A stretch of DNA of 40,804 nucleotides, from positions 1-40,804 of the forward strand of contig JAOBWK010000025.1 of the NCBI GenBank assembly GCA_025463305.1. Reading direction: 5' to 3'. Position 1 is the first letter of the stretch. Every line of letters begins with the position of its first letter. This stretch comes from Ilumatobacteraceae bacterium. Its GTDB lineage: Bacteria > Actinomycetota > Acidimicrobiia > Acidimicrobiales > Ilumatobacteraceae. The translations under genes and the position numbers were made by a program. The notes below the pieces were generated by a model that had not been told where the DNA came from, searched no databases, and saw only the letters and a list, made by a program, of their open reading frames with translations. Of this stretch, positions 1-40,804 are shown in pieces.

Positions 1-285
1 GCCCCGGGCGAGCAGGTCTACGAGGGCATGGTCGTCGGTGAGTGCGCCCGTGAGGACGAGATGGTGGTCAACGCCGTGCGTCCCAAGGAGAAGAACAACA
101 TCCGCACGCACAGCCACGACGACGCCGTCAAGCTGCCCGCCCCGAAGATCCACAGCCTCGAGACCGCGATCGAGTGGATCCAGGACGACGAGCTCGTCGA
201 GGTCACCCCGAAGAACATCCGCATCCGCAAGAAGTACCTCGCCCTCGAGGACCGCCGCAAGGCCAACAAGAAGGTCAAGGTCTGA
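1..285 (+). CDS. typA: TypA/BipA ribosome-associated GTPase, C-terminal fragment
   Basis: Only the last 94 codons are in the window; the frame is open from base 1 and ends with TGA at 283-285. The segment matches the C-terminal domain of TypA/BipA, a translational GTPase that binds the ribosome and helps 50S assembly and stress or cold adaptation. Visible family features are YEGMVVGE, NAVRPKEKNN, the segment SLETAIEWIQDDELVEVTPK, and a basic tail IRIRKKYL followed by RRKANKKVKV. This is the tRNA/ribosome-contacting end; the GTPase domain lies upstream of the window. It converges on the gene at 388-1116. Identification is from family knowledge of this tail; confidence is high for the family. 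Confidence 0.9.
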   Translation, partial: APGEQVYEGMVVGECAREDEMVVNAVRPKEKNNIRTHSHDDAVKLPAPKIHSLETAIEWIQDDELVEVTPKNIRIRKKYLALEDRRKANKKVKV

Positions 286-387
286 CTTCACGTATCTGAG
301 TGGAGGCTTTGTGCAGCGCCCACCCGCTGCGCAATGCCTCCGGTCGATGTCGGCTCCGGCGGATCGCGGCGGGGGACCGCAGCCCAG

Positions 388-1116
388 CTATTGCTTGCGC
401 CTCACGGCGGGGTGGCGAAGGGGCGTGGTCCGGCCCTTCTCGAGCTGCTTGGCGAGGATGTCGTAGACCTTCGGGCCGACGAACTCGATGATCTCCTCGC
501 GCAGGTACTTGTAGGCGGGCTTGCGACCGTTGAAGGCGTCGTCGCTCTCGGTGCACCACCAGTGGAACTCGGCGCCGCCTTCGCCCCAGTCGCGCCGCTT
601 CCACTCGCGCAGGGTGCTGGTGACGTGGCCGTGCGCGTCGACGTCTTCGTGCAGGCGCAGCGGCAGCTGCCAGCAGACGTCGGGCTTCCAGTCGATGTAG
701 CGCTCGCCGACGGCCAACGCGGCACTGTGCAGCGCGCATCCGGCGCCGCCCTCGAACCCGGGCCGGTTGAGGAAGATGCACGCCCCGTCGACGACGCGGG
801 TGACCACGGTGCCATCGGGCTCGGTGTCGGTCCAACCGTCGGCTGCGGCCTCGGCGTGGTACTGCCACTGATCGGGCCGGAGCCGGGCGGATGTGTCGAC
901 AACCGTCTGCACGTCGGCACCGTCGATGAAGTGAGCGCCGTAGCTGCAACATCCCTGCTGCAGTTCGGTCGCGTCTTCAGTCAGCACGCCCTGACACCCG
1001 TTGCCCCAGATGCAGTTCCAGTTCGAGCGCAGGAACGTCGTGTCGAACACCCAGGTGCGGTCCTCGTCGGGGTCCTCGAAGCTGAGGTACTCGTGCAGGT
1101 CGTCGGGTCGGGCCAC
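388..1116 (-). CDS. Conserved hypothetical cysteine-cluster protein (YkgJ-like)
   Basis: A 242-residue protein starting at GTG 1116; the frame remains open far upstream, but that extension is antisense to alaS and not credible. No signal peptide or membrane segment is visible. Cysteines are clustered: C35 and C41 in NCIWGNGCQG, the pair C56-C57 in QQGCCSYGAHF, then C113 (ACIFL) and C127 (GCALH), with further Cys in DVCWQLP and WWCTES. The arrangement resembles YkgJ/UPF0153-type cysteine-cluster proteins thought to bind zinc or an iron-sulfur centre. I recognise the N-terminus (DDLHEYLSFEDPDEDRTW) as a conserved actinobacterial hypothetical, but its function is unknown to me. It is divergent from alaS with a 66-bp gap. 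TTG codons upstream are possible alternative starts. Confidence 0.75.
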   Translation of the reverse strand: MARPDDLHEYLSFEDPDEDRTWVFDTTFLRSNWNCIWGNGCQGVLTEDATELQQGCCSYGAHFIDGADVQTVVDTSARLRPDQWQYHAEAAADGWTDTEPDGTVVTRVVDGACIFLNRPGFEGGAGCALHSAALAVGERYIDWKPDVCWQLPLRLHEDVDAHGHVTSTLREWKRRDWGEGGAEFHWWCTESDDAFNGRKPAYKYLREEIIEFVGPKVYDILAKQLEKGRTTPLRHPAVRRKQ

Positions 1117-1167
1117 GCATCGAACGTAGCGCTCCAAACCACCGAGGCCCTGCAATGGGCACACGGA

Positions 1168-1173
1168 TAAGCT
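1168..1173 (+). promoter_or_regulatory. Possible -10 box for the alaS operon
   Basis: TAAGCT fits the actinobacterial TANNNT -10 pattern and lies 9 bp before the alaS start. Transcription from it would give a nearly leaderless mRNA, consistent with the absence of a clear ribosome binding site. No convincing -35 element is visible. Weak call. Confidence 0.25.
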
Positions 1174-1182
1174 GGAACGACC

Positions 1183-3861
1183 ATGAGCACGCCGCCCAAC
1201 CCGACGCCGCCCACCACGGCCGACCAGCTCCGCGAGGCCTACCGCGGATTCTTCGCCGAGCGCGGACACACACCGGTGGCATCGGCCAGCCTCATCCCGC
1301 ACGATCCGACGGTGCTCTTCAGCGTCGCCGGCATGGTGCCGTTCAAGCCCTACTTCGTCGGCGACGAGACGCCGCCGTACAAGCGCGCCGTCACGGTGCA
1401 GAAGTGCGCGCGAGCGGGTGGCAAGCACAACGACCTCGACGACGTCGGTCGCACCAAGCGTCACCTCGTGTTCTTCGAGATGATGGGCAACTTCAGCTTC
1501 GGCGACTACTTCAAGGCCGACGCCATCCCGTGGAGCTGGGAGCTCGTCACCGAGACCTTCGGGCTCGACGGCGACCAGATCTGGGTCACCGTCCACGAGA
1601 GCGACGACGAGGCCGAGCAGATCTGGCACGACGTCGTCGGTGTGCCGATGGACCGCATCCAGCGCCTCGGCGACAAGGACAACTTCTGGCAGATGGGCGA
1701 CACCGGCCCGTGCGGTCCGTGCAGCGAGCTGCACATCGACCGCGGCCCGGCGTTCGGCCCCGACGGCGGCCCCCTCAACGATCCCCAGGGCGACCGGTTC
1801 ATGGAGTTCTGGAACCTGGTCTTCATGCAGTTCAACCAGGCACCCGACGGCTCGCGCACGCCGCTGCCGAAGCCGTCGATCGACACCGGTGCCGGCCTGG
1901 AGCGCATCCTCGCGCTGGTCCAGGGCAAGGACAGCGTCTGGGAGACCGACGTGATGTTCCCGCTGATCGAGCAAGCGTCGTCGGCCACCGGCAAGCCGTA
2001 CATCGTCGGCGACTACGACGATCGCAACAGCTTCAGCCTGCGCGTCCTTGCCGAGCACGCGCGCAGCAGCACGATGCTCGTCAACGACGGCGTGTTCCCG
2101 AGCAACGAGGGCCGCGGCTACGTGTTGCGCCGCATCATCCGCCGCGCCGTGCGTCACGCGTACCTGCTCGGCACCGAGAAGCTGGTCATGCCCGGCCTGG
2201 TCGAGACCGCCATCGACGTGATGGGCAACGCCTATCCCGACGTGATCAAGAACCGCGACTTCATCGTCGGGGTGCTCACCAAGGAGGAGGAGCGCTTCCG
2301 CCAGACGCTGAAGACGGGCCTCGTCATCCTCGAGGACGAGCTCAGTGCCAAGCAGGGACAGCCCGGCGTCACCACCCTCAACGGCAGCACGGCGTTCAAG
2401 CTGCACGACACCTACGGCTTCCCGCTCGAGCTCACCGAGGAGATCGCCGGTGAGCGCGGCGTGGGCATCGACCGGGCCGGCTTCGACGCCGACATGGCCG
2501 AGCAGCGCAAGATGGCCAAGGAGAGCCGCAAGGCGAACGCGGCCGGCGTCGACCAGCACGAGGCCTACCGCGAGATCAACGACCAGTTCGGCGTCACCGA
2601 GTTCCTCGGCTACGTGCAGAACGAGACCGAGAGCCGCGTGCTCGCCGTGGTCCCGGCGTCCACGCCGGCCGCCGACGGCAGCGCGCTCGTCGAGATCTTC
2701 CTCGACCGCACACCGTTCTACGCCGAGTCCGGCGGCCAGGTCGGCGACACCGGCACCATCACCACCGAGACCGGCACGGCCGAGGTGCTGGACACCACGT
2801 TCGCGCTGCCCGGTCTGCGCCGGCACACCGCGCGCATCACGGTGGGCACGATCACGCCCGGTCAGACCGCGGCCGCGCACATCGACGTGATGCGCCGCGA
2901 TGCGATCCGCCGCAACCACACGGGCACGCACGTGCTCCACCACGCGCTCCGCCAGGTCCTCGGCCAGCACGTCAAGCAGGCCGGCTCGCTGGTCGGCCCC
3001 GACCGCCTCCGCTTCGACTTCAGCCACTACTCGGCGGTCAGCGACGACGAGATCGCCCAGATCGAGGCCATCGCCAACGACGAGGTGCTCGCCAACCCCA
3101 CGGCGCGGGCGTACGAGACCACCAAAGACGAGGCGACGGCGATGGGCGCCATCGCGTTCTTCGGCGACAAGTACGGCGACATCGTGCGCGTCCTCGAGGC
3201 CGGCAGCTCGGTCGAGCTGTGCGGCGGCACCCACGTGAAGGCGCTGGGCGACATCGGCACGATCAAGATCGTCGGCGAGAGCAGCATCGGCTCCAACCTG
3301 CGCCGCATCGAGGCCGTCACCGGCTTCAACAGCGTCGCCCTGCTGCAGCGCGACGAGCACCTCGTCGCCGACGCGGCGCGCCTCGTCGGCGTGCCGGCGA
3401 ACGACCTGCTCGACGGCGTGCAGCGCAAGATCGACGAGATCAAGGCCCTCAACGACGAGATCAAGGCGTTGCGCGCGAAGGCGGCCACCGGTCAGGCGAG
3501 CGAGCTCGCGACGGGCGCGATCGACGGCGTGCTCGTGAGCCGCGTCGACGGCATGAACCCGCAGGACCTCCGCGACCTGGCCTTGGCGATCCGCCAGCTG
3601 AACGGCATCGAGGCGGTCGTGCTCGGCGGCATCACCTCCACCGGCGGCGTCTCCCTGGTGGCCGCGATCACCCCGACGTTCGCGCCCGGCACACAGGCCG
3701 GCGATCTGATCAAGGACGCCGCCAAGGCTGTCGGTGGTGGCGGCGGTGGCAAGGGCGACATCGCCACCGCGGGCGGCAAGAACCCGGCCGGTCTCGACGA
3801 GGCGTTGCAGCTCGCCAGCGCCGCCGCGTCGGCGACGCGCGGAGCGACCAGCACCGCGTGA
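1183..3861 (+). CDS. alaS: Alanyl-tRNA synthetase
   Basis: 892 residues, the usual length for bacterial AlaRS (about 870-900). The enzyme charges tRNA-Ala in the cytoplasm. Domains in order: class II catalytic core (approximately residues 10-250, with RGFFAERGHTPV, MVPFKPYF, KCARAGGKHNDLDDVG and GAGLERI), tRNA-recognition helical region, editing domain with the zinc site (HTGTHVLHH and later CGGTHV), and the C-Ala domain with a glycine-rich GGGGGGKGD segment near the end. The zinc ligands are all visible, so editing should be intact. ATG 1183 is the first in-frame start; no strong Shine-Dalgarno is visible. It heads the forward operon with ruvX 39 bp downstream, a conserved actinobacterial arrangement. 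Confidence 0.98.
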   Translation: MSTPPNPTPPTTADQLREAYRGFFAERGHTPVASASLIPHDPTVLFSVAGMVPFKPYFVGDETPPYKRAVTVQKCARAGGKHNDLDDVGRTKRHLVFFEMMGNFSFGDYFKADAIPWSWELVTETFGLDGDQIWVTVHESDDEAEQIWHDVVGVPMDRIQRLGDKDNFWQMGDTGPCGPCSELHIDRGPAFGPDGGPLNDPQGDRFMEFWNLVFMQFNQAPDGSRTPLPKPSIDTGAGLERILALVQGKDSVWETDVMFPLIEQASSATGKPYIVGDYDDRNSFSLRVLAEHARSSTMLVNDGVFPSNEGRGYVLRRIIRRAVRHAYLLGTEKLVMPGLVETAIDVMGNAYPDVIKNRDFIVGVLTKEEERFRQTLKTGLVILEDELSAKQGQPGVTTLNGSTAFKLHDTYGFPLELTEEIAGERGVGIDRAGFDADMAEQRKMAKESRKANAAGVDQHEAYREINDQFGVTEFLGYVQNETESRVLAVVPASTPAADGSALVEIFLDRTPFYAESGGQVGDTGTITTETGTAEVLDTTFALPGLRRHTARITVGTITPGQTAAAHIDVMRRDAIRRNHTGTHVLHHALRQVLGQHVKQAGSLVGPDRLRFDFSHYSAVSDDEIAQIEAIANDEVLANPTARAYETTKDEATAMGAIAFFGDKYGDIVRVLEAGSSVELCGGTHVKALGDIGTIKIVGESSIGSNLRRIEAVTGFNSVALLQRDEHLVADAARLVGVPANDLLDGVQRKIDEIKALNDEIKALRAKAATGQASELATGAIDGVLVSRVDGMNPQDLRDLALAIRQLNGIEAVVLGGITSTGGVSLVAAITPTFAPGTQAGDLIKDAAKAVGGGGGGKGDIATAGGKNPAGLDEALQLASAAASATRGATSTA

Positions 3862-3900
3862 GGTCCTCGGACGCGAGGGTCACGCGGTGAGGGTGCCGTC

Positions 3901-4371
3901 GTGAGGGTCATGGCGCTCGACCTCGGCAGCAAGCGGGTCGGCGTCGCCGTCAGCGACCGCAGCGGCACCATCGCCACACCGCTCATCGTGCTCCAACGCA
4001 GTGGGCAGACCAGGGTCGACCACGAGCGCATCCGTACGCTCGTCGTCGAAGAGGAGGCCGTCCTGCTCGTGGTCGGCATGCCCCTGTCGATGGACGGTTC
4101 GATGGGCAAGGCCGCCCAGGCTGCCAGCCGTGAGGCGCGGGCGTTGGCTACCGTGGTCGGCGTGCCGGTGGAGACCTTCGACGAGCGGCTGACGACGGTG
4201 ACCGCCGATCGCATGCTCATGGAGTTCGACATGCGCGCCCAGGACCGCCGCAGGATCATCGACAAGGTCGCCGCGGCCGTCATCCTCCAGTCCTGGCTCG
4301 ACGGACGTGTCGACCGCGAGGCGATGCGCGCCCGGGACGCACGCGACGCTCGCGGCGGGAGCGACGCGTGA
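3901..4371 (+). CDS. ruvX: RuvX/YqgF family putative Holliday junction resolvase
   Basis: 156 residues, an RNase H-fold YqgF protein linked to pre-16S rRNA end processing and possibly Holliday junction resolution. The N-terminal acidic residue D7 sits in MALDLGSKRVGVAVSD. The second motif VVGMPLSMDGSMG and the third DERLTTVTADRML follow, and the last acidic motif is in DKVAAAVILQSWLDG. Start is GTG 3901; an upstream GTG runs straight into a stop. The gene overlaps mltG by 4 bp (GTGA), so translation is probably coupled. The position between alaS and mltG is the conserved actinobacterial order and supports the call. Confidence 0.95.
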   Translation: MRVMALDLGSKRVGVAVSDRSGTIATPLIVLQRSGQTRVDHERIRTLVVEEEAVLLVVGMPLSMDGSMGKAAQAASREARALATVVGVPVETFDERLTTVTADRMLMEFDMRAQDRRRIIDKVAAAVILQSWLDGRVDREAMRARDARDARGGSDA

Positions 4372-5564
4372 GGCATCCGACGCCCCTGCTCAAGCGCGGC
4401 AAGTGGGACGACGAGTGGACGTCGGACGAGTGGGACGACCCGACCGTCACCGAAGCCGCCGTCGTGGAGAAGAGCCCACGGCGGCAGAAGGCGCTGAAGT
4501 GGCTCGTGTTCACGGTCGGCTCGCTGGCCGTCGTCGGGCTGCTCTCCGCCGGTGCCGTCGGCTGGTGGTACATCCGCCAGGTCAACCCGTCGGGCGAGGC
4601 CGAGCAGTCGGTCAACTTCACGGTCAACGCCACCGACACCCTCGACTCGGTGAGCACCCGGCTGCAGGAGATCGGCGTCATCACCAACGCGCGCGTGTTC
4701 CGCTACTACGTCACGAGCAAGGGCGGCATCACCTTCACGCCCGGTTACTACGAGCTCAAGCCGCGCGACCACATGGGCAACCTGATGCGCGTCCTCAACA
4801 CCCCACCGGCCGCCACCTACAAACGCATCACCTTCCCGGAGGGCTTCACCCTGGCCCAGATGGCGAACCGCGTGCAGCGCGACCTGCCGCCGATGACGTC
4901 GGGCGCGTTCCTCACCGCGGCGCAGTCGCCGGAGCTGCACTCCACGCTCGCCCCCGCCGGCACGACGAGCCTCGAGGGGCTGCTGTTCCCCGACACGTAC
5001 CAGGTGGCCGGCAACGAGTCCGAGGCCCAGGTGATCCAGCGGATGATCAACCTGATGGAGCGCGTCGGCCGCCAGGAGGACATCGATGCGGGCGCGGCCG
5101 AGCTCGGCCACACGCCGTACGAGGTCCTGATCGTCGCGTCGATGGTCGAGCGCGAGGCCAAGTTCGACGACGATCGCGCCAAGATCGCCCGGGTCATCTA
5201 CAACCGCCTCGACGCGGGGATGCCGCTGCAGATCGACGCGACTCTCCTGTACGGCCAGCCGGCCGGCACCAAGTTCGCGGATGTGCGCTACGTCGACACG
5301 CCGTACAACACGTACATGCACAACGGCCTGCCGCCGACGCCGATCGCCAACCCGGGCCGGGCCTCGATCGAGGCCGCGCTGCACCCGGCGGCGCCGTTGT
5401 CGGTCGGCGATCCGCTGTGCCGCGACGTGCCGGCCGGCACGAAGTGCCAGCTCCTGTACTACGTGCTCGCCGACGCCGACGGCCACCACGTCTTCGCGGT
5501 CACCGAGGCCCAGCACGAGATCAACGTGCAGAAGGCCCGCGACGCCGGGCTCCTCGGCCCGTGA
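4368..5564 (+). CDS. mltG: Endolytic murein transglycosylase MltG (YceG-like)
   Basis: 398 residues. MltG cleaves nascent glycan strands at the inner face of the cell wall and is proposed to terminate peptidoglycan polymerisation. An N-terminal charged cytoplasmic tail (about residues 1-42) is followed by one transmembrane helix (about 43-68, WLVFTVGSLAVVGLLSAGA), then the extracellular YceG domain. The conserved catalytic glutamate is visible as E261 in ASMVEREAK, followed by IYNRLDAGMPLQIDATLLYG and the C-terminal NTYMHNGLPPTPIANPG. Start GTG 4368 overlaps the ruvX stop; the stop overlaps the aroE GTG. All key residues are present. Confidence 0.96.
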   Translation: MRHPTPLLKRGKWDDEWTSDEWDDPTVTEAAVVEKSPRRQKALKWLVFTVGSLAVVGLLSAGAVGWWYIRQVNPSGEAEQSVNFTVNATDTLDSVSTRLQEIGVITNARVFRYYVTSKGGITFTPGYYELKPRDHMGNLMRVLNTPPAATYKRITFPEGFTLAQMANRVQRDLPPMTSGAFLTAAQSPELHSTLAPAGTTSLEGLLFPDTYQVAGNESEAQVIQRMINLMERVGRQEDIDAGAAELGHTPYEVLIVASMVEREAKFDDDRAKIARVIYNRLDAGMPLQIDATLLYGQPAGTKFADVRYVDTPYNTYMHNGLPPTPIANPGRASIEAALHPAAPLSVGDPLCRDVPAGTKCQLLYYVLADADGHHVFAVTEAQHEINVQKARDAGLLGP

Positions 5565-6442
5565 GCAACAACGGGATGACGGGCAACGGCATCACCGGAA
5601 GCACCCGTCTCGCCGGCGTCATCGGCAGCCCGGTGCGCCACAGCCTCAGCCCGGTCATCCACAACGCGGCGTTCGCCGCCGCCGGGCTCGACTGGGTGTT
5701 CGTCGCGTTCGAGGTCGTCCCCGGCGCCGCCGCGGCGGCGTTGGCCGGGATGCGCGCGTTCGGCATCGCCGGGTTGTCCGTGACGATGCCGCACAAGGAC
5801 GACGTCGCGGCCGCGGTCGACGTGCTCGATCCGGCCGCCGCCGCGCTCGGCACGGTGAACACGGTGGTGATGCAACCCGACGGCCGGTTGGCCGGGCACA
5901 GCACCGACGGCGCCGGCTTCGTCGCCTCGCTGCGCGACGCAGCGGTGGACCCGACCGGCATGTCCGTCGCGGTGCTCGGCGCCGGTGGCGCGGCGCGCTC
6001 GGTCATCGACGCCCTCGCCCGCGCCGGCGCGTCGCGGATCGCCGTGGTCAACCGCTCCGCCGATCGCGCCGCCGTTGCGGCCGCGCTCGCCGGCAACCGC
6101 GGGTCGGTCGGCACGCCCGCCGACATCGCGCTCGCCGACCTCGTCGTCAACGCGACCTCGATCGGGATGGCCACGCCGGGCGGCGACGCCTCCGCCATCC
6201 CGTGCGACGTCTCGCTGCTCCACGCCTCGCAGGTGGTCGCCGACCTCGTCTACCACCCGCTCGAGACGTCGCTGCTCGCCGCGGCACGGGCGTGCGGCGC
6301 GCAGGCCGTCGACGGTCTCGGGATGCTCGTCCACCAGGCCGCCCTGCAGCAGCAGCTGTGGACGGGGATCCGTCCCGATCCGGTGGCGATGCGCGTCGCC
6401 GCGGAGCGCGAGCTCGCGGCACGCGAGCTGGCGAGCCGCTGA
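5561..6442 (+). CDS. aroE: Shikimate dehydrogenase
   Basis: 293 residues; NADPH-dependent reduction of 3-dehydroshikimate to shikimate, step 4 of the shikimate pathway. Shikimate-binding GSPVRHSLSPVIHNAAF, catalytic lysine K79 in MPHKDD and aspartate D116 in STDGAGF are visible. They are followed by the Rossmann motif GAGGAARSV, NRSADRA for the NADP phosphate, VNATSIGM, and the C-terminal DLVYHP and GLGMLVHQAALQ. Start GTG 5561 gives a 4-bp overlap with mltG; ATG 5576 is an alternative five codons in. The C-terminal tail is alanine/glutamate rich. Second of the coupled cell-wall and aromatic genes. Confidence 0.96.
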   Translation: MSNNGMTGNGITGSTRLAGVIGSPVRHSLSPVIHNAAFAAAGLDWVFVAFEVVPGAAAAALAGMRAFGIAGLSVTMPHKDDVAAAVDVLDPAAAALGTVNTVVMQPDGRLAGHSTDGAGFVASLRDAAVDPTGMSVAVLGAGGAARSVIDALARAGASRIAVVNRSADRAAVAAALAGNRGSVGTPADIALADLVVNATSIGMATPGGDASAIPCDVSLLHASQVVADLVYHPLETSLLAAARACGAQAVDGLGMLVHQAALQQQLWTGIRPDPVAMRVAAERELAARELASR

Positions 6443-6502
6443 GCCCCGCACCGCTCGCAAAGCACCTGGGGAGCCGCGTTCCGGGCGGATAGCCTGCTCG
6501 CG

Positions 6503-7681
6503 ATGCTTCGTTACCTCACCGCCGGCGAATCCCACGGGCAGGCGCTCGTCGTCATCGTCGAGGGTCTCCCGGCCGGTCTCGAGATCACGGTCGAGGAGAT
6601 CCAGGCGGAGATGGCCCGTCGCCGGCTCGGCTACGGCCGCGGGCCGCGCCAGCGCTTCGAGGTCGACGAGCTGACGTTGGTCGGCGGCATCCGCCACGGT
6701 CGCACGCTCGGCTCCCCGGTGGCGATCGAGATCAAGAACTCCGAGTGGTTCCGCAGCGACAAGTGGCACGAGGAGATGTCGCCGGCACCCGGCGCGACGC
6801 TCGATCCGCTGACCCAGCCGCGCCCGGGTCACGCCGACCTCGCCGGGATGCAGAAGTACGGCTTCACCGACGCCCGCGACGTGCTCGAGCGGGCGAGCGC
6901 GCGTGAGACCGCCGCTCGCGTCGCGGCTGGCGCGCTGGCGAAGAAGCTGCTCGGCGCCATCGGCATCGGCATCCTCTCGCACGTGATCCAGATGGGCTCG
7001 GCCCGTTCGAAGTCCGGTGTCGAGGGCTCGCGCCTGCCGACGATGGCCGACCTGCCCGCGATCGACGAGTCGCAGGTGCGCTGCTTCGATGGGTCGGCGG
7101 AAGAGGCGATGATCGAGGAGATCAAGGCCGCTGCCAAGGACGGCGATTCGCTGGGCGGCATCGTCGAGGTGCTGGCCTACGGCGTGCCGGTCGGGCTCGG
7201 CAGCCACGTCCACTGGGACCGCAAGCTCGACGCGTTGCTCGCCCAGGCGGTGATGAGCATCCAGGCCGTCAAGGGCGTGGAGATCGGCGACGGGTTCGAG
7301 GTCGCCGGTCGGCGCGGCAGCGCCGCCCACGACGCCATCAGCTGGGACGCCGTCAACGGCACGTACCGTCGCGAGACCACGCTGGCCGGCGGTACCGAAG
7401 GTGGCATGACCACGGGCGAGGTCGTCGTCGTGCGCGCCGCGATGAAGCCGCTCGCCACGCTCAACCGGCCCACGCTCGGCACCGTCGACGTGATCACCAA
7501 GGAGGAGACCGTGTCGTTCAAGGAGCGCACCGACGTCACCGCCGTGCCGGCGATGGGCGTGGTGGCCGAGACGATGGTGGCCCTCGTGCTCGCGGCCGAG
7601 GCCCAGCGCAAGTTCGGCGGCGACTCGGTGGCCGAGTTCGTCCGCAACGCGCAGGCCTTCGACGCGTCGCTGCGCGGATGA
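6503..7681 (+). CDS. aroC: Chorismate synthase
   Basis: 392 residues, the standard size of the actinobacterial enzyme. It converts EPSP to chorismate using reduced FMN, the last shikimate-pathway step. Signatures: N-terminal MLRYLTAGESHGQALVVIVEG, RRRLGYGRGPRQR, RPGHADLAGMQKYG, the ARETAARVAAGA segment, and GGTEGGMTTGE near the C-terminus. ATG 6503 follows a 60-bp gap after aroE, the largest gap within the aro genes, so an internal promoter is possible. Its stop overlaps the aroK ATG (ATGA). Confidence 0.97.
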   Translation: MLRYLTAGESHGQALVVIVEGLPAGLEITVEEIQAEMARRRLGYGRGPRQRFEVDELTLVGGIRHGRTLGSPVAIEIKNSEWFRSDKWHEEMSPAPGATLDPLTQPRPGHADLAGMQKYGFTDARDVLERASARETAARVAAGALAKKLLGAIGIGILSHVIQMGSARSKSGVEGSRLPTMADLPAIDESQVRCFDGSAEEAMIEEIKAAAKDGDSLGGIVEVLAYGVPVGLGSHVHWDRKLDALLAQAVMSIQAVKGVEIGDGFEVAGRRGSAAHDAISWDAVNGTYRRETTLAGGTEGGMTTGEVVVVRAAMKPLATLNRPTLGTVDVITKEETVSFKERTDVTAVPAMGVVAETMVALVLAAEAQRKFGGDSVAEFVRNAQAFDASLRG

Positions 7682-8202
7682 GCCCGGCGGCCAGCCCGGT
7701 CGACGGCCGGCACCTGGTGCTGGTCGGGCTGATGGGATCCGGCAAGACCACCGTCGGGCGTGCCCTGGCGCAGCGGCTGGACCGAAAGCTGCTCGACTCC
7801 GACTTCATGATCGAGGCCCGTGAGGGCCGCACCGTGCGCTCCATCTTCCAGGAGGACGGCGAGGCCGCGTTCCGGAAGATCGAGACCGACGTGCTGATCG
7901 AGGCGCTCGCCGCCGACGAGAAGGCCGTCATCGCAGCCGCCGGCGGCGTCGTGCTGCGCGAGGAGAACCGCGCCGCACTGCGGGCCAGCGGCGCCCGGGT
8001 GGTGTGGCTGCGCGCCGACCCCGACACGCTCGTCGAGCGGGTCAAGGGCGGCGCCCACCGGCCGCTGCTCGACGACGATCCGCGTGGCACGCTGGAGCGG
8101 ATGGCCGCCGAACGAACCGATCTCTACCGCGAAGTGGCCGACGCGATCGTCACCGTCGACAACCGCTCGGTGAGCGAGGTCGTCGAGGCGGTGCTGCGGT
8201 GA
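7678..8202 (+). CDS. aroK: Shikimate kinase
   Basis: 174 residues; ATP-dependent phosphorylation of shikimate to shikimate 3-phosphate. The Walker A motif is GLMGSGKTTVGRALAQRL. The shikimate-binding acidic pair is in LLDSDFMIE, followed by FRKIETDVL and the AAGGGVVLREENR segment. The lid region with HRPLLDDDPRGTLERM and the adenine-binding end VDNRSVSEVVEAVL complete the fold. ATG 7678 overlaps aroC by 4 bp; the stop overlaps the aroB GTG by 3 bp. A compact, complete gene. Confidence 0.97.
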   Translation: MSPAASPVDGRHLVLVGLMGSGKTTVGRALAQRLDRKLLDSDFMIEAREGRTVRSIFQEDGEAAFRKIETDVLIEALAADEKAVIAAAGGVVLREENRAALRASGARVVWLRADPDTLVERVKGGAHRPLLDDDPRGTLERMAAERTDLYREVADAIVTVDNRSVSEVVEAVLR

Positions 8203-9215
8203 ACCGTACGGTCCGGGTCGACCTCGGCGAGCGCAGCTACGACGTGCTCGTCGGGCACGGCACCCGCGCCGAGCTCGCGGCGTTGCTGCCGCGGACGGCG
8301 AAGCGTGCCGCGATCATCACCCAGGAGGGCATCCCGCTCACCGTCGACGCGGGCGTGCCCACCGAGGTGTTCACGATCGGTGCCGGCGAGGAGCACAAGT
8401 CGCTGGCCACCATCGAGCGGCTGTGCGACGGATTCGCCGCGGCCGGCCTGACCCGCAACGACGTCGTGATCGGCGTCGGCGGTGGGATGGTCACCGACGT
8501 CGCCGGGTTCGCCGCTGCGTCGTGGCACCGCGGCATCCCGGTGGTGCACGTCTCCACGACGTTGCTCGGCATGGTCGACGCGGCGATCGGCGGTAAGACG
8601 GGTGTGAACCTGCGCGCCGGCAAGAACCTGGTCGGCGCGTTCTGGCAGCCGAGCGGTGTGATCTGCGACCTCGACGCGCTGGCCACGCTGCCGCCGCGCG
8701 AGATGCGCTGCGGCCTCGGCGAGATGGCCAAGTACCACTTCCTCACCGGCGACGACCTGCTCGCGATGGACCTCGTCGATCGCGTCGCGCGGTGCGTCGA
8801 GATCAAGGCCGCGATCGTCGGCGAGGACGAGCGCGAAGGCGGCCGTCGCGCGCTGCTGAACTACGGCCACACGCTGGCCCACGCGCTCGAGATCGCCGGC
8901 GACTTCACCCTCGCCCACGGTGAGGCCGTGGCCATCGGGCTCGTCTACGCGGCCCACCTCGCTCGCGTCCTCGGCCGGATCGACGATGCTCGCGTTGCCG
9001 CGCACTACGACGTCGTCGGGGGTGCGTACGAGCTCGACACCTCGCTGCCCGAGGTCGACCCCGCCCAGCTGCTGGCGTTGATGGGCCGCGACAAGAAGGC
9101 GCTCGACGGGCTGACGTTCGTGCTCGACGGAGCCGACGGGGTCGAGGTGGTAGCGGGCGTCGATCCCGGTGCCGCGCTCGAAGCGCTCACCGTGATGGCC
9201 GCCGCGTCCGCCTGA
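8199..9215 (+). CDS. aroB: 3-dehydroquinate synthase
   Basis: 338 residues. It cyclises DAHP to 3-dehydroquinate with NAD and a divalent metal, step 2 of the shikimate pathway. NAD-binding GVGGGMVTDVAGFAAA, substrate loop HVSTTLLGMVDAAIGGKTGV, NLVGAFWQPSGVICD, and metal-ligand histidines in LNYGHTLAHALE and LAHGEAVAIGL are all present. The frame is open upstream inside aroK, but GTG 8199 gives the expected N-terminus (VNRTVRVDLGERSYDVLVG) and a coupled GTGA junction. Slightly short (usual about 350-365) but intact. In many actinobacteria aroQ, pepQ, efp and nusB follow; here the operon ends and a surface protein gene follows. Confidence 0.97.
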   Translation: MNRTVRVDLGERSYDVLVGHGTRAELAALLPRTAKRAAIITQEGIPLTVDAGVPTEVFTIGAGEEHKSLATIERLCDGFAAAGLTRNDVVIGVGGGMVTDVAGFAAASWHRGIPVVHVSTTLLGMVDAAIGGKTGVNLRAGKNLVGAFWQPSGVICDLDALATLPPREMRCGLGEMAKYHFLTGDDLLAMDLVDRVARCVEIKAAIVGEDEREGGRRALLNYGHTLAHALEIAGDFTLAHGEAVAIGLVYAAHLARVLGRIDDARVAAHYDVVGGAYELDTSLPEVDPAQLLALMGRDKKALDGLTFVLDGADGVEVVAGVDPGAALEALTVMAAASA

Positions 9216-9246
9216 TCTGGGCCGGCTGAGCTGGGCGAACCTTTGA

Positions 9247-9252
9247 TTGACA
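9247..9252 (+). promoter_or_regulatory. Possible -35 element upstream of the sortase-DTR gene
   Basis: A perfect TTGACA lies in the 113-bp gap between aroB and the next gene. The best downstream -10 candidates, CCAGTA at 18-bp spacing or TAGGTT at 22-bp spacing, are poor, so this is only a hint of an independent promoter. Confidence 0.25.
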
Positions 9253-9328
9253 AGATTCGCTCAAGACCGTCCAGTAGGTTCTACGCCACGGTGCGGAACC
9301 CGGCGAGCCGGTACTGGTAGGACGGTAG

Positions 9329-11110
9329 TTGAGCGTGGAAGCAGACATCACACAGGGCATCGGCATGTCCCGACGCAGGATCCTGGCCATCGGCGCCGTG
9401 GCCCCGGTGGCGGCGTTGGCGACGGGTGGAGCCCTCGGCGGCCTCGGCCTCGTCGATCCCGCAGCGGCCGCGCGCCCGGCGGTGACGCTCCCGCAGAACG
9501 CATCGGCCTTCGTGTCCGTGCCGCCGTCGCGCCTCGCCGACACCCGACCGGACCGCAACGTCGGCGGCTACACGCGCATCGACGCGAACACGATCCGCGT
9601 CCAGATCGCCGGCCGCGGCGGGGTGCCCGCGACGGCGACGGCGGCGGTGCTGAACGTCACCGCGGTCAACACCACCCAGGGCGGCTTCGTCTCGGTGTAC
9701 CCGTCCGGCAGCACGCTGCCGAACATCTCCACCTTGAACGTCGAGGGTGCCGGCCAGGTCATCCCGAACCTCGTCACCGTGCGGCTCGGCGACGCCGGCT
9801 CGGTCGACGTCTACACCCAGAGCCCGGCCGACCTCATCGTCGACGTCAACGGCGCGTACACCCCGGTCACCGACGTCGTCTCGGCCGGTCGCTTCGTCGG
9901 CCTGCAGACCGCTTTCCGGGCCATCGACACCCGCACGCTGACCAAGGTCGGCATCGGCGGCGTGCAGCGCGTCGATGTGTCGGCCGTCGTGCCGGCGACG
10001 GCGTCGGCCGTCGTCGTCAACCTCACCGTCACCGAGTCCAACGGGGCCGGCTTCTGGACCGGCTACGCCGCCGGTGGCGCGCAGCCGAACTCGTCGAGCC
10101 TGAACACCGACGACGCCAACCAGACCCGCGCCAACCAGGCGATCCTGCCGATCGGAACGTTCGGCGCGAAGCGCGGCATCGACGTGTTCTCGTCGTCGGG
10201 CGGCCACCTCGTTGTCGACGTCGCCGGCTACTTCACCGGCACCGTCGACGCCGTCGGCTCCGACGGCCTGTTCGTGCCGAACGCTCCCTACCGCACGCTC
10301 GACACCCGCCAGGTGCCCAACTATGGCCGGATGTACGCCGGTTGGGTCGCCGAGTTCAACTACACCGGCAGCGCGACCTCGCAGGCCGTCGTCGTCAACC
10401 TGACCACCTCCGAGACGCGCGGTGCCGGCTACTTCACGGGCTACCCCGCCCGCACCGATCGTCCGTTGGCCTCGAACCTCAACGCGTCGACCAAGAACCA
10501 GACCGTCGCCAACCACGCGATCCTCCGGGTCTCCACCGCCGGCGTGGCCGTGTACACCCAGACCGGCGGCGATCTCATCGTCGACGTCGCCGGCTACTAC
10601 ATCGGCACCCCGGTCGCGGCCACGTTGCCGCAGGTCGTCAACATCATCCCGCCGCCCCCGCCGCCGTCGGCGCTGCCGTACGTGCTCGTCGCCCCCAACC
10701 TCGGCAAGCCCGGCCATGCGATCGCGAGCGCGACCGTGCTCGAGGGCGTCACGAGCAACATCGTCGATCCCGGCAACGTCGGCCACTGGCCCGGCACGGG
10801 CTTCGCCGGCGAGCAGAGCCACATGGTGCTGTTCGCTCACCGCACGACGAACATCGGACCGTTCTACAACCTCCACCTGCTCGGCGCCGGCGATCAGATC
10901 TCGTTGACCGGGTCCGACGGTCGGGTCTTCCACTACGGCTTCGTGCGCCGCGACCTCACCAGCGCCAACGCGCAGGAGATCTACAACGTCGGGCTCGTCG
11001 CACCGATCCCCAGCGTCTCGTTGGTGGCCTGCTCGCAGCCGAACTTCCTGCCGACGAACACCAAGTACCGCATCGTCGTCACGTTCACGCTGCTGTCCGT
11101 CGACGAGTGA
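9329..11110 (+). CDS. Tat-exported protein with three DTR modules and a C-terminal sortase domain
   Basis: 593 residues from TTG 9329; GTG 9335 or ATG 9365 are alternatives, and the last puts MSRRRILAIG at the N-terminus. That segment has a twin-arginine-like SRRRIL motif, then a hydrophobic stretch and AAARPA, suggesting Tat export. Three related modules follow (about residues 65-175, 180-306, 310-425), each with a DTR core, a LNVT or NLT strand and an ending like IVDVNG or VVDVAGYF. A proline-rich linker (about 436-450) leads to about 140 residues that fit a sortase: H504 in LFAHRTTN, C568 in SLVACS, R581 in TKYRIVV, the expected His-Cys-Arg order and spacing. Sortases join proteins to cell wall or to each other. 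The catalytic motif SLVAC departs from the usual TLxTC. No LPXTG substrate is seen in this window. Function beyond the fold is inferred. Confidence 0.8.
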   Translation: MSVEADITQGIGMSRRRILAIGAVAPVAALATGGALGGLGLVDPAAAARPAVTLPQNASAFVSVPPSRLADTRPDRNVGGYTRIDANTIRVQIAGRGGVPATATAAVLNVTAVNTTQGGFVSVYPSGSTLPNISTLNVEGAGQVIPNLVTVRLGDAGSVDVYTQSPADLIVDVNGAYTPVTDVVSAGRFVGLQTAFRAIDTRTLTKVGIGGVQRVDVSAVVPATASAVVVNLTVTESNGAGFWTGYAAGGAQPNSSSLNTDDANQTRANQAILPIGTFGAKRGIDVFSSSGGHLVVDVAGYFTGTVDAVGSDGLFVPNAPYRTLDTRQVPNYGRMYAGWVAEFNYTGSATSQAVVVNLTTSETRGAGYFTGYPARTDRPLASNLNASTKNQTVANHAILRVSTAGVAVYTQTGGDLIVDVAGYYIGTPVAATLPQVVNIIPPPPPPSALPYVLVAPNLGKPGHAIASATVLEGVTSNIVDPGNVGHWPGTGFAGEQSHMVLFAHRTTNIGPFYNLHLLGAGDQISLTGSDGRVFHYGFVRRDLTSANAQEIYNVGLVAPIPSVSLVACSQPNFLPTNTKYRIVVTFTLLSVDE

Positions 11111-11125
11111 TCGTCACGCACCGCG

Positions 11126-12889
11126 CTACGACACGTAGACGGTGCGGATCACCTCGTCGATGGTGGTGATGTCGTTCGCCACCATCGTCATCGCCTCGGT
11201 GCCCATCGTGCGCATGCCCTGCTGCTTGGCCACCTCGCGCACTGCGTGCGGCGTGGCGCGGTCGACGATCAGCTGACGGATCTCGTCGGTCACCTCGAGC
11301 ACCTCGTACACGCCGACGCGGTCGCGATAGCCGGTGTCGGAGCAGTAGTTGCACCCGGTGCCGCGGAAGAACTTCTCCTTCGGCAGACCGCCGAGGCGCT
11401 CGTACGCGCGCAGGTCCGCGGGGGAGGGGTCGTACGGCATCGTGCACGACGGGCAGATCTGGCGGACCAGCCGCTGGCCGACGACACCGACGATCGACGA
11501 TGACACCAGGAACGGCTCGATGCCCATGTCGAGCAGGCGGTACAGCGCCGAGCTCGCATCCGTGGCGTGCAGCGACGACATCACCATGTGCCCGGTGAGG
11601 GCCGACTGCACGGCGATGCGTGCCGTCTCCTCATCGCGGATCTCGCCGACCAGGATCACATCGGGGTCCTGGCGCAGGATCGACTTGAGGCCGCCGGCGA
11701 ACGTGACGTCGGCCTGGAGGTTGATCTGCATCTGGTTGACCGCCGGGAACACGTACTCGACCGGATCCTCGATGGTCATCACGTTGAGGTCGGTCCGGCT
11801 GATCTCGGCGAGCGTCGCGTACAGGGTGGTGGTCTTGCCCGACCCGGTCGGGCCGCTGCACAGGATCATCCCGTACGGCTTGTGCACGATCGACAGGTAG
11901 CGGTCGTGGCTCGCCGCGGGCATGCCCAGCTCGGACAGCTGCTTCATCGAGCGTGACTTGTCGAGCAGGCGGAGCACGGCGGTCTCGCCCCAGATCGTCG
12001 CGCCGGTGGCGACGCGGATGTCGACCCCGGTCCCGTCGATCACCATCGTGAACTGACCGTCCTGCGGGCGCCGCCGCTCGACGATGTCCATCTCGGCCAT
12101 GATCTTGATCCGGCTGACCAGCTCCGGCCCGGTCGAGGCCGGCAGGTCGAGCACCTCGCGCAGCGCGCCGTCGATGCGGTAGCGGATCCGTACTCGTCCG
12201 GCCGTCGGCTCGACGTGGATGTCCGACGCTCGGTCGCGCAGGCCCTGGGTGACGATCTTGTCGACGAGCCGGATGATCGGGGCGTCGCCGCCCGCTCCGC
12301 TGACGATCGCGTCGACCTCGATCTGGGCCTGGTGCGAGGCGGAGGCCCAGAGGTCCTTCACCGAGTCGTCGCCGACGGTGAGCACGCGGTAGTGCGTGTT
12401 CAACGCCATCGTGACGTCGCTCGGCGGCGCGAGGTAGACGTTGACGGAGTTGACGCGCAGCGAGGCGAGCGCGTTGCGCACCGCTGCACTGGAACCGTCG
12501 GAGATGGCTGCGTCGAGCACTCCATCGATCAGCCGCAACGGCACGATGTTGAACTCGCGGGCGACCGCCTCGGGCACCACCGCCAGTGCGTCGTCCGTCG
12601 GCTTCTCACGGCGGAGATCGACGGTCGGCAGGCCGAGCTGTGTCGCCAGCGCCCGGGTCAACGATCGTGAGTCGACCAAGCCCTGATCGACGAGGATCGC
12701 ACCGAGCTGACGGCCGGACTCCATCTGCAGGTTCAAGGCCGCGGCAAGCTGCTCGGGCGACAGCGCCTGCTCGGAGAGGAGCACGTCGCCGAGGCGCACC
12801 CGATCGTCGCGGGAGATCATCGGGGTCACGTCCGCGCTGACCACAGGCGGCGCGAAGATCGCTTCCTGCTTCTGCTGCCGGCGTTTCAT
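11126..12889 (-). CDS. pilB: Type IV pilus assembly/type II secretion ATPase (PilB/GspE)
   Basis: 587 residues from ATG 12889, which has AAGGAG 10 nt upstream. It is the cytoplasmic hexameric ATPase that drives pilus or pseudopilus extension. An N-terminal MshEN/T2SSE_N-like domain (about residues 25-190, LGDVLLSEQALSPEQLAAAL and GAILVDQGLVD) is followed by the ATPase domain. Visible motifs are SDIHVEPTAGRVRIRYRIDG, Walker A GPTGSGKTTTLYATL, the Asp box ending TIEDPVEY, Walker B DVILVGEIRDEETA and the His box SLHATDA. A C-terminal zinc-binding tetracysteine set, CPSC and CNYC, also typical, is present. MshEN domains often bind c-di-GMP, and a GGDEF-EAL gene lies at 24311. It is divergent from pilC; its stop faces the sortase gene stop 15 bp away. 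Confidence 0.95.
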   Translation of the reverse strand: MKRRQQKQEAIFAPPVVSADVTPMISRDDRVRLGDVLLSEQALSPEQLAAALNLQMESGRQLGAILVDQGLVDSRSLTRALATQLGLPTVDLRREKPTDDALAVVPEAVAREFNIVPLRLIDGVLDAAISDGSSAAVRNALASLRVNSVNVYLAPPSDVTMALNTHYRVLTVGDDSVKDLWASASHQAQIEVDAIVSGAGGDAPIIRLVDKIVTQGLRDRASDIHVEPTAGRVRIRYRIDGALREVLDLPASTGPELVSRIKIMAEMDIVERRRPQDGQFTMVIDGTGVDIRVATGATIWGETAVLRLLDKSRSMKQLSELGMPAASHDRYLSIVHKPYGMILCSGPTGSGKTTTLYATLAEISRTDLNVMTIEDPVEYVFPAVNQMQINLQADVTFAGGLKSILRQDPDVILVGEIRDEETARIAVQSALTGHMVMSSLHATDASSALYRLLDMGIEPFLVSSSIVGVVGQRLVRQICPSCTMPYDPSPADLRAYERLGGLPKEKFFRGTGCNYCSDTGYRDRVGVYEVLEVTDEIRQLIVDRATPHAVREVAKQQGMRTMGTEAMTMVANDITTIDEVIRTVYVS

Positions 12890-12899
12890 GACGTACGAG

Positions 12900-12905
12900 C
12901 TCCTT
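12900..12905 (-). promoter_or_regulatory. Ribosome binding site of pilB
   Basis: AAGGAG on the minus strand, 10 nt before ATG 12889. It fixes the start of pilB, since the same frame stays open for over 200 further codons upstream. Confidence 0.7.
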
Positions 12906-12915
12906 ATCTCCTCGA

Positions 12916-12935
12916 CTGTCTGCGGACGCAGACAG
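12916..12935 (-). promoter_or_regulatory. Near-perfect palindrome in the pilB leader
   Basis: Arms CTGTCTGCG and CGCAGACAG flank a 2-nt centre, 26 bp upstream of the pilB ATG. A 9-bp palindrome with a 2-nt centre looks more like a protein operator than an RNA hairpin, though a 7-bp stem with a 6-nt loop is possible. It may act on pilB alone or on the divergent pilB/pilC pair. Confidence 0.4.
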
Positions 12936-12966
12936 CGGGGCCCAGACCTCGAATATCGCCCATTCT

Positions 12967-13014
12967 CCGGTGGTTCTTGAGGAAGATCACACAGGAAGCA
13001 CACGGCGCCACCGG
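12967..13014. promoter_or_regulatory. Inverted repeat in the pilB-pilC divergent region
   Basis: CCGGTGG (12967-12973) and CCACCGG (13008-13014) are a perfect 7-bp inverted repeat separated by 34 bp. The 262-bp divergent region 12890-13151 otherwise holds no gene. It should contain both promoters, but I cannot place them confidently. The repeat could pair in RNA or be two binding half-sites. Confidence 0.3.
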
Positions 13015-13151
13015 TGTTGCGGATACACAAGAAATCGTCAACAAGCGTTGAGAACGGTCCTAGAGCGGAGGCCAGCCGCGCCGACAGAGACGTTCGTGCA
13101 CGCCTCCATCGTCCGTCTTCTCGCTCGCTGCGGCGCGCCGGCGGTGCAGCG

Positions 13152-14366
13152 ATGAGGCGCGCCGGCGCACCGACGCTCCCCGCACCGATCGCCTCGCTCG
13201 ACGGATCGTCGGAGGAGATCGCCGCGGCGCACGACGCCGCGGCCGGCAGTTCGCCCGAGCCCCGCGAGCCGAAGCCGCCACGGGACTCGTCGTGGCTGCG
13301 TTCGCAGTTCACGTTCAGCATCGGTCGCTCGGTCAAGGGCGACGTGGTGATGGCGTTCTCCCGCCAACTGGCCTCGTTCCTGGAGGCCGGCATCCCGGTG
13401 CTCGAGGCGTTGGAGATCGTCGGCGAGGAGACCGCCTCGGAGCCGATGCGCGTCGTCATCGACGAGATCAAGGAATCGATCCAGCGCGGGATGAGCTTCG
13501 CCGATGCGGTGGCCGTGCACCCCAAGGTCTTCCCGTCGTACTACCGGGCAATGGTCATGTCGGCCGAGTACACCGGCCGTCTCGACACCGTCCTCAGCCA
13601 GCTCGCCGCCTACCTCGAACGCGACCTCGGTGCGCGCCGCCAGGTCAAGAGCGCGCTGACGTATCCATGCGTGGTCCTCGGCGTCGCCGTGATCGCGATG
13701 ATCGTGATGTCGCTGTTCGTGCTCCCGAAGTTCAGTGGTCTGTACAAGAGCCTCGGGGCCAAGCTGCCGCTGCCGACGCGGATGCTGCTCGGCATCACCG
13801 ACTTCCTCACCAAGGGCTGGCCGATCCTGCTCGGCGGGATCGGGTTGATCTGGATGGCGACGTACGCGCTCATCGGGGGCGAGCGTGGCAAGGAGCGACG
13901 CGACCGGGCGACGATGCGCCTGCCGGTCATCGGCAACCTCTTCCACCTGATCTCGCTCGAGCGGTTCTGCCGTGTCCTGTCCGCCCTCGCGACGGCCGGC
14001 GTGCCGCTGCCCGATGCGATCGAGGTCTCCGCGGACAGCACCAACAACTCGATCTTCCAGCGCAAGCTCGCCGTGGTGCGCGACGTCCTGATCCGCGGCG
14101 GCGGGCTGTCGATGCCGATCATCGAGTCGGGCATCTTCCCCGTCGCGGCCCGGCAGATGATCCGCGTCGGTGAGCGCACCGGTGCGCTCGGCACGCAGCT
14201 CTCCAAGGCCTCCAGCTACTACGAGCGCGAGGTCACCTTCCACATCAAGCGGGCCACCGACATGTTCGAGCCGATGGTGATCCTCATCGTCGGCCTGATC
14301 GTCGGCTTCGTCGCCGTCGCCCAGGTGGCCGCGATGTACAGCATCTTCGGCCAGGTCAAGCACTGA
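13152..14366 (+). CDS. pilC: Type IV pilus/type II secretion inner-membrane platform protein (PilC/GspF)
   Basis: 404 residues. PilC/GspF is the polytopic platform through which the PilB ATPase drives pilin assembly. After an Ala/Pro-rich cytoplasmic N-terminus (about 1-65) there are two T2SSF domains. The first starts at FSRQLASFLEAGIPVLEALE (about 72) and the second at LERFCRVLSALATAGVPLPDAIE (about 275), as usual for the family. Hydrophobic segments are visible at about 175-195, 225-245 and at the C-terminus (MVILIVGLIVGFVAVAQVAAMYSIF). The conserved ending is intact. ATG 13152 is chosen because the upstream open region is low-complexity and lies in the divergent leader. It is transcribed away from pilB and towards the pilin genes. 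Confidence 0.94.
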   Translation: MRRAGAPTLPAPIASLDGSSEEIAAAHDAAAGSSPEPREPKPPRDSSWLRSQFTFSIGRSVKGDVVMAFSRQLASFLEAGIPVLEALEIVGEETASEPMRVVIDEIKESIQRGMSFADAVAVHPKVFPSYYRAMVMSAEYTGRLDTVLSQLAAYLERDLGARRQVKSALTYPCVVLGVAVIAMIVMSLFVLPKFSGLYKSLGAKLPLPTRMLLGITDFLTKGWPILLGGIGLIWMATYALIGGERGKERRDRATMRLPVIGNLFHLISLERFCRVLSALATAGVPLPDAIEVSADSTNNSIFQRKLAVVRDVLIRGGGLSMPIIESGIFPVAARQMIRVGERTGALGTQLSKASSYYEREVTFHIKRATDMFEPMVILIVGLIVGFVAVAQVAAMYSIFGQVKH

Positions 14367-14396
14367 CGGCTGCCGTACTGACGGCGGGCAGCCGTC
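14365..14396 (+). terminator. Hairpin between pilC and the pilin gene
   Basis: A perfect 10-bp stem, GACGGCTGCC (14365-14374) with GGCAGCCGTC (14387-14396), 12-nt loop, beginning inside the pilC stop codon. There is no U-tract after it. It could be an actinobacterial U-less terminator, an attenuator or an mRNA-stabilising processing stem that lets pilin be expressed differently from pilC. Confidence 0.55.
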
Positions 14397-14445
14397 TCCA
14401 TCCATCTCAACAACAACACGCACTGGCGGGACGCTCGGGCGGAAA

Positions 14446-14452
14446 GAAGGGA
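14446..14452 (+). promoter_or_regulatory. Ribosome binding site of the pilin gene
   Basis: GAAGGGA located 6 nt before ATG 14459. It is one of the strongest Shine-Dalgarno sequences in the window, as expected for a highly made pilin. Confidence 0.6.
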
Positions 14453-14458
14453 ACAGCA

Positions 14459-14866
14459 ATGAACAACACCACGAGCGCACCCATCGAGGGCGACATCATC
14501 GAGACGACCAGCAAGGGTCGGGACCGGGGCTTCACGCTCGTCGAGATCCTGATCGCGATCGTGCTGGTCGGCATCTTGTCGGCCGTCGTGGTCGTCGGCA
14601 TCGGCAACCTCACGAGCCAGGGATCGGCGTCGGCCTGCACGGCGTCGCTCGACGCCTCCAAGGCCGGCACGGTCGTGTACTACGCGGCGCATGGCAACGC
14701 CTACCCGACGGACTTCACCCAGCTCACCGACGGCACCAACTCGCCGGCCGCGCTGACGCTGCCGTCGGGTGCCACGGTCAACGGGCTCACCGTCAAGCAG
14801 GGGACGTGGACCCTCACGATGACGCCGAGCACGGGCGGCGCAGCGCCGACCTTCGCCTGCAGCTGA
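14459..14866 (+). CDS. Type IV pilin, probable major subunit
   Basis: 135 residues with a class III (prepilin) signal. A 24-residue hydrophilic leader ends in DRG24, followed by FTLVEILIAIVLVGILSAVV with the conserved Glu at mature position 5 (E29). Prepilin peptidase would cut after G24 and the helix would form the fibre core. The short globular part (about residues 60-135) has two cysteines, in SACTAS and the C-terminal FACS, suitable for a disulfide-closed D-region. The motif YYAAHGNAYPTDFTQLTDG resembles pseudopilin beta regions. It has a strong RBS and sits behind a hairpin that separates it from pilC. It is called major because it is first, smallest and best translated; this is inference. 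Confidence 0.9.
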   Translation: MNNTTSAPIEGDIIETTSKGRDRGFTLVEILIAIVLVGILSAVVVVGIGNLTSQGSASACTASLDASKAGTVVYYAAHGNAYPTDFTQLTDGTNSPAALTLPSGATVNGLTVKQGTWTLTMTPSTGGAAPTFACS

Positions 14867-14897
14867 CCTGCCCAGGAACCATTCGGACCGATCCGCC

Positions 14898-15269
14898 ATG
14901 CGCGAGGGGAAGGACCGCGGGGAGACCCTGATCGAGATCGTGCTCACCGTCGTGATCACGTCGATCACGGTCTCCGCGCTCGTCTCCAGCCTCGCCACGG
15001 CCGGATCGGCCGGCCAGGCCCAGCGTGACCACGCCGCGGCCGACATCGTGATGCGCAACTACGCCGAGGCCACCAAGCTGGCGGCGTCGTCGTGCGTCGA
15101 AGGGGGCACCTACACCGTGGCGTACGTGCCGCCGGCGGGCTACACGCTGACGGCCGATCCGGCGGACGCGGCGTGCCCCGATGTCGATGCCGTGCGCCAG
15201 CTCACCCTGCACGTGCAGCAGCCGTCGGGGGAGACGGACTCGATGCAGATCGTGGTGCGCACGCCATGA
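14898..15269 (+). CDS. Minor pilin-like protein with prepilin-type N-terminus
   Basis: 123 residues. The start MREGKDRG is followed directly by ETLIEIVLTVVITSITVSALVSSL, a prepilin signal with Glu rather than Phe after the cleavage Gly (G8) and the conserved Glu five residues in. This GETLIE form is common in actinobacterial pilin-like proteins. The globular part is short, with two cysteines (SSCVEG and AACPDV) and an ending in QPSGETDSMQIVVRTP. No specific family was recognised. ATG 14898 is 31 bp after the pilin stop with a weak AGGAA upstream. Its stop overlaps the next start (ATGA), so the three downstream proteins are likely made together as a minor-pilin set. Confidence 0.8.
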   Translation: MREGKDRGETLIEIVLTVVITSITVSALVSSLATAGSAGQAQRDHAAADIVMRNYAEATKLAASSCVEGGTYTVAYVPPAGYTLTADPADAACPDVDAVRQLTLHVQQPSGETDSMQIVVRTP

Positions 15270-15766
15270 TCGGCGCAGCCGACCGGGCTCACCGGCACGA
15301 CGATCGCGGCGCGGCACTGCTGCTCGCGATCGGCTTCGTGGTGATGATCGGCGCGATCAGCGCCGGGCTCGCCGCCATGGTGACATCCGGCGTGACCAAC
15401 CAGACCACGCTCGTCGCCGTGCGCGACCGGCAGTACGCCGCCGACGGCGCGGTCGAGACGGCGATCGCGGAGGTCCGCCACGACATCACCGTGAACGGCA
15501 GCGACTGTTCATCGGCGGCCGGCGTGACGCGGGTGCACCTCGACGATGTCGACGTGCGCGTCGACTGGCGCAACGACTGCGGCGTGGTCCGCACCGCCGA
15601 CGGCTTCGTGGTGGCGCGGCGAGACGTCGCGTTCGACGCCTGCATCGACGCAGGCGCGTCGTGCTCGAGTGCGGACACGATCATCAACGCGGTCGTCGCG
15701 TTCGATCAGGACAGCTCCGGCACGGTCACCCACACGGCGGTGCAGTCGTGGAGCGTCCTGCGATGA
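15266..15766 (+). CDS. Membrane-anchored minor pilin-like protein (PilX-like)
   Basis: 166 residues from ATG 15266, overlapping the preceding stop by 4 bp. A short basic N-terminus ends in DDRGAALLLAIGFVVMIGAISAGLAAMV, a single hydrophobic helix. The DRGAALL entry recalls PilX-type minor pilins, which often have degenerate prepilin signals and lack the Glu5. The remainder (about 45-166) is soluble, rich in beta-like sequence, and has several cysteines (SDCSSA, NDCGVV, DACIDAGASCSS) that could form disulfides outside the cell. No family-level match was recognised; the role is inferred from position between two prepilin-like genes. Its stop overlaps the next start (ATGA). Confidence 0.75.
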   Translation: MIGAADRAHRHDDRGAALLLAIGFVVMIGAISAGLAAMVTSGVTNQTTLVAVRDRQYAADGAVETAIAEVRHDITVNGSDCSSAAGVTRVHLDDVDVRVDWRNDCGVVRTADGFVVARRDVAFDACIDAGASCSSADTIINAVVAFDQDSSGTVTHTAVQSWSVLR

Positions 15767-18700
15767 GCGCGCGGGTGCGGGTGCGCGATGCGGGCTTCAC
15801 GCTCGTCGAGCTGCTGATCGCGATCGTGCTCAGCGGCATCATCGGCGGGGTGACGGTGGCCGCGATGTCGACATCGTTGAACGTCGCCAGTTCCACCTCC
15901 GAAGAGGTCGCCGACACCACCGATGCCGGGTTGATCTCAGCGTTCCTCATCCGCGATGCGCAGGCGTCCGGGCCCGCCACGTCGTCATCGTCCGGCGCCT
16001 CCAGCGACCTCGGTGTGTCGACGGCGGCCAGCGGCGTGAACTGGTCCGGCTGCACCCAGCCGGGCGCGTTCGTGGCCCGCTTCAGCTGGCCGGACCCGGA
16101 CACGCTGCACAGCGGACGAGTCGTGGTGGCGACGTACGCGCTCGACGCCGATCAACAGCTCACCCGGCGGATCTGCCAGAACGGCGCGTCGACCGACCTC
16201 GTCCTCGGGCACAGCGTCGCCGTCGCCACCGCGGCCTGCCTGCCCGACGCGCAGTGCACCGATCCCGGCGGCTCCGTCGCGTTGAGCCTGCGCGGCACCG
16301 GAGCGCGGATCCCGTTCGACTACACGCTCACCGCGACGCTGCGCGTCAACGCCCAGACGCGCGCCACGTCGGCCAACTCCTCGCCCGTCGCGCTGGTCGC
16401 ACTCGGTGATCCGGGCTCGACGCGGCCCTGTCCCAACCTCACCCTCGGCGGGGCGGCCCGACTGACCGTGCTCGGCGACGTGGTGGTGGGGTCGGACTGT
16501 GGCGCGCAGCCGATCGCCGGCGACCGCCACCAGCTCGCCGCCACCGGCTCGGTCAGCACGCCCACCGGGGTGAGCGATCCGTTCGCCGACATCGCCGCCC
16601 CCTCGGAGCCGTGCAGCGGCGCGGCGAACCCGTCGCCCGTCGGCAACCAACCCGATTCCTCGCACGCGGTGGTGTACCCGCTGCCGGTCTCGATCACGAG
16701 CGCGGTGCAGTTCCAGCCGGGCACGTACATCTTCTGTGCCGGCCTCGATGTCGGCGTCGGCGCGACGGTGGTCGGCAGCGACGTGCTCCTCGTCGTCGCC
16801 GGCGGCACGCTGAGCATCAGCGATCAGGCGTCGGTGCACTTGACCGCGAAGCGCGACGGCGATCACGCCAACCTGGTCGCGTGGATCACCACCGCACAGC
16901 GAGTGGCCCTCCACGGTGGCACGACGGCTGACACCCTCGACGGCTACGTCTACGCACCGACCTCGCAGGTGGTCATCGACGGCGCCGGCAGCTGGAACAT
17001 CGGCGGTGTCGTCGCCCAAGGCCTGTCGGTCAGCGGCAGCACGTCGACCCGGCTCGGCATCCCCGTGCCCGCCGTGACGATCACGGTGCCGACGCTGCCG
17101 GCCGGTGAGGTCGGCGTCGGATGTGCGCCGGTCACGCTCACCGCGTCCGGTGGCACGGCCCCGTACCGTTGGGTGGCGAGCGGATTGCCGGACGGCCTCG
17201 CGCTCGACCCGGTCTCAGGCACGATCTCCGGGACGCCGACCCGCGCCGGCACGTTCGACGTCGTCGTGACCGCGTTCGACGCAACCCAGGCGGCGTCGTC
17301 GAGCTCGTTCTCGATGTCGGTCACACCGGCGCTCGCGGTCACCGGGCCGGCGTCGCTGCCGAACGGTGAGGTCGGCGTCGTCTACCCGTCGCCCGTGGCG
17401 ACGTCATCGGGCGGCACGTTGCCCGTGACCTGGAGCGCGAGCGCGCTGCCCGCCGGTCTGGCGATCGGTCCCTCGACCGGCGCGATCACGGGCACACCCA
17501 CCGCGGCCGGCACCTTCGCGGTCGTCGTGTCCGCTCGTGACGCCGTCGGCGCCATGGCGAGTCGGTCGCTGTCGCTGACCATCGCGCCGGCACTCGCGAT
17601 CACGACGGCGACCCTGCCGGCTGGGCAGGCCGGGGCGAGCTACCCGAGCACGGCCGTGCAATCGTCCGGCGGGACGGCCGCGTACCAGTGGTCGGCGAGC
17701 GGGCTGCCGGTCGGGCTGTCGATGGACACCACCGGTTCCCTGTCGGGTACGCCGACGACCGCCGGCACGTACACCGTCGTGGTGCAGGTCACCGACGCGA
17801 TGTCGGCGACGGCGTCGGCGACGTACACCCTCACCGTCGGTGCGGCGCTGGCCGTCGGCACCACGGCGCTGCCGAACGGTGATGTCCGAACCCCCTATCC
17901 GGCCACGGCACTGACGACGTCGGGCGGCACCGCGCCGTACACCTGGTCGGCGGTCGGCCTGCCCGCCGGGCTGTCGCTCGACCCGGCCACCGGCGTGCTC
18001 TCCGGCACGCCGACAGCCGCCGGCACGTCGACGATCCAGGTCACCGTCGTCGACGCGGTGGCGGCGGCATCGTCGGCGCAGTACTCGATGACGATCAACC
18101 AGCTGCCGGTGATCACGGGTCCGGCCAGCCCGCCCGCCGCGCAGGTCGGCGTCGCCTACCCGTCGACCCAGATCACCACGTCCGGCGGCACGTACCCGTT
18201 CACCTGGGTGGCGACGGGCCTGCCGGCGGGCATGTCGATCGACGGCGCGAGCGGCGTGGTGTCGGGCACGCCGACCACGGCCGGATCGTCGCACGTCCAC
18301 GTCACGGCCACGGACGCGCTCGGGGCCGTCGCCGCCGCGGACACCACCTTCGTGGTCAACTCACCCGTGAGCATCACCACGTCGAGCTTGGCCTCCACCC
18401 AGCTCGGCGCCAACTACTCGGCGACGCTCGCGGCCACTGGCGGCACGACGCCGTACACGTGGTCCGCCACCGGTCTGCCGTCCGGCCTGACCATCAGCGC
18501 GGCCGGCGTCATCTCCGGGACACCGACCGCGGCCGGAACGTTCTCGGTGATCGCCAAGGTGGTCGACACCGGTTCGCGCACGGCGACCGCGAGCCTGAGC
18601 CTGTTCGTCAGCTCCGTCCCGGCCGGCTGCCCGGCGAACCCCGCTGGCTGGCGCGCCGAGTACTACAGCAACGGCTCGCTGACCGGCACGGCGACGCTGT

Positions 18701-19419
18701 GCCGCGACGACGCTGCGGTCAACTTCAACTGGGGAACCGGCTCGCCGGCGACGGGCCTGCCGGTGGACAACTTCTCGGTCCGCTGGACCCGCACGCAGAC
18801 CTTCGCGGCTGGCGACTACATCTTCTCGATGGGCAACGACGACGGTGGCCGGCTGTACATCGACGGCACGTTGGTGCTCGACAAGTGGTCGGACCAGTCC
18901 TACCCGTCCACGGTGCCGAGCGTGACCGAAACGCTCGCGGCCGGCGATCACACGATCGTGATGGAGTACTACGAGCGAGGCGGCAACGCCCAGGCCACCC
19001 TGTCGTGGGCGGCGTACGTCCCCGTGACGTGCCCGTCGAACCCCGCTGGCTGGGTCGGTCAGTACTACGCCAACATCTCGCTGTCCGGCACGCCCGTCAT
19101 GTGTCGCGACGACTCGGCGATCAACTTCGACTGGGGGAGCGGCTCGCCCGACTCGACGGTGCCGTCGGACAACTTCTCCATCCGCTGGACCCGCACCAAG
19201 ACCTTCACCGCCGGCACCTACACGTTCACGCTCGGCACCGACGACGGTGGCCGGCTGTACATCGATGGCACGCTGGTGCTCGACAAGTGGAACGATCAGG
19301 GCTACCCGAGTCCGCAACCGTCGGTCACCCGCACGCTGACGGCGGGGGCGCACACGCTGGTCGTCGAGTACTACGAGCGCGGCGGCGGCGCGAAGGCGAC
19401 CCTGGTCCAGAGCCCCTGA
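15763..19419 (+). CDS. Giant prepilin-like adhesin: class III signal, six He_PIG repeats, two PA14 domains
   Basis: 1218 residues from ATG 15763, overlapping the previous stop. The N-terminus MSARVRVRDAG is followed by FTLVELLIAIVLSGIIGGVTVAAM, a canonical prepilin signal with Glu at position 5. Residues about 30-215 look like a pseudopilin head with cysteines. Residues about 221-437 are a Gly/Val-rich beta region (LGGAARLTVLGDVVVGSDCG, DGYVYAPTSQVVIDG) resembling polymer-forming folds. Residues about 438-952 hold six putative Ig (He_PIG) repeats with the core SGLPxGLxxDxxxGxxSGTP. Two PA14-like domains end the protein (about 955-1082 and 1090-1218), each with a CPxNPAGW entry, a CRDD cysteine and NDDGGRLYIDG or TDDGGRLYIDG. 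PA14 domains commonly bind sugars. A pilus-tip or surface adhesin is the likely role, by inference. No second membrane or wall anchor is seen. Confidence 0.88.
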   Translation: MSARVRVRDAGFTLVELLIAIVLSGIIGGVTVAAMSTSLNVASSTSEEVADTTDAGLISAFLIRDAQASGPATSSSSGASSDLGVSTAASGVNWSGCTQPGAFVARFSWPDPDTLHSGRVVVATYALDADQQLTRRICQNGASTDLVLGHSVAVATAACLPDAQCTDPGGSVALSLRGTGARIPFDYTLTATLRVNAQTRATSANSSPVALVALGDPGSTRPCPNLTLGGAARLTVLGDVVVGSDCGAQPIAGDRHQLAATGSVSTPTGVSDPFADIAAPSEPCSGAANPSPVGNQPDSSHAVVYPLPVSITSAVQFQPGTYIFCAGLDVGVGATVVGSDVLLVVAGGTLSISDQASVHLTAKRDGDHANLVAWITTAQRVALHGGTTADTLDGYVYAPTSQVVIDGAGSWNIGGVVAQGLSVSGSTSTRLGIPVPAVTITVPTLPAGEVGVGCAPVTLTASGGTAPYRWVASGLPDGLALDPVSGTISGTPTRAGTFDVVVTAFDATQAASSSSFSMSVTPALAVTGPASLPNGEVGVVYPSPVATSSGGTLPVTWSASALPAGLAIGPSTGAITGTPTAAGTFAVVVSARDAVGAMASRSLSLTIAPALAITTATLPAGQAGASYPSTAVQSSGGTAAYQWSASGLPVGLSMDTTGSLSGTPTTAGTYTVVVQVTDAMSATASATYTLTVGAALAVGTTALPNGDVRTPYPATALTTSGGTAPYTWSAVGLPAGLSLDPATGVLSGTPTAAGTSTIQVTVVDAVAAASSAQYSMTINQLPVITGPASPPAAQVGVAYPSTQITTSGGTYPFTWVATGLPAGMSIDGASGVVSGTPTTAGSSHVHVTATDALGAVAAADTTFVVNSPVSITTSSLASTQLGANYSATLAATGGTTPYTWSATGLPSGLTISAAGVISGTPTAAGTFSVIAKVVDTGSRTATASLSLFVSSVPAGCPANPAGWRAEYYSNGSLTGTATLCRDDAAVNFNWGTGSPATGLPVDNFSVRWTRTQTFAAGDYIFSMGNDDGGRLYIDGTLVLDKWSDQSYPSTVPSVTETLAAGDHTIVMEYYERGGNAQATLSWAAYVPVTCPSNPAGWVGQYYANISLSGTPVMCRDDSAINFDWGSGSPDSTVPSDNFSIRWTRTKTFTAGTYTFTLGTDDGGRLYIDGTLVLDKWNDQGYPSPQPSVTRTLTAGAHTLVVEYYERGGGAKATLVQSP
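17074..18618 (+). repeat. Six tandem He_PIG-type Ig-like repeats
   Basis: Six repeats of about 255-261 bp (85-87 residues) inside the giant prepilin-like gene. Each has a LPxGxxGxxY-like opening, SGGTxPYxW, SGLPxGLS, a SGTPTxAGT turn and a final VTxxDAxxxxAS strand. Repeats are diverged from one another, so the array is old rather than a recent expansion. Confidence 0.85.
18625..19416 (+). repeat. Two tandem PA14-like domains
   Basis: Two closely similar domains of about 130 residues at the C-terminus of the giant prepilin-like protein, 18625-19010 and 19030-19416. Both contain VRWTRTQTF or IRWTRTKTF, DDGGRLYIDGTLVLDKW and VxEYYERGG. The strong similarity points to a fairly recent internal duplication. 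Confidence 0.85.
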
Positions 19420-19440
19420 TCCGCGTCGGCCGCGGCAGGG

Positions 19441-20130
19441 TCAGCCCTGCGGGACGAACGAGTCGCCGTCGAACCGGTCGACGAAGGTGAACGACTCCAC
19501 CGGGTTGCGCTTGAGCTTCGTCGGTCGGTGGACGGGGTGGCCGAGGAAGATCGTGCCGGCGAGTGCCCACGTCGGCGGCAGCCCGAGCAGACCCGCCGCG
19601 TCGCGCTCGGCGCGGGCCAGGAAGGTGGTGAGCACACCGCCCAGGCCGCGACTGCGCGCGGCCAGCAGCACGTTCCAGCAGAACGGGTAGATGGAGCCGC
19701 CGCCGGTGACAGGCGGTCGATCGAGGTGCTGGTCCATCATCGACACGTACGCGAGGTCGACCGCGATCACCAGCACCACGGGGATGTCGACGATGTGCTC
19801 GATGATGTCGTTCGGCACTGCCCCTCGCGTGGGCGGGATCGCGTAGGGCGACGCCTCGACCGACGTGAACGGCGTGACGCCGGTGGACGCCACAGCGAGG
19901 TACTCGTCCCACACCGGGCGCATCAGATCGCCGACCGCGGCTCGCACGGCAGGGTCCTTGAGGACGGCGACGCGCCATCCCTGACGGTTGCCGCCACTCG
20001 GCGCGAAGCGGGCGTCGTCGAGGATCGCGTGCAGGGTGGCGTCGTCGACGGCTTCGTCGGTGAAACGACGGATGGACGCCGTCGTGCGGATCGCGGTGCG
20101 CAGATCGAGGGTGTGGTCGGCGTCGGACAT
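19441..20130 (-). CDS. Nitroreductase family protein
   Basis: 229 residues from ATG 20130. Nitroreductase-fold flavoproteins reduce diverse substrates with FMN and NAD(P)H as dimers in the cytoplasm. The FMN-binding start TTASIRRFTDEAVDDATL is followed by DDARFAPSGGNRQGWR, the typical Ser-Gly-Gly-Asn-x-Gln motif. The dimer region YPFCWNVLLAARSRGLGG and the C-terminal LGHPVHRPTKLKR complete the family pattern. The natural substrate is unknown. The frame is open far upstream on the minus strand, but that part is shadow of other genes. Its start overlaps the lipoprotein stop by 1 bp (TGATG), so the two are likely co-transcribed. It converges on the giant prepilin gene with a 21-bp gap. Confidence 0.92.
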   Translation of the reverse strand: MSDADHTLDLRTAIRTTASIRRFTDEAVDDATLHAILDDARFAPSGGNRQGWRVAVLKDPAVRAAVGDLMRPVWDEYLAVASTGVTPFTSVEASPYAIPPTRGAVPNDIIEHIVDIPVVLVIAVDLAYVSMMDQHLDRPPVTGGGSIYPFCWNVLLAARSRGLGGVLTTFLARAERDAAGLLGLPPTWALAGTIFLGHPVHRPTKLKRNPVESFTFVDRFDGDSFVPQG

Positions 20131-20855
20131 CAGCTGCTCGTCGGCACGTCGACGGACGCACCGGGGATGTCGACGGACGCGGGCGGGGGCACGTAGATGT
20201 CGGTGGTGTCCGGTGGGACGTACGGCAGGTCGACCGAGTTGCCGGTGCTGTTCGGCGGGCAGGCCTGGTCCATCGTGGTGGTGGCCAGCAGGATCTGCTT
20301 GGGCTGCGGGACCAGCCCGACGACGCAGATGAACTCTGCCGTGCCGTTGCTGGGCCCGGTGGGGGCGACGACGAGGAGCAGCGACTCCGGGTTCACGCCG
20401 GCGCGGGCCTCGATCCGCCATTCGGCCGGCACCGTCGAGCACGGTGCGGTCGAACAGGTGCCGTCTGGCAGGTCGACGATCTCGCCGGTGCAGCTGGAGC
20501 CGGCAGCGGGCTCGCCGACCTTCAGGGTCAGCTCCAGCGACGGGAACGGACGCCACGTGCCCGTGGTCGTGCAGTTGTAGACACCCGGTGCGTCCAGCGT
20601 GCGCTGCACCTGGCCGAGCCCGGCGACCTCGGCGTTCGGGTCGGCGATGCCGGTGGTGACGGCCGACGCGGCACCCGTCGAGCCGCCACCCGTGACCGCG
20701 CCGCTCGTCACGGAGGCCGGGCTCTGGATCGCCGTCGGACCGGTGGTGGACGACTTCGAGGCGTCGCTGCTGCAGCCCGCCGCGACGGCGACGAGGGCGG
20801 CGCAGCAGGCGCCGAGCACGCCCAGCCGGGATCGTGAGCGGGCGGTCGTGGGCAT
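20130..20855 (-). CDS. Putative secreted lipoprotein
   Basis: 241 residues. The basic N-terminus MPTTARSRSRLG, a hydrophobic stretch and the lipobox-like AVAAGC28 suggest export and lipid attachment at C28. A Ser/Thr/Gly-rich linker follows to about residue 65, typical of lipoproteins that span the wall. The remainder has six cysteines in spaced pairs (YNCTTT, SSCTGE, GTCSTAPCS, FICVVG, DQACPP), suggesting disulfides. The C-terminus is Pro/Asp-rich (YVPPDTTDIYVPPPASVDIP). No family was recognised. It is encoded directly upstream of the nitroreductase and divergent, by only 22 bp, from the DUF2142 membrane protein, so its promoter must overlap that gene. Confidence 0.75.
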   Translation of the reverse strand: MPTTARSRSRLGVLGACCAALVAVAAGCSSDASKSSTTGPTAIQSPASVTSGAVTGGGSTGAASAVTTGIADPNAEVAGLGQVQRTLDAPGVYNCTTTGTWRPFPSLELTLKVGEPAAGSSCTGEIVDLPDGTCSTAPCSTVPAEWRIEARAGVNPESLLLVVAPTGPSNGTAEFICVVGLVPQPKQILLATTTMDQACPPNSTGNSVDLPYVPPDTTDIYVPPPASVDIPGASVDVPTSS

Positions 20856-20877
20856 GTCCGTACGCTAGCTTCGGGCG

Positions 20878-22395
20878 ATGCCGAGACGGGGGCAACGGTG
20901 GAACGCCCGGCCCCTCCTCGAGCTCGTCGTGCTCGGCATCACCATCCTCGGACTGCTCACGACGTGGTCGATCGCGACAGCCCGCTACGGCGGACCCGAC
21001 GAGCCGGCGCACGTCCTGCGCGCCGCGAGCGTGGCACGCGGTCAAGTCCTCGGCAACGTCGTGCCGCAGCTCGTCGGCGGGTTCCGATCCGTCACGGTGC
21101 CGGCGCCGTTGACCACCGGCGATCCACGTTGCTTCCGCCACGATCGGCGCACACCGGCGACCTGTGCGGTGGCCGACGCCACTGCGAAGGGACTGCGCAC
21201 CGCCGCCACCACGTCGGGCACGTATCCGCCCTGGTACTACGCGATGGTCGGGCTCCCGGTGCGGCTCGTCGGCGACGCATCGAGCGTGCCGTGGTACCGC
21301 CTGCTGGCCGCGCTGTGGTGCACCGTCGCACTCGTCGTCGCGATCTCGCGGTCGCGTCGCGCGACGACCACGATCGTCATCGCCGCTGTCGCGCCGGCGG
21401 CGTGGTTCCTCTTCGGCGTCGTCAACCCGAACTCGTTGGAGATCGCCCTCACGCTCATCGCCTGGGTCGGCGTCGAACGCGTCCGGACCGCGGTCGATCC
21501 ACCGAGCAGCGAGCTGTGGTGGATCGGCGGCCCGATGGCGCTCGCGATCCTGATCCGCCCGATTGCTGCCGTCGCGCTGGGCACGATGGTGATCGTGCTG
21601 CTGCTGGTCCGTCGCGGCGACCAGCGACTCGGTCGGGCGCGATGGCAGCGGATGCTCGTCGCGCCGGCGGTCGCTGTCGTGCTCACCCTCGCCTGGAGCG
21701 CCTGGAGCAACGTGTCGGTGAGCGACTCGCGCGAGGCCTCGCCGCTCGATGCCGTCGAGCGGCTGCAGCGTGTCGTGTCGGTCGTCCCCATGTTCCTCCG
21801 CGAGGTGCCGAGCTCGCTCGGCTGGCGAGAGTTCGCCGCGCCCTGGCCGGCGACGGCGCTCTGGTGGGGTCTCGTCGTGCTCGTCGCCGGCTGCATCGTG
21901 ACCCGCACCATTCGTTCGCGTCAGGGATCGCTGCTCGTCGCCTGGTCGCTCACGGGAGTGTCGGTGGTGATCGTGCCGATCGCGTTCGAGACCGTGTTCG
22001 CCGGGCGGATCGGATTCATCTGGCAGGGTCGCTACTCGATCCCCACCGCGCTCGGGCTGATCGTGCTCGGATCGACGCTCGTCGCCGACCTCGTCCCCGA
22101 CGCGCGGTGGGCGATCGGCATCGCCGCGGCCCTTGCCGAATTCTTGACGTTCTGGGGAACGCTGCGCCGATACACCGTCGGATCGGACGGATCGTGGTGG
22201 TTCCGCGATGCTGCCTGGCACCCGCGAGCTGCCCCCGGCATGCTGCTGCTGGCGAATGCTGCGTTGATGTCCTGGTTGCTGATCGCTGGCAACCGAATGC
22301 ATGTGTCGGAGTCGGCGCTCGAGGTCGACGGCGATTCGGCAAGCGATCCTCAAGCAGATCTCGCTGAACGTGGTCGGAACGCCGCCCAACGTTGA
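20878..22395 (+). CDS. DUF2142 family polytopic membrane protein
   Basis: 505 residues with about ten hydrophobic segments spread over the length, the first at ELVVLGITILGLLTTWSI (about 18-35). It carries the DUF2142 hallmark GGPDEPAHVLRAA just after the first helix, the extracytoplasmic region with YPPWYYAMVGLP, and WFLFGVVNPNSLEI in a later helix. The acidic PDEPAH motif outside the first helix resembles the catalytic loop of GT-C glycosyltransferases, so a lipid-linked sugar transferase acting in surface polysaccharide or protein glycosylation is plausible but unproven. A C-terminal acidic tail of about 35 residues is probably cytoplasmic. ATG 20878 is the first available start. Confidence 0.8.
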   Translation: MPRRGQRWNARPLLELVVLGITILGLLTTWSIATARYGGPDEPAHVLRAASVARGQVLGNVVPQLVGGFRSVTVPAPLTTGDPRCFRHDRRTPATCAVADATAKGLRTAATTSGTYPPWYYAMVGLPVRLVGDASSVPWYRLLAALWCTVALVVAISRSRRATTTIVIAAVAPAAWFLFGVVNPNSLEIALTLIAWVGVERVRTAVDPPSSELWWIGGPMALAILIRPIAAVALGTMVIVLLLVRRGDQRLGRARWQRMLVAPAVAVVLTLAWSAWSNVSVSDSREASPLDAVERLQRVVSVVPMFLREVPSSLGWREFAAPWPATALWWGLVVLVAGCIVTRTIRSRQGSLLVAWSLTGVSVVIVPIAFETVFAGRIGFIWQGRYSIPTALGLIVLGSTLVADLVPDARWAIGIAAALAEFLTFWGTLRRYTVGSDGSWWFRDAAWHPRAAPGMLLLANAALMSWLLIAGNRMHVSESALEVDGDSASDPQADLAERGRNAAQR

Positions 22396-22488
22396 CCATC
22401 TCTTGCCTCGACATCGAGCGCACAGTGACGGATAGTTGCGGCGTTGCTGCAGCGAGTGGGCGCAGTATCTGAACCGGTGGGCGGGACA

Positions 22489-24165
22489 ATGAACACAACT
22501 CAGGATGGGCGGGGCGTCATCGACGCTCCCATGCACAGGCGGCGGATCGCGGTGGGCGGTCGGTGGCGCGGCGTCGCGATGGCGGTCATGGCAGCGTTGC
22601 CATCGATCGCTGTCGTGGACGTCGCGACGTCGAGCCCGACGGCAGCGTCCTCGGACGCGACCGACACGGGCTCGCTGTCGGCGATCACCCAGATGACGGG
22701 TGCGCAGAAGATGTGGGAGCAGGGCATCGACGGTGATGGCATCGGTGTCGCGCTGATCGACACCGGCGTGGCGAAGGTGCAAGGCCTGGCTGCGCCCGGC
22801 AAGGTCATCGACGGGCCCGACCTGTCGTTCGACTCCCAGGACCCGAACCTCGCGCACACCGACGCCTTCGGCCACGGCACGCACCTCGCCGGCATCATCG
22901 CCGGTTCCGACATCGCACCTGGCACGTCGAACAAGGGATGCCAGACGTGCCTGAACAACTCTGCGTACAGCGACACGACGAAGTTCGAGGGCATGGCGCC
23001 CGGCGCGCACATCGTCAACGTCAAGGTCGGCGCCTACGACGGCTCCGTCGACGTCACCCAGATCATCGCCGGCATCGACTGGGTCGTGCAGCACCGCAAC
23101 GATCCCGGGCTCAACATCCGCGTCCTGAACCTCAGCTTCGGCACCGACTCTCTGCAGTCGGCCGACATCGATCCGCTCGTGTTCGCGGTCGAGCAGGCCT
23201 GGGCCGCCGGGATCGTCGTGGTGGCGGCCGCCGGCAACGACGGTGACAAGCCCGGCCCCCTGGCCGATCCGGCGATGTCGCCCTCCGTGCTGGCGGTCGG
23301 CTCGATCGACCCGCATGGCACCCTGCACACGTCCGACGACACCGTCGCCGACTTCGCCCAGCACGGCACGGCGGCCCGCGGTGTCGACATCGCCGCCCCC
23401 GGGGTGTCCGTGCTCAGCCTCGCCGTTCCCGGTGGCTTCGTCGACCAGAACATCACCACCGGCAAGGTCGGGACCCGGTTCCAGCGGGCGAGCGGCACCA
23501 GCCAGTCGACGGCGGTCGTGTCCGGCCTGGTGGCGCTGCTGCTCGACAAGTACCCGACGGCGACCCCCGACGACATCAAGACCCTGCTGACGATGACCGG
23601 CACCGGCATCCTCGGCAGCGGCAGCGGTGGCAAGGACAAGAACTACCTCGGTGCCGGTCTGGCCGACCTCACCAAGCTGTCGAGCCTGCTCGGTCTGATC
23701 GTGAACGGGCTGCTCAACGCGATCCTGCCGGTGCCCCCGCACGGCAAGGGGACCGGCACGCTCGAGGACTCCCGTGGCAGCTACCACGTGATGATCGGCG
23801 ACAGCGCCCTCGTCGGTGAGGTCGACATCTTCGGTCAGCCATGGGTGGCCAAGACGATGGCGGCGCAGACCAAGGCTCGGTCGACCTGGTCGGGCTCGAG
23901 GTGGAACGGGTCGACGTGGTCCGGTGATCATTTCAACGGCCTCGTCTGGTCGTCGGCTGCCTGGGCCGGCAACGACTGGACGGGGCAGCCGTGGTCGGGT
24001 GCTCGCTGGACCGATCAGGTCTGGAACGGTGCTCGTTGGTCGGGTGCTCGTTGGTCGGGTGCTCGCTGGTCCGGCGCCCGTTGGACATCGGCGGGCTGGG
24101 ACGGCGCACGGTGGTCGGGTGCTCGGTGGTCGGGTGCTCGTTGGAGCGACGCGGTCTGGGGCTGA
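22489..24165 (+). CDS. Secreted subtilisin-like serine protease (S8) with Trp-pentapeptide tail
   Basis: 558 residues from ATG 22489; a TTG at 22444 and an ATG at 22531 are alternatives. A basic stretch (MHRRRIAVGGRWRG) and the hydrophobic AMAVMAALPSIAVVDVA form a signal peptide. The catalytic triad is complete: D91 in VALIDTGV, H129 in FGHGTHLAG, S338 in ASGTSQSTAVVSG, with the oxyanion Asn in AAAGNDGD. No I9-type propeptide precedes the catalytic domain. After residue about 400 there is a short Gly/Leu region. Residues 467-558 are then a strictly periodic pentapeptide array with a tryptophan at the first position (consensus WSGAR). The tail could bind surface sugars or another partner, or fold as a solenoid; I know no defined family for it. 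The protease fold is certain, substrate unknown. Confidence 0.9.
   Translation: MNTTQDGRGVIDAPMHRRRIAVGGRWRGVAMAVMAALPSIAVVDVATSSPTAASSDATDTGSLSAITQMTGAQKMWEQGIDGDGIGVALIDTGVAKVQGLAAPGKVIDGPDLSFDSQDPNLAHTDAFGHGTHLAGIIAGSDIAPGTSNKGCQTCLNNSAYSDTTKFEGMAPGAHIVNVKVGAYDGSVDVTQIIAGIDWVVQHRNDPGLNIRVLNLSFGTDSLQSADIDPLVFAVEQAWAAGIVVVAAAGNDGDKPGPLADPAMSPSVLAVGSIDPHGTLHTSDDTVADFAQHGTAARGVDIAAPGVSVLSLAVPGGFVDQNITTGKVGTRFQRASGTSQSTAVVSGLVALLLDKYPTATPDDIKTLLTMTGTGILGSGSGGKDKNYLGAGLADLTKLSSLLGLIVNGLLNAILPVPPHGKGTGTLEDSRGSYHVMIGDSALVGEVDIFGQPWVAKTMAAQTKARSTWSGSRWNGSTWSGDHFNGLVWSSAAWAGNDWTGQPWSGARWTDQVWNGARWSGARWSGARWSGARWTSAGWDGARWSGARWSGARWSDAVWG
23887..24162 (+). repeat. Trp-centred pentapeptide array (15-bp repeats)
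   Basis: Eighteen pentapeptides plus a final WG, with no break in the 5-residue register. All begin with Trp except the fourth (FNGLV). The commonest unit is WSGAR. At DNA level neighbouring units in 24034-24147 are nearly identical 15-mers, so the tail is probably variable in length between strains. Confidence 0.9.
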
Positions 24166-24177
24166 CCGGCGGACGCC

Positions 24178-24241
24178 GGATGCGCTGACCGGGGCGTCAT
24201 CGCCTGGGCAACCAGGTCGATCACTCTGGTCAGCGCCATCC
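24178..24241 (+). ncRNA. Candidate structured RNA element upstream of the GGDEF-EAL gene
   Basis: The outer stem pairs GGATGCGCTGACC (24178-24190) with GGTCAGCGCCATCC (24228-24241) with one bulged base. Inside it, CCTGG-GCAA-CCAGG (24203-24216) is a perfect hairpin with a GNRA tetraloop, extended by ATCG/CGAT. This nested structure with a GNRA loop looks like RNA rather than a protein site. It may be the terminator of the protease gene, or a regulatory leader of the downstream gene. It does not match the GEMM c-di-GMP riboswitch consensus that I can recall. Confidence 0.4.
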
Positions 24242-24258
24242 TGATCTGGCAAGAAGCT

Positions 24259-24279
24259 CTCAAGCTCCGTGCTCTTGAG
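24259..24279 (+). promoter_or_regulatory. Small hairpin in the GGDEF-EAL leader
   Basis: CTCAAG and CTTGAG pair across a 9-nt loop, 31 bp before the ATG at 24311. Together with the larger nested structure upstream it makes a two-hairpin leader. Weak alone. Confidence 0.3.
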
Positions 24280-24310
24280 GCCGATATCCGTAGTGCGGAG
24301 GCAAGCACGG

Positions 24311-26911
24311 ATGACGACGGACGAGATCGCGGAACGACCCGAATCGGTGGCGCACACGCGCCACCGGCTCGGCGCGCACGGCCGTACGGCCGTGTTGTCG
24401 ATCGTCCTCGCGGCCGGTGCTGCCGCGCTGCTGACGCGGGTGCGGCTCGACGTCGGCCCGATGGACGGCGTGCGGTTGCAGTGGTGGGTCATCGCACTGA
24501 TCTCGGTCGCCGCCGAGTTCATGGTGTTCAACATCGAGTTCCGGCGCGACGTCTACACGTTCACGTTCAGCGAGATCCCGCTCGTGGTCGGGCTGCTGCT
24601 CGCCTCACCGCTGCACCTCATCATCGGCCGGCTCGTCGGTGAGGCCGTCTTCCTGATCGTCAAGGAGCGTCAGCCGCTGCGCAAGCTGTCGCTGAACCTC
24701 TCGTCGTTCTTCGGCGAGTGCGTGGTGCTGCTGCTCTGCTACCAGCTGCTCCACGGCGTGCGCACGATGGAGCAGCCGACGATGTGGCTGCGTGCCCTCG
24801 GCGCCGTCGTCGTGGCCGACCTGCTCGGCTTCATGGTCGTCGCCCTCGCCGTGCGCTGGCACGGCGGCAAGCTCCAGTTCCGCTCCATCCTCGCGATCGG
24901 CGCGTTCACCGCCCCGGTCAACACCAGCTTCGCCCTGCTGACCGGGCTCGTGCTCACCGAGCAGCTGTGGGGCTTGCTCCTCATGGGCGGCATCGCCACG
25001 TTCCTGGTCATCACGTATCGCTCCTACGCGTCACTCACCCAACGCTTCGACAGCCTCACCCAGCTCTACGACTTCACCCGGCTGGTCAGCGGGTCCCAGG
25101 GCCCCGACGTCGTCCTCGCCTCGATCCTCGGTCAGGCCAAGGAGCTGTTCAACGCGGACCGGGCCGAGATCTGGCTGTTCGACACCTCCGACGCGCTGGT
25201 CGGCCTCGCCGTCGACGACGAGGGCCAGACCTCTCGCCACCGCACCTCGCTGACCGCCGGCGACGTCACCGCATGGTTCGCCGATTCACGCGACGCGAAG
25301 GTGATCGCCGCCGGGTCCCAGCCGCGCCAGCCGACTGCGATCAAGACCGCGCTGCACGCGCGCAACTGCATCGTCGCGCCCATCACCGAATCGGGCGACG
25401 TGGTGGGCGTGGTCGCCGTCATCGACCGTCTCGGCGAGCGCGGCTACCGCGCCCAGGAGGCGCCCCTGTTCTCCACGCTCGCCAACCACGCCAGTGTCGC
25501 CCTCGAGAACGGCAGGCTGATCGACCGCCTGCACGACCAGACGCGCGAGCGCGAGCACGAGTCCCTGCACGACGCGCTCACGAGCCTGCCGAACCGACGC
25601 CTGTTCCAGTCGCGCGTCGACGAGGCCGTCGCCGGCTTGGCCACCAGCGTCGATCACGCCGCGGTCGCGGTCATGAACCTCGACGGCTTCAAGGAGATCA
25701 ACGACACGCTCGGTCACGCGTGCGGCGACGCCGTGCTGGTCGAGGTCGCCCAACGACTCGACCGGATGGTCGATGCGTCGATGAGCGTCGCCCGCCTCGG
25801 CGGCGACGAGTTCGGCCTGCTGTTCTCGCCGCTGCACCTCCGCTCCGAGCTCGCCGCGGTCATCCAGGACATCCGCCGCGACCTGGCCCGCCCGATCACC
25901 ATCGACGGCATCGACATCAACGTCTCGGCGAGCTGCGGTGTCGCCGTCGCCCCCGACGACGCCAGCGACGGGTCCACGCTCCTGCAGCGCGCCGACGTCG
26001 CGATGCACGATGCCAAGGCCGGCGTCGGCGACGGCATCGCGTTCTACGACGCCGACATGGACACCAACTCGACCCGCCGGCTCACGCTCGTCAACGGGCT
26101 CAACGCGGCCATCGAGAACGGCGAGCTCAGCGTCGTCTACCAGCCCAAGGTCAACCTCGCCACCACGTCGGTCGTCGGTTTCGAGGCCCTGGTCCGTTGG
26201 CGCCATCCCACGCTCGGCCCGATCGGTCCCGACGAGTTCATCCCGCTCGCCGAGCGCTCGGGGATGATCCACCAGCTCACCGAGCACGTGCTGCGCACCG
26301 CGCTGCGCCAGGTCACCGAGTGGCGCCTGGCCGGGCACGACTGGAGCGTCGCCGTCAACCTGTCGATGCGCAACCTGCTCGACGACGACATCGTCGGCAT
26401 CGTCGCCGACGCGCTCGAGTCCAGCGGCATCCCGCCGCGCAAGCTCACCCTCGAGGTCACCGAGACCCACGTCATGGCCGATCCGGCGCGCACGATCGCC
26501 GTGCTCGAGCAGCTGTCGGCGCTGGGGCCGCGGCTGTCGGTCGACGACTTCGGCACCGGCTACTCGTCGCTCGCGTACCTGCAGCGGCTGCCGGTCGACG
26601 AGGTCAAGATCGACAAGTTCTTCGTGCTCTCGATGGCCGGCGACGACGGCGCTGAGGCGATCGTGCGCTCGGTGCTCGACCTGGCCCGCAACCTCGGCCT
26701 GCATTCGGTCGCCGAGGGCGTCGAGGACCGGGACTCGTTCGATCGCCTGGTCGGCCTCGGCTGCGCCGAGGCGCAGGGCTACTTCATGTCGCGACCGATG
26801 CCGGCCGACCAGACGCTCGACGCCCCCCGCATCCTCGCCGACGTGCTCGCCGCGAGTGAGCCGGCGGAGGCGCCCGCTGCGGCACCGCTGGCCGCCGCCA
26901 CGGCCCACTGA
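24311..26911 (+). CDS. Membrane GAF-GGDEF-EAL protein (c-di-GMP turnover)
   Basis: 866 residues from ATG 24311. The N-terminal part (about 20-235) has several transmembrane helices, probably a membrane sensor. A GAF domain follows (about 255-410). The GGDEF domain has the intact active-site motif G497-G-D-E-F501, so diguanylate cyclase activity is possible; the RxxD inhibitory I-site upstream is absent. The EAL domain begins with E625-A-L in GFEALVRWRHP and retains NLSMRNL, EVTETHVM, DDFGTGYSSLAYL, KIDKFF, AEGVED and AQGYFMSRP, so phosphodiesterase residues are also present. c-di-GMP often controls pili and surface adhesion; the pilB at 11126 is a possible target in the window. The Ala-rich end is a normal tail. 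The ATG is chosen because the upstream extension lies within the structured leader. Confidence 0.93.
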   Translation: MTTDEIAERPESVAHTRHRLGAHGRTAVLSIVLAAGAAALLTRVRLDVGPMDGVRLQWWVIALISVAAEFMVFNIEFRRDVYTFTFSEIPLVVGLLLASPLHLIIGRLVGEAVFLIVKERQPLRKLSLNLSSFFGECVVLLLCYQLLHGVRTMEQPTMWLRALGAVVVADLLGFMVVALAVRWHGGKLQFRSILAIGAFTAPVNTSFALLTGLVLTEQLWGLLLMGGIATFLVITYRSYASLTQRFDSLTQLYDFTRLVSGSQGPDVVLASILGQAKELFNADRAEIWLFDTSDALVGLAVDDEGQTSRHRTSLTAGDVTAWFADSRDAKVIAAGSQPRQPTAIKTALHARNCIVAPITESGDVVGVVAVIDRLGERGYRAQEAPLFSTLANHASVALENGRLIDRLHDQTREREHESLHDALTSLPNRRLFQSRVDEAVAGLATSVDHAAVAVMNLDGFKEINDTLGHACGDAVLVEVAQRLDRMVDASMSVARLGGDEFGLLFSPLHLRSELAAVIQDIRRDLARPITIDGIDINVSASCGVAVAPDDASDGSTLLQRADVAMHDAKAGVGDGIAFYDADMDTNSTRRLTLVNGLNAAIENGELSVVYQPKVNLATTSVVGFEALVRWRHPTLGPIGPDEFIPLAERSGMIHQLTEHVLRTALRQVTEWRLAGHDWSVAVNLSMRNLLDDDIVGIVADALESSGIPPRKLTLEVTETHVMADPARTIAVLEQLSALGPRLSVDDFGTGYSSLAYLQRLPVDEVKIDKFFVLSMAGDDGAEAIVRSVLDLARNLGLHSVAEGVEDRDSFDRLVGLGCAEAQGYFMSRPMPADQTLDAPRILADVLAASEPAEAPAAAPLAAATAH

Positions 26912-26918
26912 GCTCGTC

Positions 26919-26935
26919 GCCCACGCCGCGTGGGC
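26919..26935 (+). terminator. Hairpin terminator-like element after the GGDEF-EAL gene
   Basis: GCCCACG and CGTGGGC form a perfect 7-bp stem with a 3-nt CCG loop, 7 bp after the stop. No U-tract follows. The position suggests a terminator separating the GGDEF-EAL gene from the secreted protein gene at 27001. Confidence 0.55.
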
Positions 26936-27000
26936 AGAATCCGGCTGAATTTGCACGTTCCCGCTGCTCAGCACCGATGTCGGCGTGTTAAGAACAGCGC

Positions 27001-30000
27001 ATGACCAGCCAGAACGTCGGGCGACGGGTCATCTCCGCCGCCCTGTGGTGCCTCGTGTGTGCCGTCTCGGTCGTGGCGCTGCCCACGTCGATCGCCTCCG
27101 CCACCGCGCCGGATGCACCGACGAATGTGACGGGCGTGCCCGGCGACGGACAGATCACGCTCTCCTGGACCGCGCCATCGGGAAACGGGACGGCGATCAG
27201 CAAGTACAACATCTTTCCGGTGAAGAACGGGATCAATCAGACCCGGTTCGACACGCCCACGGCCTCGACCACCTACTTGCTGACAGGGCTGACGAACGGC
27301 GCGTCCTACGAGTTCTTCGTCTACGCATTCAACGGCGCGTACGGCCCAGGCTCTCAGCCCTCAGCGGTGATCACCCCGCGGACGACTCCAGATGTGCCGA
27401 CGAACGTCACCGCTGTCGCAGGATCCAACTCGGCGATGGTGTCGTGGACGGCTCCGACCGACAACGGTGGCTCGGCGATCACGGGGTACCAGATCACGCC
27501 GTTCGCCAACAACGGCGGTCGGCCTCCGGTGTTCACCAACAGCACGGCGACGTCGTTCACGGTGACGGGTCTGACGCCAGGTCTGCAGTACGTGTTCGAG
27601 GTCGCCGCGATCAACGTCGCCGGCACGGGAGCCACCTCGCCGCCCACCAGTCCGGCGGTCACGCCCTTCACGGCGGTTGCGCCGGGCGCGCCGACCAACG
27701 TGACGGGCATCGCCGGCGACGGGTCCGTCGTCGTCTCATGGACCGCGCCGGCCAGTGATGGTGGCGCGGCGATCACCGGCTATTCGATCACGCCGTTCAT
27801 CAATGCTGTCGCGCAGACGCCGGTGTCGACCAACAGCGCGGCGACCTCGTTCACGGTGACGGGCCTGAGCAACGGCACGGCCCTCGAGTTCGAGGTCGCG
27901 GCGAAGAACGTCGCCGGCACAGGCCCGATCTCGGCACACTCCGACTTCATCACCCCCCACGTGATCACCGTGCCGGGCGCTCCGACGGGCGGGACGGGCC
28001 AGCCCGCCAACAACTCGGTCGTGCTGTCGTGGTCAGCCCCTGCGAGCGATGGTGGGTCGGCGATCACCGGCTACGCGGTCACGCCGTTCATCAACGCCGT
28101 CGCCCAGGCGGCGATCCTCACCGGCAGCGCGGCGACGACGTTCACGGTGCCGGGGCTGACCAACGGTGTCGCATATGAGTTCGAGGTGGCCGCGATCAAC
28201 GCTGCCGGTACGGGTCCCACCTCCGCGCACTCCGACTTCATCACGCCGGCCGCCGTCCCCGACGCGCCGACGGGGATCACGACGACGAAGAACCGGGGCA
28301 CGAGCTCGGTCAACGTGCAGTTCACGATCCCGTCCGGCAACGGCTCACCCATCACGTCGGTGACGGTGACGTCGCTCAACGGGGACGGCAACGTGAAGAA
28401 GAAGGTGAGCACCACGGGCAGCTGCACGCAGGGCCAGGTCGTGACGGTGGTGTTCACCGGGTTGAAGTCCGGCAAGCACGATGTCGCCGTCGCCGCGACG
28501 AACTCGGTCGGCACGGGTCCGTCCGGTCACAAAGCCGACGTGGAGCCCGACGTCGATCCGGCGGTGGACTCCGTGGATCCCGGACGCGTCGCCGACACCC
28601 GCGCCGATGGCTCGACAGTCGACGGCCAGTCACAGGCCATGGGTCTGCGACCGGCCGGCAGCGTCACCCCGATCACCGTTGCCGGGCGTGCAGGTGTCGC
28701 TGCGGATGCGACCGCCGTGGCGCTCAACGTCACGGTCACCGAGGCACAGGGCCCCGGATACCTCACCGTCTACCCGTGCGGCGGTCAGCCGCCGACGGCA
28801 TCGAACGTCAACTACGTGGCCGGCTCGACGATCCCCAACCTCGTCGTGTCCCAGATCGGCACGAACGGTCAGGTGTGCGTGTTCACCCAGTCGGCGGTGC
28901 AGCTCGTGGCCGACGTCAACGGGTACTTCACGTCGGGTTCCGGGCTCGTGCCCGTCTTCCCGGCGCGCCTGTTGGAGACGCGACCCGGGCTGACGACCGC
29001 GGACGGGCAGTCACAGGGCATCGGGCGGGTGGCAGCCGGCTCGATCACCGAGTTCGTGGTGGCCGGGCGCGCCGGCGTGCCCGCCGACGCGGCCGCAGCG
29101 GTGCTCAACGTGACCGCGACGAACGAGGCCGCACCGGGCTACGTCACGGTGTACCCCTGCGGTCAGCCGGCGCCGAACGCGTCCAACCTCAACTTCCTCG
29201 CCGGGCAGACCATCGCCAACGCTGCGGTCAGCAAGATCGGCGCCCTCGGCAAGGTGTGCCTCTACAGCCAGGTCGCGGCCGATCTGGTCGTCGACATCAA
29301 CGGGTACTACCCGGCGACATCGCCGCTGTCGCCGCTGCCGCCCGCGCGGCTGATGGACACCCGTGCCGGGTTCACGACCGTCGATGGCCAGGCGCAGGCG
29401 ATCGGCCAGCGGGCTGCGGGCTCGATCACCGAGCTCACGGTCATCGGTCGCGGCGGCGTGCCGGCGACGGCCTCAGCGGTGTCGCTCAACGTCACGGTCA
29501 CGGGCACCGCCGGTCCCGGCTACCTCACCGTCTACCCGTGCGGCATCACGCCGCCGACCGCGTCGAACGTCAACTACACGGCCGGCCAGACGATCCCCAA
29601 CTCCGTGCTCGCCAGCATCGGCGACGACGGCAAGGTCTGCATCTTCACCCAGACCGCCACCGACATCATCGTCGACGTCAACGCCGCCTTCAGCCGACGC
29701 CCGCCGGCGCCGCAACGGGCCTCACAGTGGATCTGGGTGAGCGGAACCGCGTTCGCACGCGCTTCCGCTCGCCCAAAACCGGGATCGATGGGTGCCTTCG
29801 GTGACCGGGATCAGTGGGCGCCTTCGGCGACCTTGCGGCGGACGACGTTGAGGGCGGAGCCGGCGCGGAACCACTCGATCTGCTCGGGGCTGAACGTGTG
29901 CACGCCCTCGAAGTCGATCAGTGAACCGTCGGGCTTGACGATCTGGCAGTGCACGTTCTGGCCGGGCACCGGCGGGAGGTTCAAGACGTTGATCCGGTCG

Positions 30001-30021
30001 TCCTCGCCGATGAGGTCGTAG
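27001..30021 (+). CDS. Secreted FN3/DTR repeat protein; expected stop missing, frame runs into acn antisense
   Basis: The frame encodes 1006 residues, but only about the first 900 look like real protein. A signal peptide ([16 protein letters not shown], then a hydrophobic stretch and SIASA) is followed by five fibronectin type III domains (about residues 36-515; the fifth diverged) and three DTR modules (about 520-900). The module core is DTR-G-AGVPA-LNVT-TVYPCG-SNVN-DVNGYF, like those of the sortase protein at 9329. FN3 and DTR domains suggest a secreted binding or adhesion protein. The last module ends at DVNAAF near base 29690. From there the frame enters a hairpin and continues antisense through the 3' end of acn to 30021, with Arg-rich sequence lacking domain character. 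In another frame a stop occurs at 29738-29740, so an indel is suspected. Confidence 0.7.
27106..28540 (+). repeat. Five fibronectin type III domains
   Basis: Repeats of about 285-310 bp. The first four share WTAPxxxGG-AITGY-TPF and the NVAGTG or NAAGTG turn; the third and fourth are close copies ([15 protein letters not shown]), suggesting recent duplication. The fifth is diverged and contains a [14 protein letters not shown] segment. Confidence 0.8.
29735..29774. terminator. Strong hairpin between the FN3/DTR gene and acn
   Basis: GGGTGAGCGGAA (29735-29746) pairs with TTCCGCTCGCCC (29763-29774) over 12 positions with one G-T wobble; the 16-nt loop can itself pair as CGCG/CGCG. It lies between the last domain of the FN3/DTR protein and the acn stop and could terminate both converging transcripts. 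No U-tract on either side. It lies inside the open frame of the FN3/DTR gene, which supports the view that the true gene ends before it. Confidence 0.6.
29778..29829. repeat. 26-bp imperfect tandem duplication at the end of acn
   Basis: Copies at 29778-29803 and 29804-29829, 22 of 26 bases identical. The second copy holds the last acn codons and its stop; the first, just past the stop, repeats the same stretch with changes. On the acn strand the sequence past the stop reads like VTEGTHRSR, echoing VAEGAH. Confidence 0.65.
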
Positions 30022-32075
30022 GTGCCCGGGTCGGCGAACGTCAGTGGCACGAGGCCCTGCTTCTTGAGGTTGGTCTCGTGGATGCGGGCGAACGAGCGGG
30101 CGAAGATCACGACGCCGCCGCGGAAGCGGGGCTCCATCGCGGCGTGCTCGCGCGACGAGCCCTCGCCGTAGTTGCGGTCGCCGATCGCGCACCAGCGGAT
30201 GCCGGCTTCGCCGTACTGCTTGGCCAGGCTCGGGTAGAGGTCGACGTGGCCGTCGATGGCGCTCTTGCCCTCACCCACGGCACCGCCGTATGCGTTGACC
30301 GCGCCGATGAACAGGTTGCCGCTGATGTTCTCGAGGTGGCCACGGAACTTCAGCCACTTGCCGGCGGCCGAGATGTGGTCGGTGGTGCACTTGCCCTGGG
30401 CCTTCATCAGCACCGGTAGGCCGAGGTAGTCGTTGCCGTCCCACGCCGCGAACGGCTGCAGCAGCTGCAGGCGATCGCTGGTGGGGGACACCTCGACCAC
30501 CACGCCGGAGCCGTCGGCCGGCGGCGGCGTGAACGTGTTCTGGCCGGGGTCGTAGCCCGCGTCGGGCAGCACCTGGCCGACCGGGCCCTCGAGCTTGATC
30601 TCCGCGCCGCTCGGGCTGGTGATGGTGTCGGTGGTGGGGTCGAAGTCGAGCCGTCCGGACAGCGCGAGCGCGATGACCGTGTCGGGCGACGTCACGAAGC
30701 TGAGCGTGTTCGCCGAGCCGTCGTTGCGCTTCGGGAAGTTGCGGTTGAAGCTGTTGACGATCGTGTTGACCTTGCTGTTCTCCTCGGCGGGGCGGTCCCA
30801 CTGGCCGATGCACGGCCCGCAGGCGTTGGCGAGCACGGTGGCGCCGATGGCCTCGAGGTCGGCGAGCAGGCCGTCGCGCTCGATGGTGGCCCGGATCTGC
30901 TCGGACCCTGGGCTGATCAGGAGATCGGTCTTGACCATCAGACCGGCGGCCGAGGCCTGGCGGGCGACGGAGGCGGCGCGCGTGATGTCCTCGTACGAGC
31001 TGTTCGTGCAGCTGCCGATGAGTGCGGCGCTGATCTCCAGCGGCCAACCGTTGGCGACGGCCTCGGCGCCGACGGCGCTGCCGACGCGGTTGGCGCGGTC
31101 GGGGGAGTGCGGCCCGTTGATGAGCGGCTTGAGCTCGTTCAGGTCGATCTCGATGATCTGGTCGTAGCTGGCGCCGTCGTCGGGGCGCAGGTCGGCGGCC
31201 ACCGCATCGGCGGCGTCGGCGATGGCCTCGCGGCCGGTGGCCTTGAGATACACGCTCATGTTGTCGTCGTAGCCGAACAGGCTGCAGGTGGCGCCGATCT
31301 CGGCACCCATGTTGCAGATCGTGGCCTTGCCGGTGGCCGAGATGGTGTCGGCGCCGGGGCCGAAGTACTCGACGATCGCGCCGGTGCCGCCCTCGACGGT
31401 GAGCACCCGGGCGACCTCGAGGATGACGTCCTTGGGCGATGACCAGCCGCTGAGGGTGCCGGTGAGCTTGACGCCGATGACCTTCGGCCAGCGCACGTTG
31501 AAGGGGAAGCCGGTCATGACGTCGACGGCGTCCGCACCACCCACACCGATGGCCACCATGCCGAGGCCGCCGGCGTTCGGGGTGTGGCTGTCGGTGCCGA
31601 TCATCATCCCGCCCGGGAAGGCGTAGTTCTCCAGCACGACCTGGTGGATGATGCCGCTGCCGGGTCCCCAGAAGCCGATGGCGTACTTGGCGGACACGCT
31701 GCGCAGGAAGTCGTAGACCTCGCGGTTGGTGTCGACGGCCACGCCCATGTCGATGCGTGCGCCGACCTTGGCGGAGATCAGGTGGTCGCAGTGCACGGTG
31801 CTCGGCACCATCGCCTCGGGCAGGCCGGCGGTCATGAACTGCAGCAGCGCCATCTGTGCGGTGGCGTCCTGCATCGCGACGCGGTCGGGGTTGAAGTCGT
31901 TGTAGGTGACGCCCCGGTCGATGGCCTCGGCCGGATCGACGAGGTGGTTGACGAGGATCTTCTCGGTGAGCGTGAGCGGCCGACCGAGGCGCTCGCGGCC
32001 CAACGCGCTGCGCTCGGTCAGGCGGCCGTAGACGCCTTGGACGAGCTCGATCGGTGTTCCTGCGGTGACGGCCAT
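29811..32075 (-). CDS. acn: Aconitate hydratase, mitochondrial type
   Basis: 754 residues from ATG 32075, with GGGAG 6 nt upstream. Interconverts citrate and isocitrate in the TCA cycle using a 4Fe-4S cluster. Substrate and cluster motifs: [59 protein letters not shown] (the three cluster cysteines are in GSCTNS and ACGPC), and the C-terminal swivel domain with [15 protein letters not shown]. These motifs and the length (usual about 750-780) match the mitochondrial-type aconitase also seen in some bacteria, not the longer AcnA (about 890-930) common in actinobacteria. It is divergent from the VOC/GntR pair with an 80-bp gap; its stop region carries a tandem duplication. The C-terminal 211 bp are overlapped by the opposing FN3/DTR frame. 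Confidence 0.96.
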
Positions 32076-32081
32076 GTGCGG

Positions 32082-32086
32082 CTCCC
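32082..32086 (-). promoter_or_regulatory. Ribosome binding site of acn
   Basis: GGGAG on the minus strand, 6 nt before ATG 32075; part of a longer AAAGGGAG. Supports the acn start. Confidence 0.6.
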
Positions 32087-32130
32087 TTTGCGTGTCGTGT
32101 GTTGGGGGCGATTGCCCCTTGCGTTCAGCG

Positions 32131-32151
32131 GTCTATGTAGACAACTATAAT
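32131..32151 (+). promoter_or_regulatory. Promoter -10 box and operator-like palindrome between acn and VOC/GntR
   Basis: TATAAT at 32146-32151 is a perfect -10 box, ending 4 bp before the VOC GTG at 32156, which suggests leaderless transcription. Directly upstream GTCTA-TG-TAGAC (32131-32142) is a 5-bp palindrome of the GT-N-TA-N-AC type bound by HutC-subfamily GntR regulators. The adjacent GntR gene could bind here and control both acn and itself. This site assignment is inference. Confidence 0.5.
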
Positions 32152-32155
32152 ACAA

Positions 32156-32602
32156 GTGACCGAACAGGCCAAGCACCACCTGAGGATCGTGCCGGAAGTC
32201 TCGTCGAGCCCGTGGGATGGCGCACCCGAGTTCGCGCTGCTCGCCATCGACCACGTCCAGCTGGCGATGCCGCCGGGTGGCGAGGACGCGGCCCGCGGCT
32301 TCTATGTGGGTCTGCTCGCGCTGCACGAGGTCCCCAAGCCCCCGGCGCTGGCGAAGCGCGGCGGCTGCTGGTTCGAGCGCGGCGGGGGAATGCGACTGCA
32401 CCTCGGTGTCGAGGCGGAGTTCATCCCGGCGCGCAAGGCCCATCCAGCGCTCGTCGTCGCCGGCCTCGGCGCGCTGGTCGAGCGCCTGGAGTCCGCCGGC
32501 GTCGCGGTGCGCTGGTCGGACGAGATCCCGCAGGTGCGTCGCTGCCACATCGACGATCCGTTCGGCAACCGCATCGAGCTGGTCGATGGCGGTCCTGCGT
32601 GA
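32156..32602 (+). CDS. VOC (glyoxalase/bleomycin-resistance fold) family protein
   Basis: 148 residues. The VOC fold is a metal-binding beta-alpha-beta module used by dioxygenases and glyoxalases. The opening LLAIDHVQLAMPPGGED, RGFYVGLLALHEVPKPPAL, a central MRLHLGVE and the closing RRCHIDDPFGNRIELVDG match the glyoxalase pattern, with potential metal ligands H in DHVQ, H in LHLG and E in RIEL. Start GTG 32156 lies close behind a TATAAT box; a GTG at 32189 with GAGG upstream is an alternative. The stop overlaps the GntR GTG by 3 bp, so the two are coupled. Substrate unknown; the location next to a regulator and aconitase hints at a small-molecule sensing or detoxifying role. Confidence 0.85.
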   Translation: MTEQAKHHLRIVPEVSSSPWDGAPEFALLAIDHVQLAMPPGGEDAARGFYVGLLALHEVPKPPALAKRGGCWFERGGGMRLHLGVEAEFIPARKAHPALVVAGLGALVERLESAGVAVRWSDEIPQVRRCHIDDPFGNRIELVDGGPA

Positions 32603-33333
32603 GGACGATCCGCTACCAGGAGATCGCCGACGCCGTGCGGGCCCGGGTCGCCGCCGGCGACTACGCACCCGGGCGTTTGCTGCCCAGCGAGGCCGAGCTC
32701 TCCGCCGAGTTCGACGCCAGCCGGGTCACCATCCGCCGCGCGCTCGAGACGCTGCGCGACGACGGGTTGATCGCGGCGCGGCAGGGCTTCGGTTGGTTCG
32801 TCGCGACGGCGCCGCTGCGCCAGACGCTCGGCCAGCTGCACACCATCGAAGGGCAGATGTCCGACAGCGGCATCGTCGCCGAGCGGCGGATCATCGAGTT
32901 CGCCTTCGTCACCGCCACACCACGCGTCCGCGAGGCGCTGCGCACGGATCAGGTCCTGCAGGTCACGCGCGTCAACCTCGCCGACGGCGAGCCATTCGCG
33001 GTCGTCACCGTGTGGTGCCCCGCCGAGCTGGGCCAGGCCCTGTCGCGACGCGATGTCGAGCGGTCGCCCTTCTACGAGCTGCTCGGCGTCCAGCTACGTG
33101 GCGCGACCCAGACCATCGGCGCCGATCTCGTCACTGCGGAGGACGCCCTGCTGCTCGGCGTGCCGACCGGATCCCCGGTGCTGCTGTGCGAGCGGATCAC
33201 CACCGACACCGACGGGCGGCCGGTGCTGTTCTCGCGCCACGTGTTCCCGGCCCACCGCACCGAGTTCGTCGTCGAGCTCCCACACGCCGAGCCGTCGATC
33301 GCGCCGACCGGGCTGCGACTGCTGGAGTCCTGA
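32599..33333 (+). CDS. GntR family (HutC/UTRA subfamily) transcriptional regulator
   Basis: 244 residues from GTG 32599, coupled to the VOC gene. The N-terminal winged helix-turn-helix (about 1-70) has YQEIADAVRARVAAGDYAPGRLLPSEAELSAEFDASRVTIRRALETLRDDGLI in several family motifs, followed by QGFGWFVA. The C-terminal UTRA ligand-binding domain (about 85-240) has QMSDSG, the LVTAEDALLLGVPTGSPVL segment and RHVFPAHRTEFVVEL, typical of HutC-type regulators that sense sugars, amino acids or organic acids. The ligand is unknown. The divergent acn and the palindrome in between are the natural target. It converges on the ComB-like gene with a 4-bp gap. Confidence 0.9.
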   Translation: MRTIRYQEIADAVRARVAAGDYAPGRLLPSEAELSAEFDASRVTIRRALETLRDDGLIAARQGFGWFVATAPLRQTLGQLHTIEGQMSDSGIVAERRIIEFAFVTATPRVREALRTDQVLQVTRVNLADGEPFAVVTVWCPAELGQALSRRDVERSPFYELLGVQLRGATQTIGADLVTAEDALLLGVPTGSPVLLCERITTDTDGRPVLFSRHVFPAHRTEFVVELPHAEPSIAPTGLRLLES

Positions 33334-33337
33334 GGGA

Positions 33338-34108
33338 TCAGAGGCGGACGAACGTGTCGTCGGCCAGCTCGCCGACGACGTCGGTGACGTCGAGCGCGGC
33401 GCTGGTGGCGATGTCGTCGTCCCAACCCCGCCGGCTCAGCTCTCGGCCCGAGGCCGAGGCGCGCAGCGCGTCGAACAGGCGCGGGCGAGCGTCGAGGTAG
33501 GCGACCCGTGCGGCACGCGCCTCGGGCGAGCAGCTCGGGTTGGCGACGGCACCGGACGGATCGAGTGCGGCGAGGATCGCTCCGGCGCCGATCAGGTCCT
33601 CCACCGCTGGGCGCAAGGTGCCGTCGGGCCAACGCTCGCCCGCGGCGATCACCGCGACGTCGGCGCGCGAACCGAAGTGGTTGACGATGTGTCGGGCGAC
33701 GGCGGAGGCGTTGCGCAAGCAGCCGGCGATGACACGGCGTGCACCGAGCTCGCGGGCCGCGAACGACAGCGTCGCTCCGTTCGGCGACGGCAAGACGATG
33801 CGCTCGCCGGGTGGGCGGGTGAGCAGGTCGGTGGGCGACAGTGATGGTCCGCCTGCGCCACGATCGCCGGCCAGCAGCGCGCCACGGCTCGCCGCGTACT
33901 CGGTTGCGCCGTCGTCGTGCCACGGATGCGGGAGCACCGTCGATCCGCTCTCCAACGCTGCCGTCACCGCGGTCGAGAACCGGAGCACGTCGACGATCAC
34001 CACGACATCGACGGTCGGCGCGAGCGCGCGCAGCCCCGCCAGGCCCCAGTCGAACCGGAACGAGAACGCGCCCTGCCCCGTGTCCTCGCCAGTCTCCCCG
34101 GGTTCCAT
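33338..34108 (-). CDS. comB: 2-phosphosulfolactate phosphatase family protein (ComB-like)
   Basis: 256 residues from ATG 34108; a GTG at 34114 gives two more. ComB is a magnesium-dependent phosphatase that makes sulfolactate in coenzyme M synthesis in archaea. Bacteria also carry homologs, often of unclear role. Family motifs visible are VVVIVDVLRFSTAVTAAL near the N-terminus, LPSPNGATLS, GCLRNASAVARHI and VIAAGERWPDGTLRPAVEDLIGAGAI. All conserved acidic positions appear present. No other coenzyme M gene (ComA, ComC) is in the window, so a different substrate is possible. It is divergent from the methyltransferase with a short gap. Confidence 0.88.
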   Translation of the reverse strand: MEPGETGEDTGQGAFSFRFDWGLAGLRALAPTVDVVVIVDVLRFSTAVTAALESGSTVLPHPWHDDGATEYAASRGALLAGDRGAGGPSLSPTDLLTRPPGERIVLPSPNGATLSFAARELGARRVIAGCLRNASAVARHIVNHFGSRADVAVIAAGERWPDGTLRPAVEDLIGAGAILAALDPSGAVANPSCSPEARAARVAYLDARPRLFDALRASASGRELSRRGWDDDIATSAALDVTDVVGELADDTFVRL

Positions 34109-34146
34109 CGCCACCAGCTTGGCACGGGGATGGCAGGCTGATCGGC

Positions 34147-34965
34147 GTGGACGAGTACGCCTTCATCAACAAAGCGAACTGGGAGAGCCGGGTGCCGCTG
34201 CACATCGCCGGCTACCGGCTCGACCGGTACGTGGAGGACCCGACCTTGCTCAGCGGCGTCGTGCAGTTCGATCGCGCCCGGCTCGGCGACATCACCGGCA
34301 GGGAGGTCGTGCACCTGCAGTGCCACCTCGGCACCGACACCATCTCCCTCGCCCGCCTCGGCGGCCGGGTGACAGGCCTCGACTTCTCGCCGAGCGCGCT
34401 CGCCGCGGCCCGCCAGCTCGCGGCCGACTGCCAGCAGCCGGTGCGGTACGTCGAGTCCGAGCTGTACAACGCGCCGGCTGCGCTCGGGATGAGCCGTTTC
34501 GACATCGTCTACACGGGCATCGGCTCGCTCTGCTGGCTACCCGACATCAAGCGCTGGGCGTCGGTCGTCGCCGCGCTGCTCAAGCCGAAGGGCCGGCTGT
34601 TCATCCGCGAGGGGCATCCGATGCTGTGGGCGCTCGGCGACGGTCGGCCGGATCAGCTCGTCACGATCGAGTACCCCTACTTCGAGGGGCCGGGCACGGT
34701 CTTCAACGAGACCACCACGTACGTCGAGCACGAGGGTGAGCTGGCCGAACCGGAGACGATGCAGTTCAACCACGGGCTCGGTGAGATCATCACTGCGCTG
34801 CTGCGCGTCGGGATGGAGATCACTGCGTTGGAGGAGCACGATTCGGTGCCGTGGCGGGCGCTCGCCCACGACACGATGATCGAGGACGAGGCGGGGGAGT
34901 GGCGCCTGCGCGACCATCCGGAGCGCCTCGCCGCCAGCTACACCCTGCAGGCCGTCAAGCACTGA
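34147..34965 (+). CDS. Class I SAM-dependent methyltransferase
   Basis: 272 residues from GTG 34147. The Rossmann methyltransferase core starts with VVHLQCHLGTDTISLARLG (motif I, Gly-containing, CHLGTDT), followed by VTGLDFSPSALAAARQLA (motif II acidic D), a middle strand FDIVYTGIGSLCWLPDIKRW, and LLKPKGRLFIREGHPMLW. A C-terminal region with YFEGPGTVFNETTTYVEH and FNHGLGEIITALL is shared by a group of actinobacterial methyltransferases of unknown substrate. The N-terminus (FINKANWESRVPLHIAGY) is also typical of that group. It overlaps no neighbour, and ends 31 bp before the enoyl-CoA hydratase; the two may share a transcript. Confidence 0.9.
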   Translation: MDEYAFINKANWESRVPLHIAGYRLDRYVEDPTLLSGVVQFDRARLGDITGREVVHLQCHLGTDTISLARLGGRVTGLDFSPSALAAARQLAADCQQPVRYVESELYNAPAALGMSRFDIVYTGIGSLCWLPDIKRWASVVAALLKPKGRLFIREGHPMLWALGDGRPDQLVTIEYPYFEGPGTVFNETTTYVEHEGELAEPETMQFNHGLGEIITALLRVGMEITALEEHDSVPWRALAHDTMIEDEAGEWRLRDHPERLAASYTLQAVKH

Positions 34966-34996
34966 GTCGGTGGATCGGGGCTGACAGACTGGCGCG

Positions 34997-35821
34997 ATGT
35001 CTGCTGGCACATCCGACCGGGTCACGATCTCCATCACCGACGGCATCGCCGACGTCCGGCTCAACCGTCCCGACAAGCGGAACGCACTCGACAACGAGAT
35101 GTTCCGAGCCATCGCCGCAGCGGGAGATCAGCTGAAGGCCGACCCGACCGTGCGCGTCGTCGTGCTGTCCGGGAACGGCGCGTCGTTCTGTGCCGGGCTC
35201 GACTTCTCGTCGATGCAGATGCTGGCCGACGGGAACGCTCCCACCGACGCACCCGCCGGGGACGAAGGCCCGGCCGCGATGCAGGCAGGTCGGATCACCC
35301 ACCTCGGCCAGCAGGTCGCCTGGACGTGGCAGGAGGTGCCGGTGCCGGTGATCGCCGCCGTGCACGGCCACGCGCTCGGCGGAGGCATCCAGATCGCGCT
35401 CGGCGCCGACATCCGCATCGTCCACCCGGACACCAAGTTGTCGGTGCGCGAGGTGCACTGGGGGCTGATCCCCGACATGACCGGCACCAAGGTGCTGTCG
35501 ACGCTGGTGCGCCCCGACGTCGCGAAGGAGCTCACGTTCACGGCGCGCATCTTCTCCGGGACCGAGGCGTTCGAGCTCGGCCTCGCCACCCGCCTCAGCG
35601 CCACACCGTTCGACGACGCGATGGCGATGGCGCAGGAGATCGCCGGCCGCAGCCCGAGTGCCGTGCGCGGCGTCAAGGAGCTGTTCAACCGCATCGTCAA
35701 CGAGGGTGCGGCCGAGCAGTTCGCCGAGGAGCGGCGCGTCATCGGCTCGCTGATCGGACGACCGGATCAGGTCGAGGCCGTCACCGCGAACTTCGAGAAC
35801 CGCCCGCCGACGTTCGGTTGA
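34997..35821 (+). CDS. Enoyl-CoA hydratase/isomerase family protein (crotonase fold)
   Basis: 274 residues from ATG 34997. Crotonase-fold enzymes act on acyl-CoA thioesters, here probably hydration or isomerisation in fatty acid or related degradation. The start strand VTISITDGIADVRLNRPDKRNALDNEM is followed by the oxyanion-hole region VLSGNGASFCAGLDF. The second oxyanion motif HGHALGGGIQIALGADIRI then precedes the active-site helix region LSVREVHWGLIPDMTGT. The catalytic glutamate position (EVHWGLIP) is present. Because crotonase members differ in reaction, the precise one cannot be fixed from sequence alone. The C-terminal helices RPDQVEAVTANFENRPPTF are typical. Followed by a candidate terminator. 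Confidence 0.92.
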   Translation: MSAGTSDRVTISITDGIADVRLNRPDKRNALDNEMFRAIAAAGDQLKADPTVRVVVLSGNGASFCAGLDFSSMQMLADGNAPTDAPAGDEGPAAMQAGRITHLGQQVAWTWQEVPVPVIAAVHGHALGGGIQIALGADIRIVHPDTKLSVREVHWGLIPDMTGTKVLSTLVRPDVAKELTFTARIFSGTEAFELGLATRLSATPFDDAMAMAQEIAGRSPSAVRGVKELFNRIVNEGAAEQFAEERRVIGSLIGRPDQVEAVTANFENRPPTFG

Positions 35822-35841
35822 TCCCGGTGGCCCGACACGTC

Positions 35842-35880
35842 CGGCCCATCGGGGTGCTGACGGCACCCGTCCGCAGGCCG
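35842..35880 (+). terminator. Candidate terminator after the enoyl-CoA hydratase gene
   Basis: An inner stem GGGTGC (35852-35857) with GCACCC (35863-35868), 5-nt loop, lies inside an outer CGGCC/GGCCG pairing. It is 21 bp past the stop and just before the gltB promoter. No U-tract follows. Confidence 0.45.
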
Positions 35881-35889
35881 TGAAACGTG

Positions 35890-35919
35890 TTGTCGAAGGC
35901 TCGCGCAAGCGCGTAACAT
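35890..35919 (+). promoter_or_regulatory. Likely promoter of gltBD
   Basis: TTGTCG (35890-35895) and TAACAT (35914-35919) with an 18-bp spacer resemble a sigma-70-type promoter. It is 72 bp before the gltB ATG and after a candidate terminator. Confidence 0.5.
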
Positions 35920-35991
35920 GCTCGCAACCGTTCGGGCCAGCGTCGTCCTGAACGTCCACCCAAGCCAGCAACCGACTGAGTGGATGTGACG

Positions 35992-38900
35992 ATGCAAACT
36001 CAATTCTCCGCGCCCGAAGACGACGCGCCCCGGAACCCGGACCTGCCGGGCGCACAGGGCCTCTACGACCCGCGCTTCGAGCACGACGCCTGTGGCGTCG
36101 GCTTCGTCGCGAGCATCACCGGCCAGGTCAGCCGAGCGATCGTGTCGATGGGCATCGGCGCGCTGTGCAACATGGATCACCGCGGCGCCACCGGCGCAGA
36201 GCCCGACACCAGAGACGGTGCGGGCATCCTGATCCAGGTGCCCGACCGCTTCCTGCGCGCCGTCGCCGGCTTCGAGCTACCGGCCGCCGGTCACTACGCC
36301 GTCGGTCTGGCGTTCCTGCCCGGCGACACCGAGGCCGCGCACAAGGCGGTCGCGTCGATCGAGGCGATCATCGCCGACGAGGGCCTCACCGTCCTCGGCT
36401 GGCGCGACGTGCCGGTCGACGCCACCACTCTCGGTGCCAGCGCACGTGCCGTGATGCCGAGCTTCAAGCACCTCTTCGTCAGCGATCAGCCGATGGGTCT
36501 CGCCGGTTCGGCCGGCCTCGACCTCGATCGCAAGGTGTTCATCGCCCGCAAGCGGATCGAGCACGAGCTGCCGGCCGAGCAGAGCACGTACTTCCCGTCG
36601 CTGTCGAGCCGCACCCTGATCTACAAGGGCATGCTCACCACGCCGCAGCTCGCGGTGTTCTTCCCCGACCTCGCCGACGAGCGGGTCGAAAGCGCGGTCG
36701 CGCTGATCCACAGCCGGTTCAGCACGAACACGTTCCCGTCCTGGCCGCTGGCCCACCCGTACCGCTACATCGCCCACAACGGCGAGATCAACACCGTGCA
36801 GGGCAACCGCAACTGGATGCGCGCCCGCGAGGCGTTGCTGAGCAGCGACAAGTTCCGTGGCCTCGAGCGGGCCTTCCCGATCTGCACGCCGGGCGGCTCC
36901 GACTCGGCGACGTTCGACGAAGTGCTCGAGCTGCTGCACCTGTCGGGTCGCTCGCTGCCCCACGCGATGCTGATGATGATCCCCGAGGCGTGGGAGAACA
37001 ACGAGAACATGGACCCCGCCAAGCGGGCGTTCTACCGGTTCCACTCCTCGATGATGGAGCCATGGGACGGCCCGGCCGGTGTGGCGTTCACCGACGGCAC
37101 GGTCATCGGCTCGGTGCTCGATCGCAACGGCCTGCGCCCGGGGCGCTACTGGGTCACCGACGACGATCTCGTGGTGATGGCGAGCGAGGCCGGCGTGATC
37201 GAGATCGATCCCGCCAAGATCGTCAAGAAGGGCCGGCTCCAGCCCGGCAAGATGTTCCTGATCGACATGGCCCAGGGCCGGATCATCTCCGACGAGGAGG
37301 TCAAGGCCACCCTCGCCGCCGAGCACCCGTACCAGGAGTGGCTCGACATGGGACTCGTCGAGCTCGACGACCTGCCCGACCGCGAGCACGTCGTGTTCAG
37401 CCACACCAGCGTGCTGCGCCGCCAGCAGGTGTTCGGCTACACCCACGAGGAGCTGAAGATCATCGTCGGCCCGATGGCCAAGACCGGCCTCGAACCGATC
37501 GGCTCGATGGGCACCGACACGCCCATCGCGATCCTCAGCGACCGCCCGCGGCTGCTTTTCGACTACTTCCAGCAGCTGTTCGCACAGGTCACCAACCCGC
37601 CGCTCGACGCCATCCGTGAAGAGGTGGTCACGGCCGTCGGCTCCACCGTCGGCCCCGAGCACAACCTGCTCGCACCCGGGCCGGAGAGCTGCCGCCAGCT
37701 GGTGCTGCCGTTCCCCATCATCGACAACGACGAGCTCGCCAAGATCATCCACATCAACGACGACGGTGCGTACCCACACCTGAAGTGCGTCACGATCGGC
37801 GGCCTGTTCCGTGTGAACGGTGGCGGGCTGGCGCTCAAGCGCGCCCTCGACGCGATCCGTCACGAGGTCAGCGCGGCCATCGACAACGGCGCGCGGATCA
37901 TCGTGCTCAGCGACCGCAACAGCGACGAGGCGCTCGCGCCGATCCCGTCGCTGCTGCTCACCGCAGCCGTCCACCACCACCTCGTGCGCGAGAAGAAGCG
38001 CACCCAAGCCGGCCTCATCATCGAGTGTGGCGATGCCCGCGAGGTGCACCACATGGCGCTGCTCGTCGGGTACGGCGCCGGCGCGATCAACCCGTACCTC
38101 GCGTTCGAGTCGATCGAGGACATGATCGTCGAGGACCTCAACGGGCTCGGCGGGATGGACTCCCACAAGGCCGTCAAGAACTTCATCAAGGCGAGCGGCA
38201 AGGGCGTGCTCAAGGTGATGTCGAAGATGGGCGTGAGCACGGTGGCGTCGTACACCGGCGCGCAGATCTTCGAGGCCATCGGCCTCGGCCGCGAGCTGGT
38301 CGACGACTACTTCACCGGCACGGTCAGCCGCCTCGGCGGCATCGGGCTCGACGAGGTGGCCACCGAGGTCGTGGCCCGTCACTCGATGGCGCATCCGTCG
38401 CGGCCCGAGGAGCGGGCCCATCGCAAGCTCGAGCTCGGCGGCGAGTACCAGTGGCGCCGCGAGGGCGAGGTGCACCTGTTCAACCCGGAGACGGTGTTCA
38501 AGCTGCAGCACGCGACGCGGGCCAAGCGCTACGACATCTTCAAGCAGTACACGTCGCTCGTCGACGATCAGTCGAAGAAGCTGGCGACGCTGCGCGGCCT
38601 GTTCGCGTTCACCGAGGGCCAGCGTGAGCCGATCTCGATCGACGAGGTCGAGCCGGCCGCCGACATCCTCAAGCGGTTCTCCACCGGGGCGATGAGCTAC
38701 GGCAGCATCAGTGCCGAGGCCCACGAGACGCTGGCCGTCGCGATGAACTCGATCGGGGCGAAGAGCAACACGGGCGAGGGCGGCGAGGACGCCGACCGGC
38801 TCCACGATCCGAAGCGGCGCAGCAGCATCAAGCAGGTGGCCAGCGGTCGGTTCGGTGTCACCAGCGAGTACCTCGTCAACGCCGACGATCTGCAGATCAA

Positions 38901-40584
38901 GATGGCGCAGGGCGCGAAGCCGGGCGAGGGCGGACAGCTCCCGGGCCACAAGGTGTATCCGTGGATCGCCAAGACCCGACACAGCACGCCCGGCGTCGGC
39001 CTGATCAGCCCGCCGCCGCACCACGACATCTACTCGATCGAGGACCTCAAGCAGCTGATCCACGATCTCAAGAACGCCAACCCGTTGGCCCGCGTGCACG
39101 TCAAGCTCGTCGCCGAGATGGGCGTCGGCACGGTGGCCGCCGGGGTCAGCAAGGCCAAGGCCGACGTCGTGCTGATCTCCGGTCACGACGGAGGCACGGG
39201 TGCCTCGCCGCTGACCTCGCTGAAGCACGCCGGCGGACCGTGGGAGCTCGGCCTCGCCGAGACCCAGCAGACCCTGCTGCTCAACGGTCTGCGCGACCGC
39301 ATCGTCGTCCAGGCCGACGGCCAGTTGAAGACCGGCCGCGACGTCGTGGTGGCAGCGCTGCTGGGAGCCGAGGAGTTCGGCTTCGCCACCGCACCGTTGG
39401 TGGTGAGCGGCTGCGTGATGATGCGGGTCTGCCACCTCGACACCTGCCCGGTGGGCGTGGCGACGCAGAACCCGGAGCTGCGCAAGCGGTTCAGCGGCAA
39501 GCCCGAGTTCGTCGTCAACTTCTTCGAGTTCATCGCCGCCGAAGTGCGCGAGCTGATGGCCCAGCTCGGCTTCCGGACGATGGCCGAGATGATCGGCCAC
39601 GTCGAGATGCTCGACACCAAGGCTGCGATCACGCACTGGAAGGCGGCCGGTCTGGACATCAGCCCGATCCTCGCCCAGCCGCAGAACGCCTACGACCAGA
39701 CGCTGCACCAGTCGGTCGGCCAGGACCACGGCCTCGACGTCGCGCTCGATCAGCAGCTGATCGCGAAGGCGCGCGAGACCATCGACGGCGGCGCGCCGAT
39801 CTCGTTCGAGACGCCGGTGCGCAACGTCAACCGCACCGTCGGCACGCTCCTCGGCAACGCCGTCACCACCCGCTGGGGCGGCGAGGGGCTGCCGGACGGA
39901 TCGATCAACATCCACCTGCGCGGCTCGGCCGGGCAGAGCTTCGGGGCGTTCGTGCCGAAGGGCATCGAGCTGCGCCTCGAGGGCGACGGCAACGACTACG
40001 TCGGCAAGGGCCTCAGCGGCGGGCGGATCATCATCCACCCGGATCGCCGGGCGTCGCTGGTGGCCGAGCAGAACGTGATCGCCGGCAACGTCATCGGCTA
40101 CGGCGCCACCGCCGGCGAGCTGTACCTGCGCGGCATCGTCGGCGAGCGCTTCTGCGTGCGCAACTCCGGGGCGACGGCTGTCGTCGAGGGCGTCGGCGAC
40201 CACGGCTGCGAGTACATGACCGGTGGCCGAGTGGTGGTGCTCGGCCCGACCGGCCGCAACTTCGCGGCCGGGATGAGCGGCGGCATCGCCTACGTGCACG
40301 ATCCGACCGAGGTGTTCGCGAGCCTCGTCAACTACGAGATGGTCGACCTCGAGGCACTCGACGACGACGATCGCACCGAGCTGCTGGCGATGATCACCCG
40401 CCACCGCGACCTCACCGAGTCGGCCGTCGCCGACCGGATCATCAACGAGTGGGCGGTCGAGTCCGGCCACTTCCGCAAGGTCATGCCCCGCGACTTCAAG
40501 CGGGTGATGGGTGTCATCAAGCAGGCCCAGAGTGAGGGCCTCGACGAGGAGTCGACCAACGTGCGAATCATGGCGAGCGTCTGA
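35992..40584 (+). CDS. gltB: Glutamate synthase, large (alpha) subunit
   Basis: 1530 residues from ATG 35992; GTG 35980 would add four. GOGAT large subunit transfers the amide of glutamine to 2-oxoglutarate, giving two glutamates. The N-terminal class II glutaminase begins after a short propeptide at the catalytic cysteine C34 in EHDACGVGF, with [28 protein letters not shown] and [14 protein letters not shown]. The central and FMN domains follow ([46 protein letters not shown]). The 3Fe-4S cysteines sit in [16 protein letters not shown]. The C-terminal beta-helix ([31 protein letters not shown]) is complete. It is coupled to gltD by a 1-bp overlap (TGATG). Confidence 0.98.
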
Positions 40585-40804
40585 TGGGCGAGGCAACCGG
40601 CTTCCTGAAGTGGCAGCGCGAGACACCGACGCGCCGCCCCGTGCCCGTGCGGCTGCGTGACTGGAAAGAGGTCTACGAGCCGTTCGATCACGACAAGGTC
40701 CAGATCCAGGCGGGGCGCTGCATGGATTGCGGCATCCCGTTCTGCAACAACGGCTGCCCGCTCGGCAACCTGATCCCGGACTGGAACGACCTCGTCTACC
40801 GCGA
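40584..40804 (+). CDS. gltD: Glutamate synthase, small (beta) subunit, N-terminal fragment
   Basis: The first 73 codons lie in the window; the rest is cut off at its end. The small subunit supplies electrons from NAD(P)H through FAD and iron-sulfur centres to GltB. The N-terminus [20 protein letters not shown] is typical. The 4Fe-4S-binding cysteines of the GltD N-domain are visible in [27 protein letters not shown]. Its ATG overlaps the gltB stop by one base, as expected for the gltBD operon. Confidence 0.95.

Follow-up and report, generated by a model that had tools for sequence, protein, structure and literature searches.

Minor pseudopilins of the J type (GspJ, XcpW and EpsJ) work in type II secretion systems (T2SS) and are built without C-terminal modules. 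Proteins joining an N-terminal pilin to non-pilin modules were named as a class, the modular pilins, by Raynaud et al. 2021, in whose excerpted text PA14 (IPR011658) and PF05345 appear among the 15 commonest architectures named (PMC8179133). According to the excerpted account of S. sanguinis pili, PilA is a GspI-like protein without Glu5 that confers stability on the lectin pilin PilC, whose mature mass is 52.8 kDa (PMC9934059). The minor pilin ComZ of Thermus thermophilus (6qvi) binds DNA, contains a solenoid resembling ice-binding proteins and is argued, in the excerpt of PMC6561018, to sit at the tip beside another small pilin. PA14 domains with a DcisD aspartate pair occur on very large RTX adhesins (MhPA14, 6m8m; MpPA14), where, in the excerpted report, a type I secretion system holds them (PMC6650083); a published account of fibrillar adhesins lists PA14 among adhesive domains, with pilin not mentioned in the portion available.

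The window, i.e., the whole stretch of 40,804 nucleotides analysed, contains a gene (here the adhesin gene) whose product has elements of several of these systems. Like the modular pilins of Raynaud et al., as excerpted, it has an N-terminal pilin and non-pilin modules, and as in the partly available account of S. sanguinis PilC/PilA, a modular pilin with a lectin-type module stands next to a Glu5-less, GspI-like protein (by predicted fold), encoded by the preceding gene, in a lineage among whose relatives no secretin was found (0/16). The head, concanavalin A-like in the PilC described there, is a PA14 pair in the adhesin, whose Pfam list to E 0.05 holds no concanavalin A-like lectin module; unlike that PilC, the adhesin, with a predicted mature mass of 120 kDa, carries a solenoid and six Ig repeats between pilin and head. 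The excerpted text gives ComZ neither an Ig stalk nor a PA14 head, and PA14 sits here on a pilin in contrast to the RTX adhesins. Modular pilins with PA14 or PF05345 are already known from the excerpts of PMC8179133. What is new is the build: a carrier of J-type pilin and ComZ-like solenoid, a long Ig stalk, a PA14 pair, a Glu5-less partner and differing heads. Neither a solenoid with six He_PIG repeats and a PA14 pair nor one carrier with differing heads is mentioned in those excerpts, and the adhesin's domain combination was not found in print in the open-licence literature.

Domain architecture of the adhesin

The reading frame is open from an ATG at 15763 to a stop codon at 19417-19419 (1218 aa, no internal stops), matching the coordinates and length of the first-pass annotation. 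A GGAG lies upstream (15750-15753), and in the ATGA at 15763-15766 the start codon overlaps the preceding gene's stop codon. A frame error or chance open reading frame was ruled out by the Pfam profile matches and by homologues of the carrier, as we call the pilin-solenoid part (query, residues 1-440); the twelve from outside the window are 34-65% identical, and two of them cover less than half of the carrier. Origin as a plasmid copy was rejected: 124 plasmid records matched, none covering more than 80% of the protein, and the 20 places listed all fell within residues 407-1002, chiefly in the Ig repeats. A sortase-anchored fibrillar adhesin was rejected on the absence of an LPxTG-type motif from the last 60 residues. 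No RNA or tRNA features were found in the window at default thresholds.

Table 1. Features of the pilus locus and parts of the adhesin gene
Feature	Position	Strand	Basis
PilB extension ATPase, divergent; start not fixed exactly	11126..13012	-	T2SSE, MshEN
PilC platform protein (T2SSF)	13014..14366	+	PF00482, E 8.6e-54; best NCBIfam GspF, 284.9 bits, under cut-off 424
PilA-like pilin, 135 aa, probable major pilin	14459..14866	+	Passes N_methyl cut-off
Small prepilin-like protein, 123 aa, Glu at +1 and +5	14898..15269	+	N_methyl 17.8 bits (below cut-off 21.2)
Glu5-less minor pilin, 166 aa, GspI/S. sanguinis PilA-like predicted fold	15266..15766	+	Model
Modular minor pilin, candidate tip adhesin, 1218 aa	15763..19419	+	
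Class III leader, residues 1-11, ends in Gly	15763..15795	+	N_methyl 8-30; TIGR02532 10-30
Pilin domain, residues 12-204, J-type (XcpW/EpsJ-like) predicted fold	15796..16374	+	Model
Beta-solenoid, residues 205-436, DUF7305; ice-binding-protein/ComZ fold	16375..17070	+	Pfam, model
Stalk, six He_PIG Ig-like repeats, residues about 438-952	17074..18618	+	PF05345, E 1.5e-75
PA14 domain 1, residues about 957-1083, DcisD aspartates present	18631..19011	+	Pfam, alignment
PA14 domain 2, residues about 1095-1218, DcisD aspartates present	19045..19416	+	Pfam, MhPA14 alignment

The N-terminus has the features of a class III signal peptide, with Gly before the cleavage site, Glu at +5 and a hydrophobic stretch, and the predicted mature protein would start FTLVE. 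Both Pfam N_methyl (27.0 bits, cut-off 21.2) and the NCBIfam prepilin domain TIGR02532 (21.6 bits, cut-off 16.3) score over their cut-offs, and the most hydrophobic 19-mer, at 2.45, lies in the N-terminal helix; past residue 45 the highest value is 1.83, at 328. Structure prediction placed an N-terminal pilin module with a minor-pilin fold directly after the leader. Its assignment as J-type depends on chains 5bw0_G and 3cfi_B, taken as J partners on account of sister chains that match the I-type model; a predicted J fold is thus present together with Glu5. The prepilin N-terminus proposed by the first-pass annotation was borne out by the leader profiles, by this fold and by the surrounding run, which holds a pilC homologue and three small pilin-like genes. 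In the model the pilin strands end at residue ~192 and solenoid strands extend from 209 to 431, with the solenoid fold of ice-binding proteins; Pfam DUF7305 matches residues 334-427 (28.3 bits, cut-off 27).

He_PIG matches in six stretches (250.2 bits, cut-off 24) and PA14 (PF07691) in two (126.3 bits, cut-off 24), both profiles strongly, and these are extra domains not specific to pili. Together the adhesin's profile matches are far from chance. The first-pass annotation had placed six He_PIG repeats at residues 438-952 and two PA14 domains at 955-1218, and both ranges fit. Its picture of leader, stalk and heads is supported, but it overlooked residues 205-436, the solenoid; the operon logic pointing to the tip, the varying payload and the modular pilins with PA14 or PF05345 already in print were likewise absent from it.

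The closest solved sequences to the PA14 pair are the tandem PA14 domains of clostridial 6qe7 (RsgI3; E 8.4e-35) and 6qdi (E 1.9e-33), each matching in two stretches. 6qe7 is part of an anti-sigma-I factor, which we take to have a biomass-sensing role. The title of PMC4711584 fits that role. When domain 2 was aligned to MhPA14, the DcisD aspartates fell on a DD of the adhesin; in the excerpted description of MhPA14, Asp136/137 are calcium-1 ligands and Asp181 is a further one (PMC6650083), and the Asp181 position is Glu in domain 2. Across the family set, with the locus L063 left out, the aspartate pair reads DD in 28 of 30 PA14 domains and ND in two, and the third acidic position is Glu in 26, Asp in 2, Gln in 1 and a gap in 1. 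With both the PF07691 profile and the aspartate pair of PA14 lectins, the two domains form a predicted calcium-type sugar-binding head. The pair searched alone matched 744 proteins at E <= 1e-30 among 7999 scored, a result that points to no ligand. Many of the 120 matches listed bear a source name, either PKD repeat protein or glucose/arabinose dehydrogenase, and Actinobacteria, Blastocatellia and Chloroflexi are among the few taxa given; with so many matches in varied proteins, the head is a widespread module.

The pilus locus and its machinery

The adhesin gene closes an operon-like run on the plus strand that starts with pilC and continues with the three small genes, and the ATGA stop/start overlap recurs at the start of 15266..15766. 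Among the small pilin-like products, only that of 14459-14866 passes the N_methyl cut-off. The 15266..15766 product matches no pilin family in Pfam or NCBIfam and was classed as a pilin by its predicted fold, which favours the I-type over our first guess of a K-type. Glu5 is absent from the window copy and from all 17 relative copies (read by eye), so that lack of Glu5 and a predicted GspI-like fold, as in a PilA-type partner, coincide. No separate K-like gene was identified among the neighbours, and 14898-15269 is untyped. Its product would begin ETLIE when mature, with Glu at +1, where pilins usually have Phe; the same position is Glu or Asp in 16 of 17 relative copies, the L056 copy being missed by the motif.

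Window PilB scored 518.9 bits against the PilB equivalog (cut-off 675.65) and 512.8 bits against GspE, both under cut-off. It also contains an MshE-type cyclic-di-GMP domain (NF053729, 56.5 bits, cut-off 38), and pilus extension may thus be under cyclic-di-GMP control. A GAF-GGDEF-EAL protein is encoded in the window as well (24269-26911, plus strand). Upstream of the pilus genes Pfam identified alaS, ruvX, mltG, aroE, aroC, aroK and aroB; between aroB and pilB lies a gene for a 593-aa protein with a C-terminal sortase domain (9329-11110, plus strand). Downstream, 27001-30021 (plus strand) encodes a 1006-aa product, possibly another surface protein, that has fn3 in five stretches and matches no prepilin family.

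Machinery outside the window was read from 16 family genomes that contain a carrier. Prepilin peptidase was found in 15 and PilT, over its cut-off, in all 16. Secretin was found in none, PilO in none (the control is insensitive, 2/14) and PilM in none (4/221 in the family, control 9/14), absences that are soft because completeness was not given for the carrier genomes. One genome (G594) has a second locus with PilT, prepilin peptidase, PilC and PilB. In G001 we observed a second large prepilin, with a vWA domain (1224 aa, L069:2392-6066, minus strand), preceded by a small prepilin-like gene that overlaps its start. At 1e-30 its kin were found in 44 of the 221 genomes of the family, 12 of the 16 carrier genomes among them, and lie near the second PilB on the same contig in G591, G592 and G593; the vWA domain was confirmed in the G001 protein only, and a second pilus and PilT are known from relatives only. 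S. sanguinis PilB carries a vWA domain, according to the excerpt of PMC8179133.

A predicted glycan-binding pilus tip

The gene product is probably a modular minor pilin acting as a glycan-binding type IV pilus tip adhesin in an Ilumatobacteraceae-like actinobacterium. Sequence and models provide the leader, the J-type fold, the solenoid, six Ig repeats, two PA14 domains with DcisD and the place directly behind the Glu5-less pilin. They support the earlier interpretation as a pilus adhesin, and from them we infer cleavage, tip position and sugar binding. Prepilin peptidase would cleave the adhesin after Gly11. The Glu5-less pilin may start the filament and pair with the J-type adhesin pilin, like PilA and PilC of S. 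sanguinis, and PilB/PilC would push the two out first, so that solenoid, stalk and PA14 pair would stand at the tip. There the PA14 pair may bind vicinal sugar hydroxyls via calcium, on a polysaccharide or another cell, and PilT, seen in relatives only, would pull the pilus back.

A ComZ-like DNA receptor, in which the solenoid pilin would serve natural transformation by capturing DNA and the PA14 pair would do no more than tether the tip to matrix or cells, appears unlikely. The ComEC family (PF03772) matched in 16/16 carrier genomes but says little, as it also matched in 10 of 14 control genomes, E. coli included. In the excerpted description of ComZ, moreover, the solenoid is inserted between the penultimate and last strands of a GspK-like pilin fold, whereas in our model it follows a J-type pilin domain, and DNA binding would need no PA14 pair with conserved sugar-site aspartates. 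The fold of the solenoid also suggests an adhesin for ice or another crystalline surface, which we regard as very improbable: the same fold is common to the DNA-binding pilin ComZ, the solenoid lies between pilin and stalk and is not terminal, and the adhesin's Pfam list to E 0.05 contains no family named ice-binding.

The protein might instead belong to a short T2SS-like pseudopilus or be a membrane-held pseudopilin, a surface adhesin anchored, in the absence of a long pilus, by a pilin helix that stays uncleaved or is periodically extruded. The J-type fold is common to T2SS pseudopilins, GspF is the best NCBIfam model for window PilC, albeit under cut-off, and PilM and PilO were not found in the 16 carrier genomes. 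Nevertheless, PilT throughout and secretin nowhere in these genomes fit a monoderm pilus better than a T2SS, and a T2SS identity was rejected on the missing secretin in these relatives; the best model for window PilB, likewise under cut-off, is the type IV PilB; and the monoderm Com pilus is described, in the excerpt of PMC12153270, as peptidase, ATPase, platform and pilins alone. There is thus little probability that a pseudopilus of this kind accounts for the gene.

A glycan-binding pilus tip would add to a mechanism of pilus adhesiveness that is known but has been little tested. Surface hold by monoderm type IV pili has few worked examples, such as S. sanguinis; the adhesin would be a second, quite different monoderm case, in Actinobacteria, with a conserved carrier whose boundary is clear, a nucleator-like partner and known lectin-type heads. 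It would join in one protein the ComZ solenoid, the PilA/PilC pair and the PA14 lectins.

Relatives of the carrier and their heads

Of 7991 candidates scored in a protein search with the carrier, 13 matched, one of them the window's own protein; a taxon, Ilumatobacteraceae, was given for two of the twelve others. A contig search returned at least 11 loci: among the matches listed, that in an Acidimicrobiales MAG (L001) was strong, and ten were short and confined to the pilin end. In a sample of the order (397 genomes), 15 matched at 1e-10, three near-whole (G001, G339 and, at E 1e-29, G013). Among 221 genomes of the family, 16 matched at 1e-15 in 19 places, with two carriers each in G589, G590 and G595. 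We examined these 19 places together with distant G013 (L064). In 17 of the 20 regions the carrier follows both small pilins, with pilC ahead of them in 15 of the 17; the two without pilC lie at contig ends.

Pfam scans of 17 relative carrier proteins gave the payload set. The adhesin's architecture, with carrier, He_PIG and a PA14 pair, was recovered in three (L046, L047 and L065); L063 has this payload with its pilin part missing. Elsewhere He_PIG is combined with one PA14 (L049), with PF20597 and PA14 (L052, L054, L057), with Big_7 (L050) or, tenfold, with cadherin-like modules (L051, cut by a contig end). Other payloads are fn3 (L053, L055), Big_7 (L056, L058, L059) and nine Big_3_5 (L064). 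L048, L060, L061 and L062 end at contig ends before the head, L061 being listed as cut before the head, and L051 and L054 end inside it. In P0012 the stalk, with cadherin-like modules, directly follows the pilin, apparently without a solenoid.

In a carrier tree of 28 carriers (L060, L062 and L063 left out), the window groups with L047 and L065 in a starred clade, and each of these has six He_PIG and two PA14; the placement of the long branches P0012, L064 and L061 is unsure. For 26 labelled rows and eight author-labelled payload states, nine changes are needed, against a floor of seven, so that repeated payload exchange is weakly shown; PA14 presence needs three changes. Judged from these sequences, heads clearly differ between clades, whereas recurrent acquisition of one head is not clear. 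The sequences point to the pilin-solenoid part as a fixed carrier, behind which stalk and head vary by lineage, and these natural differences separate the structural part from the part that may set the ligand. A broader suggestion, which we put forward only tentatively, is a standing monoderm tip platform: Glu5-less nucleator and J-type solenoid pilin would form a fixed socket, a counterpart of the diderm PilY1 tip, behind which the family would exchange whole adhesin shafts (PA14 pair, solenoid-adhesive with PA14, Big_7, cadherin-like, fn3), and, given the second pilus locus that accompanies kin of the vWA-bearing prepilin in relatives, one cell might wear two retractable pili, for sugars and for proteins.

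L053 and L055 are orphan carriers, each about 2,180 aa long and bearing fn3 repeats, in 19-kb regions without window-like pilin genes; their genomes each also hold an operon copy. At L063:7132-9747 (plus strand), a solenoid-stalk-PA14 protein retains only carrier residues 278-440 and no pilin domain; an antisense PilB fragment overlaps the start of its frame, and the locus is rearranged or misassembled. Finally, in P0105 (N-terminus missing), kin of the Glu5-less P0014 pilin, one PA14 is fused straight on, so PA14 is found here on more than one pilin type.
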